Positions 1-56,253 of a DNA stretch of 56,253 bases are shown piece by piece (the first letter of the stretch is position 1; each line of letters begins with the position of its first letter). Under the pieces are notes generated by a model. That model had not been told where the DNA came from, made no database searches, and saw only the letters and a list, made by a program, of their open reading frames with translations. A program made the position numbers and the translations under genes. This stretch comes from Acidimicrobiaceae bacterium (GTDB lineage: Bacteria; Actinomycetota; Acidimicrobiia; Acidimicrobiales; Aldehydirespiratoraceae), in the NCBI GenBank assembly GCA_002729125.1, contig PBTQ01000048.1:1-56253 (forward strand), written 5' to 3'.

Positions 1-1
1 C

Positions 2-703
2 CTGGGCGTGATGCTCCTGGCGCTTCGTCATCCACTGGTGGCTGCCCGCCAGATCGCCACGCTCGCTGAGTACGCCCCGGGCCGCGTGTCGATCGGTGTG
101 GGTGTCGGCGGGGAGGACCGACACGAGTTCGAGGTTTGCGAGGTCGACCCTGCGACCCGCGGCCGTCGCACCGATGTCGAGCTCGACATCGTTCGTCGGC
201 TCCTCGACGGCGAGAGGGTCGACGGCGACGGCGAGGTTTTCTCCTTCGAGCAGGCCCGGATCCGGCCGATCCCGCGTGACCGCATTCCGTTCGTCGTGGG
301 CGGGCGCAGCAACGCAGCCCTCGATCGCGCCGGACGGCTGGGGGATGGCTGGTTGGCGGCTTGGTGTTCGCCCCGTCGCTTTGCTGAGGGCACAGCGCTT
401 GTCGAGCAGGTCGGTATCGACCGGAATGTCGATTGGCGCCACGGGCTCCAGATCTGGGCCGGCGTCGGCGATGACGCGGCCGAGGCCCGCACTCACGTCG
501 CCGCCGGGATGCAGCGGTTCTACGGCATGCCGTTTGAACCGTTCGAGAAGTACACGCCGGTTGGCACCGCCGACGACATCGTCGCCTTTCTCGAACCCTT
601 CGTCGAAGCCGGAGCCAAGACGCTGAGCCTCAAAGCGTGCGGCCCGGATCCCGAGACCGAGCTCGAGGTGATCGCCGAGGTTGCCGCGCGCCTTCGGCGG
701 TGA
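2..703 (+). CDS. LLM-class flavin/F420-dependent oxidoreductase, 5' partial
   Basis: C-terminal 233 residues of a bacterial luciferase-like (LLM) TIM-barrel oxidoreductase; the gene starts upstream of the window, because the frame stays open to base 2 and the first in-frame GTG (8) falls inside conserved sequence. Family features visible are the HPLVAARQIATL helix, the GRVSIGVGVGG strand that contacts the flavin, the IPFVVGG strand and GRLGDGW. Such enzymes use reduced FMN or F420H2 for hydride transfer or monooxygenation; the substrate cannot be told. It ends 1 bp from the convergent kinase-like gene. A second LLM gene lies at the other end of the window. Confidence 0.85.
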   Translation: MGVMLLALRHPLVAARQIATLAEYAPGRVSIGVGVGGEDRHEFEVCEVDPATRGRRTDVELDIVRRLLDGERVDGDGEVFSFEQARIRPIPRDRIPFVVGGRSNAALDRAGRLGDGWLAAWCSPRRFAEGTALVEQVGIDRNVDWRHGLQIWAGVGDDAAEARTHVAAGMQRFYGMPFEPFEKYTPVGTADDIVAFLEPFVEAGAKTLSLKACGPDPETELEVIAEVAARLRR

Positions 704-704
704 T

Positions 705-1739
705 TCAGGCGAGTGCCGCAAGGCGGTCGAGTGCTTCGACATCGAGGGCGTGTCGTGCGTGCCGGTTGAGCATCAATGCGAACAGGTTGTTTCCGCGTTC
801 GGTCTCGGTGGCCATGATCGTGGCGGTGATACCGACGACGATGCCGTGCAGCGACGCGAGCGCGTACTCGTCCCAGCAGGTCTCGGCGTCGTAGTCGACG
901 CCGTACCCGGCGAGCAGGTCGCGGTAGGCGGCAAGCTGATCGTGCTCGACCTCACGGCGCCGAACCGGATCGATGGCGGCGCCAAGCAGGTAGGCGATGT
1001 CGGAGACCGAGGCGCCGATGGTCAAGGTCTGCCAGTCGACGACGGCGAGGGGCGGGGCGTCGTCGGTGCGGCCGAAGAGGAAGTTGTCGGGCCGGAAGTC
1101 GGCGTGGACGAGCCCTGCGGTCGCGATCTCGCGATGGAGCCAGAGCGAGGCGAGCTCGACGAAACGGTGCAAGACCGGGATGGTTTCGTCGTCAAGGCGA
1201 CCGTCGAGGCGATCGAGACACATCGGAAGGAACATCTCGAGGATTCCGGCCATCGCAGTCCGGCCTTCGTCGCCACCACGGAGATCCTTCAGGGCGGCGT
1301 GTCCGGCCCCCCACGATGGCCCGTGCAACCGGGCGGCCTGCTCGACGGCGAGCGAGAGTTCATCATTGGTCGCCTCGGAGAACTGGTCGCCCGCCTCCGA
1401 CTGGGCCATGTCCTCAAGGACGAGCGCGAAGTCGAACGCCGCCGGATCGATGTCGACGGCCAGCGGGCGCGGTGTGCGGACATCGACCAGGTCGACGATC
1501 TCGCGGTAGAAGAGGCATTCCTTGGGGTAGAGCCCCTGGTCGAAGCCGATCTGACGAACATCCGGATCGTCGGCGGGCACCTTCACCACGACCGAGGCCG
1601 CCTCGTGGCCGGTGATTGAGAACCGGGCGTTGCGCCCGATCTGTCCGGTGCCGATGAAGCCGTCGAACGTGGCGCGCTTGGCGCCGATCTGCTCGGCGAC
1701 CCAGGCGGGGTCGAGTCCTCGGGTGGTCGGTTCACTCAC
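705..1739 (-). CDS. Phosphotransferase family protein (APH / ecdysteroid kinase-like)
   Basis: Protein-kinase-like fold phosphotransferase of about 344 aa. The catalytic-loop motif HADFRPDN (HxDxxxxN) and the following VVDWQ, which replaces the metal-binding DFG/DxE, are both present, as is an N-lobe VVVKVP strand with the ATP-binding Lys. Members phosphorylate hydroxyl groups of small molecules; in actinobacteria they often sit near acyl-CoA dehydrogenases. I chose the GTG at 1739 because the longer frame needs a TTG at 1775 and adds residues with no family character. It lies downstream of, and probably co-transcribed with, the LysR gene. Substrate unknown; an aminoglycoside role is not implied. 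Confidence 0.8.
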   Translation of the reverse strand: MSEPTTRGLDPAWVAEQIGAKRATFDGFIGTGQIGRNARFSITGHEAASVVVKVPADDPDVRQIGFDQGLYPKECLFYREIVDLVDVRTPRPLAVDIDPAAFDFALVLEDMAQSEAGDQFSEATNDELSLAVEQAARLHGPSWGAGHAALKDLRGGDEGRTAMAGILEMFLPMCLDRLDGRLDDETIPVLHRFVELASLWLHREIATAGLVHADFRPDNFLFGRTDDAPPLAVVDWQTLTIGASVSDIAYLLGAAIDPVRRREVEHDQLAAYRDLLAGYGVDYDAETCWDEYALASLHGIVVGITATIMATETERGNNLFALMLNRHARHALDVEALDRLAALA

Positions 1740-1784
1740 GGAAGCAGCCTCGCGGTTGGCCAGGCTCGCAGGCAAGCAGGGTGG

Positions 1785-2681
1785 TCACCGGATGTCGTCG
1801 AGAAGGGCGCAGGCGAGCGACGGCAGTGCCGTGCCCGCGGGCCACACGGCCCGGAGTTCGCGGGCGATCGAAAGGCCGGGCACGTTGACCTCCACCAACT
1901 GTCCGGCCGCGACTTCCGCAGCGACAGCGAGCCGACTGATTACGGTGGGGGAGTTACCGTGGACCACTGCGGCCCGCACGGCTGATGTCGAGCCGAGTTC
2001 CAGCACGGCGCTTGGCTCGCCGAGGCCGTGGTCCCGCAATGCTGCCGCCAATGCAGCTCGAGTGCCGGAGCCCGCCTCGCGCATCACCAGCGGGGTGGCA
2101 GCGAGCGCCTCGACCGGCACCGTGCGAGGTGTTGCCCACGGATGGCTGGGCGCGACAACGGTGACGAGCTCGTCGTTGCCGACGATCGCCTCGTCAAGGC
2201 CGTCGAGCTCCGACGGGGTTTCGATGAAGCCGAGGTCTGCGGTGCCGTGACGGAGCCGGTCGATCACGGTGGTGGAGTTCGCCACCTCGAGAGCGATCGA
2301 ATCCCGGGGGTGATCTCGTGAGAAGCGGTCGAGCCATTGGGGAAGGAGGTACTCGGCGATCGTGAAGCTGGCGACGATCCGGAGACGCCCCGCCTGGGCG
2401 GCCTGGAAGGCGGAGAGGCCGGCCTCGAGCTCATGGGCAGCGCGCAGGATCGTCTCGGCCCAGCCGGCGACGACCACCCCGGCATCAGTCGGTAGCGAGC
2501 CGCTGGGCCCGCGGTTGAGGAGTCGCATCCCGAGCTGGCGTTCAAGATGTTTGATTCGGCTGCTCGCTGACGGTTGGCTGACCCCATGGGCGGCTGCCGC
2601 CTGCGACACACTGCCGAGTTCGACCACCGAAACGAAGAGGTCGAGCGATGCAAGTTCGGGGAACGACGCCGGCAAAGCCAT
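1785..2681 (-). CDS. LysR-family transcriptional regulator
   Basis: 298 aa, normal LTTR length. The N-terminal winged helix (about residues 8-66) contains SVSQAAAAHGVSQPSASSRI, then the linker helix LERQLGMRLLNR. The effector domain (about 95-295) has the usual paired Rossmann-like segments (GRLRIVASFTIAEYLLPQWL; DLGFIETP; PLVMREAGSGTR). It is transcribed divergently from the molybdopterin-enzyme operon, 49 bp away, and the gap holds ATAGAG/CTCTAT half-sites. The natural inference is that it controls that operon and itself. The effector is unknown; the effector domain recalls CysB/CbbR-type regulators. Confidence 0.9.
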   Translation of the reverse strand: MALPASFPELASLDLFVSVVELGSVSQAAAAHGVSQPSASSRIKHLERQLGMRLLNRGPSGSLPTDAGVVVAGWAETILRAAHELEAGLSAFQAAQAGRLRIVASFTIAEYLLPQWLDRFSRDHPRDSIALEVANSTTVIDRLRHGTADLGFIETPSELDGLDEAIVGNDELVTVVAPSHPWATPRTVPVEALAATPLVMREAGSGTRAALAAALRDHGLGEPSAVLELGSTSAVRAAVVHGNSPTVISRLAVAAEVAAGQLVEVNVPGLSIARELRAVWPAGTALPSLACALLDDIR

Positions 2682-2688
2682 AGAAGCA

Positions 2689-2719
2689 CTCTATGACGTG
2701 ATAGAGCACGACCCTCTAT
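2689..2719. promoter_or_regulatory. Probable LysR operator: three alternating CTCTAT/ATAGAG half-sites
   Basis: CTCTAT (2689-2694), ATAGAG (2701-2706) and CTCTAT (2714-2719) form two overlapping inverted repeats with 6- and 7-bp spacers. They lie wholly inside the 49-bp gap between the divergent LysR gene (start 2681) and the ferredoxin-NrfD gene (start 2731). CTAT-N6-ATAG has the ATA-like dyad architecture usual for LysR boxes, and stacked half-sites fit recognition plus activation sites. Binding by this LysR is inferred. Confidence 0.6.
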
Positions 2720-2730
2720 CGCCCGACCCG

Positions 2731-4305
2731 ATGTCGACCGACACTGTGAGAGTGTCACGACTAGGTTTCCTCCTCGACAGCGACAGCTGCATTGGCTGTC
2801 ACGCCTGCACCGTCGCCTGCAAAAGCGAGCACGACGTCCCCCTCGGTGTGAACCGCACCTGGGTGAAGTACATCGAGACCGGCACGTTCCCCGACGTCGC
2901 CCGCAAGTTCTCGGTGATGCGATGCAACCAGTGCGACGACGCGCCGTGCATGAAGATCTGCCCGACCTCGGCGCTCTACCGGGCCGAGAACGGCGTCGTC
3001 GACTTCCAGGACGACAACTGCATCGGGTGCAAGTCGTGCATGAACGCCTGCCCGTACGACGCGCTGTACATCAACCCCGAGACCAATACGGCGCACAAGT
3101 GCAACATGTGCAACCACCGCATCGAGATGAACCTCGAGCCGTCGTGCCAGATCGTGTGTCCGACCGAGGCCATCAAGATCGGTGATCTCGACGACCCCAA
3201 CTCGGAGATCTCCAGGATCATCGCTCGGGACGACGTCGCCGTCCGTGCCCCTGAGCAGAACACGAAGCCGAAGGTCTACTACCGGGGCGCCGACCAGGCG
3301 TCGCTCGACCCGACCCGCACCGCCATCGCCAACGACGGCATGATCTGGGCCGACACGATCACCGGTACCCACGACAAGAACCACCCGACGATCCCGGTCT
3401 CGATTGGTCAGAAGCCGGCCGATCTTGACGGTGTCGTCGCCCGCACCGCCTACACCACCACACACATGATGACGTGGAAGGAAAAGGTGTCGGGCTATCT
3501 GGTCACCAAAGCGATCGCGGCTGGCGTGATGCTGGTCGCTGCGCTGCTCGTGTTGCTGGGGCACGCCGCTGAGCAGGCCGCGGTCGGTGTCGTGCCGTCG
3601 ATGGTCGCCGGCGTCTTCCTCGGCATCACCGGCGTGTTGTTAATCGCCGACCTCAAGCAGCCGACCCGATTCCACTATCTGCTCACCAGGGGCAACACCG
3701 ACTCGTGGCTCGTGAAGGGCGCTTACGTCTTGATGTTCTTCGCTGCGATGTGTGGCCTGTGGTGGATCGGGGGCCTCACCGAGAACGACCGTCTGATCGA
3801 GGTCGTCGCCGTCCCCACCGCACTTGGCGCCCTCGGGACAGCTGGATACACCGCGTATCTCTTCGGACAGTGTGAAGGCCGCGATCTGTGGCAGACCCCG
3901 CTGCTGCTGCCCGTGCTGCTCGCCCAGGCCGTCACCGCTGGCGGCGCCATCTACGCAGTGCTCGATGTGTTCATGGATCTGCCCGAGCAGGACGCCATTG
4001 CGTGGGTGCTGCTCGGTGGCGTTGTCGCCACCGGCGCCTTCGTCTGGATGGAGCTCGCCAGCTACGGCAGCCGCCACGTTGAGCTCGCCGTCGAGACGAT
4101 GACCCACGGCCGGTACGCCAGGCAGTTCTGGGTCGGTGGGATCACGGTTGGGCTGGTTGCGCCGGCAGCGTTAGCGATCCTCGTGCTTGCTGCCGACATC
4201 TCGAGCCCCGTCCCGCTCGCCGTCGCCGGCATCGCTGCGGTCGCCGGTCTCTTCGCCTACGAGGACGCCTTTGTCCGAGCCGGCCAGTCCGTCCCCCTCT
4301 CTTGA
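2731..4305 (+). CDS. Fused four-cluster ferredoxin / NrfD-type membrane subunit of a molybdopterin oxidoreductase
   Basis: 524 aa joining two normally separate subunits. Residues 15-150 carry four cysteine groups typical of PsrB/FdnH/DmsB electron-transfer subunits (CIGCHACTVAC, CNQCDDAPCMKICP, CIGCKSCMNACP, CNMC...CQIVCP), enough for four [4Fe-4S] clusters. From about residue 255 there are some eight hydrophobic helices with the NrfD/PsrC signature DLKQPTRFHYLLTRGNTDSW, a quinone-reacting membrane anchor. The ATG at 2731 is the best start; the open frame runs back to 2362 but that part is antisense to LysR. GTG 2746 and 2752 are alternatives. It is followed after 27 bp by the catalytic subunit and should move electrons between that subunit and the quinone pool. 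Confidence 0.88.
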   Translation: MSTDTVRVSRLGFLLDSDSCIGCHACTVACKSEHDVPLGVNRTWVKYIETGTFPDVARKFSVMRCNQCDDAPCMKICPTSALYRAENGVVDFQDDNCIGCKSCMNACPYDALYINPETNTAHKCNMCNHRIEMNLEPSCQIVCPTEAIKIGDLDDPNSEISRIIARDDVAVRAPEQNTKPKVYYRGADQASLDPTRTAIANDGMIWADTITGTHDKNHPTIPVSIGQKPADLDGVVARTAYTTTHMMTWKEKVSGYLVTKAIAAGVMLVAALLVLLGHAAEQAAVGVVPSMVAGVFLGITGVLLIADLKQPTRFHYLLTRGNTDSWLVKGAYVLMFFAAMCGLWWIGGLTENDRLIEVVAVPTALGALGTAGYTAYLFGQCEGRDLWQTPLLLPVLLAQAVTAGGAIYAVLDVFMDLPEQDAIAWVLLGGVVATGAFVWMELASYGSRHVELAVETMTHGRYARQFWVGGITVGLVAPAALAILVLAADISSPVPLAVAGIAAVAGLFAYEDAFVRAGQSVPLS

Positions 4306-4332
4306 TCGCCTGCTCGCCGAAAGCTGAAACCG

Positions 4333-7176
4333 ATGACTGATCTCAACAAGTACCCGCCAGCCGAGCAGTGGCACGACTGGACCGAACTCGACGCCAAGGC
4401 GTGGCCCGACAAGGTCGAGAAGAACTACACCCTTGTGCCCACCACCTGCTTCAACTGCGAAGCCGGGTGTGGACTCGTCGCCTACCACGACAAAGAGACC
4501 GGCGAGATCCGAAAGATCGAAGGCAATCCGCACCATCCGGGCAGTCGTGGCCGCAATTGCGCCAAGGGCCCCGCCACGATCAATCAGATCTATGACACGG
4601 AGCGGGTCATGTTCCCGTTGCGCCGCGTCGGCGAACGCGGCTCGGGCCAGTGGGAACGCATTTCGTGGGAGGAGGCGCTTGCCGAGGTTGGTGAGAAGAT
4701 CCGCACTGCCTTCATCGAGGGTCGCAAGAACGGTGTGATGTACCACGTCGGCCGACCCGGCGAAGAGGGGTACACCGACCGTGTGCTCAAGGCGTGGGGC
4801 GTCGACGGCCACAACAGCCACACCAACATCTGCTCGAGCAACGCCCGGATCGGCTACCAGAGCTGGATGGGCCACGACCGGCCCAGCTCCGACTTCGCCA
4901 ACGCCAGGGTGATCTTCTTGATCTCCTCACACCTCGAGTCGGGCCACTACTTCAACCCGCATGCGCAGCGCATCATCGAGGCGCAGGCCAACGGCGCCAA
5001 GATCATTGCGTGCGACCCGCGCCTCTCGAACACCGGTGCCAAAGCTGACTATTGGCTGCCTACCTGGCCTGGCACCGAGCCGTTCCTGTTGCTCTCGATC
5101 GCTCGCCTGCTGATCGAGTCCGAGGAGTGGAACGCCGAGTTCGTCGAGCGGTGGGTCAATTGGGAGACCTACCTGAAGGAGCGGGCGCCTGCGAGGCCGG
5201 TCGAGTTCTCGCAGCTCCGCGAGGTGCTGCTCGAGGAGTACGCCGACTACACCCCCGAGGCCGCCGAGCAAAAGACCGGCATCGACGCCGACACCATCTG
5301 CGAGATCGCTGCGGTGATCGGGGCCAACCCGACGAAGTTCGCCAGCCACAACTGGCGGGCCGCCGGCGCCGGCAACATGGGCGGCTGGCAGGTCGCCCGC
5401 TGTCTCTTCTTCCTGAATGTGCTCACCGGTTCGGTCGCCACCAAGGGTGGCACCGCCGGCAATGGCATGAACAAGTTCAAGCCACACGACCCGATCGGCG
5501 CGCCGAACACCCACGACTGGAACCATCTCGAGTGGCCCAAGGAGTTCCCGCTCGCCTATCACGAGATGTCGATCCTGCTGCCGCACTTCCTTAACGAGGG
5601 TCGCGGCAGGCTCGACGTCTACTTCAGCCGGGTCTACAACCCGATCTGGACGAATCCCGACGGCTTCACCTGGATGGAGGCGCTGAAGGACGAAACGAAG
5701 GTGAAGTGTCACGTGGCGCTCACCCCGACCTGGTCCGAGACGTCGTGGTTCGCCGACTATGTCCTCCCGATGGGTGTGGGCGCCGAGCGTCACGACATCA
5801 CCTCGTACGAGACCCATGCCGGTCGCTGGGTCAGCTTCCGCCAGCCGACCTTCCGCCGTTTCGCCGAGATCCAGGCCGGCGGCGACCTGCCCGAGGGCAC
5901 TCGCACGTTCGAGTACAACCCGGGTGAGGTCTGGGAGGAGAACGAGTTCTGGATCGATCTCTCCTGGAAGATCGATCCTGACGGGTCGCTCGGCATTCGC
6001 AAGTGGTTCCAGTCACCCGACGACGCCGAGAAGCCCCTCAGCGTCGACGAGTACTACGGCAAGATGTTCGAGAACGAGGTCCCCGGCCTCGCCGACGCGG
6101 CCGCCGAGGTGGGGGAGACCCCGCTCGAGTACATGCGCAACCGCTCATCGTTCGCCGTGCCGACCGATCCCTACGAGCCCTACGAGCGCTCGGTCTCGGC
6201 CGACGCCCTTGCGGGTTGCGAGGTCGATGCTGATGGCGTGTACCGCAAACCCGGCACCCCGGGTTCGTGGGATGGCGACCTGTCGACCATCTCCGACCTG
6301 AAGCTCGCCCCGCTCGGCGACGGTTCGCCTGCGCTCGAGATCGACGGTGAGGCCAAGGAGGGCTTCCCGACACCGTCGAAGAAGCTCGAACTGTTCTCCA
6401 CCACGCTCAAGGAGTGGGGCTGGCCTGAGTACGCCACGCCGAAATGGATTCCGAGCCATGTGCACTGGGAAGATCTTGACATGGCGGGTACGGAACGCAT
6501 CCTGCTCCCGACCTTCCGCATTCCGACCCTGATCCACACGCGTTCGGCCAACTCCAAGTGGCTCAACGAGATCAGCCACCGGCACCCGTTGTGGATTCAC
6601 CCGAAGGATGCCGAGAAGCTCGAGATCGAGGAGAGCGGTCTCGTGCGCATCACGACCCGCATCGGTCACTTCGTGATCCAGGCCTGGCGCACCGAGGGCA
6701 TCCGCCCGGGTGTCGTCGCTGCCTCGCATCACATGGGCCGCTGGCGGCTCGAGGATGACAAGGCCCGTTCGTGGGGCACCGGCAAGGCGTCGATCACCGC
6801 CCAGAAGAACGACGGGGAGGGCACCACCTGGAAGCTCAAGCGGGAGCAGGGGATCGAGGCCTACGACTCTGACGACGACGACACGTCCCGCATCTGGTGG
6901 AAGGACACTGGCGTGCATCAGAACGCGACGTTCTGTGTGCAGCCCGACCCGATCTCCGGCATGCAGTGCTGGCACCAGCGGGTGCACGTCACGCCGGCTC
7001 AGCCCGGTGACGAGTACGGCGACGTCGTGGTCGACACGGCGAAGTCCCGTGAGGCTTACCTCGACTGGATGAGCAAGACCCGCCCGGCCGGCACCAACGA
7101 CTCCGGTCTGCGTCGTCCGCTCTGGTACGCCCGTCCGCTCAAGCCGAACCCCAGCGCCTACCTGCTCGACGACTGA
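4333..7176 (+). CDS. Molybdopterin-bis-MGD oxidoreductase catalytic subunit (DMSO reductase superfamily)
   Basis: 947 aa. A [4Fe-4S] site is formed by C39, C42, C46 (CFNCEAGC) and C76 (RNCAKG). The probable Mo/W ligand is C167 in HTNICSSNARIGY. Other family marks are GAKIIACDPRLSNTGAKADYWLPTWPGTE, the ETSWFADYVLPMGVGAE segment and a C-terminal beta-barrel domain. The residue after the ligand is Ser, not the His that follows Cys/Sec in formate dehydrogenases, so a sulfur-species (Psr/Phs/Soe-like) or other substrate is at least as likely as formate. No twin-arginine signal is visible (begins MTDLNKYPPAEQW), suggesting a cytoplasmic face as in SoeABC. Its partner is the preceding fused FeS-NrfD subunit; substrate unresolved. 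Confidence 0.88.
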   Translation: MTDLNKYPPAEQWHDWTELDAKAWPDKVEKNYTLVPTTCFNCEAGCGLVAYHDKETGEIRKIEGNPHHPGSRGRNCAKGPATINQIYDTERVMFPLRRVGERGSGQWERISWEEALAEVGEKIRTAFIEGRKNGVMYHVGRPGEEGYTDRVLKAWGVDGHNSHTNICSSNARIGYQSWMGHDRPSSDFANARVIFLISSHLESGHYFNPHAQRIIEAQANGAKIIACDPRLSNTGAKADYWLPTWPGTEPFLLLSIARLLIESEEWNAEFVERWVNWETYLKERAPARPVEFSQLREVLLEEYADYTPEAAEQKTGIDADTICEIAAVIGANPTKFASHNWRAAGAGNMGGWQVARCLFFLNVLTGSVATKGGTAGNGMNKFKPHDPIGAPNTHDWNHLEWPKEFPLAYHEMSILLPHFLNEGRGRLDVYFSRVYNPIWTNPDGFTWMEALKDETKVKCHVALTPTWSETSWFADYVLPMGVGAERHDITSYETHAGRWVSFRQPTFRRFAEIQAGGDLPEGTRTFEYNPGEVWEENEFWIDLSWKIDPDGSLGIRKWFQSPDDAEKPLSVDEYYGKMFENEVPGLADAAAEVGETPLEYMRNRSSFAVPTDPYEPYERSVSADALAGCEVDADGVYRKPGTPGSWDGDLSTISDLKLAPLGDGSPALEIDGEAKEGFPTPSKKLELFSTTLKEWGWPEYATPKWIPSHVHWEDLDMAGTERILLPTFRIPTLIHTRSANSKWLNEISHRHPLWIHPKDAEKLEIEESGLVRITTRIGHFVIQAWRTEGIRPGVVAASHHMGRWRLEDDKARSWGTGKASITAQKNDGEGTTWKLKREQGIEAYDSDDDDTSRIWWKDTGVHQNATFCVQPDPISGMQCWHQRVHVTPAQPGDEYGDVVVDTAKSREAYLDWMSKTRPAGTNDSGLRRPLWYARPLKPNPSAYLLDD

Positions 7177-7187
7177 TCACACCGGTC

Positions 7188-7204
7188 GGCGAGCGCCGCT
7201 CGCC
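7188..7204 (+). terminator. Hairpin after the molybdopterin operon
   Basis: Perfect 7-bp stem GGCGAGC / GCTCGCC with a GCC loop, 12 bp after the catalytic-subunit stop. No T-run follows, so it is a terminator or 3'-end stabiliser of the U-less type common in GC-rich actinobacteria. An alternative pairing (GTCGGCGA 7185-7192 with TCGCCGAC 7208-7215) overlaps it. Confidence 0.5.
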
Positions 7205-7321
7205 CTGTCGCCGACACGATATCTCGGCTCGTCAGGCCGGGGAGTGGGCCCGCCGCGACGGTCGCCGTATGCTGAGACCTCTGACAACTGAAACCGGTGT
7301 GAGTTTCGCACCGCCAACGGA

Positions 7322-7338
7322 TTCACCGATGCGGTGAA
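7322..7338 (-). terminator. Hairpin downstream of the ABC ATPase remnant
   Basis: Perfect 7-bp inverted repeat TTCACCG / CGGTGAA around ATG, 34 bp beyond the stop of the minus-strand ABC-ATPase fragment. It has the right place for the former terminator of that gene. No T-run. The rest of 7177-7371 holds no gene that I can see. Confidence 0.4.
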
Positions 7339-7371
7339 CCGCTCGGCGGGATACTGGCTGCCTCTGATCGG

Positions 7372-7775
7372 CTACCGGATGGCGGCCCGGCTCTGCGGAT
7401 CGAAGAAGTGCAGGTTGCCGGTGTTGATTGTGATCTCGATGGCGTTACCGGTGGTCACCCGGCTTCGCGGATCGAAGCGGCCGACCGCCGCGTATTCGCC
7501 GAAGTCGTCGACGGCGTCGGGGTCACCGGCGTCGACGCGGGGAGCGTCGAGTTCGAAGTGCACGATGATCTCCGAACCGAGCGCCTCGGTGAGCTTGCAG
7601 GTGGTGGCGATTGTTGCGCCCCTCTTCTCCTCGGGCGCAAGGCTCGCGTCTTCAAGATCTTCGGGTCGGATGCCGACGATGACATCCCTGCCATTGAACT
7701 GCCTCAGGCCGGGACGCTTCTCGAAGACGTCGGCCGAGAGCTCGATGGTGTGCGACCCAAGGCGAGGGTCGTGCC
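7372..7775 (-). pseudogene. C-terminal remnant of a UgpC/MsmK/MalK-type ABC transporter ATPase
   Basis: The minus-strand frame encodes about 134 residues matching only the C-terminal OB/TOBE regulatory domain of sugar/glycerol-3-phosphate ABC ATPases: LGSHTIELSADVF, VIVGIRPEDLEDA, TEALGSEIIVHFELDAP, GRFDPRSRV and the terminal LHFFDPQSRAAIR. The nucleotide-binding domain (Walker A, signature, Walker B) is absent. There is no ATG/GTG start until GTG 7563 in the middle of the domain, and the frame runs into the 3' end of the MaoC-like gene. Together these show a truncated, non-functional gene whose 5' part was lost. Confidence 0.8.
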
Positions 7776-7811
7776 CGCAAGATTGCTTTCGTTGAGGTTC
7801 ATGGAGGACGA

Positions 7812-8660
7812 TCAGCGAAAGGTGGCCTTCGCCGTCATCGCGAGGCCACCGCTGGGGTTGGCTGCCCAGAGATCCATGCCGGCCTCGGTGCGGCGACCGT
7901 GGATCGAAAACGGCGCCGTATCGAGCAGCGGCGAGATGCCTCGGAACGAAAAGGTCGCAAGCTCGCCGCCGGTGTCCACTGCGAGTTTGGCGAGCAGGGT
8001 GGCGGTGAGGGGGCCGTGCACGACGAGCCCGTCGTAGCCCTCGACGTCGCTCGCATAGCGACGGTCGTAGTGGATTCGGTGGCCGTTGAAGGTGAGCGCC
8101 GAGTAGCGGAAGAGCAGGACCTCGCTCGGGGTGACCGTTTCGCTGACATCGGCGTCGGTCGGCGCTGGCTCGGGCTGTCGCTTCGGTGCGCCGGGGTCGG
8201 GGTCGTGGCGGTAGACGAGGTCCTGTTGTTCGACGATGCAGCGCGTTCCGTCGACCTCGGTGCGATGCGACACCGTGACGAAACAGAGGGCCCCCGTCTT
8301 GCCTTCCTTGATTACGACGTCATCGACGCTTGAGGTCGTGATCGCGTTGGCCCCGATTGGAATCGGGGCGTGGAATTTGATGCGGCTGCCGGCCCACATA
8401 CGACGGGGGAGGGCGACCGGAGGTAGGAAATCGCCGCGCTGTGGGTGGCCGTCGGTGCCGAGTCCAGCGGTCCGGGCAACCTCGAGGAAGAAGGCAACGT
8501 GCCACATCGGAGGGAGGGGGTCACCGACTCCCAGGACGGGGTCGTGGTCGAGGGTGAGTTCGAAGCGACGCACGACGCCTGGCTCGACCGTATGGACGAC
8601 GACCTGCTCGCGGCCGACCCAGTCGCGGAGGATCTCGATGTCGTTGGTGGGGGACGTCAC
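7812..8660 (-). CDS. MaoC/HTD2-type hydratase (mesaconyl-C4-CoA / 3-methylfumaryl-CoA hydratase-like)
   Basis: 282 aa double-hotdog protein. The C-terminal half has the hydratase-2 motif FNGHRIHYDRRYASDVEGYDGLVVHGPL (catalytic Asp/His region), and the N-terminal half has PPMWHVAFFLEVARTAGLG...RRMWAGSRIKFHAPIPIG, an arrangement typical of the Meh/HTD2 (FAS1_DH_region) family. It should hydrate or dehydrate a short enoyl-CoA; the exact substrate is inferred only. Start is GTG 8660. The neighbouring ABC remnant abuts its 3' end and the aldolase gene is divergent. Confidence 0.8.
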   Translation of the reverse strand: MTSPTNDIEILRDWVGREQVVVHTVEPGVVRRFELTLDHDPVLGVGDPLPPMWHVAFFLEVARTAGLGTDGHPQRGDFLPPVALPRRMWAGSRIKFHAPIPIGANAITTSSVDDVVIKEGKTGALCFVTVSHRTEVDGTRCIVEQQDLVYRHDPDPGAPKRQPEPAPTDADVSETVTPSEVLLFRYSALTFNGHRIHYDRRYASDVEGYDGLVVHGPLTATLLAKLAVDTGGELATFSFRGISPLLDTAPFSIHGRRTEAGMDLWAANPSGGLAMTAKATFR

Positions 8661-8741
8661 CGCCTGATTCTTTCACCCTCGCCGTCGCTCGACCGAACGG
8701 TAGGGTGCTTGAGGTCCAAGGAATCTCAGGAGATCCCCCAC

Positions 8742-9629
8742 ATGCACGAGGACATGCTCGACAAGGTCCGCTCCAGCACCGGCTTTCTGGCTGCGCTCGA
8801 TCAGAGCGGTGGCTCGACCCCGAAGGCGCTGCTCGCCTACGGCATTGAGGGGTCCGAGTATGATGGCGACGATGAGATGTTCGACATGGTCCACGCCATG
8901 CGGAGCCGCATCATCACGAGCCCTGCCTTCGACGGCGACCGGGTCCTCGGTGCGATCCTCTTCGAGATGACCATGGATCGCGAGATCGAAGGTCAGAGCT
9001 CGGCTGCGTTCTTGTGGAACAACAAGAGTGTCGTCCCGTTCCTCAAGTGCGACCAGGGCCTCGCCGATGAGGTCGACGGTGTCCAGGTTATGAAGGCGAT
9101 GCCGGATCTCGACGCCCTGCTCGAGCGTGGTGTCGAGAAGGGCATGTTCGGCACCAAGATGCGTTCGGTCATCAAGCATGCGAACGCCGCCGGTATCGAC
9201 GCAGTCGTCGACCAGCAGTTCGAGATCGGACTCCAGATTCTCGGCCACGGCCTGATGCCGATCATCGAACCCGAGGTCGACATTCACAGCACGGCCAAGG
9301 TCGAGTGCGAGGAGATGCTCAAGGCGGCAATCCATCGCAATCTCGATGCGCTCGACGACGGCGCCGAAGTGATGCTGAAGCTGTCGTTGCCGAGCATCGA
9401 CAACTTCTACGCCGACCTCATCAGCCACCCGAAGGTGCTCAAAGTCGTGGCCCTGTCGGGTGGGTACAGCCGTGACGAATCGAACGAGATCCTGGCCCGT
9501 CAGAACGGCATGATCGCGAGTTTCTCCCGGGCACTCGCTGAGGGTCTGAGCGCCAAGCAGACCGACGATGAGTTCAACACAACGATCGACGCCACCATCG
9601 CGTCGATCGCAGCGGCCAGCGCCACCTGA
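8742..9629 (+). CDS. fda: Class I fructose-bisphosphate aldolase
   Basis: 295 aa, the length of the short bacterial class I aldolases. The Schiff-base lysine is K213 in EVMLKLSLPSI, matching the LKLSIP motif of staphylococcal-type enzymes. LAALDQSGGSTPKAL near the N terminus, FLKCDQGL and IIEPEVDI complete the active-site TIM barrel. It cleaves fructose 1,6-bisphosphate to DHAP and GAP in glycolysis or gluconeogenesis, cytosolic. The frame is open to 8445, but the ATG at 8742 has an AGGAG ribosome site 9 bp upstream (8728-8732) and starts at the conserved MHEDMLDKV. The oxygenase gene follows 14 bp later and may be co-transcribed. Confidence 0.93.
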   Translation: MHEDMLDKVRSSTGFLAALDQSGGSTPKALLAYGIEGSEYDGDDEMFDMVHAMRSRIITSPAFDGDRVLGAILFEMTMDREIEGQSSAAFLWNNKSVVPFLKCDQGLADEVDGVQVMKAMPDLDALLERGVEKGMFGTKMRSVIKHANAAGIDAVVDQQFEIGLQILGHGLMPIIEPEVDIHSTAKVECEEMLKAAIHRNLDALDDGAEVMLKLSLPSIDNFYADLISHPKVLKVVALSGGYSRDESNEILARQNGMIASFSRALAEGLSAKQTDDEFNTTIDATIASIAAASAT

Positions 9630-9643
9630 TACCAGCGTCGAGC

Positions 9644-10657
9644 GTGGCCACCGACGACTTCGCTGAGGCTCGAGAGCGAGAGCTCGTCGCCGAGGCCGAG
9701 TTATGGGATGTCAGCACGATCTCTCCGGCGACGCACGACGACATCCCGATCGTCGACGTTTCCGCATGGCGGGCCTCGGGCGACCCGGCTGAGCTCGACA
9801 CTCTCGGCGACCAGGTTCGTGTGATCGGCGAGGAGGTCGGTTTCCACTTCCTGACCGGCCATAGCATCGACCCCTCGGTGACCGCCGACGCATTCGCCGC
9901 CGCCAAGGCCTTTCTCACGTTGCCCGACGACGCCAAATTGCCGATTCAGATGGACACTCCCGACACGGTCGTGCCTGGTGCCGGCTACCTGCCGGTGGGC
10001 GAGCGCAAGCTTCCCCGGCGGGCCAAGGGCAACCTAAACGAGGCGATCATCTTCAAGCGCGATGTGGGGCTGTCGCTCGCCGAGGCCGCGTGGCCCGACC
10101 CGGCGCTCGTGCCCGACTTCCGGCGAGCGGTCGAGGTCTACGCCACAGAGATCGAACGGGTCGCCCTCGAACTCGTGCCGGTCTACGCCCGAGCGCTCCA
10201 GCTGCCAGCCGACTTCTTCAACGGCGCCATGCGCGACCCCTTCTGGCGCCTGCGCATGACCCGTTATCACCCGGTGGGTGACGTACTGGCCGATGAGTTC
10301 GGCATTGCGCCCCATGTCGACACGACCTTCTTCACCCTGCTCGCCCAGGACACCGAGGGGCTCACTATTCGCTCTGAGCGAAGCGGGGAGTGGGTCGCTG
10401 CGCCGGTCGTGGCCGACGCGCTCGTCGTCAACACCGGTGAACTCCTCAAACAGTGGTCGAACGACCGGTTCGTGTCGGTGAAGCATTTCGTGCCACCCCA
10501 CCGGGGGCCCGCCGACCGCTATTCGATCCCGTTCTTCTTCAACGCCAACGCCGACTGGCCCATGCGCGTGCTACCCGCCTGCACCGATGAGGCGAATCCG
10601 CCTCGCTACCCGGCGGTGAGCTACCGCCAGTCCCAGGCTGCGGCCCAGGGTGAGTGA
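9644..10657 (+). CDS. Isopenicillin-N-synthase-family Fe(II)/2-oxoglutarate oxygenase
   Basis: 337 aa. N-terminal DIOX_N-like region (IPIVDVSAWR...EEVGFHFLTGHSI) followed by the jelly-roll core: iron ligands H and D in IAPHVDTTFFTLLAQD, distal H in VSVKHFVPP, and the 2OG-binding Arg in DRYSIPFFFNAN. The enzyme should hydroxylate or desaturate a small substrate using O2 and 2-oxoglutarate; the substrate is unknown. GTG start at 9644, 14 bp after the aldolase stop. The convergent sterol-desaturase-like gene is separated from it by a short hairpin. Confidence 0.87.
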   Translation: MATDDFAEARERELVAEAELWDVSTISPATHDDIPIVDVSAWRASGDPAELDTLGDQVRVIGEEVGFHFLTGHSIDPSVTADAFAAAKAFLTLPDDAKLPIQMDTPDTVVPGAGYLPVGERKLPRRAKGNLNEAIIFKRDVGLSLAEAAWPDPALVPDFRRAVEVYATEIERVALELVPVYARALQLPADFFNGAMRDPFWRLRMTRYHPVGDVLADEFGIAPHVDTTFFTLLAQDTEGLTIRSERSGEWVAAPVVADALVVNTGELLKQWSNDRFVSVKHFVPPHRGPADRYSIPFFFNANADWPMRVLPACTDEANPPRYPAVSYRQSQAAAQGE

Positions 10658-10673
10658 CGCTCCGGTTGATGGT

Positions 10674-10687
10674 GAGGGCGAGCCCTC
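10674..10687. terminator. Bidirectional hairpin between convergent genes
   Basis: GAGGGC-GA-GCCCTC, a 6-bp perfect stem midway between the oxygenase stop (10657) and the convergent hydroxylase stop (10709). No T-run. Its position suits a shared terminator. Confidence 0.4.
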
Positions 10688-10708
10688 GAACCTCGATGCT
10701 CGTGGCGG

Positions 10709-11641
10709 CTAGGCGGCAGTGCCGAGCTCGTCGGCGGGGCGCCAGCCGGTCCGTCCGAGCACGGATTTCACCTTGCTCTTGAGGCCCTTGCGGCGGATGA
10801 CGTCCTTCACGATGTCGACCGTCTCGTGGTAGCCGACCTTCACGGGGTTGAACGTCTCGATGTTCGTGGTGAGGCCGTACTTCACCCGGCGCAGTTCGGG
10901 TTCGAACGTGCCGAAGAGTTTGTCCCAGAGGATGAGGATCCCGCCGTAGTTCTTGTCGAGGTACTGGGGGTTCGCACCGTGGTGGACCCGGTGATGCGAC
11001 GGCGTGTTGAACACGGCCTCGATCGGCGCCGGCAGCTTGTCGATCGTCTCGGTGTGGATCCAGTACTGGTACAGCAGATTCAGCTGACCGGCCTTGGCGA
11101 TGTGGTGGGCGGGCATGCCGAGGAGCGGCATCGGCGCAAAGATCCCGAAGGTGAGGTAGCCCTGCCACGGCTGTCGCAGTGCCGTCGAGAGGTTGTAGTA
11201 CCGGCTCGAGTGATGGGTGACATGGTTGGCCCACAGCAGCCGTCGCTCGTGCTGGAGCCGATGGGACCAGTAATAGAGGAAGTCCCAGGCGATGAACGTG
11301 GCGGCGAACGACACCTTCGGGTTGGTGAAGGTGACGCGCCGCTTGTCGTAGAGCTTCCTCATGAGGGTGCCGTAGATGCCGGCGAACGCAAGGCTGACCG
11401 CCACGTTGCCGGCCAGCATCAGCAGGCTCGTGCGGGTGTCGTCACGCTGATAGCCGATGGGCACGAGTGGATCGGCCGGCAGCGATGGATCGGCGAGCTC
11501 GTCGAGGGTTGCATGATCGAGATCACCCACGTCGCGCGGTTGCCGCTTCTTCAGCACCTGGGCCTCCCACAACATCGTGGTGATGAAGACGGGGCCCGAG
11601 GCGAGGTCGACCTTGTCGAGAGGAAGTGCCCGCTTGTCCAT
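10709..11641 (-). CDS. Sterol desaturase / fatty acid hydroxylase family membrane di-iron protein
   Basis: 310 aa. The three histidine boxes of the FA_hydroxylase family are clear: WSHRLQHE (HxxxH), NHVTHHSS (HxxHH) and HRVHHG (HxxHH). Hydrophobic stretches (LLMLAGNVAVSLAFAGIYG; TFIAWDFLYYW; FGIFAPMPLLGM) indicate an integral membrane protein. The family oxidises lipids with O2 at a di-iron site; carotenoid, sterol or fatty acyl substrates are possible. ATG at 11641. The divergent flavoprotein gene starts 57 bp away. Confidence 0.88.
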   Translation of the reverse strand: MDKRALPLDKVDLASGPVFITTMLWEAQVLKKRQPRDVGDLDHATLDELADPSLPADPLVPIGYQRDDTRTSLLMLAGNVAVSLAFAGIYGTLMRKLYDKRRVTFTNPKVSFAATFIAWDFLYYWSHRLQHERRLLWANHVTHHSSRYYNLSTALRQPWQGYLTFGIFAPMPLLGMPAHHIAKAGQLNLLYQYWIHTETIDKLPAPIEAVFNTPSHHRVHHGANPQYLDKNYGGILILWDKLFGTFEPELRRVKYGLTTNIETFNPVKVGYHETVDIVKDVIRRKGLKSKVKSVLGRTGWRPADELGTAA

Positions 11642-11697
11642 GTCGCCAGTCTGGCTGCTTACTCCGGCCGGTGGCCATCGGGGCGTAGGGTGCGCAC

Positions 11698-12849
11698 GTG
11701 ATGCAGTCGACGGTGACGGTGGTCGGAGCCGGTCCCGCCGGGCTCATGGCGGCGGAGGCGGCGACCGCCGCCGGTGCCAACGTGACGATCGTCGATCAGC
11801 GCCGGTCGTTCGGCCGCACGCTGTTGCTCGCCGGTCGCAGCGGACTCAACCTCACACACGCTGAACCGCTGGAGGTGTTCCTCGGCCGCTACGGCGAAGG
11901 GCGAGCGACCCTCGAGTCGGCGATCCGGGCGTTCCCGCCTGACGCGGTGCGCGCATGGGCTGATGAACTCGGCGCACACACGTTCGTCGGCTCCTCGGGC
12001 CGGGTGTTCCCTGCGGCGATGCGAGCCACCGGTCTGCTGCGGGCGTGGACGGCCCGGCTCGCCGGTCTCGGCGTTGCGATGCGAACGGGAGAGACGTGGG
12101 CGGACTTCGCCGACGACGGCGCCACCGTGCTCGCGCTCGGTGGCGCAAGCTGGCCATCGGTTGGCGGCGATGGTTCGTGGCTTGCACACTTCGAGACGGC
12201 AGGGATTTCGGTGGTCCCGTTTGCTGCGTCAAATGCGGGGGTGCTCGTCGCCTGGTCGGCACCGTTGCTCCAACGTTTCGAAGGGGTGCCGGTCAAGAAC
12301 GCCGCCCTCAGCGCCGGAGGTCGCACCGTTCGAGGCGAACCGACGATCACTGCAACCGGCCTGGAAGGCGGCCCGATCTACGCCCTGGGTCCCGAACTCC
12401 GAATCGGACATGGGCTTGAGATCGACCTCCAACCCGACCTCGACGCTGACGCACTGGCGGCCCGTCTCGTCGATTGCCGCCGGCCCAAGGACTCCGTGTC
12501 GACCTGGCTCCGGAAAGGCGGACTCAGCCCGGTCGACGTCGCCCTCCTTCGCGACGCCACCGGCAATCGGCTACCGACCGATGCGACGGCGATCGCCGAC
12601 CTCGCCAAGGCCGTGCCGATCTCAGTCGAAGGTCTGGCTCCGATCGATCGCGCCATCTCGACCACCGGCGGTGTCGCTCTCGATGCCATCGACGACACCG
12701 GCATGCTCCTCGACCGGCCTGGCACCTGGGTGGCCGGCGAGATGGTTGCATGGGACGCCCCGACCGGCGGTTATCTGATCCAGGCGTCGCTCAGCACGGG
12801 TCACCGGGCGGGAGTCGCCGCCGCGCGATGGGCAGCCCAGCACCCCTGA
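11698..12849 (+). CDS. NAD(P)/FAD-dependent flavoprotein, HI0933/BaiN-like (PP_4765 type)
   Basis: 383 aa. Begins with the dinucleotide-binding VVGAGPAGLMAAEAA and VTIVDQRRSFGRTLLLAGRSGLNLTHAE, which is diagnostic of the HI0933/YhiN flavoprotein family. C-terminal STTGGVALDAIDDTGMLL...TWVAGEMVAWDAPTGGYLIQASLSTG closes the FAD site. Function of the family is poorly defined; BaiN relatives act in bile-acid dehydroxylation, which is not implied here. Start is GTG 11698 or the adjacent ATG 11701. The prolyl oligopeptidase gene follows 13 bp later, probably in the same transcript. Confidence 0.85.
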   Translation: MMQSTVTVVGAGPAGLMAAEAATAAGANVTIVDQRRSFGRTLLLAGRSGLNLTHAEPLEVFLGRYGEGRATLESAIRAFPPDAVRAWADELGAHTFVGSSGRVFPAAMRATGLLRAWTARLAGLGVAMRTGETWADFADDGATVLALGGASWPSVGGDGSWLAHFETAGISVVPFAASNAGVLVAWSAPLLQRFEGVPVKNAALSAGGRTVRGEPTITATGLEGGPIYALGPELRIGHGLEIDLQPDLDADALAARLVDCRRPKDSVSTWLRKGGLSPVDVALLRDATGNRLPTDATAIADLAKAVPISVEGLAPIDRAISTTGGVALDAIDDTGMLLDRPGTWVAGEMVAWDAPTGGYLIQASLSTGHRAGVAAARWAAQHP

Positions 12850-12862
12850 CTAGCCTCCGGAG

Positions 12863-14947
12863 ATGACCTTCACCTATCCCCCCGCACGCCGAGGTGATGT
12901 GGTCGATCTCCACCACGGGCGCAAGATCGCCGACCCCTACCGGTGGCTCGAGGACTTCGACTCGAACGAGACCGCCGACTTCGTCGCCGCTCAGAACGCT
13001 GTCTCCGGCCCGTATCTCGCCGGGCTTCCCGACCGGACCGGGCTCATCGATCGCATGACCGAGCTGTGGGACATCCCTCGCACGGAACCACCACAGGTTC
13101 GCGGAGAGGGTGCCGACCGGGTGATGGTGTGGAGCCACAACAACGGCCTTGCCGACCAGCCAACCTACTGGGTGCAACACGGTGCTGCCGAACCGGTCGT
13201 CTTGCTTGACCCAAACACGCTGTCCGACGACGGCACTGTGGCGGTCGTTGGTTCGGCACTGTCCGACGACGGCCGTCTCTTCGCCTACCTGCTCGCCGAG
13301 GCGGGCAGTGACCGTCAGCAACTCGCGGTTCGTCGCACCGACAACGGCGAGGACCTCACCGACCGGCTTGATCATCTGCGGTTCACGAGCATCGCCTGGC
13401 TGGGCGATGGCTTTTTCTATGTGCGCTGGCCCGAGACCGAACCTGGGTCGACGGCACCGGTGAGGGACCCTTCGGTGCACTACCACCGCATCGGCAGCGA
13501 GCAAGCCGACGATCCGCTCGTCTTTCACAACGACGACGACCCCGAGCCGATCTACATGGTCGAGCTCACTGAAGATCTGCGCTACCTGGTACTTGCCGAG
13601 GTGCTCGGAACCGACCGTCGCAACGGCCTGCTGTATCTCGACCTGGCCGCCCATGGCGACACGATCTTGTCCGGCGGCACCGTCGATCCGGCTGCATGGG
13701 TTCGCCTGGTCGAACGAGGTATTGCCGCCCACGAAGTCATACTCCACGTTGCCGACGGCGACGACAGCCGCTTTCTGGTTCAGACCGACTGCGACGCCCC
13801 TAACGGGCGCATCGTCGCCGTCGATCTTGCGTTGCCTGATCCCGACTCGTGGATCACGCTGGTTGCGGAGACCGAGCATGCGGTCGAGTGGTCGGCTGCC
13901 CTCGCAGGCGAGTTGCTGGTCAACCACCTTGTCGAGGCCTCCGCCCGACTCACCCGCTACTCGACCGATGGCACCGAGCTCGGTTCTCTTCCGCTCTCGG
14001 GGCTCGGTACGATCACCGGACTCGCTGGCCGGTTCGCCGAACCGACCGTCTTCCTCGGCTACCAGTCGTTCGTCGAGCCCCCCACCGTTTTGCGAGCAGA
14101 GGGCGGTGTCACCGATGTGTGGGCAGGGAGCGAACCGCCGATCGATCCGTCCGGTCTGCTTGTGGAACGCATGCATGCCGTGTCAACCGATGGCGCCGAG
14201 GTCGGCATGTTCGTCATCCGTTGCGCTGATGCCGCGCTCCCGGGACCAGTCGAGCTGTACGGCTACGGCGGCTTCACGATCAACATCACCCCGACCTACA
14301 GCCCGGCCCGACTTGCGTTCCTCGAGGCCGGTGGCATCGTCGTCGTCGCCAATCTTCGAGGCGGATCCGAGCATGGTGAGCCCTGGCACGAGCAGGGTTC
14401 GCTCGGCAACAAGCAGCAGGTGTTCGACGATCTGATCGCCTGCGGTGAGCACCTGCTCACCGCAGGCATCGCCACGGCCGAGACACTCGGGATCCGAGGT
14501 GGTTCGAACGGAGGCCTGCTCACGGCGGCGACGATGTTGCAGCGACCCGATCTGTTCGGCGCCGTGATCTCGCAGGTGCCGGTGATTGACATGCTGCGCT
14601 TCCAGCACTTCACCGCCGGGCGCTTCTGGACCGTCGAGTACGGCGATGCTGCCGACTCCGAGGCGTTTGAGTGGCTCATCGAGTACTCACCGCTCCATAA
14701 CGTGCAGTCGGGCATCGAGTACCCGCCGCTGCTGATCATGACGGCTGAGTCCGATGACCGAGTCGTGCCGATGCACGCCCACAAGTTCGCTGCCGAGATC
14801 CAACATCAGGCCGGCGGCGGCTCTGAGCAGCCCCTGCTCGAGCGGGTCGAGACCCGCGCCGGTCACGGCATGGGCAAGCCGACCGCCAAAATCATCGAGG
14901 AGTCAGCGGACATCTACGCCTTTCTCCTGGAGCATCTTCGTCCCTGA
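12863..14947 (+). CDS. Prolyl oligopeptidase (family S9A)
   Basis: 694 aa, normal for S9A. N-terminal HGRKIADPYRWLEDFDSNET is the entry signature. A seven-bladed propeller occupies roughly residues 75-410, followed by the alpha/beta hydrolase domain. The catalytic triad is Ser in RGGSNGG, Asp in ESDDRVVPMHAHK and His in RAGHGMGKP. It cleaves short peptides after proline. No signal peptide is seen, so it is probably cytoplasmic. Likely co-transcribed with the preceding flavoprotein gene. Confidence 0.94.
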   Translation: MTFTYPPARRGDVVDLHHGRKIADPYRWLEDFDSNETADFVAAQNAVSGPYLAGLPDRTGLIDRMTELWDIPRTEPPQVRGEGADRVMVWSHNNGLADQPTYWVQHGAAEPVVLLDPNTLSDDGTVAVVGSALSDDGRLFAYLLAEAGSDRQQLAVRRTDNGEDLTDRLDHLRFTSIAWLGDGFFYVRWPETEPGSTAPVRDPSVHYHRIGSEQADDPLVFHNDDDPEPIYMVELTEDLRYLVLAEVLGTDRRNGLLYLDLAAHGDTILSGGTVDPAAWVRLVERGIAAHEVILHVADGDDSRFLVQTDCDAPNGRIVAVDLALPDPDSWITLVAETEHAVEWSAALAGELLVNHLVEASARLTRYSTDGTELGSLPLSGLGTITGLAGRFAEPTVFLGYQSFVEPPTVLRAEGGVTDVWAGSEPPIDPSGLLVERMHAVSTDGAEVGMFVIRCADAALPGPVELYGYGGFTINITPTYSPARLAFLEAGGIVVVANLRGGSEHGEPWHEQGSLGNKQQVFDDLIACGEHLLTAGIATAETLGIRGGSNGGLLTAATMLQRPDLFGAVISQVPVIDMLRFQHFTAGRFWTVEYGDAADSEAFEWLIEYSPLHNVQSGIEYPPLLIMTAESDDRVVPMHAHKFAAEIQHQAGGGSEQPLLERVETRAGHGMGKPTAKIIEESADIYAFLLEHLRP

Positions 14948-14961
14948 TCACCGCCGCCGGG

Positions 14962-14978
14962 TCGAACTGATGGTTCGA
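14962..14978. terminator. Short hairpin between convergent genes
   Basis: TCGAAC-TGATG-GTTCGA, a 6-bp perfect stem between the prolyl oligopeptidase stop (14947) and the convergent peroxiredoxin-like stop (14996). A weak candidate bidirectional terminator. Confidence 0.3.
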
Positions 14979-14995
14979 GTGGGTGCCGCTGAGGC

Positions 14996-15544
14996 TCAAT
15001 CACAGGCGCGGACGGCATCAATGAGCGCCTGGACGGCCGGCCGATCGTCGGGCTCCCCGGCCCAGTGGCCCCAGGTGAGGGTGCCGGAACGATCGATTAC
15101 GAAGTCACCGCCGAGCTGACGAGTGTCCTCCGTGGGTCGTTTGACCGCCGTGAGCTTGCGGCGTGCGAAGATCTGCACATAGCGCTTCAGGTTCGTGAGG
15201 CCCCAGATCTGCCAGAACCCGGCCGACCCGAGCCCGTAGGCCCGGTACGTGCTGCGGTCCGGGTCGATGAGGGTGACGATCTTGATCCCGGTCCAGCGCA
15301 CATAGCGCTCGAGTTCTGGGGTTGACGTGAAGGCGACGAGCACGACTTCGGCGTCACCGAAGGCTGCCAACTGCCGGTTCACGCCGACGGCGTGATGGGT
15401 GCAGGGCAGTCAATGGATGTGGCGGTGGAAGATCACCACCACGGGCCGGCCCCGGCGATCCGAGAGGCGCCATCGCGTCCCGTCCGGACCGAAAAGGTCG
15501 ATCTCGGGGGCCGGTGAGCCGAGCGGCGGACGTTCGGGATCCAT
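14996..15544 (-). CDS. Peroxiredoxin-like (AhpC_2/PRXL2) protein, probable selenoprotein with in-frame TGA (Sec45)
   Basis: From ATG 15544 the frame reads PPLGSPAPEIDLFGPDG, LSDRRGRPVVVIFHRHIH, then TGA at 15412-15410, then LPCTHH... and continues in the same frame to 14996. Both sides match one thioredoxin-fold peroxiredoxin-like domain: the strand VVVIF before the redox motif, and AEVVLVAFTSTPELERY, YRAYGLGS, LGGDFVIDRSGTL and WAGEPDDRPAV after it. The TGA lies exactly where this family has the first Cys of CxxC, giving U45-L-P-C48 in a 182-aa protein. A hairpin suited to a bacterial SECIS begins at the TGA. Read conventionally, only a 128-aa fragment from GTG 15382 lacking the active-site half would be called. 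Alternatives are a Cys-to-stop mutation or sequencing error. No strong ribosome site is visible upstream. Confidence 0.78.
15368..15412 (-). promoter_or_regulatory. Candidate bacterial SECIS element
   Basis: Reading the mRNA (minus strand) from the TGA: a lower helix pairs UGACUGCC (15412-15405) with GGCAGUUG (15375-15368), five Watson-Crick pairs next to the interior loop plus A-U and two G-U pairs through the UGA itself. After a 9/3-nt internal loop, an upper 7-bp perfect stem UCACGCC / GGCGUGA (15395-15379) carries a GUC apical loop beginning with G. The loop starts 21 nt after the UGA, inside the spacing known for bacterial SECIS elements, which need a G in the first loop positions. It is entirely within the reading frame, as expected. 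Confidence 0.65.
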
Positions 15545-15574
15545 TATCGAACAGTCTGGCCGGTCGTTGCTCGC

Positions 15575-15603
15575 TTGAGGTGCGCTCTGCGGCGGCGTAC
15601 CGT
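15575..15603 (+). promoter_or_regulatory. Possible sigma-70-type promoter for the PhyH gene
   Basis: TTGAGG (15575-15580) and TACCGT (15598-15603) separated by 17 bp, 32 bp before the PhyH start, in the 91-bp gap shared with the divergent selenoprotein candidate. The -10 match is weak. Confidence 0.25.
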
Positions 15604-15635
15604 CATATCACCGCCATCGTCGAAGGGAGATTCGC

Positions 15636-16880
15636 ATGACGGTCGATCACCGGTGTCGGCTCCACGTCGACGAGGTCGCGCTCGATGCCGACCAGGCGCT
15701 AGACGAGATGGTGCCGGCGTTGCTCGCCGACCACGGTCCTCTCGCTGCGCGAGGCGTGCGGTTCAAGAAGCTCCCGGCGCTTGGCCTTCGAGTCGGTGAC
15801 CGGGCGAGCACCCTCCTGGCGGAAGGGGACACACTGTCGATCGTCGATGGTGTCGATCGGGCCGGGATCGTCGCCGAGTTGAAGGCCGACGCCCTTTCCG
15901 ATCTTCTTCAGGATCGACAGACGACGATGGGCCTGGCGATGACCTCCCGGGTGCAGGTCACCGCCGGGTCGCTCGACGACTGGATCCATTGGGAGCCGGC
16001 GTTGAGGGCGCTCTGCGAAGGCCGGCCGGTGCACGAGCCCGGCGCGGTTGTCATGCGTGATCTCGACGGCGAACCACTCGACCTTGACCGCCGATGGGGC
16101 CTTGACGACGACCCAGAGGAACTGGCCCACTTTCTCGCCGAGGCCGGGTTCCTCCACCTCCACGACGTGTTCGATCCGTCGGAGATGGCAGTGATCGAAG
16201 CCGACATCGACCAGTCGATCGCTGCGGCGCGCGATGCCGATCCGGAGTACTGGTGGTGCACCGACGCCGACGGCAAGCAGGTTGCGGTCCGCTCGCTGAA
16301 CTTCCAGGAGAAGTCGGCAGCTGTCCGAGCCACGCTCGCCGACGAACGGCTCACTCGCCTCGCTGATCTCACCGGAGACGGCCATCGGGCCCCGACCAAA
16401 TGCGAGGGGCTGGTGAAGCCACTCGACATTGTCGCCGGTCTCTCCGACCTGCCCTGGCACAAGGACTGCGGTCAGGGGCTGCACAGCTATATGTGCAACA
16501 GCCTCACCGTTGGCATCTCGGTCACGGGCGCCGACCGGGTCAGTGGTGCACTCGGCGTCGTCGCAGGGTCCCATCGGGCGAACACCACCGCATCGGTACG
16601 CGACAAGCAGCTCGACCTGCCGGCGAAGCTGCTCGAGACGACCACCGGGGATCTCACCATCCACTGCAGCGACACGCTGCACCGGGCGTATCCACCGTCG
16701 GCGCACCCGCGCAAGGTCATCTACACGAGCTTCACGCTGCCGCCGCTGCCCGGCGACGAAGTCGCAGCAAACCCGCGTTATAGCAGGGAAGCGCGCAGCG
16801 AGTTGACCGACGTGCAGGAGCGGATCGCCGCGTCGGACAACCCTGACACCGACAACCGGTACGTGCCCCACAACGGCTGA
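15636..16880 (+). CDS. Phytanoyl-CoA dioxygenase (PhyH) family oxygenase
   Basis: 414 aa. The C-terminal two thirds (from about residue 165) form a PhyH-type Fe(II)/2OG fold: iron ligands H and D in LPWHKDCGQG, distal H in IHCSDTLHRAYPP, followed by the 2OG-contacting Arg in HPRKVIY. The N-terminal about 150 residues are a separate, unrecognised segment. ATG 15636 has AGGGAG upstream (15624-15629). Substrate unknown; PhyH proteins hydroxylate acyl-CoAs or natural-product intermediates. Confidence 0.83.
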   Translation: MTVDHRCRLHVDEVALDADQALDEMVPALLADHGPLAARGVRFKKLPALGLRVGDRASTLLAEGDTLSIVDGVDRAGIVAELKADALSDLLQDRQTTMGLAMTSRVQVTAGSLDDWIHWEPALRALCEGRPVHEPGAVVMRDLDGEPLDLDRRWGLDDDPEELAHFLAEAGFLHLHDVFDPSEMAVIEADIDQSIAAARDADPEYWWCTDADGKQVAVRSLNFQEKSAAVRATLADERLTRLADLTGDGHRAPTKCEGLVKPLDIVAGLSDLPWHKDCGQGLHSYMCNSLTVGISVTGADRVSGALGVVAGSHRANTTASVRDKQLDLPAKLLETTTGDLTIHCSDTLHRAYPPSAHPRKVIYTSFTLPPLPGDEVAANPRYSREARSELTDVQERIAASDNPDTDNRYVPHNG

Positions 16881-16940
16881 CGACTTCCTCGCCTCGAGTT
16901 CTCGACCTCGGCGATCGCCTCCGACGCGGTCGAAACGCGT

Positions 16941-18104
16941 TCAGTCCGCCGCTTCGACGGCGACCTTGATGGCGTCGCAGGTTCGTTGCATGTTGCTGCG
17001 GATCTGTTTGCGCCGCCCATTGATCACGGCGACCGGATTCTCCGATGCTTCGGCGAACCCGATCGTCAGATTGTTCTCGGTACCGATCTCCATCGAGAAC
17101 CGCAGCCGACTTCCGACGCCCTGGTCCATGATCTCGAACCGCCAACGTCCACCTGGACTCGCCGGGTCGACCGTGCCCCATTCGAAAACGCGACCTTCCA
17201 CATAGTCGGTGACGTGGTTTTCGATCGACCACTCCATATCGCCGAGCTTGTTGTGGCCCGTGAACGCGGCGCCGAGGCCCCGCGCTTCACCGTTCCACTC
17301 TGCGCCTTGCAACTCCTCGCTGGCGTCCACCGGGAACTCGATGTCGCTGATGAAGGGCCAGACCTTTCGAGGGGCCGCCTCGATGTCGACCTCGGCCACC
17401 ACGCCGAGCCCGTCCTCGAAGTTGACGGCCCCGTCCTCGGATGCACGGGCCTTCGTGAAGCCCCATCGATCGAAGTAGGTGATCTGTTCGGCCGGACGTC
17501 GGGGGGCGGGCTTGAACTCGGTGCCCTTCGTGTAGGCGACCGGAAAGGTCACGATCGTGGTGATGCCCTCGGGGATGCCGAGTATGCCGGCGAGTTCGTC
17601 GACGCTCGCATTAAGGAGGGTTGTCCACGTGCTTCCGAGGCCGCGCGAGCGCAGTGCGAGGTTGAAGCTCCACGCAGACTGGATCACCGAGTCGAACAGG
17701 CCGGGACGGCCCGAGTTGTCGTGGATGCCCCAGATCGCCGCAATGACGAGCGCCGGCGCCTTGGCGAAATGCTCCACCAGGTAGGCGCTCGAGCTGAAGA
17801 CCTTCTCCTTGCTGTGACCACTGCCCTCGAGGCGATCGGCCACATTGATCATGAACTCGCCGTTGCGGGCATAGATCTCGCCGAGCTTGCGCTTGGTGGC
17901 CTCGTCCTTGATCACGACCCATCGGCGACTTGCGTCGTTGCCGCCACTCGGTGCCTGCTCGGCCAGGTCGATGCAATCGAAGATCACGCGGTCGGGTACG
18001 TCGCGATCGAAGTCGAGCCGCTTGCGTACTGAGCGGGTCGTGGTGAGGAGGCGGTCGATCTGGTCGAGAACGAAGCCGGCTTCGTTGCGCTTGTCGGAGG
18101 TCAT
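16941..18104 (-). CDS. Nitroreductase-SRPBCC fusion protein
   Basis: 387 aa. Residues about 10-230 are an FMN-dependent nitroreductase fold (TTRSVRKRLDFDRDVPDRVIFDCIDLAEQAPSGGN; RWVVIKDEATKRKL; SAWSFNLALRSRGLGSTWTT; IPEGITTIVTFPVAYTKG). Residues about 250-385 are an SRPBCC/polyketide-cyclase-like lipid-binding domain (VVAEVDIEAAPRKVWPFISDIEFPVDAS...GSRLRFSMEIG). The frame is open further upstream to 18908 but overlaps the SCO6745-family gene out of frame; ATG 18104 begins the conserved domain. The fusion suggests reduction of a hydrophobic substrate held by the SRPBCC cavity, which is inference. Confidence 0.85.
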   Translation of the reverse strand: MTSDKRNEAGFVLDQIDRLLTTTRSVRKRLDFDRDVPDRVIFDCIDLAEQAPSGGNDASRRWVVIKDEATKRKLGEIYARNGEFMINVADRLEGSGHSKEKVFSSSAYLVEHFAKAPALVIAAIWGIHDNSGRPGLFDSVIQSAWSFNLALRSRGLGSTWTTLLNASVDELAGILGIPEGITTIVTFPVAYTKGTEFKPAPRRPAEQITYFDRWGFTKARASEDGAVNFEDGLGVVAEVDIEAAPRKVWPFISDIEFPVDASEELQGAEWNGEARGLGAAFTGHNKLGDMEWSIENHVTDYVEGRVFEWGTVDPASPGGRWRFEIMDQGVGSRLRFSMEIGTENNLTIGFAEASENPVAVINGRRKQIRSNMQRTCDAIKVAVEAAD

Positions 18105-18121
18105 CGGGACTCGATTCTGGG

Positions 18122-18871
18122 TCAGCCCCGGTGGGAGCGGGCGGCCTTGGCCAAGTCCCGAAGGTCGGTGCGTTCGTCGTCGGTGAGCACGTCGAGGTCG
18201 ACGGCGTGCATCTGATCTGTGGCGGCTTCGGCCGCCTCGCGGGCCTCGACGAGGTCGGCGACATCGGGGTAGGGCTCGGGCCAACCGAACATCTTGGCGT
18301 TCCACGCACCGGCCGGCCCCGACAGGATCGCTTCGAGCGGGCCGATCCCCGCCGCCTGGATTGCGACGGCATGACGGCTGAATCGGAGTTCGCGCATCAC
18401 CTGTGCGAGTTGGAACGTGCGGGCCGGGCCGGGATTGGCGGGTCGTGGCATGTCGCGCCAGCCGACGAAGAGGGGAGCGCCGAGTGGCGACGCGGACGCA
18501 ACGACCTTTTCGAGGATCTCGCCGAGCCGCTCGACCCCCTCCATGCCGGCGAGCTTCTCCGCTCCCCATTCCTGACAGATCTGGGTGTAGACCGCCGCAC
18601 CCTCGGCCGGGTTCATCGCAGCGCGGCCCACCTCGACCATGGCCATCATGGTCGCCGGCTCCCAGAAGTAGGCGGCGCCGACGACATTGTCGACCGGGCA
18701 GTCGCCGAGAACGCCGAGGCGACCGACGGCGTAGCCACCCATGCCTTCGGCGGTGAGGCCGAGTTCGGCACCTCGTCGCACGGTCGACTCGTCGAGGAGC
18801 CAGGCCATGGCGAGCATGCCGATCGATCCTCGGAGGCTGCGGGCGACGGTGAGACTGTCCATGGCCGCCAT
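18122..18871 (-). CDS. SCO6745-family conserved actinobacterial protein
   Basis: About 249 aa all-helical protein resembling the SCO6745 family: ELGLTAEGMGGYAVGRLGVLGDCPVDNVVGAAYFWEP near the N terminus, then WPEPYPDVADLVEAREAAEAATDQ toward the C terminus. Function of the family is unknown. Start is ATG 18871 or 18862; the longer frame to 19123 overlaps the divergent MFS gene. It lies 17 bp upstream of the nitroreductase fusion on the same strand, so the two are probably co-transcribed. Confidence 0.7.
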   Translation of the reverse strand: MAAMDSLTVARSLRGSIGMLAMAWLLDESTVRRGAELGLTAEGMGGYAVGRLGVLGDCPVDNVVGAAYFWEPATMMAMVEVGRAAMNPAEGAAVYTQICQEWGAEKLAGMEGVERLGEILEKVVASASPLGAPLFVGWRDMPRPANPGPARTFQLAQVMRELRFSRHAVAIQAAGIGPLEAILSGPAGAWNAKMFGWPEPYPDVADLVEAREAAEAATDQMHAVDLDVLTDDERTDLRDLAKAARSHRG

Positions 18872-18974
18872 TGTGGTGGGTGATGGTGCTCGGCGTCCAC
18901 GAGCGCAAGCGAGGACCCGTCGGTGTGGTTTAGGTCGAATGCTGCGATCCTCGTCGGCGAGGATCTTGCCGACC

Positions 18975-20135
18975 GTGACCAGTGCCGATCGAACCGCCGA
19001 TATCTCGAACCGTCTGATCGTCGTCACGACGGTCGTGGCGACCGTCGGCTGCGTGTACCCCGGCTTTCTGATCGGGGCGATCACCGTGCAGGTGCGTGAT
19101 GAGTTCGACGTCAGCGCCGCCACCTACGGGTGGGCGATGGGCACCTACTTCCTCGCGGCGACCTTCGCCTCGATCCTGGGTGGGCGACTGGTCCAACGCG
19201 TGGGACCGCGTCGACAGCTGATCGGATGCCTCATCACGACCATGGTCACTCAGGGGTTGATCGCTGCGATCGGCGAGTCGTTCGGTGTGATCGTCGCGCT
19301 GCTCGCCGTGTGTGGCGTGGTCAATGCCGCGAACCAGACGGCCGTGAATCTGGCCCTCACCCGGGCGCGTCTGCCGCGGCTGGGTCTCGCGATCGCGCTC
19401 AAGCAATCCGGCATGCCCACCGCCGCGATGATCAGTGGCGCGACGGTACCGCTCCTCGCACTCACGCTCGGCTGGCGCTCGGCGTTCGTTCTCGGGGTCG
19501 GCATCGCCGGTGCTGCCCTCATCCTCGTCCTTCGCGTGATCGAACCCGGTGGGGTCGAGATCCTCCGCACGGCGAAACCGGTGTCGACCCGGCGAGCGCT
19601 CTACTGGTCGATGATCGGTGGCGCCTTCCTCTCGTTCTCGGCCGGCGGCCTGACCTCATGGCTCGTCGCATCCGGCGTCGACGCCGGACTCGGTGAGGGC
19701 ATGTCGGGCTGGCTCCTGAGCATCGGCGCTGCGTTCGGTGTCGGCGTCCGTCTGTTCTGGGGACTCCGGATGGATGCGATGCGGGCGCTGCCGTACTCCA
19801 TGGCAGCGCTCATGGCCGGCGTCGGCGCCTTTGGGATGCTGGGTCTCGCTCCCCGGGTCACCGCGCTGCACGTCGTCGTCACCTTCCTTGCCTTCGGTGC
19901 TGGTTGGTCGTGGCCGGTCTTCACGAATTTCGGGATCATGCGAGCCAACGGCGACGCGGCCGGCGCCGCCAGCGGCGTGACCCAGATGGGGATCTACCTC
20001 GGCGTGTTCCTCGGCCCGCTCGTGACCGGCTGGACGATCGACGAGTTCGGGTACTCGTGGATGTGGGCCGTGGTCGCCACGTGCATGGCGATCGGCGCGG
20101 CGATCACCTACGGCGTCCGGGAAGAGTTCGCCTAG
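18975..20135 (+). CDS. MFS transporter
   Basis: 386 aa with about 12 hydrophobic helices. MFS features are the loop GGRLVQRVGPRRQLIG between helices 2 and 3 (DRxGRR-like), and the helix-5 region ANQTAVNLALTRARLPRLGLAIALKQSGMPTAAMISG, typical of CynX/oxalate-formate-like MFS. Substrate unknown. The frame opens at 18741, but GTG 18975 is the first start placing a short cytoplasmic tail before helix 1. Its 3' end overlaps the convergent gene by 4 bp. Confidence 0.85.
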   Translation: MTSADRTADISNRLIVVTTVVATVGCVYPGFLIGAITVQVRDEFDVSAATYGWAMGTYFLAATFASILGGRLVQRVGPRRQLIGCLITTMVTQGLIAAIGESFGVIVALLAVCGVVNAANQTAVNLALTRARLPRLGLAIALKQSGMPTAAMISGATVPLLALTLGWRSAFVLGVGIAGAALILVLRVIEPGGVEILRTAKPVSTRRALYWSMIGGAFLSFSAGGLTSWLVASGVDAGLGEGMSGWLLSIGAAFGVGVRLFWGLRMDAMRALPYSMAALMAGVGAFGMLGLAPRVTALHVVVTFLAFGAGWSWPVFTNFGIMRANGDAAGAASGVTQMGIYLGVFLGPLVTGWTIDEFGYSWMWAVVATCMAIGAAITYGVREEFA

Positions 20136-21124
20136 GCCGGCCGGGTGCTGATCGCGTACGCCGAGTAGCGACGCATCAAGTGGGCCTGCAGATCTTGGGA
20201 GTCGATCGTGTCAGCCGCGAGCTCCTCGGGCTGTTCGCTGGTGGAAAGGTCGACCCGCAGTCGTTCGATGGCCTCGTCGATGGTGAGGCCGATGCCTGCG
20301 TCGGCATCGACTCGCTCAGCGTCGTCGCGGTAGAGCTTCGCTTTCCACGAAAGCGAAAGACGGACGGCATCGTCGGGGTAGGTTGCGAGCACCGAGCCCC
20401 GATCGGTGATGTGCCAGTCGGTGCCGTCGTATTCAAGTTCGGACGAGAGGGTCATGCCGCCCGGCTTCATCGAGCCTTTCGGCCCGACCCGCTGCACCTC
20501 ATGCGGCATGAAGTCGTTGTCGCCGACGATCGCCGTATTCCAGGTGTCGTCGTGTAGGAACGAGGGCCCGTCGACTCCCTCGGGCCAGTAGCGGAAGCCG
20601 CCCGCCTCGCCCCGGTAGAACCAGGCCACCGCCGTGACGATATGGATGCGTTCCGCCTCGAACAGACGACTGACCCCCATTGCGGTGAGGAGCCAGGCCG
20701 GCGCGTTGCGGCGATCGACACCCCGGAACTCGGGGATGTCGGTGTGGCTGAAGCCCTGGCGTCCGATCGGTGTCGTGAGGTTGACGTAGACCTGTTCGGG
20801 GACGATCACGTCCCAGCCGTACATTCGCCGGGCAGCGTCGTGGAAACCCTCGTGGTGCAGCAGCGCCTCAGCGCCATCGACCTGCGGCTCGCCGAAGGCC
20901 CACTGCCCTCGGAAGGTTGGCCCGACCATGGCGTTGGTGAAGTCGGTGTTGCCGTCATCGCCGTTGTTGTCGGCAACGTCGACGGCCGCTTTCGAGGAGG
21001 CGATCGTTCGGCCGGGCTGCCAGTACGGTCCGTTGTCGCGAGCCATCTGCCGGATCGCACCGGGATCGTCGACCACCTGGTCAAGCACGATCGGGGCCTT
21101 GGGTGGACGGACGAGGGTCGCCAT
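20132..21124 (-). CDS. Hypothetical protein with possible Fe(II)/2OG oxygenase-like HxD...H...R pattern
   Basis: 330 aa; I do not recognise the family. It has a GFSHTDIPEFRG motif (HxD), a later MPHEVQRVG with an isolated His, and RLSLSWKAKLY with an Arg about 75 residues on. That is the order of the metal and cosubstrate residues in cupin-fold 2OG oxygenases. The N terminus has DNGPYWQPGRTIAS and FRGQWAFGE. No signal peptide or membrane span. Start is ATG 21124 or GTG 21130. It is 32 bp downstream of the malonyl-CoA decarboxylase gene on the same strand. The oxygenase idea is inference only. Confidence 0.6.
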   Translation of the reverse strand: MATLVRPPKAPIVLDQVVDDPGAIRQMARDNGPYWQPGRTIASSKAAVDVADNNGDDGNTDFTNAMVGPTFRGQWAFGEPQVDGAEALLHHEGFHDAARRMYGWDVIVPEQVYVNLTTPIGRQGFSHTDIPEFRGVDRRNAPAWLLTAMGVSRLFEAERIHIVTAVAWFYRGEAGGFRYWPEGVDGPSFLHDDTWNTAIVGDNDFMPHEVQRVGPKGSMKPGGMTLSSELEYDGTDWHITDRGSVLATYPDDAVRLSLSWKAKLYRDDAERVDADAGIGLTIDEAIERLRVDLSTSEQPEELAADTIDSQDLQAHLMRRYSAYAISTRPA

Positions 21125-21162
21125 GCCCACGACCGTAGCGGCCGGGGGGGCCGACGGTTTGC

Positions 21163-22416
21163 TCAGGTGTCGGTTGGGTTCGACCGCTGGTCGTCAAGCA
21201 GGGCTCCGACGGCGGGGGCGTGGGCGACCCGGAACTCGTTGATGTACGCCTCGTGGTTCTCGGCGAGTTGGTCGGGGTCGTACAGATAGTTGACCAAGAC
21301 GCCGAACGACTCGGCCTCGCCCTTTGGTGACGGATCGCCACCGACATTGATCTGCTCGAGTCGGGCGCCGTTGCGTAGGTGGAATCGGGCGACCGAATCG
21401 CGAGGCTCGTCGCCGCGTTTGGCGTGTAGCAGGTACTCGGCGGTGAGTCGTCGGAGGCCGTCGGCGCTCGGGTCGACGCGCATCCCTTCGTCGTCGACCC
21501 ACCGGCGCAATCCCGGGACGGGGGACAGGGTCGAGAACTGCCGAAGGCTCGGCACCGTGCGCTGAAGTTCGTCGGTGACCTGCTTCAGCAGGAAGTCGCC
21601 GAGCGGGATGCCTCGCAAGCCGGTTTGGCAGTTGGTGATCGAGTAGAAGATCGCTGTGTCCGCGGGGTGAGCGCCTTCGGGATCGGTGAGGCCCTGGTTC
21701 GGCACGGGCGCGTCGATGACCGCCTCGATGTGGGTGGCCAAGCTGTGGACGAGTGCGATCTCGACGAAGATCAGGGGTTCGGCCGGCAGGCTCGGATGGA
21801 AGAAGCCGTAGCAACGGCGGTCGTGCTCGAGTCGCCGTCGGAGATCGTCCCAGCCCCGGATCTCGTGTACCGCTTCGTACTCGATCAGCTTCTCGAGGGT
21901 CTCGGCCGGGGTCTGCCAGTCGATCGCCCGCAGCTCGAGGAATCCCCGGTTGAACCAGGACGACAGCAGATAGGCGAGGTCGCGCTCGGCGGGGGCGATG
22001 GTGTCGTCGCGCAGTCGGAGGGCGTCGGCCCGCATCGTGAGCAGGGTGTGAATGCCGTCGTCGGCCAGGTTGATCGAACGGAAGAGGTCGAGCCGGGGAG
22101 CCTCCGACGCTGCCCAGAGGTCGTGAGCGGTTGTGGCGTTGGGGGAGTCTTGGTACGAATCGATCGCGGCTGCCACGGCGGTGGGGTCGGGTGCGAACGC
22201 CCGAACGAGAAAGTCGAAGAACGACCGTTTCGCCTCCTCGTCGCAGGCTCGGGTGAGGTTTGCGTAGCGCCGCACGACCAGTTCGGCGAGGCTGCGAGCG
22301 GCGGCCTCGTCGCGAAGGCGGGTGAGGGCCCTACACGTCTCCTGGAGGACGACCAGCTCGGGGTTGGCGGACGGGGACACGTCGGCAGTGTAGGAGAAAG
22401 TTAGCCGTTGGCCCAT
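21163..22416 (-). CDS. Malonyl-CoA decarboxylase
   Basis: 417 aa, close to bacterial MCD length. N-terminal four-helix domain, then the GNAT-like catalytic domain with HPSLPAEPLIFVEIALV (catalytic Glu/His region), FYSITNCQTGLRGIPLGDFLLKQV, and FHLRNGARLEQINVGGDPSPKGEAESFG with LVNYLYD. It converts malonyl-CoA to acetyl-CoA plus CO2, in malonate use or fatty-acid regulation. ATG 22416 is taken, 26 bp from the divergent SulP gene; GTG at about 22382 is an alternative. The ORF extends to 22581 only by running into the SulP gene antisense. Confidence 0.92.
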   Translation of the reverse strand: MGQRLTFSYTADVSPSANPELVVLQETCRALTRLRDEAAARSLAELVVRRYANLTRACDEEAKRSFFDFLVRAFAPDPTAVAAAIDSYQDSPNATTAHDLWAASEAPRLDLFRSINLADDGIHTLLTMRADALRLRDDTIAPAERDLAYLLSSWFNRGFLELRAIDWQTPAETLEKLIEYEAVHEIRGWDDLRRRLEHDRRCYGFFHPSLPAEPLIFVEIALVHSLATHIEAVIDAPVPNQGLTDPEGAHPADTAIFYSITNCQTGLRGIPLGDFLLKQVTDELQRTVPSLRQFSTLSPVPGLRRWVDDEGMRVDPSADGLRRLTAEYLLHAKRGDEPRDSVARFHLRNGARLEQINVGGDPSPKGEAESFGVLVNYLYDPDQLAENHEAYINEFRVAHAPAVGALLDDQRSNPTDT

Positions 22417-22442
22417 CGTCGCATCCTCTACGCTGAAGACCG

Positions 22443-23954
22443 ATGACGGGCTTGACCACCATGCCGAAGCCGTCCACTGGGGACCTGGTGGCGGGCATCT
22501 CGGTCGCTCTTGTTGTTCTTCCGCAGTCGCTGGCCTATGCCGAGATCGCCGGGATGCCACCCCAGTACGGCCTCTTTGCATCGGCGCTGCCGCCGATCCT
22601 CGCCGCGCTGTTCGTCTCCTCGCGCTACCTGCAGACCGGCCCGGTTGCCCTCACTGCCCTTTTGGCCTTCGGTGCGCTCGAGCCGCTGTCGACCCCGGGA
22701 TCGCCCGAGTACATCGCCCTCGCCGCCCTGCTCGCCTTGTTGGTGGGCGTGTTCCGAATCCTGCTCGGCCTGTTGCGTCTCGGTGGCGTGGCGTACCTCC
22801 TTTCCGAACCGGTGCTCACCGGCTTCACCACCGCCGCTGCGATCTTGATTCTGTCGAGCCAGCTACCGAAGGTCTTCGACGTGTCGACCTATGGCGATGG
22901 TGTCCTGGCCGATGCCCTCCAGGCGCTCACGTCCCCGGGTGAGTGGCAGTGGCCTGCGATCGGCTTTGCGGCGATGACCCTCGTGCTGATGTTCGGCGGT
23001 CGCCGACTCCACACCCTGTTCCCCGGCGTACTTGTCGCCGTGGTATTCGGCGTCATCGTCTCCGGGTCAGCCGACTACGACGGATCGACCGTCGGCGAAC
23101 TCGATGGTGGCTTTGTCTCGCTGACGTTCGACTTCCCATGGGACAGGGCCGGCGATCTCGCACTTCCAGCGCTCGTCATCGCCATGGTCGGGTTCGCCGA
23201 ACCGTCGTCGATCGCTCGGATGTTCGCCGCTCAGGGCCGCGAGCGTTGGGACGCCAACCGTGAGATGGTCAGTCAGGGTGTCGCCAACCTCGCCGCTGCT
23301 GTCTCGGGTGCGTTTCCGGTCGGTGGCTCGTTCAGCCGCAGCTCGCTCAACAAGCTGGCGGGTGCCACCAGTGCGTGGGCTGGCGCCATCACCGGTGCCT
23401 TTGTGCTCTTGGCCCTACCGCTTACGCCGCTGCTCGAAACGCTGCCCAACGCGGTCCTTGGTGCGATCGTGGTCGGCGCCGTCGCCAAGCTGATCCGCCT
23501 CGATGATCTCTGGGCGCTGCTGCGAGCCAATCGGTTGCAAGCACTCGTCGGCGTCGGCACGCTGGCGGCCACCCTGGCGTCGGCCCCCCGGGTCGAGCGT
23601 GGCGTGATGGTCGGTGTCGGGCTTGCGCTGCTCGCTCATCTCTATCGCGAGCTGTCCGTCACGACCCCGAGTGTTCGGGAGGGCAACACCCTCACGGTCG
23701 CCCCGGAGGGGGTGCTGTGGTTCGCCACGATCCCGAGTGTCGAACGGCTGATCCGAGCAGCGATCGCCGACGAGCGCGATCTCGACACGGTTGTGCTCGA
23801 CCTCGCCGGCGTCGGACGCATGGACTTCTCGGCGGCGGCGGCGTTGCGGCGCATTGTCGAGGAGATCGGCGACTATGAGAACGATGTTGCCGTCGAGATC
23901 GTCAATGTGCGGCAGGGCGCAGCCCGAGGCGCTGCCGCCCATCTTGTCGATTGA
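22443..23954 (+). CDS. SulP/SLC26-family anion transporter with STAS domain
   Basis: 503 aa. Signature LVVLPQSLAYAEIAGMPPQYGLFAS at the N terminus, then TGPVALTALLAFGAL, EPVLTGFTTAAAILILSSQ and the ANREMVSQGVANLAAAVSGAFPVGGSFSRSSLNKLAGA segment. About 12-14 membrane helices end near residue 400. The C-terminal STAS-like domain (about 410-500) includes DTVVLDLAGVGRMDFSAAAALRRI. Family members exchange sulfate, bicarbonate or organic anions. Divergence from malonyl-CoA decarboxylase raises dicarboxylate transport as a guess. Confidence 0.92.
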   Translation: MTGLTTMPKPSTGDLVAGISVALVVLPQSLAYAEIAGMPPQYGLFASALPPILAALFVSSRYLQTGPVALTALLAFGALEPLSTPGSPEYIALAALLALLVGVFRILLGLLRLGGVAYLLSEPVLTGFTTAAAILILSSQLPKVFDVSTYGDGVLADALQALTSPGEWQWPAIGFAAMTLVLMFGGRRLHTLFPGVLVAVVFGVIVSGSADYDGSTVGELDGGFVSLTFDFPWDRAGDLALPALVIAMVGFAEPSSIARMFAAQGRERWDANREMVSQGVANLAAAVSGAFPVGGSFSRSSLNKLAGATSAWAGAITGAFVLLALPLTPLLETLPNAVLGAIVVGAVAKLIRLDDLWALLRANRLQALVGVGTLAATLASAPRVERGVMVGVGLALLAHLYRELSVTTPSVREGNTLTVAPEGVLWFATIPSVERLIRAAIADERDLDTVVLDLAGVGRMDFSAAAALRRIVEEIGDYENDVAVEIVNVRQGAARGAAAHLVD

Positions 23955-23976
23955 CACCTCTGCGGATCGTTACCAG

Positions 23977-24903
23977 TTACCAGGTGATCGGTTGGGTGGC
24001 ACCGAGCGCCCGGCCTTCGGTGCGGACGCCCTTGGCGGTCATCTGTGGGCCGATCTCTCGCCACAGTTTTGGCAGCCTGTAGTGCACAACCCGCGGGAAG
24101 AGGTGGTGCAGTGCGTGGTAGTCGTGGCCCCGGATGATCAGGCGTGAGCCTGGGAACACCGCAACGCGGGTGTCGACATAGCGGCCGACCTTCCCCTCGG
24201 CTGGGTGGTGCGGATACCAGGCGAAGATGAGAGTCAGCCAGCACAAGACGAGCTTGGTGGGGATGAACCACAGCACCAGCGCCTCGACGCCAACGCCGAC
24301 GATGAAGGCGGCGATCAGCACGCTGGTCGAGACCAACCAGTAGCGGAACGTGTATCGCTCGTCTTGGAGAACCCGTTCGGCCTGATTTTCTCGGATCGCA
24401 CGGGGCAAGAACACCTGGGTTGCGGGCACGAAGGCGAACAACGGCAACAGGGTTTGGACCATCACGGCGCCGTAGAACTTGACCGGCAAGTTGCGAAGCG
24501 GGCCCTGGGCGATGAAGTCGGGGTCTTTCTCGGGATCGTTGGTGAAGGCGTGGTGCCGCATATGGCTCACGCGGTGCCCCTTGAACGAGAAGCCCACCGG
24601 GATCGCCGAAAGCATGCCGACGAGATCCTCAACCCAGCGGCCCTTCTTCGAGTCGCCCCACACATTGCCGTGGGCCGCCTCGTGCATCGGCATGTAGAAG
24701 GTCGTCGCAACGACGAAGCTCAGGATGCCGCCAAGCCACAGCGGGATGGCCCCGACGAACCCGGCGACCAGGATGGCAATCCACGCGACGGTGAAGGCCG
24801 CAAAGGTGGCGAGAAGGCGCCAGGCGATGCCGCTGCGGTACGGCGCCACGAGCCGACGTTCGTCGCGCCGTTCCATCCGCACCTGGTGGTTGATGTCGGT
24901 CAT
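23977..24903 (-). CDS. Fatty acid desaturase family membrane protein
   Basis: 308 aa with three histidine boxes: MHEAAHGN (HxxxH), HMRHHAF (HxxHH) and HALHHLFP (HxxHH), interleaved with four or more hydrophobic helices (FAAFTVAWIAILVAGFVGAIPLWLGG and others). These belong to the FA_desaturase family that includes acyl desaturases and carotenoid ketolases or hydroxylases. ATG 24903 has GAGGAG about 8 bp upstream on its strand. The divergent AhpD-like gene begins 49 bp away. Confidence 0.88.
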   Translation of the reverse strand: MTDINHQVRMERRDERRLVAPYRSGIAWRLLATFAAFTVAWIAILVAGFVGAIPLWLGGILSFVVATTFYMPMHEAAHGNVWGDSKKGRWVEDLVGMLSAIPVGFSFKGHRVSHMRHHAFTNDPEKDPDFIAQGPLRNLPVKFYGAVMVQTLLPLFAFVPATQVFLPRAIRENQAERVLQDERYTFRYWLVSTSVLIAAFIVGVGVEALVLWFIPTKLVLCWLTLIFAWYPHHPAEGKVGRYVDTRVAVFPGSRLIIRGHDYHALHHLFPRVVHYRLPKLWREIGPQMTAKGVRTEGRALGATQPITW

Positions 24904-24952
24904 CGCAGACTCCTCGAGACTCGGCCCGATCGGTTGACCTACCTTACGATGT

Positions 24953-25606
24953 ATGCCTCGACTCCGACAGGTCCACGCCACCGATGCCCATGAGCTCGCT
25001 CAGACCCTTTACGGCATGTTGTTCGGGGAACGCGATCCCGTCGACGAGCCCGGCACGGCGACCGGATCACCCGGCGACTGGTGGACGGTCACGGCGCTGG
25101 TGCCGGACCTGTTCGACCACATCGTCGGCGGGTTCGGCTTCTATCGCTCGGGCAACCGGCTGCTCGATCCACAGTTGCGAGAGTTGGGACAGACACGCAC
25201 CGGCTGGGCTCGCGGTTCCCAGTTCGTCTACTCCCAGCATGTGAAGGCATGTCGAGAAGTTGGGCTGCCCGAGGAAAAGATCCAGGCGATCCGAGCCTGG
25301 GCCGTCGCCGACGTCTTCTCGGCCACTGAGCGAGCCGTGCTCGCCTACACCGACGCGCTGGTGCTGCAGGGCGGGCGGGTTCCCGATGAGGTGTTCGACG
25401 CGCTCCGAGTCGAACTCTCCGAGGAGGAGATCCTCGAGCTGACCTACATCGTCTGCACCTACGAGATGCACGCCACGATGTCGAAGGCCCTGCGGCTTGA
25501 GTTCGACGACGTCGACGACCCGATCATTGAAGTGCCAGGACCGGAGGGAGTGGGCCCGTCGACGATGGACGCCATGCGGGTCGTGGAGGACCTCGACGCC
25601 GGGTAG
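24953..25606 (+). CDS. Carboxymuconolactone decarboxylase / AhpD-like family protein lacking the CxxC
   Basis: 217 aa helical protein with the CMD fold: WTVTALVPDLFDHIVGGFGFY, LRELGQTRTGWARGSQFVYSQHVKACREVG, ERAVLAYTDALV and LSEEEILELTYIVCTYEMHATM. In AhpD the ARGSQFVYSQH segment carries a redox CxxC followed by His; here the Cys positions read Ser and Tyr, so a thiol peroxidase role is unlikely, as in many uncharacterised CMD paralogues. Its stop abuts the convergent enoyl-CoA hydratase stop with no gap. Confidence 0.82.
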   Translation: MPRLRQVHATDAHELAQTLYGMLFGERDPVDEPGTATGSPGDWWTVTALVPDLFDHIVGGFGFYRSGNRLLDPQLRELGQTRTGWARGSQFVYSQHVKACREVGLPEEKIQAIRAWAVADVFSATERAVLAYTDALVLQGGRVPDEVFDALRVELSEEEILELTYIVCTYEMHATMSKALRLEFDDVDDPIIEVPGPEGVGPSTMDAMRVVEDLDAG

Positions 25607-26494
25607 CTACGCGAACGGGCGCTCGTCCCACCAGGGAACCGACGGCGGCATGTCGGTGGAGGGCTTACCCGGGAACGCTGCATCGCGCTTCTCAAGAAAG
25701 CTCATGACCCCCTCGGCCGCATCGACGCCCCGACCGAGTTCGTCGATCATGCGGCTGTCGACCTTGTGGGCCTCCATCGGGTGATCGGCACCGAGCATGC
25801 GCCACAGCATCTGCCGAGTGGTGGCGACGGAGACCGCCGATGTGCCGTCGGCGAACGAGGCGGCCAGTTCACGGGCCGCAGGCATGAGATCCTTGGGTTC
25901 GTGAAGGCTTCGAATCAGGCCAGCCCGATGGGCTTCCTTGGCCATGAACACCTTGCCGGAGTACGTCCACTCCAGCGCCTGACTGATGCCGACGAGCCGG
26001 GGAAGGAACCAGCTCGACGCCGCTTCGGGCACGATGCCGCGCTTGGCGAACACGAAACCGATCTTGGCGCCGGTCGACGCCATGCGGATGTCCATCGGCA
26101 GTGTCATCGTGATGCCGACGCCGACGGCGTGACCATTGATCGCCCCGATGACCGGCTTGCGTGATTCGAAGATTCGGGTGGTGACTCGACCACCGCCGTC
26201 CCGGGGCACGCGAGTGGTGTTGTCGCTGGCGACCCGGTCAGGCTGCTGGGAGGCGTTGAAGGTGTCAGCGCCTCCGCTCAGGTCGGCACCCGCGCAGAAC
26301 GCTCGCCCAGCGCCGGTGACGATGACAGAACGAACCCTGTCGTCGGCGTCGGTGATGTCGAACGCGGCGACCATCTCGCGCACCATGACGTTGGTGAACG
26401 CGTTCATGACCTCGGGTCGGTTGAGCGTGAGTGTTGCGATGCCGTGGTCGTCAGGACCGGGCAGGTCGAGAAGGATGTGCTCGAAATCGCTCAC
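25607..26494 (-). CDS. Enoyl-CoA hydratase/isomerase (crotonase) family protein
   Basis: 295 aa. Crotonase features are LNRPEVMNAFTNVMVREM, the oxyanion-hole strand GRAFCAGADLSGG, PVIGAINGHAVGVGITMTLPMDIRMAS, and a catalytic-position Glu in RGIVPEAASSWFLPRLVG. GTG 26494 overlaps the thiolase stop by 4 bp (GTGA), so translation is probably coupled. Last gene of the acyl-CoA synthetase/thiolase/hydratase operon, implying a role in degrading a particular acyl chain. Confidence 0.92.
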   Translation of the reverse strand: MSDFEHILLDLPGPDDHGIATLTLNRPEVMNAFTNVMVREMVAAFDITDADDRVRSVIVTGAGRAFCAGADLSGGADTFNASQQPDRVASDNTTRVPRDGGGRVTTRIFESRKPVIGAINGHAVGVGITMTLPMDIRMASTGAKIGFVFAKRGIVPEAASSWFLPRLVGISQALEWTYSGKVFMAKEAHRAGLIRSLHEPKDLMPAARELAASFADGTSAVSVATTRQMLWRMLGADHPMEAHKVDSRMIDELGRGVDAAEGVMSFLEKRDAAFPGKPSTDMPPSVPWWDERPFA

Positions 26495-27702
26495 CGGTCG
26501 GCCGCTTCTACTACGAAGCATGCGGTGGTGGCGGTCGAGCCGCCGATGTTGAGGGTGGCGACTCGTTCTGCGCCATCGATCTGGTAGCCGCCAGCCGTGC
26601 CGCTCACTTGTTTGGTGGCGTCGACGAGCATGCGGGCGCCGGTCGCGCCGACCGGATGGCCGCCGCCGATCAGGCCGCCGCTCGGGTTGACGGGCATGTC
26701 GCCATCGCGCTCGAGCCGGCCTTCCTCGATCGCCTTCCACGACTCGCCCGGTGCCGTGATCCCGAAGTGATCAATCGCCATGTACTCCGACGGGGTCATG
26801 CAATCGTGGGTCTCGATGGCGTCGAGTTGGTCGGTGCCGCCGATACTGGCTCGGTCGAACGCGTCGGTGATCGCCCGCCGCACGTGCGGCATCACATAGT
26901 CGCTGTCGCTGCTCCGCTCGAATTTCTGGCCGATCGGCAGGCCGACGGTCGTGTGGCCCCACCCACCGATGACCGAGCGGGCGTTGCGGTCGTGCTCGGC
27001 GAGCCACCGGTCGCTCACCAGCACGACGCCGGCCGCCCCGTCGGTGATCTGGGTGACGTCGTTGCGGCGCAGGCGACCCTCCACGATCGGGTTGGCTTCG
27101 TCGTCGGCGAGGAACGACTCCGGCGTCAGCGCCCATGCCCGGGTCTGGGCGTTGGGGTTGTCCTTCGCGTTGCGCAGGTTCAGTTCACCGATGGCCCGCA
27201 GATGCTGTTCATCGATGCCGTAGCGACGGTCGTATTCACCCGCCACCCGCTCGAACGCATACGGCCAGAAGAACTCGATGCCCTCGGTCTCGTGCCCGAC
27301 CCACGCCGCCGCCGTCTGGACCGCCGCTGCCGGACCGCCCGGCATGGTCTTCTCCTGCTCGATCCCGAGCACCAGCACACAGTCGTAGCGGCCGGCCTCG
27401 ATCTCGGCCATGCCGGCCAACACGGCCATCGACGACGACGCACACGCGGCCTCGTGCCGCATCGCCGGCACGCCCCACAGCGCCGGCTCGACGGTCGCAG
27501 GCATGGCACCGAGGTGCCCCTGACCGGTGTAGAGCTGCCCGAAGGCATTGCCGACATGAATGCTCTCGACGGCGTCGGCCCCGATCCCTGCATCGGCCAA
27601 GGTCGCTGCCACGACCTCGGCGGTGAGGTCGGCGATGTCGCCGTCGGTCTTGGCCAGATTGTTGGCGAAGTCAGTCTGATGAACACCGAGGATGTTGGTC
27701 AT
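26491..27702 (-). CDS. Thiolase-family acetyl-CoA acetyltransferase (SCP-x/lipid-transfer type)
   Basis: 403 aa. Nucleophilic C87 in HEAACASSSMAV; second half with DAIETHDCMTPSEYMAI and the GGLIGGGHPVGATGARM His; closing TLNIGGSTATTACFVV. The NEAACA/HDCF-like layout resembles SCP-x-type thiolases more than FadA. It should cleave 3-ketoacyl-CoA (or condense acyl-CoAs). Its ATG overlaps the upstream acyl-CoA synthetase stop by 4 bp and its stop overlaps the hydratase start, a tight three-gene operon. Confidence 0.9.
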   Translation of the reverse strand: MTNILGVHQTDFANNLAKTDGDIADLTAEVVAATLADAGIGADAVESIHVGNAFGQLYTGQGHLGAMPATVEPALWGVPAMRHEAACASSSMAVLAGMAEIEAGRYDCVLVLGIEQEKTMPGGPAAAVQTAAAWVGHETEGIEFFWPYAFERVAGEYDRRYGIDEQHLRAIGELNLRNAKDNPNAQTRAWALTPESFLADDEANPIVEGRLRRNDVTQITDGAAGVVLVSDRWLAEHDRNARSVIGGWGHTTVGLPIGQKFERSSDSDYVMPHVRRAITDAFDRASIGGTDQLDAIETHDCMTPSEYMAIDHFGITAPGESWKAIEEGRLERDGDMPVNPSGGLIGGGHPVGATGARMLVDATKQVSGTAGGYQIDGAERVATLNIGGSTATTACFVVEAADR

Positions 27703-29276
27703 TGTTGGCGGCTCCAGAGATCACGCAATGCAGGTTTAACGACCTTGCCCACGGGGTTGCGGGGAAGGGCATCGATCAGTTCAAGTCGTTCGGGCAGCTT
27801 GTAGCTGGCGATCTCATGGTCGCGCAGGTGAGCGATCACGTCCGAAAGCGACGGTGGATCGGCATCGGGCGCCGCCACTGCGAACACCCCGACCTTCTCG
27901 CCGAGGTCCCGATCGGGGAAGCCGACCGCTGCGCACTCCACGATGGCGGGATGGTCGGCGATCAACGCCTCGAGTTCGGCCGCACTGATATTCATGCCAC
28001 CCCGGATGATGATGTCCTTCGCCCGGTCGACGAAACGCAACAGGAGGGGCGGGTTGTCGGCGCCGACGTACTCGAACAGATCGCCGGTGCGGTACCAGCC
28101 GTCGGCATCGAACACTTCGCCGTCCGGCGTGGTCTCGGCCCCGGCCGGTGCGGGGAGATAGCCGTCGAACACGGTCAATCCCCGGAAGCGCAGCTCACCG
28201 ACCGTGCCGGTGGTTGTGATCTCGGACTCGTTGGCCGGGTCGACGAGTCGGATCTCGACGCCTTCCCGCTCCGGCACCGGGAAGTAGCGAGCCCGTTCTG
28301 TCGGATCGGGCACAGCCGCCATCGTCGACATCATCGCCGCGCCCTCGTTCGAGCCGAACACGTTCACGATCTCAATGCCTCGGGCCTGCCAACCCTCCAC
28401 CATCCACGGATCGAGCGGGGCCGACCCCGACGCGATCTTGCGAATGCTCGACAGGTCGAGCTGATCGAGCATTGCGTCGTTCGCCAACAACATGTTGAGC
28501 GCAGCCGGCGGCACGACCGTGTAGCTGATCCGCTCACCCGAGATCTGGCCGAGGAACACCTGCAGATCGAGCGGATGGTGCAGGGCCAGGAAACAGCCGG
28601 TTTCGATCCAGGTCAGCAACATGCCGCCGATACCGGCCATGTTCACCACCGGGAACGGGCACAGGACCCGATCATCCGCTCCCAAGTCGAGCTCGGCCAC
28701 CTGGAACCCGGAGGTGGCCAGCCACTTACCGTTGGTGCGGGGCACGCCTTTTGGGGTGCCGGTCGTGCCGGAAGTCCAGCAGACGGTGGCTCGCGTGTCC
28801 GGAGTAATCGCCGCCGGCTCGAGGGGCGTGCCGGGCTCGGTCGCAGGCGCAAGGATTGCCACCTGCGGCCCCAGCGCTTCGGCCGCAGCGGCGACCTGAT
28901 CGGGCCGGTCGGTCCGGTCGGTGGTGACGAACACCTCGAACCCGGCCGTCGCGAACCCGTGACGCAACTCGTGCGCCCGGTGCTGGACGGGGAACGGCAC
29001 AGCTACGGCCCCCATCCGAAAACATGCCAGCAGAGCGATCGGCAACTCGACCACGTTGGCGAGCTGGATCCCGACCGAGTCACCGGGCCCGACGCCGGCC
29101 GCCCGCAGTTCAGCGGCAGCACCGTCGATGCGAGCATCGACCTCGGTCCATGTGAGCCGCTGGGGCAAGCCGCCATCAAGCGTGGCTCGATTCGGAGCGT
29201 CGGCCAGCGCTTCCTCGTCGGGCCGCGCGTCGACGGCGCGTCGGACCAGTTCGTCGATCGTGGTGGGTTCGCTCAT
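27699..29276 (-). CDS. Acyl-CoA synthetase (AMP-forming, ANL superfamily)
   Basis: 525 aa. Core motif TVCWTSGTTGTPKGVPRTN (P-loop), A5 region VNVFGSNEGAAMM, A7 GWYRTGDLFEY, A8 RAKDIIIRGGMNISAAELE, and the C-terminal catalytic Lys in PRNPVGKVVKP. It activates a carboxylic acid with ATP and CoA; chain type not predictable. ATG 29276; the divergent carotenoid oxygenase begins about 50 bp away. First gene of the operon with the thiolase and hydratase. Confidence 0.93.
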   Translation of the reverse strand: MSEPTTIDELVRRAVDARPDEEALADAPNRATLDGGLPQRLTWTEVDARIDGAAAELRAAGVGPGDSVGIQLANVVELPIALLACFRMGAVAVPFPVQHRAHELRHGFATAGFEVFVTTDRTDRPDQVAAAAEALGPQVAILAPATEPGTPLEPAAITPDTRATVCWTSGTTGTPKGVPRTNGKWLATSGFQVAELDLGADDRVLCPFPVVNMAGIGGMLLTWIETGCFLALHHPLDLQVFLGQISGERISYTVVPPAALNMLLANDAMLDQLDLSSIRKIASGSAPLDPWMVEGWQARGIEIVNVFGSNEGAAMMSTMAAVPDPTERARYFPVPEREGVEIRLVDPANESEITTTGTVGELRFRGLTVFDGYLPAPAGAETTPDGEVFDADGWYRTGDLFEYVGADNPPLLLRFVDRAKDIIIRGGMNISAAELEALIADHPAIVECAAVGFPDRDLGEKVGVFAVAAPDADPPSLSDVIAHLRDHEIASYKLPERLELIDALPRNPVGKVVKPALRDLWSRQQ

Positions 29277-29329
29277 TGCGCCATGATCGCAGACGTGACG
29301 TCGCCGCACCGATGAGCCAGCATGGAGCC

Positions 29330-30808
29330 ATGAAGGTCGAACTGCGCAACGAGATCCATGGCGGCCTCCCGCCCCACGACGATCATCCCTACCGCAGCGG
29401 CGTCTGGCGGCCTCAGTACCGCGAATACGACGCGTGGGACCTCGACGTCGAAGGCGAGATCCCCGACGATCTCGCCGGTGTGTACCTGCGCAACACCGAG
29501 ACGGCGGTCTTCGAACCGGCCAAGCGCTACCACCCCTTCGACGGCGACGGCATGATCCACTCGATCGGGTTCGCCAACGGTGAAGCCACGTACGCCAACC
29601 GTTTCGTGCGAACCGAAGGCTTCCTCGCCGAACAAGAAGCGGGTCGGTCGTTGTGGGCCGGCATCACCGAGCATCCCTCCAACGCCGAGGCCGACCACGG
29701 CTGGGGGGCTCGCTCGATGATGAAGGACAACGCCTCGACCGACATCATCGTGCACCGTGGCGAAGCGCTGGCCAGCTTCTACCAGTGCGGTGAGCTCTAC
29801 CGCCTCGATCCGCACACGCTCGAGACCAAGGGCACCACCGAATGGGGCGGCTTCTTTCCGCAGGAAGGTGTCTCCGCTCATCCGCGTGTCGACGAACACA
29901 CCGGCGAACTGCTCTTCTTCAACTACGGCATCGAGGCGCCGTACATGCACTACGGGGTCGTGAGCCCGGCCGGTGAGCTCGTCACCTACATCGACGTGCC
30001 CTTGCCGGGGCCCCGGCTGCCTCACGACATGATGTTCACGAAGAACTGGACGATCCTGAACGACCTGCCGTTGTTCTGGGATCCCGAGGCGCTCGCGTCG
30101 GGGTACTACTCCAACGTGTTCCGGCGTGACCTACCGAGTCGGTTCGCGCTGGTGCCGCGGCACGGCTCCACGGAGGACATCCGGTGGTTTGAGGCCGACC
30201 CGACCTTCGTCCTCCACTGGACCAACGCCTACGAGGACGGTGACGAGGTCGTCCTCGACGGCTTCTTCCAACACAACCCCACGGCTCGGGGTGTTGACCG
30301 CACGGCGAACGTCGACTCGAAGCACAAGGGGTTCGAGACCCTCGACATGAATGTGCTGCAGGCTCGCCAGCACCGCTGGCGTTTCAATCTTGTCACGGGA
30401 GAGACCCGGGAAGAGCCGCTCAGCGAGACGTGTTCAGAGTTCCCGATGATCAACGGACAGCACGGGGGGCGCTCGTACCGCTACAGCTACAACGCCTTGT
30501 GCGCCCGCGGCATTTTCGCGTTCAACGGCCTCGTGAAACACGACGTCGAGACAGGCTCCGAGACGTTTTGGCACGCGCCGGAGGGCACCTTCGTGAGTGA
30601 AACCGTGGTCGCCCCCCGGCTCAGCTCGACGGCGGAGGACGACGCCTATCTGCTGACGTTCTCGTGCGACATGGTGAACGACGAATCACATTGTGAGATC
30701 TTCGACGCCGCCGACCCGACAGTCGGCCCGATCGCCCGAGTCAGGCTCCCCGAGCGCATCTCGTCGGGGACCCACGCCACGTGGGCGCCAGCCTCCCAGC
30801 TGACCTGA
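29330..30808 (+). CDS. Carotenoid oxygenase (RPE65/CCD family)
   Basis: 492 aa, family length. The four iron-binding histidines appear in order: VSAHPRVDEHTGELLFF, LPHDMMFTKNWTILND, VLHWTNAYEDGDEVVLDGFF and the C-terminal SGTHATWAP. N-terminal GVYLRNTETAVF...YHPFDGDGMIHSI is the usual blade-1 signature. It would cleave a carotenoid or a related stilbene/lignin compound with O2 at an Fe(II) centre. ATG 29330 fits family N termini; ATG 29312 is an in-frame alternative, neither with a good ribosome site. Confidence 0.92.
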   Translation: MKVELRNEIHGGLPPHDDHPYRSGVWRPQYREYDAWDLDVEGEIPDDLAGVYLRNTETAVFEPAKRYHPFDGDGMIHSIGFANGEATYANRFVRTEGFLAEQEAGRSLWAGITEHPSNAEADHGWGARSMMKDNASTDIIVHRGEALASFYQCGELYRLDPHTLETKGTTEWGGFFPQEGVSAHPRVDEHTGELLFFNYGIEAPYMHYGVVSPAGELVTYIDVPLPGPRLPHDMMFTKNWTILNDLPLFWDPEALASGYYSNVFRRDLPSRFALVPRHGSTEDIRWFEADPTFVLHWTNAYEDGDEVVLDGFFQHNPTARGVDRTANVDSKHKGFETLDMNVLQARQHRWRFNLVTGETREEPLSETCSEFPMINGQHGGRSYRYSYNALCARGIFAFNGLVKHDVETGSETFWHAPEGTFVSETVVAPRLSSTAEDDAYLLTFSCDMVNDESHCEIFDAADPTVGPIARVRLPERISSGTHATWAPASQLT

Positions 30809-30830
30809 CCCGCCACCTCGGCGCGCCCGA

Positions 30831-31190
30831 TCAGAGTTCGAAGGTGGCGCGGGTGAGGAAGTCGCCTTCGGTGATGTCGGCGGTGGCCTCACGACGTTCG
30901 CCCTTGAGCCAGATGGCGCCGTCGGGGTCGGCCGCAAGGTTTTTGACCCATTGGGAATCGCGACGAACGGTCGAGACGTCGATGCGGTCACCGACCCTCG
31001 TGGCGACGAGCGGGACCTCGCGGGTCTTGCCGCTTCTCCGGCCGGTGGTCTCGACCACGACGATGCCGATACCGATCGGCATGGGCGAGGTGAGGCCTGC
31101 TTTGGCGATGGGGCGCACCACCGAATTGAGGGTGCGGAAGCCCTGCTTCACCAGGTCCTTGCGGAGTTCGTCGAATCGATGGGGGAGCAC
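30831..31190 (-). CDS. Deazaflavin (F420)-dependent nitroreductase/Ddn-like split-barrel protein
   Basis: 119 aa (GTG start 31190). TTGRRSGKTREVPLVATRVGDRIDVSTVRRDSQWVKNLAADPDGAIWLKGERREATA is characteristic of the DUF385/Ddn family, in which the beta barrel binds F420 in actinobacteria. The length is slightly short of typical Ddn proteins (about 150 aa). It should perform F420-dependent reductions; substrate unknown. Confidence 0.8.
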   Translation of the reverse strand: MLPHRFDELRKDLVKQGFRTLNSVVRPIAKAGLTSPMPIGIGIVVVETTGRRSGKTREVPLVATRVGDRIDVSTVRRDSQWVKNLAADPDGAIWLKGERREATADITEGDFLTRATFEL

Positions 31191-31242
31191 TCGATCAGGC
31201 TACGCCGGGTTTGCCGACAGGCCCCGATCGCGTCGCTGGGTG

Positions 31243-32034
31243 TCAGTAGAGCGAGCCACCGCTTTCGCCGTCGCCGGTGAGATTAGCCCCCCGGGCGGCG
31301 GCCAGCGAGGCGGCAGCACCGGCGCCGAGTGCAACCTGGTCAGCAGTGGCCGTCACCATGCGAAAGCCCTGCTGGAAGCGCTTCGGGACGAGCGGCCCGG
31401 TCGCATGGCAGCCAGGCACGACACCGACCTTCTGGCACTCGTCGATGATCCGGGCGTAGGCCTCGTCGAACGCCGGCGACCCATCGTTGTTCGCCGGCGG
31501 GAGATTGAGGGTGAGTGAAAGATCGGCGGGGCCGACGTAAACGGCGTCGATCCCGGGAACCGACAAGATCTCGGGCAGGTTGTCGACGGCCTGCTTGGTC
31601 TCGATCATCGGGATGACGGCGATGCTGTTGCGAGCCCACTCGACATAGTCGTGTCGGCGGATGCGGCCGATGGTCGGCCCGAACGAACGGGAGCCACCGT
31701 CCGGGGCGTAACGGCACGCCTTCACCGCTGCCTCGGCCTCCTCGGGTGTGTTGATCATCGGGATGATGACGCCCTCGGCGCCAGCGTCGAGCATCTTGCC
31801 GATGATGCCGGGCTCGTTCCAGGGGACACGGACGATCGGGATCGAACCGCCGTGCTCGATTGCCCGGATCAATTCGACGGTGATCTGGTACTCGACGGTG
31901 CCGTGCTGGGTGTCGACGCATACGTAATCGAAGCCCGCCCTTGCCATGACCTCGGCTGAGAGTGTCGCCGGAATCGAGAGCCACCCGCCGACCGCATTGT
32001 CACCATCGGTCCACATCTGTCGAAGTGTTCGCAT
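31243..32034 (-). CDS. HpcH/HpaI-family aldolase (2-keto-3-deoxy acid aldolase type)
   Basis: 263 aa TIM-barrel. GFDYVCVDTQHGTVEY, the Arg/PWNEPGIIGKMLDAGAEGVIIPMINTPEEAE strand, metal-ligand Glu in VIPMIETKQAVDNL and metal-ligand Asp in DAVYVGPADLSLTL identify a class II pyruvate aldolase of the HpcH/GarL group. It cleaves a 4-hydroxy-2-oxoacid to pyruvate plus an aldehyde. ATG 32034 chosen; the longer frame to 32103 overlaps the start of the divergent hydratase gene. Confidence 0.9.
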   Translation of the reverse strand: MRTLRQMWTDGDNAVGGWLSIPATLSAEVMARAGFDYVCVDTQHGTVEYQITVELIRAIEHGGSIPIVRVPWNEPGIIGKMLDAGAEGVIIPMINTPEEAEAAVKACRYAPDGGSRSFGPTIGRIRRHDYVEWARNSIAVIPMIETKQAVDNLPEILSVPGIDAVYVGPADLSLTLNLPPANNDGSPAFDEAYARIIDECQKVGVVPGCHATGPLVPKRFQQGFRMVTATADQVALGAGAAASLAAARGANLTGDGESGGSLY

Positions 32035-32101
32035 GCCCGGATGTCTAGCGCGTCCACGGTGCCGATGAAGTCCCCGGTTGCGACGCGGTAGCGTCACGGC
32101 C

Positions 32102-32878
32102 ATGAGCTACGAGCAGATTCGGGTTGAACACGCCGGCGACGTCGCCACGTTGACCCTCGACAACCCCGAGAAGCGCAACGTCCTCGCCCTCGAGACGATG
32201 CAGGAGATCACTTCGGCGCTCCGCGAGATCGGCGAGACCGACACTCTTGGCATCATCATCGCAGCCGAGGGTCCGGTGTTCTCCGCTGGCCACAACTTCG
32301 GCGACATGCTCGGCTCCTCCGAAGAGGAGGTGCGGGCACTGTTCGACGTGTGCACGGAAATGATGACCCTCGTACAGGCACTTCCCCAAGTCGTGATCGC
32401 CCGGGTTCACGCGCTTGCCACGGCTGCAGGATGCCAGCTCGTGTCGATGTGCGATCTCGCCGTCGCCGCCGAGTCGGCTGCCTTCGCCGCCCCTGGTGGC
32501 AAGGGTGGTCTGTTTTGCCACACCCCAATGGTCGGGATCGCTCGTGCCGTCGGCCGAAAGCGGGGCCTCGAGATGGCGCTCATCGGTGATCCGATCGATG
32601 CGCACACCGCCGCCGACTGGGGACTCGTGAATCGGGTCGTCGCCGACGACGCTCTTGTGGAGGCGACCGACGAACTCATGCGCCGCGCCACTCGTGGCTC
32701 GGCCACCTCGAAGGCGCTCGGCAAGCAGACCTACTACGCCCAGATCGACATGGCCCAGGACGCGGCCTACGACTTTGCCTCCGGTGTGATGACGGCTGGT
32801 GCTGTTGCTCTCGACGGCCAGGAGGGCATCGCCGCCTTCGTAGAGAAGCGGCGCCCCGAGTTCGGGCCCCGTCGCTGA
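32102..32878 (+). CDS. Enoyl-CoA hydratase family protein (ECHDC3-like)
   Basis: 258 aa. LTLDNPEKRNVLALETMQEI, oxyanion-hole FSAGHNFGDM, ARVHALATAAGCQLVSMCDLAVAAE and AAPGGKGGLFCHTPMVGIARAVG place it near mitochondrial ECHDC3-type crotonases. The usual catalytic Glu pair of enoyl-CoA hydratase 1 is not evident (Gly/Cys at the position), so activity may be other than hydration. ATG 32102. The DUF3291 gene follows 10 bp later, probably the same transcript. Confidence 0.88.
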   Translation: MSYEQIRVEHAGDVATLTLDNPEKRNVLALETMQEITSALREIGETDTLGIIIAAEGPVFSAGHNFGDMLGSSEEEVRALFDVCTEMMTLVQALPQVVIARVHALATAAGCQLVSMCDLAVAAESAAFAAPGGKGGLFCHTPMVGIARAVGRKRGLEMALIGDPIDAHTAADWGLVNRVVADDALVEATDELMRRATRGSATSKALGKQTYYAQIDMAQDAAYDFASGVMTAGAVALDGQEGIAAFVEKRRPEFGPRR

Positions 32879-32888
32879 GCCGACAGCC

Positions 32889-33341
32889 ATGAGCGGCTGG
32901 CAACTCGCCCAGTTCAACGTCGCCACCGCCAAGTTCGACGACGACGATCCGCGTCTGGCCGAATTCATCGACAACCTCGACTGGCTCAACCGGCTTGGCG
33001 ACGAGTCGCCTGGATCGGTGTGGCGGTTCCAGAGCGAGACCGGTCGCTCCGTCGACGTGAAGGCCTACGACAACCCGCGCATCCTCTTGAACCTCACGGT
33101 CTGGGACGACCTCGAGTCGCTCTGGAACTTTGTCTACAAGACCGATCATGTCGAGTTTCTCCGCCGTCGCCGGGAGTGGTTCGAGGTCGACGCCGAAACG
33201 GTGCACGTCATGTGGTGGGTGCCCGAAGGGCACCGTCCGACGCCTGCCGAGGGCATTGCACGGCTCGAACACCTGCGTGCTCACGGATCGTCGCCTCACG
33301 CGTTCTCGTTTCGGGACAACTTCGAACCCCCGGCCGGATGA
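32889..33341 (+). CDS. DUF3291 protein
   Basis: 150 aa, normal length. WQLAQFNVATAKFDDDDPRLAEFIDNLDWLNRLGDESPGSVWRF and LTVWDDLESLWNFVYKTDHVEFLRRRREWFE with HVMWWVPEGHRPTPAEGIARL are characteristic of DUF3291, a dimeric alpha-beta barrel-like family of unknown function. ATG 32889, 10 bp after the hydratase stop. Confidence 0.88.
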   Translation: MSGWQLAQFNVATAKFDDDDPRLAEFIDNLDWLNRLGDESPGSVWRFQSETGRSVDVKAYDNPRILLNLTVWDDLESLWNFVYKTDHVEFLRRRREWFEVDAETVHVMWWVPEGHRPTPAEGIARLEHLRAHGSSPHAFSFRDNFEPPAG

Positions 33342-33424
33342 GCACGCTCGGTCAGGTGGTTGCCTTCACGCACGACACGTCGTTGCGCGAGCTCCCAGAC
33401 CGACCGCAGCCGACTCATCCGTAA
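33338..33424 (+). CDS. Short ORF overlapping the DUF3291 stop (28 aa), doubtful
   Basis: ATG at 33338 forms an ATGA overlap with the DUF3291 stop, as expected for a coupled downstream gene, but the frame ends at TAA 33422-33424 after 28 residues (begins MSTLGQVVAF). It may be the 5' stub of a gene lost from the patch 33342-33890, or not expressed. It also overlaps the 3' end of the minus-strand hypothetical gene. Confidence 0.2.
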   Translation: MSTLGQVVAFTHDTSLRELPDRPQPTHP

Positions 33425-33854
33425 CCATCATCTCCTTGCACGGTCGGTCTCGACGATCCCGAGGTTGCCCGGTTCGAGTCGGCTGACCTCGGGGCTTGGT
33501 TCCGATGGCTTGGCTCGATGATTTTCGCGCTGTTGCGAGACCGGTCATCGCTGCAGTCTCACGACAGTGCGACAGAGCGGCATCGGATCGGAGTGAACGG
33601 GCGACCGCCAGGATCCGGTATCGGGTGGATCGAGCGATGGTTGCCTCGGCGTACACCCCCCGTTCGAGCCGTACGAGTCGATACCGAGTTACGTCGGGGC
33701 GAAGTGCGTCGGAGACGGCCTTGCTCGGTCGTCCCGCAACGTCGAACCCCGCGTCGGCGAGATCGTCGACGAGGTTGGCAACGGAGGCAGTACCACCCCG
33801 TTCGATGATGCGAGCGATGAGGTAGCGCCGAAGTTCGAGGGTGTGGAGGATCAT
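33366..33854 (-). CDS. Hypothetical protein with winged-helix-like N terminus
   Basis: 162 aa from ATG 33854. The first about 90 residues (MILHTLELRRYLIARIIER, ANLVDDLADAGFDVAG, RPSKAVSDALRPDVTRYRLVRL, GVYA) look like a small winged helix that predicts a DNA-binding role. The remaining about 70 residues are low-complexity, rich in Arg/Thr/Pro, and look like read-through of non-coding sequence, so the gene may have lost its true 3' end. The start is 33 bp downstream of the acyl-CoA dehydrogenase stop on the same strand. Family not recognised. Confidence 0.45.
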   Translation of the reverse strand: MILHTLELRRYLIARIIERGGTASVANLVDDLADAGFDVAGRPSKAVSDALRPDVTRYRLVRLERGVYAEATIARSTRYRILAVARSLRSDAALSHCRETAAMTGLATARKSSSQAIGTKPRGQPTRTGQPRDRRDRPCKEMMVTDESAAVGLGARATTCRA

Positions 33855-33886
33855 CGCTCGAGGCTCGCGCCCCGGTGTGATAACCC

Positions 33887-35029
33887 TCAGCCGTAGGAGC
33901 GCTTGGCGACCTCTTCGAGCATGACTTCGGTGGCGCCGCCGCCGATCGGCAGGATGCGGGCGTCGCGATACATGCGTTCGATCGCGGACTCGCGCATGTA
34001 GCCCATGCCGCCGTGGAACTGGACGCAGTCGTACATGACCTGGTTCACGACCTCGCAGCCCCAAGCCTTCACGCCTGACATCGCCTTCACATTGTCCTGG
34101 CCTGCGTCGTGCATCCAGGCCGCGTGATACATCGACGCGCGAACGGCATCGACCTTGGCCTGGTTCATCGCCATGCGCTGGCGAATGGCCCCCAGGTCGA
34201 AGAGGTGACCACCGAACGCCTTGCGCTCCTGGGTGTAGGCGTTGGTCATGTCGATCGCGGCCTGCGCAGCACCAACCCCCATGCCCACGAGCACCATGCG
34301 CTCGTTCTGGAAGTTCTTCATCGTCTCGTAGAACCCGCGATGCACGGTGCCGAGCACCTGATCGTCGGAGACCCAGACGTCGTCAAGGATCAGCTCGGCT
34401 GTGTCGGAACAGCGCCACCCGTGCTTGTCGAGCTTGTTGGCGACCGAGAAGCCCTCCGTGCCGGCGGGCACGAGGAACATCGTGATGCCGTACTTGTTCT
34501 CGAGATTGGTTCGGGCGGCGACGATCGTCAGGTCGCCGTAGACCGCATTGGTGATGTACATCTTGCGGCCGTTGATCCGCCAGCCGTCTCCGTCCTTCAC
34601 CGCCGTGGTCCGTATGCCGGCCACGTCCGAACCGGCGTCGGGCTCGGAGACACCAATCGAGAAGATCGCCTCACCGGCGAGCATTTTCGGCACCCACTCG
34701 GCCAGCTGCTCGTCATTGCCCGAGTTGATGAGGTGAGGACCAGCCATGTCGGTGTGCACGAGCACGGTCACGTCGAAGCCGGCGAAGGTCGAGGCTCCGA
34801 GTGCCTCGGAGAAGGTGGCTGACGCGAGCATGCCGAGACCGAGCCCACCGTGCTCCTCGGGAACCCGAAGGCCGAACATGCCGAGCTCGCCCATCTGGTG
34901 CAGGACCTCGCGTGGGACCTTGCCCGCCTCCTCCCACGCATCGCCGTGCGGCGTGACCTCCTTGGCGACGAAGTCCACGGTCTGCTCATAGATCGCTTCG
35001 AGCTCATCGGTCATGTACGCGTTACGCAT
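33887..35029 (-). CDS. Acyl-CoA dehydrogenase
   Basis: 380 aa. FAD-binding FSIGVSEPDAGSDVAGIRTTAV, WRINGRKMYITNA, the helix QERKAFGGHLFDLGAIRQRMA, and C-terminal CVQFHGGMGYMRESAIERMYRDARILPIGGGATEVM. The position of the usual catalytic Glu (IYEG in MCAD-type enzymes) is Gly here (IGGG); E243 in FQNERMVLVG is likely the base, as in long-chain and isovaleryl-type enzymes. It overlaps the carboxylase alpha subunit by 8 bp and belongs to the TetR-led operon. It oxidises an acyl-CoA whose enoyl product may be carboxylated by the neighbours. Confidence 0.92.
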   Translation of the reverse strand: MRNAYMTDELEAIYEQTVDFVAKEVTPHGDAWEEAGKVPREVLHQMGELGMFGLRVPEEHGGLGLGMLASATFSEALGASTFAGFDVTVLVHTDMAGPHLINSGNDEQLAEWVPKMLAGEAIFSIGVSEPDAGSDVAGIRTTAVKDGDGWRINGRKMYITNAVYGDLTIVAARTNLENKYGITMFLVPAGTEGFSVANKLDKHGWRCSDTAELILDDVWVSDDQVLGTVHRGFYETMKNFQNERMVLVGMGVGAAQAAIDMTNAYTQERKAFGGHLFDLGAIRQRMAMNQAKVDAVRASMYHAAWMHDAGQDNVKAMSGVKAWGCEVVNQVMYDCVQFHGGMGYMRESAIERMYRDARILPIGGGATEVMLEEVAKRSYG

Positions 35030-36857
35030 CTTCCGTCTCCTCCGGGTTTTCGAACGTGATCAGGATCTGGTTGGTCTCCACCTGGCCCCCGGGGGCGACA
35101 CGCACCTCGTCGACGACCCCCGGTCCGCCGGCGGTCAGGGTGTGGAGCATCTTCATCGCCTCGATGACGACGATCGGGTCGGCGCCGTCGACAGCCTGCC
35201 CCGGCTCGACATGCACCTCTGCGACGACGGCCGGGAACGGCGCTACAACCGCATTGGCCGCACCGCGCGACCCGGCGGAGGCGGGTGCCCAGTGCTCGGA
35301 ACGGGAAAGCTGGGTGAAGGTGTGGCTCTGGCCTCGAACATTGACTACACCTTCGACGGCCGTACCGGGGACAGGTTCGACCTCATGGACGTTGCCGTGG
35401 AGGTCGCGCATGGCGACGGTCCGGCTCGGTCGGTGCGGGGTGAACCGTCGATCGCCTGCGCCCCATGGCCCGGACCCGGACCCGCAGTGAGCGGCGACGG
35501 CAGCCGCCTCCAGCACGCCGTCGTCGACGGGAAGCTCCGTCTCGTCGAGGAAGCGAGTGGTGATGCGGCCGGTTCGAAACTCGGGATGGTCGATCAGCCA
35601 GCGGTGGAAACCGCCATTGGTGACGACACCACCGAGCAGAAGTCGGTCGAGACCGTCGCGAAGGCGGGCGATGGCCGCCTCACGCGTCGCAGCGTGCACG
35701 ATCAGCTTGGCGATCATCGGGTCGTAGTGCGGCGTGATCGTGGAGCCGAGCTCGATCGCAGCGTCCCACCGGACCGAGTCCGGAACGTCGAGCACGGTGA
35801 CCTGCCCAACCTGCGGCGCAAAGTCGTTGGTGGCATCTTCGGCGTTGATGCGCACCTCGATCGCGTGGCCGGAGAAGGCCACCGAGTCCGGCGCGACGCC
35901 GAGCGGCAGCGAAGTCGCCGCTCGTATCTGGAGCTCGACCAGGTCCAGGCCAGTGATCGCTTCGGTGATCGGGTGTTCGACCTGAAGCCGGGTGTTCATC
36001 TCGAGGAAGAAGTAGTCGCCGGTCTCGTCGTCGACAAGGAACTCGACGGTTCCCGTCGAGTCGTAGCCGATCGACTCGGCGAGTCGAATCGCAGCGGTGC
36101 GCAGCCCGGTCTCGGTCGAATCGGGGAGGTTCGGTGCAGGCGCCTCTTCGACCAGCTTCTGGTAGCGGCGCTGCACCGAGCATTCACGGGTACCGAGTTC
36201 GATGACGGTGCCGTGCTTGTCGCCGACGACCTGAACCTCCACATGGCGGGGCCGAGGGATGTAGCGCTCGACGATGACGCGCCCATCGCCGAACGAGCGC
36301 GTGGCTTCGGTGACCGCCTCGCTGAGAGCGTGAGCGAAGTGGGCCGGCGTCTCCGCGATGCGGATGCCCTTACCGCCGCCACCGGCAGCAGCCTTCACAA
36401 GCGCGGGGTAACCAATGCGCTCGGCCGCCGCCGCGAGATCATCAGGCTCCTGGGAGTCAGAGAAGCCCGGGATGATCGGCACCCGAGCTTCGGCAGCAAG
36501 GCGACGAGCTTCGATCTTGGACCCCATGGTGGCGATCGCCTCGGGCTTGGGCCCGATCCAGACCAGGCCGGCGTCGAGGACGGCCTGGGCGAAGTCGGCG
36601 TTTTCGGAGAGAAAGCCGTAGCCGGGGTGGACGGCATCGGCGCCGGTGTCAGTGCAGGCGGCGAGGAGATGTTCGCTCGACAGATACGACTCGGCGAGCG
36701 AGGCCGGGCCGATACGGATCGCATGGTCGGCGTCAGCGACGAACGGTGCCGTGGCGTCGGGGTCGGCGTACACCGCAACGGTCTCGTGTCCGAGCCGCTT
36801 GGCGGTGCGGATGACTCGGCGGGCGATCTCGCCCCGGTTGGCGATGAGGATGCGCAT
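35022..36857 (-). CDS. Acyl-CoA carboxylase biotin-carrying alpha subunit (BC-BCCP)
   Basis: 611 aa. Biotin carboxylase domain from the N terminus (ILIANRGEIARRVIRTAKRLG; HPGYGFLSENADFA; ATP-grasp loop KAAAGGGGKGIRI; FLEMNTRLQVEHPITE), then a linker and the C-terminal biotinyl domain with K569 in VIEAMKMLHT. With the next gene it should carboxylate methylcrotonyl-, geranyl-, propionyl- or acetyl-CoA. ATG 36857 is preferred over TTG 36860. It lies between the CT subunit and the acyl-CoA dehydrogenase in one operon. Confidence 0.93.
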   Translation of the reverse strand: MRILIANRGEIARRVIRTAKRLGHETVAVYADPDATAPFVADADHAIRIGPASLAESYLSSEHLLAACTDTGADAVHPGYGFLSENADFAQAVLDAGLVWIGPKPEAIATMGSKIEARRLAAEARVPIIPGFSDSQEPDDLAAAAERIGYPALVKAAAGGGGKGIRIAETPAHFAHALSEAVTEATRSFGDGRVIVERYIPRPRHVEVQVVGDKHGTVIELGTRECSVQRRYQKLVEEAPAPNLPDSTETGLRTAAIRLAESIGYDSTGTVEFLVDDETGDYFFLEMNTRLQVEHPITEAITGLDLVELQIRAATSLPLGVAPDSVAFSGHAIEVRINAEDATNDFAPQVGQVTVLDVPDSVRWDAAIELGSTITPHYDPMIAKLIVHAATREAAIARLRDGLDRLLLGGVVTNGGFHRWLIDHPEFRTGRITTRFLDETELPVDDGVLEAAAVAAHCGSGSGPWGAGDRRFTPHRPSRTVAMRDLHGNVHEVEPVPGTAVEGVVNVRGQSHTFTQLSRSEHWAPASAGSRGAANAVVAPFPAVVAEVHVEPGQAVDGADPIVVIEAMKMLHTLTAGGPGVVDEVRVAPGGQVETNQILITFENPEETEDA

Positions 36858-36869
36858 CAACCCATCACC

Positions 36870-38492
36870 TCACATCCGGTAGACGAGCCCAGGACCCGCC
36901 TCGGGCTCCGGTTGACGGGCGGCGACGGCAAGACACAGGCCGAGCGCATCGCGGGTATGGACCGGATCGATCAGGCCATCGTCCCAGAGGCGGCTGGTGG
37001 CGTAGTACGGATCTGACTGCGTTTCGTATTGGCCACGAACCTCGGCCCGCAGTGCAGCGATCTCCTCATCGGTCGTCTCGGCACCCTTCATACCGGCGAG
37101 ACGGATGTCGACCAGCACCGTCTCGGCGGTATCGGCCGCCATCGTCGCAATGCGGCTGTTGGGCCACGCGAACAGCATGCGGGGGTTGAAACCGCGGCCG
37201 CACATGCCGTAGTTGCCGGCGCCGTACGCGCCACCGATCAGCACCGTGTACTTTGGGACGGCAGCGTTGGCGACGGCCGCGACCATCTTCGCTCCGTTCT
37301 TGGCGATACCGCCGACCTCGGAGTCGCGACCGACCATGTAGCCCGACGTGTTCTGCAGGAACAGCAGTGGGATACGGCGCTGCTCGCAGAGCTCGATGAA
37401 GTGGGTGGCCTTGAGGGCCGACTCGCTGAAGATGATGCCGTTATTGGCGATGATGCCGACCATGTGGCCATGGATGCGGGCGAAACCGGTGACGATTGAC
37501 TCGCCCCATTCGGGCTTGAACGGGGAGAACTTCGACCCGTCGACGATTCGGGCGATGATCTCGGTGGCATCGAATGGGATGCGGTCGTCGGCTGAGACGA
37601 TGCCGTATAACTCGTCGGCGGGGTACGCCGGCGGCTCAGTTTCGGTGATGTCCATCCAGTCGCGTGGGGCGTCGACCCGGCGCTGGTTGGTGGTTGCGCA
37701 GATTTCGCGGAGCTTGCCGTAGGCCTCGGCCTCCGTGGCGGCCATGTAGTCCGAAACCCCCGAGAGGCGAGTGTGGAGTTCGGCACCGCCGAGATCGTCG
37801 GGCTCGATGATCTCGCCGAGCGCCGCCTTCACGATCGGCGGGCCACCGAGGAAGATGCGACCGATGCCCTCCACCATGATCACCTCGTCGCTGAGCGCCG
37901 GGACGTAGGCGCCGCCGGCGGTGCAGCCGCCAAGCACGACCGAAAGCTGGGGGAGGCCTTTCGCCGACAGGCGGGCCTGGCGGTAGAAGCTGCCGCCGAA
38001 GTGATCCTTGTCGGGAAAGATTTCGTCCTGTAGCGGAAGGAATGCACCGCCGGAGTCGACGAGGTAGATCACGCCGAGACCGTTCTCTTCGGCGATCTCC
38101 TGGGCCCGAACGTGTTTCTTGATCGCAACGGGGACGAGGGAGCCGCCTTTGACGGTTGCGTCGTTGGCGATGAATACCCAGGGCACGCCGTGCACGACCC
38201 CGATGCCGGTGATGATGCCGCCGCCCGGCACCTCGTCGTCGTATTGGCCGAAGCCGGACAGGGTGGAGAACTCGAGGAACGCCGACTCGTGGTCGGTGAC
38301 CATGTCGATTCGGTCGCGGACGAGCACTTTGCCGCGGGAAAGGTGGCGTTCGATTGAGCGCTTCCGCCCGTGGCCGCCGTCGATAGCGATCTGTTGGCGT
38401 TCACGGAGGGTGGCGACCATGGCCTCGTAGACCGCTCGGTTCTCGGCATACACGCCCGAGCCGGCGTCGATCCGGGATTCGATGAGCCTCAT
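36870..38492 (-). CDS. Acyl-CoA carboxylase beta (carboxyltransferase) subunit
   Basis: 540 aa, the size of MccB/LiuB-type carboxyltransferases. KRSIERHLSRGKVLVRDRIDMVTD, GIGVVHGVPWVFIANDATVKGGSL, LVDSGGAFLPLQDEIFPDKDHFGGSFY and LQNTSGYMVGRDSEVGGIAKNGAKMV are characteristic; the last is close to methylcrotonyl-CoA carboxylase. With an isovaleryl-like dehydrogenase alongside, leucine or isoprenoid (Liu/Atu-like) breakdown is plausible, but hydratase and HMG-CoA lyase genes are absent here. ATG 38492 overlaps the tetR stop by 4 bp. Confidence 0.92.
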   Translation of the reverse strand: MRLIESRIDAGSGVYAENRAVYEAMVATLRERQQIAIDGGHGRKRSIERHLSRGKVLVRDRIDMVTDHESAFLEFSTLSGFGQYDDEVPGGGIITGIGVVHGVPWVFIANDATVKGGSLVPVAIKKHVRAQEIAEENGLGVIYLVDSGGAFLPLQDEIFPDKDHFGGSFYRQARLSAKGLPQLSVVLGGCTAGGAYVPALSDEVIMVEGIGRIFLGGPPIVKAALGEIIEPDDLGGAELHTRLSGVSDYMAATEAEAYGKLREICATTNQRRVDAPRDWMDITETEPPAYPADELYGIVSADDRIPFDATEIIARIVDGSKFSPFKPEWGESIVTGFARIHGHMVGIIANNGIIFSESALKATHFIELCEQRRIPLLFLQNTSGYMVGRDSEVGGIAKNGAKMVAAVANAAVPKYTVLIGGAYGAGNYGMCGRGFNPRMLFAWPNSRIATMAADTAETVLVDIRLAGMKGAETTDEEIAALRAEVRGQYETQSDPYYATSRLWDDGLIDPVHTRDALGLCLAVAARQPEPEAGPGLVYRM

Positions 38493-39052
38493 GGCGTGCG
38501 TCCCCAGAACCGCGAGGTGATGACCTCGGTGAGTTCGTCGAGGTTCCCGCGCTCGGTGTCGAACCATTCGACTGAGGAGTTCATCGCGCCGAACAGCGTG
38601 AGTCGGTTCAACCCGGGCTGGTCGACTAGGTCAAGGTCGCTGAGCAGTCGGGTCCAGCGGGCTTCGTAGGCGTCGCGCATCGGCACGACTGCGCCGCGGA
38701 CTTCGGCCGGTGCCGTCCGGAAGGCGGTGACGTGGGCAGCGGTGTAGGACCCGTTTTCGAAGAGCGCCGAGAGATGGGCTCGAATGTGGGTGGCGAGGCG
38801 AGTGCGCGGGTCGGCGCTGGTCGCGGCGGCAGCCTCGTCCCAGGCGTGTTCCATCACGTCGATGCCCTGGCGGAACACCGCTTCGACGATCTCGTTCTTC
38901 GAGCCGAAGTGGTGGTAAAGCGAGGCGGCCTTGATGCCGACGCGTTCGGCGATCTGCCGCTGTGCCACGCCAGCCACCCCGTGCTCGAGGACAAGCGCAG
39001 CGGTGACGTCGAGAATGCGCTCACGGGCGTCGACGGTGTCGATCACAGCCAT
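38489..39052 (-). CDS. TetR-family regulator of the carboxylase/dehydrogenase operon
   Basis: 187 aa. N-terminal HTH (residues about 9-55: ARERILDVTAALVLEHGVAGVAQRQIAERVGIKAASLYHHFGSKNEIVEAVF) and a helical effector domain. First gene of the operon. A 20-bp near-perfect palindrome lies 12 bp upstream of its ATG, so autoregulation and control of the three downstream genes is very likely, probably relieved by an acyl-CoA ligand (inference). Confidence 0.93.
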   Translation of the reverse strand: MAVIDTVDARERILDVTAALVLEHGVAGVAQRQIAERVGIKAASLYHHFGSKNEIVEAVFRQGIDVMEHAWDEAAAATSADPRTRLATHIRAHLSALFENGSYTAAHVTAFRTAPAEVRGAVVPMRDAYEARWTRLLSDLDLVDQPGLNRLTLFGAMNSSVEWFDTERGNLDELTEVITSRFWGRTP

Positions 39053-39063
39053 ACTCGGGACGG

Positions 39064-39083
39064 TACCTAACGAACGTTAGGTA
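39064..39083. promoter_or_regulatory. TetR operator palindrome
   Basis: TACCTAACG-AA-CGTTAGGTA: 9-bp perfect arms around a 2-bp AA centre. It sits 12 bp upstream of the tetR ATG (39052) and 80 bp upstream of the divergent GNAT-AAA gene (39164). Size, symmetry and position are those of a TetR-family operator. Confidence 0.8.
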
Positions 39084-39163
39084 GGCAAGCCGCACGGCGA
39101 ACAGAACAAGTGCCGTTCCGACGGATGTTTCATCAACTCCCCCGAAGGTCAACAATCCTCATC

Positions 39164-40468
39164 ATGAATACACCCGGATTTGCCGTCGGAGCTCCCCCGA
39201 TCGGTTGCAGCGTGCGTGCTGCGTCACGTGATGACCTTCCTCAGGTGATCCGCCTGCTGGAGTCTGCGCGGGCCAATCAGGATCTGCATCTCGACCTCGC
39301 CGACGTCGTTGCCGATCTCGGAGCCGACGACCTCACGGTCGTCGCTGCCGCCGATAAGGATGTCGTTGGCGCGCTGATCGGCCGCCTCGAGGGTGAGACG
39401 GGCCGCATCTTGGCGATCGTTGTGGCTCCGGAGTGGAGGGACCGTCGTATCGGCGCAAGTCTGATCGAGTACGCCGAGTCACAGTTGTTCGGGCGGGGCG
39501 CCCGCAAGGTGACAGCGTTGATCGCCGACGGCCGCGTTGGGTCGCTCAGTCTCTCGGAGCGAGGATTTGAAGCAATCCGGGGCCTCGCTCTTTACGAGAA
39601 GGCGGAGACGATCGAACCGTCAGCAATGTCTGTTCTCCACCGATGGGGTGGCGAGCTTGTGCCACCCGAACGGTGGGACGAATTCTCGGGGCTGCGAGCG
39701 CAGCGAGAGGTCGTCGACGAACGGGTGCTTGCACCGTTGCTTGAATCTGACCTCGCCGAGCGGTTCGGTGTTGTTCCCCCGACCACGATGTTGCTCTTCG
39801 GCCCGCCCGGTACCGGCAAGACGTCGTTCGCCAAAGCAGTCGCCGGCCGGTTGGGTTGGCCGTTTGTGGAGATCTTGCCGTCGAAGCTCGGAGCTGAAGG
39901 GCTTTCGATGATGGCTGACGAACTGCACAGCGCCTTCGAGGAGTTGCTCTCGCTCGAGCATGCGGTGATCTTCATCGACGAGGTGGATGACATTGCGAGT
40001 TCCCGAGCTGAACGGCCCGAATCGCAAGCCGTCGTGAACGAACTGCTGAAGGCAGTTGTTCGGATACGTGAGGCCGGCGGACGGCTGCTCGTGTGCGCCA
40101 CGAACTCCATCGGAAGCCTCGACCCTGCTGTTGTGCGCCCCGGACGGTTTGATCTCGTTCTTCCCGTCGGTCCTCCTGACTCGGAAGCTCGGGCCGCGCT
40201 GCTCGGTGGAATGCTTGAGTCGATTCAGGCGTCGGTGGTTGATGCCGCTGACTTTGTTGAGGAGACCGAGGGCCTGACGCCCGCTGACCTCGCCAGTGCC
40301 GTTCAGCGGGCGGCTTCAGACGCTTTTGGTGCTGCCCGACGTGGCGAGCCGGACGCCCGGCTTGACGCGGCGCGCTTTCGCCGGGCTATCCGGGCGACGG
40401 TCCCGACGATCTCGGCGGACGCTCTGGCAGCCTTCCACCGAGAAGCGGATCGCTTCCAACGCATTTGA
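39164..40468 (+). CDS. GNAT acetyltransferase-AAA ATPase fusion protein
   Basis: 434 aa. Residues about 15-150 form a GNAT domain (VRAASRDDLPQVIRLLESA; acetyl-CoA-binding ILAIVVAPEWRDRRIGASLIEYAE; GFEAIRGLALYEK). Residues about 170-430 form a Cdc48/FtsH-like AAA module: Walker A GPPGTGKT (213-220), Walker B VIFIDEVDD (about 268-276), sensor 1 LLVCATNSI, second-region-of-homology RPGRFD with the arginine finger, and a helical lid (GLTPADLASAVQRAASDAF). The domains are in one frame from ATG 39164; the frame is also open back to 39110. It may use ATP-driven remodelling to present a protein to the acetyltransferase (inference). It is divergent from tetR and may share its operator. Confidence 0.85.
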   Translation: MNTPGFAVGAPPIGCSVRAASRDDLPQVIRLLESARANQDLHLDLADVVADLGADDLTVVAAADKDVVGALIGRLEGETGRILAIVVAPEWRDRRIGASLIEYAESQLFGRGARKVTALIADGRVGSLSLSERGFEAIRGLALYEKAETIEPSAMSVLHRWGGELVPPERWDEFSGLRAQREVVDERVLAPLLESDLAERFGVVPPTTMLLFGPPGTGKTSFAKAVAGRLGWPFVEILPSKLGAEGLSMMADELHSAFEELLSLEHAVIFIDEVDDIASSRAERPESQAVVNELLKAVVRIREAGGRLLVCATNSIGSLDPAVVRPGRFDLVLPVGPPDSEARAALLGGMLESIQASVVDAADFVEETEGLTPADLASAVQRAASDAFGAARRGEPDARLDAARFRRAIRATVPTISADALAAFHREADRFQRI

Positions 40469-40562
40469 GTTACGCGTACGCGCGGACGCAAGCCATCCTT
40501 GTGACTTGTGACGCTGGAGCTGCCTAGCCTGCGGAGCGGATGGCTTGTGGTTGTGAAACACT

Positions 40563-41105
40563 ATGTGCATGTCGAAACGCCTGCTTTCAGTTCTTGTCTG
40601 CCTGTTCGCGCTTGTTGCAGCCTCATGCGGCGGCGGTGACGATTCCGCCACAGATGATTCCCGGGTGGATGACGTTGTTGATGATTCCCGGGTGGATGAC
40701 GTTGTTGCGTTCCTTGACGAAGACAGTGCCAACGACGACTTCCAGATGAGTGATAGTCAAACCCGTTGCGTTGCTGAAGCGCTTGTTGCAGGCCTTGACA
40801 GTGACCTCCTTGACGAGGTTCTCGCCGGAACCTCAAATGACGATCCTCCTCCAGGCTCGGAGGTCGTATTGATCGATGCATTGTTTGGCTGTGCGGCCTT
40901 GCAGCAATTCATGATCGATTCCATGGTCGCCGACGGCGCAACGCAAGAAGAGGCCGAATGTTTCGCTGGCGCCCTCGGAGAGGACATGATGCGGGCGATG
41001 ATGACCAGCGAACTCACCGGCGAGGACCCCGATCCAGCGATGGAGGAAGAGCTGATGAGCGCCGTATTTGAAGTGATGATGACCTGCGGCGGCTTCGAGG
41101 AGTAG
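40563..41105 (+). CDS. Hypothetical Asp-rich lipoprotein with 9-residue repeat
   Basis: 180 aa. A lipoprotein signal peptide is seen: MSKRLLSVLVCLFALVAASC with the lipobox Ala-Ala-Ser-Cys and then GGG. A 9-residue unit DDSRVDDVV occurs twice from a perfect 27-bp tandem duplication. The C-terminal part has four spaced cysteines in a helical repeat-like arrangement (TRCVAEALV, GCAALQQFM, ECFAGALG, TCGGFEE) that may form disulfides outside the membrane. Start is ATG 40563 or ATG 40569. Function unknown. Follows the GNAT-AAA gene by 94 bp. Confidence 0.78.
   Translation: MCMSKRLLSVLVCLFALVAASCGGGDDSATDDSRVDDVVDDSRVDDVVAFLDEDSANDDFQMSDSQTRCVAEALVAGLDSDLLDEVLAGTSNDDPPPGSEVVLIDALFGCAALQQFMIDSMVADGATQEEAECFAGALGEDMMRAMMTSELTGEDPDPAMEEELMSAVFEVMMTCGGFEE
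40653..40706 (+). repeat. Perfect 27-bp tandem duplication inside the lipoprotein gene
   Basis: Two adjacent identical 27-bp units (40653-40679 and 40680-40706), a multiple of three, so the frame is kept and DDSRVDDVV is duplicated. It lies in the linker directly after the lipobox. Perfect identity implies a recent slippage duplication. Confidence 0.9.
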
Positions 41106-41199
41106 CAACCAGCGAGAGGTCATTCAGGGTTTCGCCTACTAGCCTGTGCTCAACGGGATCCGAGGTATCGCGGTCCTGGACGCGCTGCCGATCGGCTGA

Positions 41200-42948
41200 C
41201 TACCAGTACTCCTCATAATGGATGTTGCCGGGTTGCTTGCGTTTGTCGATGGTGAAGCCTTGCTCGACGAGGAGTTCGACCACGCCGACGGTCGCAGGGA
41301 AGACGCCATCCTCATCGGGAATACCGATCATCGCCGGGTTGCCACACATGAAGACGTGGGTGGTCGCCGGGTCGAGTGAGACCCCCATCCGGGCGAAGTC
41401 GCCGTCCTTGATCAGGTCCTGTACGTAGCGCTTCGCGATGTCGGGCTCACGGGTCGGCATCGGCAGGTAGTGATAGTTGTGATGCCGGCGTTCGAGTTCG
41501 CGGTGGGTCTCTTCGTACCCGAGGTCGACGGAATTACGAACCGACACCGCCGACACGATCGGTCCGTGATGGCCCTTCCGCAGTAGTTCGGTGATCATCG
41601 CGTTGTGCGGGGCCTCGCCGGTGCCGGTTGAGAAGAACATGACAGTGCCGGCCGGATTGGTGATCGAGTCGAGCGTGTAGCGGCCGGCGACCTTGGGACC
41701 GAGATAGATCCGGTCGCCGGGGCGCTTCAGCGCGAGGCGGGGCGTGAGCTCGGGGATGTTGTCGTCGGTCGGCGGCACGAGGACTATGTAGAACTCGAGC
41801 TCGTCGAGGCCGCCCTCGTCGACGAGATACCCGTGGTCGTCCAGCACACGCGAGCTGATGGAGTACGAGCGGCGGATCAGCTTGAACCAGCGGTCACCCA
41901 GATTTAGGTCGATGGCCTCGTCGACACGTTCTTCCCAGTACCCGAGCCCCAGGGTGGCGTACTGGCCTGGGGTGTAGTCGGTGCCGCCGTGGTCGGGCTT
42001 GATCCGCAGGACCCAGAGGTCGGAGTGGGTGGGCTCGAAGTGGGTGATCGTCGCGTTGTAATGCTCCTCGCGAAGCTGCTCGACTGCGCCCTCGTGTCGG
42101 TGACGCCGAGTCTTGCGCGGCTGGATGCGGTCGGGGTCGAGTTCCGGGAAGCAGGCGGCCATGTCGAGGCCGATGCGGTGGCCAGGCGAGGTTGTGGCTA
42201 CCGAACCCTCGGTCGGTTCACCGAGGAACCAGACATTGCCGGTAGCGAGTGCCGCCTCGGTGACGCCTCGCTCGTCGGGTGTGAGGTTGCGGCGATGCGA
42301 CCCGATCACGACGTCGTCGAACTGAAGGTCGGGCGTGCGGCGGTCGTTGAAGTAGGCCATCGGGTGGCCATCGACGTCGTCGATCTCATCGGGCACCGAG
42401 CGGTAGAGCACGGTGATGCGCCGCTCGCGTTCCATGCGGCGCAGCGCGTTGTCTGCCGCAGGGGAGAGGAGGTCCGGATCCATGCCTCCGGCGGCGAGGA
42501 CGACATTGCCGCCGGCCGCATCGATCGTGGCGGCGAGTTCGACGGCGTGATCGGTGTAGCCGACCACGAGAACGTCGCGACCCTCGGCATGCTCCGGTTC
42601 GGTGTCGACCGTGATCGTGGGGAGGTCGGGGAGCGGGATCGGCGGGGTCCAATCCGGCATTGGGGGCCGGTGAGCGAGGAGGACCGCTCGCGCCCGGTAG
42701 CGGTGCCGGTTGGTGGTGAGCAACAGCGCGCCGTCGTCGGCGGCGTCGACGGATTCGACGTGTTCGCCGTAGCCAATGTCGAGTTGGTTGTCGCGCACGA
42801 GTTCGGGGAACGTCACGGCGTTGCTGCGGGAGATCAACCGGACCGACTGCACGCCCGAACGCTGGGAGGAGATCGCAACGCTGAGTCCGCCAGCGGTGCC
42901 ACCGACGACGACGAGGTCGTAGACGAGGTCAAAGTCCTGCTCAGCCAT
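41200..42948 (-). CDS. Disulfide-reductase-like FAD domain fused to ferredoxin-NADP reductase (FNR)
   Basis: 582 aa. Residues about 1-290 form a thioredoxin-reductase-like FAD/NAD(P) domain (YDLVVVGGTAGGLSVAISSQRSG; RDVLVVGYTDHAVELAATIDAAGG; NVWFLGEPTEGSVATTSPGHRIGLDMA), with no CxxC redox pair. Residues about 310-582 are a complete FNR module: FAD site RSYSISSR, NADP site FFSTGTGEAPHNAMITELLRKG, HVFMCGNPAMIG and the C-terminal aromatic HYEEYW. It probably moves electrons between NAD(P)H and a ferredoxin or flavodoxin, with a second flavin domain. ATG 42948 chosen; the frame runs on to 43134 only into the terminator region. Confidence 0.85.
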   Translation of the reverse strand: MAEQDFDLVYDLVVVGGTAGGLSVAISSQRSGVQSVRLISRSNAVTFPELVRDNQLDIGYGEHVESVDAADDGALLLTTNRHRYRARAVLLAHRPPMPDWTPPIPLPDLPTITVDTEPEHAEGRDVLVVGYTDHAVELAATIDAAGGNVVLAAGGMDPDLLSPAADNALRRMERERRITVLYRSVPDEIDDVDGHPMAYFNDRRTPDLQFDDVVIGSHRRNLTPDERGVTEAALATGNVWFLGEPTEGSVATTSPGHRIGLDMAACFPELDPDRIQPRKTRRHRHEGAVEQLREEHYNATITHFEPTHSDLWVLRIKPDHGGTDYTPGQYATLGLGYWEERVDEAIDLNLGDRWFKLIRRSYSISSRVLDDHGYLVDEGGLDELEFYIVLVPPTDDNIPELTPRLALKRPGDRIYLGPKVAGRYTLDSITNPAGTVMFFSTGTGEAPHNAMITELLRKGHHGPIVSAVSVRNSVDLGYEETHRELERRHHNYHYLPMPTREPDIAKRYVQDLIKDGDFARMGVSLDPATTHVFMCGNPAMIGIPDEDGVFPATVGVVELLVEQGFTIDKRKQPGNIHYEEYW

Positions 42949-42970
42949 GCCGAAGAGTGTGCCAGACGCG

Positions 42971-42998
42971 GCCGGGCCACCCCGAAGGGCGGCCCGGC
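42971..42998 (-). terminator. Strong UUCG-capped hairpin terminator
   Basis: On the minus strand the RNA folds into a 12-bp stem (GCCGGGCCGCCC with GGGUGGCCCGGC, one G-U pair) closed by a UUCG tetraloop. It follows the binding-protein gene stop (43040) by about 40 nt and precedes the FNR-fusion start (42948), so it should insulate these two minus-strand genes. No U-run follows. Confidence 0.7.
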
Positions 42999-43039
42999 AA
43001 CAATGTTGGATTGTTCGGGATTTCGTAATCCCGCGTCGA

Positions 43040-44476
43040 CTACTCGAAGGCGTCGAGCAGCTCGGTGAAGCCGACGAGCCCGCCGTCACCAGCAGTTGAG
43101 TCGTACACCGACAGGCGAACGCCGTCGCGGGCACCGCGCTTGTCGGGCGAAAGCGAGGCCGGACCCATACCCGGGACCTGGAAGTCGTCGCCAGCCGGAC
43201 CGTAGGCAGCAGCCTCGAAGGATTCCGGAGTCAGATCAGGACCAGCAGCCGTGGCGATGGTCTCGAAGATCGACAGGGCTTGGCAGCCCTGCCGCACGGA
43301 GTTGAACCAATTTTCCTCTTCAGCCGCGTAGTCGAGAGGGTTGCGGAAGTCGGACTCCAGAATGCGCTCCTGTACCGGGGCGATGCACCGGTTCTGGAAA
43401 TCCTGGTCGTTCCAGACCTCTTCATCGGTCGGCCCGGTCGAGGCAAGCGTGCCGTTTGCGATCGACTTGTCAACGATGGTGGCGCCGAGGTTGCCGAGGC
43501 CGGCCGAGTCGTTGCTCCAGATGGCGATCTCGCCCGTAAGGCCAGCGGCGCCAGCGCCACGGATGGAAGCCGACGGGGTACCGAACACCATGAGCGTGTT
43601 GGCGCCCGAGGCGTTGAACCGCTCGAAGGCAACGGCCAGTTGGCTGTCCTGGGCGATGGTGTCGCCGTCGGGGGCGTCGATGAGGGCGGAGCCGACTACC
43701 TCGATGCCGCGGGCCTCGAGTTGGTCGAGCACGAAGAGCTCTTCGTCAGCGGCAGCGGCGCCGCCCATGGTGAAGACCCGGGCGCCGTCGGTCTCGCCGG
43801 TCTGGACAAGGAGATTGAACAGATTGACTGTCGCGTACTCGGTGGTTGCGCCGGCGTGGAACCAAGCAACATTGGCCTGGGCAAGCTCCTCGGCCGAACT
43901 GATCTCGCCGCCGACCATGACGGTTTTATTGGTCCCCGTCACGCACGAGTCAGCCGAACCGGCTGGGCCAAGGAAGCCACCGAGGTTCGCGAAGGTCTCG
44001 TTGTCCTGGTGCAGGACGGCACAAACGCGCTCGGCATCGGCGGCGTCAATCGGGCTGTAAAACTCCGATGTGATGTCAACCATGCGACCGTTGATGCCAC
44101 CGCGAGCGTTCAGATCGTCAACCAAGGCCTCCCAGACCGCTGCCTGATCGCCCCAGCCCGACGGGCTGAAGCCGAGCTCCACGAGGAGTTCAAAGTCGAG
44201 TAACGAGACGCCGACGTAGATCGTGTCCTCGGTGACCCCACGCCACGAGGCCGTGAGCTCAACGGGCGCCTCCGCTGCGTCGTCGTTCGAATCGTCGTTC
44301 GAATCGTCGTCGTCGTCGGCGGTGTCGTCATCGGACGACTCGTCGGTGGCCGTGCCGGCCCCGTCGGTGGTGTCGGCGTCCTCGTTGTCCGTGCTTACGC
44401 ACGCGCTGGCGACCAGCGCGAACGAGAAGATTGCGACGAGCAACCTGAGCAACGCGGAATGGCGCAGCTTCGTCAT
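43040..44476 (-). CDS. Branched-chain-type ABC transporter substrate-binding lipoprotein
   Basis: 478 aa. Lipoprotein signal: LLRLLVAIFSFALVASACVST with lipobox ASAC. An Asp/Ser/Asn-rich linker follows (about residues 30-68, from repeated TCGTTCGAA triplet-type DNA), then a periplasmic-binding-protein type 1 fold (YVGVSLLDFELLVELG...LNARGGINGRMVDI; CVTGTNKTVMVG; GARVFTMGGAAAADEELFVLDQLEARGIEVVG). ATG 44476 has GGAGGGG just upstream. No permease or ATPase gene is adjacent, so it is an orphan receptor here. Ligand unknown. Confidence 0.88.
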   Translation of the reverse strand: MTKLRHSALLRLLVAIFSFALVASACVSTDNEDADTTDGAGTATDESSDDDTADDDDDSNDDSNDDAAEAPVELTASWRGVTEDTIYVGVSLLDFELLVELGFSPSGWGDQAAVWEALVDDLNARGGINGRMVDITSEFYSPIDAADAERVCAVLHQDNETFANLGGFLGPAGSADSCVTGTNKTVMVGGEISSAEELAQANVAWFHAGATTEYATVNLFNLLVQTGETDGARVFTMGGAAAADEELFVLDQLEARGIEVVGSALIDAPDGDTIAQDSQLAVAFERFNASGANTLMVFGTPSASIRGAGAAGLTGEIAIWSNDSAGLGNLGATIVDKSIANGTLASTGPTDEEVWNDQDFQNRCIAPVQERILESDFRNPLDYAAEEENWFNSVRQGCQALSIFETIATAAGPDLTPESFEAAAYGPAGDDFQVPGMGPASLSPDKRGARDGVRLSVYDSTAGDGGLVGFTELLDAFE

Positions 44477-44585
44477 GGGTCCCCCTCCATGGGTTTCGCT
44501 ATCAGGCGCGAAGTCAAGCACGGATCTGATGCCCCGTCAGATATTTGTTCCCTCCGATCGGCTCGAGCCGAGATCTGCCATCCTC

Positions 44586-44966
44586 ATGGGTATGACGATG
44601 CTGACATTGGCGGGCTGGACCGGCCCATGGCCTGACGACGACAAGGATGCCAATCTCAAGGCCGACATCGCGGCGCACGCCCATCTCGATCCGCTGAGCA
44701 CGATCACCAACCTGAGCAACAATGTCGACGTTCCCGTCGGGGCGATCGTGCACTACGTCCTCTGCCGCTGGGCGTCCGAGGGCAGCAGTGCCTTGCTGGA
44801 GCTCGGCCCGCGAATGGCCCGACGCCTGCAAGAGCCGTTCGAGACGGCCGAGGTCGCCGGTACCGACGAGGCTCGTCTCGCTGCGTACGAGCAGGTCCGG
44901 CAGATGGTGGCATGGCTGAACTTCCCACTCGACCAACCCGAGGTCTACGACGACCTGAACGAGTGA
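44586..44966 (+). CDS. DUF6027-like protein
   Basis: 126 aa. LAGWTGPWPDDDKDANLKADIAAHAHLDPLSTITNLSNNVDVPVGAIVHYVLCRWASEGSSALLELGPRMARRLQEPFETAEVAGTDEARLAAYEQVRQMVAWL fits the DUF6027 family known from actinobacteria; it resembles a small helix-turn-helix-like protein (VPVGAIVHYVLCRWA). Start could be ATG 44586, 44592 or 44598. The frame extends back to 44223 only across the divergent lipoprotein gene. Function unknown. Confidence 0.75.
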   Translation: MGMTMLTLAGWTGPWPDDDKDANLKADIAAHAHLDPLSTITNLSNNVDVPVGAIVHYVLCRWASEGSSALLELGPRMARRLQEPFETAEVAGTDEARLAAYEQVRQMVAWLNFPLDQPEVYDDLNE

Positions 44967-44972
44967 CTCGGT

Positions 44973-45725
44973 TCAGCCTCCGATCGGCGAGCCGGACGTC
45001 AGGCCACCGTCGATCGTGAAACAGCTACCGGTCACGAAGGCGGCGTCACCCGACGCGAGATATACGGCGAGCCCGGCGATGTCATCCGGCGTACCCATGC
45101 GGCCGACAGGATGCGCTGCCGTTGCCTCGGCCCGCGCAGCGGCAGGATCTTCGGTGAGGTCGAAGGCCGCATCGGCGAGGGCCGTCATGATCCAGCCGGG
45201 GCTGATCGCATTGCACCGCACACCCTGATGGCCGTTGTCGATGGCGATCGCTCGCGTCAGAGCGTGCACGGCGCCCTTCGAGGCGTTGTAGACCGCCATC
45301 TGGTGATCGGCGACATCGCCTGCAATCGAGCCGATGTTGATGATCGACCCCCCCGACGGCTGGGTTGCCATCTGACGGACCGCAGCACGACAGCAGTTGA
45401 AGATGCCGCGGACGTTGACGTTCATCACAAGGTCGTAGTCATCGTCGGTCGTGTCCTCGATCGGCTTCTCGATCTGCACTCCTGCGTTGTTGACGATCGT
45501 GTCGAGACGACCGGTGGCACCGACCGCAGCAGCGATCAGGGCGTCGCACGATACTGCCAGGGCGACATCGGTCTCGACCCACGTGACGCCGTCAAGGGTG
45601 ACCGGGCGGCGGCTGGCGGCGAAGACGGTGGCACCCTCGGCAACGAATCGGGCGGCGACACCCTCACCGATCCCGCTCGACGCACCGGTGACGATCGTGG
45701 TGAGCCCGGCGAGTCGCTCGGTCAC
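44973..45725 (-). CDS. Short-chain dehydrogenase/reductase (SDR)
   Basis: 250 aa classical SDR. Cofactor motif TGASSGIG, NNAG, catalytic Ser in NIGSIAG, YxxxK as YNASKGA, then NAISPGWIMTALADAAF and C-terminal FTIDGGLTSGSPIGG. It reduces or oxidises a carbonyl/alcohol with NAD(P)(H). GTG 45725 overlaps the preceding tetR stop by 4 bp (GTGA). Confidence 0.92.
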   Translation of the reverse strand: MTERLAGLTTIVTGASSGIGEGVAARFVAEGATVFAASRRPVTLDGVTWVETDVALAVSCDALIAAAVGATGRLDTIVNNAGVQIEKPIEDTTDDDYDLVMNVNVRGIFNCCRAAVRQMATQPSGGSIINIGSIAGDVADHQMAVYNASKGAVHALTRAIAIDNGHQGVRCNAISPGWIMTALADAAFDLTEDPAAARAEATAAHPVGRMGTPDDIAGLAVYLASGDAAFVTGSCFTIDGGLTSGSPIGG

Positions 45726-46297
45726 GTCACGTCTCCGAGCGCGATCGACTCGCAGAGTTGAAGGCCTCGCTCAAGCGCGTCTTCGTCAGCCCACCGGTTC
45801 CAGTTGATCCACAATCCGTTTTGGAGGGCGAGCGCGTCGGTGGTGCGCCGGCCGACCGCATCCGGGCTGAGTGACCGGTCGACGTCCATGATCGCTGCAT
45901 TTAGCTGAGTGGTGCAACGGTCGTAGAGATCGCGCTCGGCGACCGCCACCTCGTCGTTGGTGCGGGACACGGCCCAGATGGCGAGCCACATCTCGAGGTG
46001 CTGCGGATCGCTGAATTCCGGGTCGAACCACGAGCGCAACGCCGCCTTGACCCGCGCGCAGGGATCGTCGCCGGCCTCGGCCATGCGGTCATCGATGAGT
46101 TGCATCAGGCGTTCAGTGGCCCGCTGGAAGGCAGCGACGACTAGCTTCTCCTTGCCCTCGAAGTGGTAGCTGAGCAGACCCAGTGACACGTCGGCCTCTT
46201 TGGCGACCGCCCGCATGCTCGTCGAGTCAAGCCCGTCGCGGACGATGATGTCCATCGCTGCGTCGAGGATCTGTTCCTGAGTCTCGGAGAAATTCAC
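45722..46297 (-). CDS. TetR-family regulator coupled to the SDR gene
   Basis: 191 aa. N-terminal HTH (TQEQILDAAMDIIVRDGLDSTSMRAVAKEADVSLGLLSYHFEGKEKLVVAAF), then a BetI-like C-terminal domain (RVKAALRSWFDPEFSDPQHLEMWLAIWA). GTG 46297 starts it; the longer frame overlaps the divergent nitroreductase gene. Only 25 bp separate the two divergent starts and I see no clear palindrome there. It probably controls the SDR and perhaps the nitroreductase. Confidence 0.9.
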   Translation of the reverse strand: MNFSETQEQILDAAMDIIVRDGLDSTSMRAVAKEADVSLGLLSYHFEGKEKLVVAAFQRATERLMQLIDDRMAEAGDDPCARVKAALRSWFDPEFSDPQHLEMWLAIWAVSRTNDEVAVAERDLYDRCTTQLNAAIMDVDRSLSPDAVGRRTTDALALQNGLWINWNRWADEDALERGLQLCESIALGDVT

Positions 46298-46322
46298 GCA
46301 AGCAGTCTGGCACGATGCATCC

Positions 46323-47057
46323 GTGGATCGTTCAGAACCCAACTACGAGCACCCGTATCCGTCGCCCGAACTCGAGGCGGAGCATCCCTTTCGGCCGCTC
46401 GACTTTGTCGAGTACCCACCCGAGGAGATGGCCGAACGGGCGGCGACGTTCGAGACTTTGATGGCGCATCGCCGCAGCCCTAGGCTGTTCTCGGATCGGC
46501 CCGTGCCTCGCGACTTGATCGAGTCGGCGATTCGGACTGCATCGACCGCCCCGTCGGGTGCGCACAAGCAGCCCTGGCGTTTCGTCGCCACGTCGGCGCC
46601 GGTGGTGAAGCGAGCGATTCGGGAGGCGGCCGAGGACGAGGAACAGGTCAACTACCTCGAGAATCGGATGAACGACGAGTGGCAGGAGGCACTGGCCCCC
46701 ATCGGCACCGACCACCACAAGGAGTTTCTCGAGATCGTGCCCTGGATCGTTGTGTTGTTCGAGGAGCGCTACGAGGTGCGGCCCGATGGTCAGCAGCGCA
46801 AGAACTACTACGTGAAGGAAAGCTGCGGGATCGCCGCCGGACTCTTCGTCGCAGCGCTGCACAATATGGGGCTCACCACTCTCACCCACACTCCATCTCC
46901 GATGGCCTTCCTCACCCGCGTGCTGGGGCGACCCGAGAACGAGCGGCCGTTTGTGATGTTCCCGATCGGTTACCCGCTTCCTGGCGTGAAAGTTCCCGAC
47001 TTCGACCGGAAGGCCCTCGATGAAGTAATGATTGAGGTTGACGAACCGGCCGACTGA
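46323..47057 (+). CDS. Nitroreductase family flavoprotein, iodotyrosine-deiodinase-like
   Basis: 244 aa. LMAHRRSPRLFSDRPVPRDLIESAIRTASTAPSGAHKQPWRFV and YYVKESCGIAAGLFVAALHNMGLTTLTHTPSPMAFLTRVLGRPENERPFVMFPIGYP follow the IYD (iodotyrosine deiodinase) pattern of FMN-binding nitroreductases, including AHKQPW and the LGRPxNE segment. No membrane anchor. It may reduce halophenols or other flavin substrates. GTG start 46323; 22 bp before the penicillin acylase gene. Confidence 0.85.
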   Translation: MDRSEPNYEHPYPSPELEAEHPFRPLDFVEYPPEEMAERAATFETLMAHRRSPRLFSDRPVPRDLIESAIRTASTAPSGAHKQPWRFVATSAPVVKRAIREAAEDEEQVNYLENRMNDEWQEALAPIGTDHHKEFLEIVPWIVVLFEERYEVRPDGQQRKNYYVKESCGIAAGLFVAALHNMGLTTLTHTPSPMAFLTRVLGRPENERPFVMFPIGYPLPGVKVPDFDRKALDEVMIEVDEPAD

Positions 47058-47079
47058 GCCATCGTCAGGGGGAATCGTG

Positions 47080-49632
47080 ATGCGTGTTCGAGACAACCGT
47101 GCAGCGCGCCTGCTCGCCGTCGTACTCGCTGGCGCAATGATCTCGGCTGCGTGTTCGGGTGATGGAGACGACAGCGCAGCACCGAGCACGACCTCGGCGG
47201 CGCCAGTCGAGACGACAACAACGGAAGCACCGGCGACGACTACAACCACGGAGGCGCCGCCTGCGATCACCGAGGATCGGGCCTACTACATCCTTCCCCC
47301 CGGCAACTACGGAGGGCTGCCGGTTAACGACAACAGTCTCGATCAGCTGCCCCTCTACGACGGCCTCACGCCGCTACGTGACGACATCGATCCGGAGGAT
47401 CTCGACAACTTCTTTCTCGCCCAAGACTTCGCGCCGATCGGCGAGACCCGCGTCGAGGATGTCGGTCGCGACGATGTCGAGGTCGTCTACGACGAGTTCG
47501 GGGTTCCGCACATCACCGCCGAGACACGCGAGGGCCTCGCCTTCGCTGCGGGTTGGGTCACGGGTCGTGATCGGTCCCTGCTGATCGACTTCGGCCGCGG
47601 CCCTGCTCGCGCGGCAATCGCCGACATCCCCGGTCTCGACGCGTTCTCTTTGGTCACCAGCGCCACGCCCTTCGAGCCGAGCCCGGCCGTGGAGGCGCTC
47701 GTCGACGAACAGGTCCAGCTGATCCTCGACACCTACGGCGAGGAGGGCCAAGAGATCATCGACGACGCCCAGGCCTACGCCGACGGGCTCAACGCTTATT
47801 GGGCGGCGACCGGCCAAGAGCGTGAGCCAGCCACTGTCAACGACGTGGTCGCAGTGACGGCATTCATTGGCTCGATCTTCGGCGCCGGTGGCGGCTCCGA
47901 AGCGAGCAACTCCCAGTTCCTTGCCGACCTCGAGAATCGTTACGGCGCCGATCAGGGACGGGCGATCTGGGACGACTTCATGCAGACCGACGACCCCGAG
48001 GCACCCACCACCATCAACGAGCGCTTCGAGTACGGCACCTTCACTGGCGGCGAAGTCACCGGTTCGATCCTTCTCGACGAGGGCACGATCGTTTCGTTCG
48101 ATCCTCGCAATCCCGTCGACGGCTCGGTCCCTATCCCCGTGTCTTATGCCGTCGATGCCGCCGGCGATCCGCCGGACCGACAGGCCTCAAACTGGCTGAC
48201 CGTTTCCCCGGCGTCGTCGACCAATCGCACGACACTGGCGGTGATGGGCCCACAGCTTGGGTACTACTACCCCGAGATCGTTATGCAGATGCACCTCGAC
48301 GGACCCGGCATCAAGGCCCAGGGGGCCGGCGTTCCCGGCCTTTCGATGTACCTGTTGATCGGCCGCACCGAGGACTACGCGTGGAGCCTCACCTCAGCCA
48401 ATCAGGACGTCCGCGACGTCTTTGTTGAGGTCCTGTGCGAGCCCGACGGTCGTGCCCCAAGCCGAACCTCCGGCCACTATCTCCACGACGGTGCATGCAT
48501 CCCGTTCGAGCAGTTCGATGCGGGTGCCATCGGAGGGACCCCCATCAGCTACCCGGTGTCGGTGCACGGCGCCGTCGTCGGCACGGCGTTCTGGGAGGAA
48601 CAGCCGGTTGCGTTGACCCGCCAGCGCTCAACCTTTGGTCGCGACGGCCTCAACCTCAAGGCCCTCAAGGACATGACCGAGGGCGACGCCGACACACCGG
48701 AGCATTTCTGGGAGGTCGCCAACCAATTCGGCTTCACCTTCAACTGGGGCTATGCCAACCGTGACTCGATCGCCTACTTCGCCTCGGGCTATCTGCCCGT
48801 TCGGGCAGAGGGCCTCGACCGTCGTCTGCCGACGCTCGGCACCGGCGAATACGAGTGGCAGGGCTTTTTGACCCAAGAGCAGCACCCACACGCAGCCGAC
48901 GGCCCCGATGGCCGGCTCCTCAACTGGAACAACCAGTCAGCGCCGGGCTTCATGCACGGCGACGGCACGCTCTACGGCTCATGGCATCGAGTCGAGAACT
49001 TCGACCAGTGGGACAACGACCAGACCCTCGAGGAGGTCGTCGGCGTGATGAACCGGGCCGCAACCGAAGACACCACGGCCCCGATCTGGCCGGTCATCTC
49101 CTCCGTGCTTGCCGCCGGCGACGCGCCGACGGACCTTGCCGCCGAGGCGGTCTCCATGGTCGATGCATGGGTTGCCGAAGATGCGCCACAGATCGACGGC
49201 GACGAAGACGGCGACTGGGATCAGCCCGAAACCCGCATCTACCAGGCGATCTACAACCCGATTCTCAACGCAGCGGTCGAACCGATTATCGGCGACGCGC
49301 TCGCCGACGGCACCCGCCTGCGTGGCATCGGGATCGCAAGCCTCGTTGACAAGGATCTCCGGACCGTGCTCGGCGAGTCAGTCGAGGGTGCGTTCAACAT
49401 GTCGTACTGCGGTGCAGGCGACCTCGCGACGTGCGCGGCCGACCTCTGGACGGCGATCGACACCGCCTTGCAACAGGCGGCAGCTGAGCTCGGCGACGAC
49501 CTCTCCGCATGGCGCCGCGAGGGCACCCGCAGCGGGTTCACCCCGAACCTGATCCCCAACGACTTCCGAGGCACCAACCGACCGACCTACCAGCAGGTGC
49601 TGGAATTCGCGCCGGAAGGGTCGGGTCAATGA
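47080..49632 (+). CDS. Penicillin acylase family (S45) Ntn-hydrolase, lipoprotein
   Basis: 850 aa. Lipoprotein signal LLAVVLAGAMISAACSGDG (lipobox SAAC), a Thr/Pro/Glu linker (about 30-65), then the alpha chain (VEVVYDEFGVPHITAETREGLAFAAGWVTGRDRSLLIDFGRG). The putative autoprocessing site is Ala369-Ser370 in RQASNWLTVSP, the N-terminal nucleophile of the beta chain. MGPQLGYYYPEIVMQMHLDG and YAWSLTSANQDVRDV are family regions. It hydrolyses an amide bond, e.g. N-acyl homoserine lactones, acylated amino acids or beta-lactams, at the outer face of the membrane. ATG 47080 (GTG 47077 adjacent), with AGGGGGA upstream. Confidence 0.9.
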   Translation: MRVRDNRAARLLAVVLAGAMISAACSGDGDDSAAPSTTSAAPVETTTTEAPATTTTTEAPPAITEDRAYYILPPGNYGGLPVNDNSLDQLPLYDGLTPLRDDIDPEDLDNFFLAQDFAPIGETRVEDVGRDDVEVVYDEFGVPHITAETREGLAFAAGWVTGRDRSLLIDFGRGPARAAIADIPGLDAFSLVTSATPFEPSPAVEALVDEQVQLILDTYGEEGQEIIDDAQAYADGLNAYWAATGQEREPATVNDVVAVTAFIGSIFGAGGGSEASNSQFLADLENRYGADQGRAIWDDFMQTDDPEAPTTINERFEYGTFTGGEVTGSILLDEGTIVSFDPRNPVDGSVPIPVSYAVDAAGDPPDRQASNWLTVSPASSTNRTTLAVMGPQLGYYYPEIVMQMHLDGPGIKAQGAGVPGLSMYLLIGRTEDYAWSLTSANQDVRDVFVEVLCEPDGRAPSRTSGHYLHDGACIPFEQFDAGAIGGTPISYPVSVHGAVVGTAFWEEQPVALTRQRSTFGRDGLNLKALKDMTEGDADTPEHFWEVANQFGFTFNWGYANRDSIAYFASGYLPVRAEGLDRRLPTLGTGEYEWQGFLTQEQHPHAADGPDGRLLNWNNQSAPGFMHGDGTLYGSWHRVENFDQWDNDQTLEEVVGVMNRAATEDTTAPIWPVISSVLAAGDAPTDLAAEAVSMVDAWVAEDAPQIDGDEDGDWDQPETRIYQAIYNPILNAAVEPIIGDALADGTRLRGIGIASLVDKDLRTVLGESVEGAFNMSYCGAGDLATCAADLWTAIDTALQQAAAELGDDLSAWRREGTRSGFTPNLIPNDFRGTNRPTYQQVLEFAPEGSGQ

Positions 49633-50087
49633 GCGAGACGCTGTGGGATGTCGAGCGGCTGACGGAGGCCACCCGGCAGTCGGTGCCGATGGCTGCACAG
49701 ACCCGGGTCGAGGTCGCGGAAGCCGAGCGCGGCCGGGTCGTGCTGCGCATGCCCCTCGAGGGCAACGGCAACCACATCGGCACGATGTACGCCGGTGCTC
49801 TTTTCGCGCTCTGTGAGTTCCCCGGCGGCACCCTCTTTTCCACGACCTTCGATGCGTCGCGGTACTACCCGATTGTCAAAGAAGTCGACATTTCGTTCCG
49901 AAAGTTCGCCGGCACCGACATCACCGTCGAGGCATCGATGTCAGAGGAGGAGGCCGCCCGCATCGCAGCGGCCGCCGACGAACACGGGAAGGCCGACTAC
50001 GACCTCGTGATGGAACTGAAGGACACCGACGGTAACGCCGTCGCTATCTCGACCAACCGCTACCAGATGCGGAGACACGGCATCTGA
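49629..50087 (+). CDS. Hotdog-fold thioesterase-like protein (YiiD/DUF4442 type)
   Basis: 152 aa. NHIGTMYAGALFALCEFPGGTLFSTTFDASRYYPIVKEVDISFRKFAGTDITVEASM is the PaaI/YiiD_C hotdog core with the GTMYAGALF helix. It probably hydrolyses or binds acyl-thioesters. ATG overlaps the acylase stop (ATGA), so they are translationally coupled; the acylase may release acyl groups that this protein handles (inference). Confidence 0.82.
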   Translation: MSETLWDVERLTEATRQSVPMAAQTRVEVAEAERGRVVLRMPLEGNGNHIGTMYAGALFALCEFPGGTLFSTTFDASRYYPIVKEVDISFRKFAGTDITVEASMSEEEAARIAAAADEHGKADYDLVMELKDTDGNAVAISTNRYQMRRHGI

Positions 50088-50149
50088 GCTCGCCCTGGCC
50101 GTTGGCCGGACGTCACCGAGAACTGGACGAACGCCTAGTCTCTGCGACC

Positions 50150-51340
50150 GTGTCCGGACTGATCGAACTCCTGCCGTCACCCGAGATCGACGAGAACCTG
50201 CTCGCCGCCGAGCGGCTCGAGAACCTGCGCAGCACCATGCTGGCCGACGGCCTGCAGCTCCTCGTCCTCACTAATCCGGTGAGCATTCGCTACGCCACCG
50301 GCTACCGGGCGCATTCCGCCTTCCAGTCACGGATCCCCTCGGCCTACGCAATCGTGCCGCTCGTCGGCCCGATCATCATGCACGGGGCGTACATCGAGGA
50401 TCTTGCACTCGTCGAGGTTTCCCGACGCTCGCACGCCATCACGAGTTTCGACGCCGGCCTCGATCTCTCGATCGCTGCCGATCGCTTCGCCGCCGATATC
50501 GAACGAGCGCTCACCGAGCTTGGCTATGACTCCCGTGACTCGACCGGCATCGAACGCACCACACCGACCGGGCACCGTGCCTTCGCCGATATTGGCCTCA
50601 ACGTCTTCGACGCAGAGCCGACCGTTGAACTCGCCCGCAGCCGAAAATCCGATCTTGAGATGGTGGCACTCGACTACTCGATTGCCGTTGCCGAGTACGG
50701 GATGACGCTGATGGAGCGGGCGCTCGAACCGGGTGTCACCGAGAACCAACTGTTCGCCCTGCTGCACCAGACCAACATCGCCCATGACGGTGACTGGATC
50801 GACGGCCGCATGCTGTGCTCGGGCCCCCGAACCAATCCCTGGTATCAGGAGGCGAGTCACCGCAAGATCGAGCAGGGCGACATGGTCGCGTTTGACACCG
50901 ACATGATCGGTCCGTACGGCTATTGCGCCGATATCTCTCGCACCTGGGTGTGCGGCGATGACCCGAGCCCCGACCAGTGCGATCTCTACAAGCGGGCACT
51001 CGAGGAGATCTGGCACAACACGTCCCTCCTGCACGTCGGCGCTTCGTTTGCCGAGCTCTCACAGAACGCCTATCGCCAGCCCGATGAATACGTCGCCAAC
51101 CGCTACGCCTGTGTATACCACGGCGTCGGCATGAGTTATGAGTATCCAAAGATCCCCTATCCCCAGGACTGGGAATGGACCGGGTACGACGGAGAACTCG
51201 AGGACGGTGTCGTGCTGTCCGTCGAGTCGTATGTCGGTGCAGAAGGGGGATCGCAGGGGGTCAAGCTCAAGCAGATGGTGCGGGTGACCTCAAGTGGGGT
51301 CGAGGTCTTGTCGAGCTATCCCCTCTGGAATCCTTTCTAA
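50150..51340 (+). CDS. M24-fold metallohydrolase-like protein related to DMSP lyase DddP
   Basis: 396 aa. N-terminal creatinase-like domain (LLVLTNPVSIRYATGYRAH) and C-terminal pita-bread domain. SGPRTNPWYQE and VAFDTDMIGPYGYCADISRTW match the DddP pattern, including the spacing of the three metal-ligand Asp residues (DTD...D). The next ligands are H in CVYHGVGMSYEYP and E in LSVESYVGAEGG. The last ligand, normally Glu in KLED, is Lys here (VKLKQMVRVT). That makes metal binding and DMSP lyase activity doubtful; a divergent M24 paralogue is the safe call. GTG 50150 chosen; TTG 50102 would extend it. Confidence 0.78.
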   Translation: MSGLIELLPSPEIDENLLAAERLENLRSTMLADGLQLLVLTNPVSIRYATGYRAHSAFQSRIPSAYAIVPLVGPIIMHGAYIEDLALVEVSRRSHAITSFDAGLDLSIAADRFAADIERALTELGYDSRDSTGIERTTPTGHRAFADIGLNVFDAEPTVELARSRKSDLEMVALDYSIAVAEYGMTLMERALEPGVTENQLFALLHQTNIAHDGDWIDGRMLCSGPRTNPWYQEASHRKIEQGDMVAFDTDMIGPYGYCADISRTWVCGDDPSPDQCDLYKRALEEIWHNTSLLHVGASFAELSQNAYRQPDEYVANRYACVYHGVGMSYEYPKIPYPQDWEWTGYDGELEDGVVLSVESYVGAEGGSQGVKLKQMVRVTSSGVEVLSSYPLWNPF

Positions 51341-51351
51341 TCCGAACGACT

Positions 51352-51615
51352 GAACCCCGATCCTGGACGTTTGTTCAGGGCACCCCTACGCTGAAGCTAA
51401 CTGATCGTCTGATCCCATCGCGCTTCTTCACCGAGTCCTCACTTGCCCTTGGCGGCAGCGAAGTCGGGTGCCGCACGATCGAGTCGATCGACTGGTTCCA
51501 GCCGCTCTTCAACGAGGTCCCCGACCTTGTCGACGGTCAGCTCGTCGTTCCCAACCGCTCAGGGCACGGATTCACGCTCGACCGCAAGGCGGTCGCCCAT
51601 CACGCCTTCGACTAG
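51352..51615 (+). pseudogene. C-terminal fragment of a mandelate racemase/enolase-superfamily enzyme
   Basis: About 85 residues resemble only the tail of MR/MLE enzymes: TPTLKLTDRLIPSRFFTESSLALGGSEVGCRTIESIDWFQPLF, followed by DGQLVVPNRSGHGFTLDRKAVAHHAFD, the typical end of the barrel domain and capping strand. The metal-binding barrel core is missing, and no good start codon precedes it. The preceding M24 gene ends 12 bp upstream. The stop overlaps the convergent SDR stop. A gene relic. Confidence 0.72.
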
Positions 51616-52460
51616 TCGAGATCGACAATCCCGAAGATCTGCGGGTTTCGGTTCTCGATGATGCTGGTGTGCTTCTCGCGCAGCATCTCGACCATGCCCA
51701 GATCGGTGAAAATCCAGAAGCGGTTGTTCACGATCGCGTCGTGCACCAGGTCGGCGACTGCGTCGGGCTCCATGCCGCCGTCGATGGCGGCCTTCACGAA
51801 CGCCTGAGCGGCTTGCTGTTCCTCGGTGGGTTCGAAGAGCGCTGGCGGTGCCGCGGACTCGGGTTGGTTACGGCTCGCTTCGGCGATCTCGGTGCGGACC
51901 CAACCCGGGCACAGACACGACACACCGATGCCGGTCTGGTCGCTGGCCATGGTGTTGTACAGGCCCTGGGTGATGCCGACCACAGCCCACTTGCTCGCCG
52001 TGTAGGGCGAGTGGCCCGGTAGGTGGCCCGCTATCGACGCCGTATTGACGACGTGCCCTTCGCCCTGCTCGATCATGCGGGGAATGAACGCCCGGTGGCC
52101 GTGAACGACGCCCCAAAAGTTCACGCCCATGACCCATTCCCATGCGCCGACCGAGATGAAGTCCGGGTTGGGGGCTTCGGCAACGCCAGCGTTGTTGCAC
52201 AGCACGTGCACGCCGCCGAACTCTGCGAAGGCGAGATCGGCGAGCTGATCGACCGCTGCGCCGTCGGAGACATCGGTGATCTGGCCGATCACGCGGGTGC
52301 TGTGAGCCGCCACTTCAGCGACGGCATCGTCGAGCTTTGGGGCCTCGATGTCGCTCAGCACGACGTTCATGCCCTCGCGAGCGAAACGATTGGCAAACGC
52401 TCGGCCCATGCCGCTGGCGGCGCCGGTGACGACGGCGGTCTTGTCGGAGAGATCCTGCAT
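51612..52460 (-). CDS. Short-chain dehydrogenase/reductase (SDR)
   Basis: 282 aa. TGAASGMG cofactor loop, CNNAGVAEAP, Ser in NTASIAGHLPG, YTASK (Y/K), LCPGWVRTEIAEA. The C-terminal extension after about residue 230 (FVKAAIDGGMEPDAVADLVHDAIVNNRFWIFTDLGMVEMLREKHTSIIE) is usual in this actinobacterial SDR subfamily. Substrate unknown. ATG 52460. Confidence 0.92.
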   Translation of the reverse strand: MQDLSDKTAVVTGAASGMGRAFANRFAREGMNVVLSDIEAPKLDDAVAEVAAHSTRVIGQITDVSDGAAVDQLADLAFAEFGGVHVLCNNAGVAEAPNPDFISVGAWEWVMGVNFWGVVHGHRAFIPRMIEQGEGHVVNTASIAGHLPGHSPYTASKWAVVGITQGLYNTMASDQTGIGVSCLCPGWVRTEIAEASRNQPESAAPPALFEPTEEQQAAQAFVKAAIDGGMEPDAVADLVHDAIVNNRFWIFTDLGMVEMLREKHTSIIENRNPQIFGIVDLD

Positions 52461-52504
52461 TCTCCGGACCGTACTCGCCGCCCTGATCCGCTCGTTAGTC
52501 TCAG

Positions 52505-53659
52505 ATGATGACCTCTTACGAGCGTGTCGATGTCGCTGTCATCGGCCGAGGCCTGATCGGCTCCGGCGCCGGACGCCATCTCGCCGAATCCGGCCGGTCG
52601 GTGGCGCTGATCGGACCAGGAGAACCCGCCGACTGGAACGCATCCGACGGGCCGTTCTCGTCTCATCATGACCAAGGTCGCATCACCCGTATCGCCGGCC
52701 GCAACGCGATGTGGACCGAAGTGGCCGCCCACGCCTGCGCTCGATATGCCGACATCGAGGCCCGCTCCGGAATCGGATTCCACACCCCACGGGGTGTGCT
52801 CGTCTCGTATCCCGACGCCGCCGACTGGGTCGACCGCGCCGAGCACTGGGGGAGTGACGCCCACCTCGTCGACCCGGACTGGGTACGGGGCGAAACGGGT
52901 GTGGCGATCGAGAACGGGCTCGGCATCGCGTTCGAGGGAGCGCCGGCCGGCCACGTCAACCCGCGACGACTCGTCGCCGCACAGACCCGCCTCACCGAAC
53001 TCGCAGGAGGCGTGGTGATCGACGACGCCGTGCGAGCCGTCGAGCGTCGCAACGGTGGTTTCGAACTTTCCGGGGGGTTCGGTTCGGTCATGGCCGATCG
53101 AATCCTGGTGTCGACCGGTGGCTTCGGTTCGGAACTTTTCGACTGGAAGCTCGATGTGGAGCGCCGGGCTCGCACCATCGTGATGGCCCGACTGGCTGAC
53201 GATGGTCGGATTCCCAGCCTGATCCTTGACCAGCCGCCGGACGACCGAATCCAGGAGGTCTATTGGGTGCCTCCGGTGGAGTATCCCGACGGCTCGGTCC
53301 GTATCAAGATCGGCGGCAACATGAAGGACACGATCCTGCTCGAGCCCGACGAGCTCGTCGACTGGTTCCACGGTGACGGCGACCCAGCCGAGATCGACTG
53401 CCTCCGCAACAACCTCCGCGCCCTCTTGCCCGACGCGCCACTCGGCGATGTCACGACCCAGCCGTGCGTCATCACCGGCACCTCCACCGGGATGCCCTAC
53501 ATCGGCATGGTCGACGATGGCATCGGCGTCGCGATCGCCGGCAACGGTTCGGCCGCGAAATCGAGTGACGAACTTGGTCGACTCGGTGCCTCACTGTTCG
53601 GCGAGGCCGGCTGGGGCTCCAGACTCGACCCGTCTCTCTTCACCCCACAGTTCGCCTGA
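52505..53659 (+). CDS. DAO-family FAD-dependent oxidoreductase (sarcosine/amino-acid oxidase-like)
   Basis: 384 aa. VDVAVIGRGLIGSGAGRHLAESG is the FAD-binding Rossmann entry; DQGRITRI follows as in monomeric sarcosine oxidases; GHVNPRRLVAAQ and ILVSTGGFGSELF continue the fold, and near the C terminus GMPYIGMVDDGIGVAIAGNGSAAKSSDELG. It oxidises a secondary or primary amine, substrate unknown. ATG 52505 (ATG 52508 adjacent). Its stop abuts the convergent TauE gene without a gap. Confidence 0.88.
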   Translation: MMTSYERVDVAVIGRGLIGSGAGRHLAESGRSVALIGPGEPADWNASDGPFSSHHDQGRITRIAGRNAMWTEVAAHACARYADIEARSGIGFHTPRGVLVSYPDAADWVDRAEHWGSDAHLVDPDWVRGETGVAIENGLGIAFEGAPAGHVNPRRLVAAQTRLTELAGGVVIDDAVRAVERRNGGFELSGGFGSVMADRILVSTGGFGSELFDWKLDVERRARTIVMARLADDGRIPSLILDQPPDDRIQEVYWVPPVEYPDGSVRIKIGGNMKDTILLEPDELVDWFHGDGDPAEIDCLRNNLRALLPDAPLGDVTTQPCVITGTSTGMPYIGMVDDGIGVAIAGNGSAAKSSDELGRLGASLFGEAGWGSRLDPSLFTPQFA

Positions 53660-54397
53660 TCAGGCGAACGTCCGGATCGCCAAAGCGGTTACGGTCACCG
53701 CAATCGTCGCGACGACAAAACGGTCGAACCCTTCCGAGCTGAACCGGTTGCGGAGGTGCTCACCAAACGGGACCGTGGCAAGCGCTGGGAGGCAGCCAAG
53801 CACGGCGACCGTCCAGCGACCGGACAACTCGCCGGCGATGAGCAGCGCCACCAGCTGAGCGGCACCGGTCAGTGCAAACAGGGTCGTGATCGAGAAGATG
53901 TGGGCGCGGCGTTCGAGTCGGTAGCAGTGGATCCACGATCCGATCAGTGGGCCGGAGATCCCGATTGCCCCTTGCAGGAGGCCGGTGGCGAGCCCGACAC
54001 CGGGCGCAGCTCGTCGCGAGGCTGCAGGCGTGATCCGGAAGTCCGGCATCCGTACGAAGGTGATGACATAGATCGCGACAACGGCGATGAGCGCGACGAC
54101 GAGCGGCGCTTCGCTGAACGACACGAGGGCGTAGGTGCCGACGACACCGCCGACGACGCCGGTCGCCCCCAACACCGGAAGGTCGCGGGTCTCGGCTCGA
54201 CTCTCACGGGATCGCCAGGCCATGACGATATTGATCAGCAAGTTCGGAATGGCGACTGCGGCGACGGCCGTTTCCAGATCGGTGATGAAGGAGATGATCG
54301 GGATCGACACGAGTGGGAGGCCCATGCCGCTGATGCTCTTGATCGCTGAGCCGAGCAGGATCGCCGCAAGGGCGACGGCGATTTCTTCGCCGCTCAC
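53660..54397 (-). CDS. TauE/SafE-family sulfite exporter-like membrane protein
   Basis: 245 aa, about 8 hydrophobic helices. GSAIKSISGMGLPLVSIPIISFITDLETAVAAVAIPNLLIN is the TauE signature of the first half; GVGLATGLLQGAIGISGPLIGSWI is the repeat in the second half. Members export sulfite, sulfonates or organic anions. GTG 54397 overlaps the upstream lipoprotein stop by 4 bp. Confidence 0.9.
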   Translation of the reverse strand: MSGEEIAVALAAILLGSAIKSISGMGLPLVSIPIISFITDLETAVAAVAIPNLLINIVMAWRSRESRAETRDLPVLGATGVVGGVVGTYALVSFSEAPLVVALIAVVAIYVITFVRMPDFRITPAASRRAAPGVGLATGLLQGAIGISGPLIGSWIHCYRLERRAHIFSITTLFALTGAAQLVALLIAGELSGRWTVAVLGCLPALATVPFGEHLRNRFSSEGFDRFVVATIAVTVTALAIRTFA

Positions 54398-55377
54398 GAT
54401 TCGGGCAGTCGGAAGTCGTTACGGGTGGCACTCTCACGTTCGCTCAACGTCGTGTAGCCCCGTCCGTCGGGATGCAAGGCGATCGCCTCGCCCTGCCGCT
54501 CCGGCGCTGATGCTGCCTCGCATGGTTCCCCTGCGAGCGCCTCGGCGATCGACGATGTGACAGGCCGGTCGAAGAGCAGGACTCGGGTCGGGGTGCGCAC
54601 GGCGATCACTCTGCCATCCGCCGACAGGTCGGCGGCGCTGATCGATTCGCCGATGTCGAACTCGGCCACCCGCTCGAGGGTCACAGCGTCACTCGAATCC
54701 GTGAGCGGCAGGACGTAGACGCCGGCTGGGCTGTCGGTGCCCTTGGTGATCAGGACCGCCTCGGCGCCGTCGACATCGACCATCACCGCTTCGGTGTCGA
54801 GGCGGCCCTCAGCGAAGGTAAACGACCAGAACTTGAGGTCGTCGAGGGTGGCGCCGCTGCCATCGGGTTCGCGCGAGGCGATCAGCCGCACCGTCGGTCG
54901 GATGTGCAGGTTGTCGCCGGTGTCGGCGAAGTAGAGCGTGCTGCCGGCGACCGCGATGTCTTCCCAGTCGAGCAGCGCCGTACCGACCGTCCAGACCGCA
55001 TCCACGGTCGATCCCGCCCCGATGCCGAAGAGCCGGGGAAGGTTCCCCGAGTCGTTGTGGGCGTACATTCGCCCGTCGACGGTGCGAGAATACACCACCC
55101 CCGACGTCTCGGGGAGCAGGTCCGTGTCGATCTGTGGCGTCGGTTCGACGAGCATGACTCCCACACAAAGATCAGCTGCGGTGATCCCGGTCGGGTCAGT
55201 GAGGCGAAGCGTGGTCGTCGGGACGGCGTCGTTGCTTCCTGAATCCGGCACCGTGGTCAACGATTCGGGCTGGCCTTCGAAGGTCGTGGGCGGTTGGACG
55301 ACCGCCGATGACTCCCGGTCATTGCTGCAGCCGACCGCGCCGAGCGCGATCACGAGCGTAAGAACGATCGGCCTCAC
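54394..55377 (-). CDS. Hypothetical lipoprotein with beta-propeller-like domain
   Basis: 327 aa. A short lipoprotein signal is present: VLTLVIALGAVGCSND (lipobox AVGC), then a Ser/Thr/Pro linker (about 20-60). The rest has beta-strand segments suggesting a propeller: LPETSGVVYSRTVDGRMYAHNDSGNLPRLFGIG, WEDIAVAGSTLYFADTGDNLHIRPTVRL, EAVLITKGTDSPAGVYVLPL, AADLSADGRVIAVRTPTRVLLF. Function unknown. GTG 55377 and its stop overlap both neighbours by 4 bp, so it is coupled between the LLM oxidoreductase and TauE genes. Confidence 0.8.
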   Translation of the reverse strand: MRPIVLTLVIALGAVGCSNDRESSAVVQPPTTFEGQPESLTTVPDSGSNDAVPTTTLRLTDPTGITAADLCVGVMLVEPTPQIDTDLLPETSGVVYSRTVDGRMYAHNDSGNLPRLFGIGAGSTVDAVWTVGTALLDWEDIAVAGSTLYFADTGDNLHIRPTVRLIASREPDGSGATLDDLKFWSFTFAEGRLDTEAVMVDVDGAEAVLITKGTDSPAGVYVLPLTDSSDAVTLERVAEFDIGESISAADLSADGRVIAVRTPTRVLLFDRPVTSSIAEALAGEPCEAASAPERQGEAIALHPDGRGYTTLSERESATRNDFRLPES

Positions 55378-56253
55378 AGGGCGAAGGCGTCCGCAAGGAG
55401 TTCGTAGCTCCGAGCCCGCGCCTCATGGCTCCAGACGATCGTGACCGCCATGAACTCGTCGGCGCCGTACGCTCGGACCATCTCCTCGACACCGGCTTTT
55501 ACCGTCGCTGGCGAGCCGACGATCATCGGCTTGCGCTGTGCAGGGATGTCGAGGGGCCCGGGCCGGTGCACCGCCGTCTCCTCGGGAGTCGGGATCGGGC
55601 CACTGAGACCCCGCTGACGCCAGAGCTTGACCGGCTCGGCGAGCGCCTGCGCTTCGTCGTCGGTCTCGGCACAGATCACGCTGGCCGCGATGAGCACGTA
55701 GGGCTCGGCATTGCGGCCGTCAGCGTCGTACTGACGTCGGTACGCGTGGGTGATCGACGGCCCATCGGCCATGGTGATGAAGTCGGCGAAGGCAAGTGGC
55801 AGCCCGAAGTGAGCAGCGAGGGCGGCGGAGTCAGGACTCGATCCGAGCAGGAAAATCGGTGGTGGTTCCTCGACAACGGGCGTGGCGGTCACCCGACCGT
55901 GGAAGGGGCTTTCCTCGGGCAGTGCGTTGCGGAGCCACCCGTCGAGTTCAGCCACCATCGCCGGGTAGTGCTGGGCCGAAGGCGGCTGTCGGGTCTGTGA
56001 GAGGGCGACGGCCGTCACCTGATCCGACCCTGGCGCGCGGCCGAGTCCAAGGTCGATCCGCCCTGGATGCAGGGCGCTCAACACCTTGAACGACTCTGCG
56101 ACCTTGAGAGGGGAGTAGTGGGGGAGCATCACACCCCCGGTACCGACCCGCAGCGTTTCGGTCGCCTGGGCGATGTGACCGACGAGGATCTCCGGCGCCG
56201 ATCCGGCGAGCCCAAGGGTGTTGTGGTGCTCGGCAACCCAATAACGGTGATAG
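55374..56253 (-). CDS. LLM-class flavin-dependent oxidoreductase, 5' partial
   Basis: C-terminal 293 residues; the start lies beyond the right edge, because the frame continues as YHRYWVAEHHNTLGLAGSAPEIL before GTG 56132. VGTGGVMLPHYSPLKVAESFKVLSALHPGRIDLGLGRAPGSD is typical of group-1 LLM (MsnO8-like) flavin enzymes, as are PPIFLLGSSPDSAALAA and the C-terminal VGSPATVKAGVEEMV. A monooxygenase using reduced FMN; substrate unknown. First gene of the LLM-lipoprotein-TauE operon, which would fit sulfur or organosulfonate metabolism, though this is inference. Confidence 0.9.
   Translation of the reverse strand, partial: YHRYWVAEHHNTLGLAGSAPEILVGHIAQATETLRVGTGGVMLPHYSPLKVAESFKVLSALHPGRIDLGLGRAPGSDQVTAVALSQTRQPPSAQHYPAMVAELDGWLRNALPEESPFHGRVTATPVVEEPPPIFLLGSSPDSAALAAHFGLPLAFADFITMADGPSITHAYRRQYDADGRNAEPYVLIAASVICAETDDEAQALAEPVKLWRQRGLSGPIPTPEETAVHRPGPLDIPAQRKPMIVGSPATVKAGVEEMVRAYGADEFMAVTIVWSHEARARSYELLADAFAL

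Follow-up and report, generated by a model that had tools for sequence, protein, structure and literature searches.

A Predicted SelL-Related UxxC Selenoprotein Gene in an Acidimicrobiia-Type Actinomycete

Introduction

Peroxiredoxin-like selenoproteins that combine the PF00578 domain with a UxxC or UxxU motif, in which U is selenocysteine (Sec), represent an established prokaryotic class (PMC2398784, PMC9312934, PMC13188914), and the published classes are broad. The related redox protein SelL is an animal selenoprotein, found among vertebrates in fish, and its two Sec residues are inserted with a single SECIS element (PMC3316567, citing Shchedrina et al. 2007). A full-text literature search returned no paper linking Acidimicrobiia with selenoproteins and selenocysteine.

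To these systems we add a gene from an Acidimicrobiaceae genome (GenBank assembly GCA_002729125.1), located in a stretch of 56,253 nucleotides of contig PBTQ01000048.1, referred to here as the window. With a probability of about 0.96, we read it as a SelL-related (NF040769) selenoprotein gene of the AhpC/TSA superfamily from an Acidimicrobiia-type actinomycete, in which UGA inserts Sec at residue 45 of a UxxC oxidoreductase. The gene shares PF00578 and UxxC with the prokaryotic thiol:disulfide oxidoreductases of peroxiredoxin-like type, and UxxU is found among its homologues. Its own actinobacterial subgroup, with the motif FHRHxxULPC, is unnamed in PMC13188914, PMC9312934, and PMC2398784, as judged by keyword search. 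Compared with SelL as published descriptions give it, the product would be a redox protein of related type whose two redox residues are spaced two apart, but SelL has two Sec residues, whereas the window gene has one and a putative bacterial SECIS element inside the coding region.

Gene structure and family assignment

Translated with TGA as U, the minus-strand frame 15544-14996 contains exactly one internal TGA (codon 45, 15412-15410) and is otherwise intact (Table 1). The motif around this codon is FHRHIH-U-LPC-THH (U45-L-P-C48). The initial annotation had proposed a continuous frame from ATG 15544 across the TGA, of which a standard caller would report only a 128-amino-acid (aa) fragment without the active site; both statements were borne out, the frame being 182 residues long and the standard-code open reading frame (ORF) list containing only the GTG-start part that follows the internal TGA. 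The Pfam AhpC-TSA match (PF00578; 8.1e-15, 55.3 bits against a cut-off of 26) extends over residues 9 to 155 and crosses the TGA, as expected from the earlier suggestion that both sides belong to one fold. The full-length frame is not a product of chance, since this match spans the TGA, residues 1 to 44 are conserved and constrained, and the TGA is present in every homologous locus covering the site.

TABLE 1 Features of the selenoprotein locus, with coordinates given as positions in the window
Feature	Position	Strand	Basis or remarks
SelL-related selenoprotein gene (predicted)	14996..15544	-	ATG 15544, stop TGA 14998-14996, 182 aa; translation, NF040769, and Pfam AhpC-TSA
In-frame TGA read as Sec45, first position of UxxC	15410..15412	-	All 71 aligned loci have TGA; L123 (TGC), L093, L098, L103, L113 have Cys here
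TGC codon of Cys48, presumed to be the resolving partner in UxxC	15401..15403	-	Cys in 65/71 loci, TGA in 6/71; invariant when TGA is read as C
128-aa C-terminal fragment, standard-caller product	14996..15382	-	Start GTG 15382; standard-code ORF list
Predicted bacterial SECIS upper stem-loop, UCACGCC-GUC-GGCGUGA	15379..15395	-	Predicted; loop 21 nt past UGA

The NCBIfam model NF040769, "SelL-related redox protein," matches the product with 130.4 bits (residues 11 to 177 on model positions 2 to 172 of 173), and a six-frame genome search gave 121.6 bits. Both values lie above the curated whole-protein cut-off of 120 bits, which the score exceeds only modestly, and they uphold the SelL-type assignment made at the outset. 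All 46 members of the homologue alignment match the model; F39, R41, C/U45, and C48 are invariant across them, and the window product has the U/C-x-x-C/U motif after F-x-R-H. The family includes Sec and Cys versions, and the window gene shares with it the full-length match and the F-x-R-H-x-x-[U/C]-x-x-C motif. It differs in belonging to the FHRHxxULPC subgroup, mostly from Acidimicrobiia, whereas many better-scoring members read FLRHYGUxFC. On this sequence evidence, the gene is a new member of an already established selenoprotein family.

The neighbors of the gene in the window encode a prolyl oligopeptidase and a PhyH-type dioxygenase. An all-against-all ORF comparison of flanks of up to 4 kb, covering 43 loci and the window, found no conserved neighbor; what was shared was confined to close relatives and small groups or consisted of antisense ORFs that match by chance, and gene context supports no particular substrate. 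Inspection by eye of other TGA codons with a nearby Cys in the window found none convincing. Elsewhere in the window, a single ORF (16944-18140, minus strand) fuses a nitroreductase domain with a polyketide cyclase/lipid-transport (START-like) domain. ARAGORN predicts a tRNA-Ser(cga) at 5488-5564 (minus strand), antisense within a molybdopterin oxidoreductase gene; Rfam has no match there and none across the whole window, and the prediction is probably a false positive.

Conservation and selection at codon 45

Homologues were drawn from the genomes of relatives and from GTDB species genomes and then aligned. Codon 45 is TGA in 71 of the 71 homologous loci that cover the site, a count that overstates independence, as some loci occur in both collections and the surroundings of the site comprise 61 distinct sequences. 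At position 48, 65 of the 71 loci have Cys and the other 6 have TGA, giving UxxU, mainly in Chloroflexi. These homologues with two TGA codons (L071, L074, L077, L078, L080, and L084) resemble the double-Sec motif of animal SelL. Members of the wider family without an internal stop (L093, L098, L103, and L113) read CPFC, with Cys aligned at position 45. L123, from a class-level relative and closer to the window gene than the CPFC members, reads FHRHLACLPC, with the Cys codon TGC at position 45. The genome that carries L123 (G590) has selA and no tRNA-Sec above the cut-off, possibly through Sec loss or an incomplete assembly. The tree requires a minimum of two switches between Sec and Cys. Among sequences aligned over the motif, the comparison of homologues recommended in the initial annotation thus returned TGA or Cys at codon 45 and never an unrelated residue.

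Relative to 92%-identical relatives, the part upstream of the TGA (residues 1 to 44) has a dN of 0.010 and a dS of 0.16 to 0.23, and the part downstream has a dN of 0.040 to 0.044 and a dS of 0.15 to 0.21. These substitution rates indicate that purifying selection acts both before and after the TGA, at least as strongly upstream as downstream. They bear directly on the possibility that translation restarts at GTG 15382 and that the 128-aa C-terminal fragment is the only functional product. Such a fragment is what a gene caller would report, but it lacks both the redox motif and the initial strands of the fold, and the conservation of residues 1 to 44 (dN of about 0.01 against the dS above) makes a restart very improbable.

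Even less probable is that gene decay or an error in sequencing happened to put a stop codon where the motif has its first Cys. A single base change would be enough to turn TGC or TGT into TGA; however, the identical TGA recurs in separately assembled genomes that range from the 92%-identical relatives to members of other phyla, and the frame, constrained upstream at least as strongly as downstream, has no further damage. A sequencing error is very unlikely, since independent assemblies of near relatives likewise carry the TGA, and the conservation of TGA in all 71 loci together with constraint on both sides refutes decay and error alike.

Selenocysteine machinery and SECIS candidate

The host genome was searched family by family. 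It contains a tRNA-Sec (64 bits, above the Rfam cut-off; anticodon UCA) and selA (374.6 bits), selB (289.1 bits), and selD (364.9 bits), each above its curated cut-off. The selA and selB genes are adjacent (contig C72, 144-2101; loci L009 and L016) at one end of the contig. The selB gene is oriented towards that end, and its match breaks off close to the edge, at position 262 of the 581 in the model. All components for Sec are thus encoded and the codon is conserved. Absent machinery, or unrelated residues at this codon in relatives, had been named in advance as observations that would speak against Sec; the machinery and the homologues both favored it. Insertion of a different residue at UGA, such as Trp through a reassigned code or suppression, would likewise leave the frame open, but it is hardly credible given that homologues with a sense codon have Cys, that UGA is also the terminal stop of the same gene, and that the genome has a dedicated tRNA-Sec(UCA) with selA, selB, and selD.

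The selD gene of the same genome (contig C3, 20401-21327; locus L017) has one in-frame TGA, which probably makes the selenophosphate synthetase a selenoprotein too. Selenoproteins encoded by selD are known elsewhere.

Among 198 relatives, selA is present in 33 of the 36 genomes with a strong match to the TGA form (E of at most 1e-20) versus 99 of the 162 others (Fisher p = 3e-4, uncorrected for relatedness). Three draft genomes have the TGA form without selA; one of them has selB (G039), and the other two have tRNA-Sec above the cut-off (G068 and G112).

A candidate SECIS hairpin starts 14 nt past the UGA and has a 7-bp stem, a 3-nt loop (GUC, beginning with GU), and a folding energy of -9.9 kcal/mol. 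It falls within all bacterial SECIS (bSECIS) constraints given in PMC13188914 (loop of 3 to 9 nt, stem of 4 to 16 bp, G in the first two loop positions, 16 to 37 nt past the UGA, and at most -7.5 kcal/mol). For the window gene alone, the hairpin is unexceptional against synonymous shuffles (rank 0.144, about 14% being as good). Over 60 homologues, hairpins of the bSECIS model are stronger than those of synonymous shuffles (mean -8.2 versus -4.9 kcal/mol; median rank 0.19), in a test that permitted loops of 3 to 14 nt, slightly wider than the published range. The general folding z-score downstream of the UGA is weak across homologues (mean z, -0.54), and the bSECIS-restricted test is the clearer of the two for the group. 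The commonest loop placement varies by lineage: +26 in many Acidimicrobiia, +25 in Chloroflexi, and +19 to +21 in Planctomycetes, Deltaproteobacteria, and the window. As shuffles of the window gene do as well in about 14% of cases and the signal is one of the group, we regard the hairpin as supporting, not decisive, evidence for Sec insertion.

Predicted structure and function

The AlphaFold2 model, built with the homologue alignment (pLDDT 86.6, pTM 0.83), has a peroxiredoxin/thioredoxin fold with a helix at residues 46 to 57 directly after Sec45. This model confidently predicts a domain of thioredoxin-like/peroxiredoxin-like type in which Sec45 marks the N-terminal end of helix 1. In thioredoxin folds, the start of helix 1 is the place of the attacking residue. 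A structure search placed peroxiredoxins at the head of the list, with Bcp4 (3hjp) at Z 21.2 (rmsd 2.0, 151 residues aligned), AhpE at Z of about 20, and ResA at Z of about 18. The fold is common to ResA, the Bcp-AhpE peroxiredoxins, and the window product, but identity is only about 20%, and the window product has UxxC where ResA has CxxC and the peroxiredoxins have TxxC.

In sequence alignments, the residue opposite Sec45 is the leading Cys of CxxC in ResA/thioredoxin and the Thr of TxxC in peroxiredoxins, and Cys48 aligns with the second Cys of the ResA CxxC or, in the 3hjp alignment, with the peroxidatic position of peroxiredoxins. The proposal that the TGA falls at the catalytic first Cys of a CxxC motif therefore stands for the ResA/thioredoxin comparison and needs refinement for peroxiredoxins, in whose terms Sec45 takes the place of Thr and Cys48, not Sec45, is at the peroxidatic position. 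Motif and fold together suggest a thiol-disulfide oxidoreductase or thiol-dependent peroxidase role, and the product is most likely a UxxC thiol-disulfide or peroxide oxidoreductase.

In the mechanism that we propose, SelB and Sec-tRNA-Sec, guided by the hairpin just past the UGA, would insert Sec at residue 45. The product of about 20 kDa would fold as modelled and would alternate between two states, one with a reduced selenol/thiol pair and the other with a selenenylsulfide that links Sec45 and Cys48. More speculatively, and in our view doubtfully, the FHRHxxULPC subgroup, which is nearly always Sec and mostly from Acidimicrobiia, might be a functionally distinct actinobacterial redox enzyme, a reductase or peroxidase that depends on selenium and has a partner of its own, and its SECIS hairpin might have been repositioned across lineages while the protein was conserved.

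Implications

The gene adds a well-supported selenoprotein to Acidimicrobiia. Default gene calling truncates it and drops the active site, and such enzymes may be misannotated in this way across the lineage. The window gene and L123 form a natural Sec/Cys pair within the subgroup, which would permit a clean test of the benefit of selenium to the enzyme.
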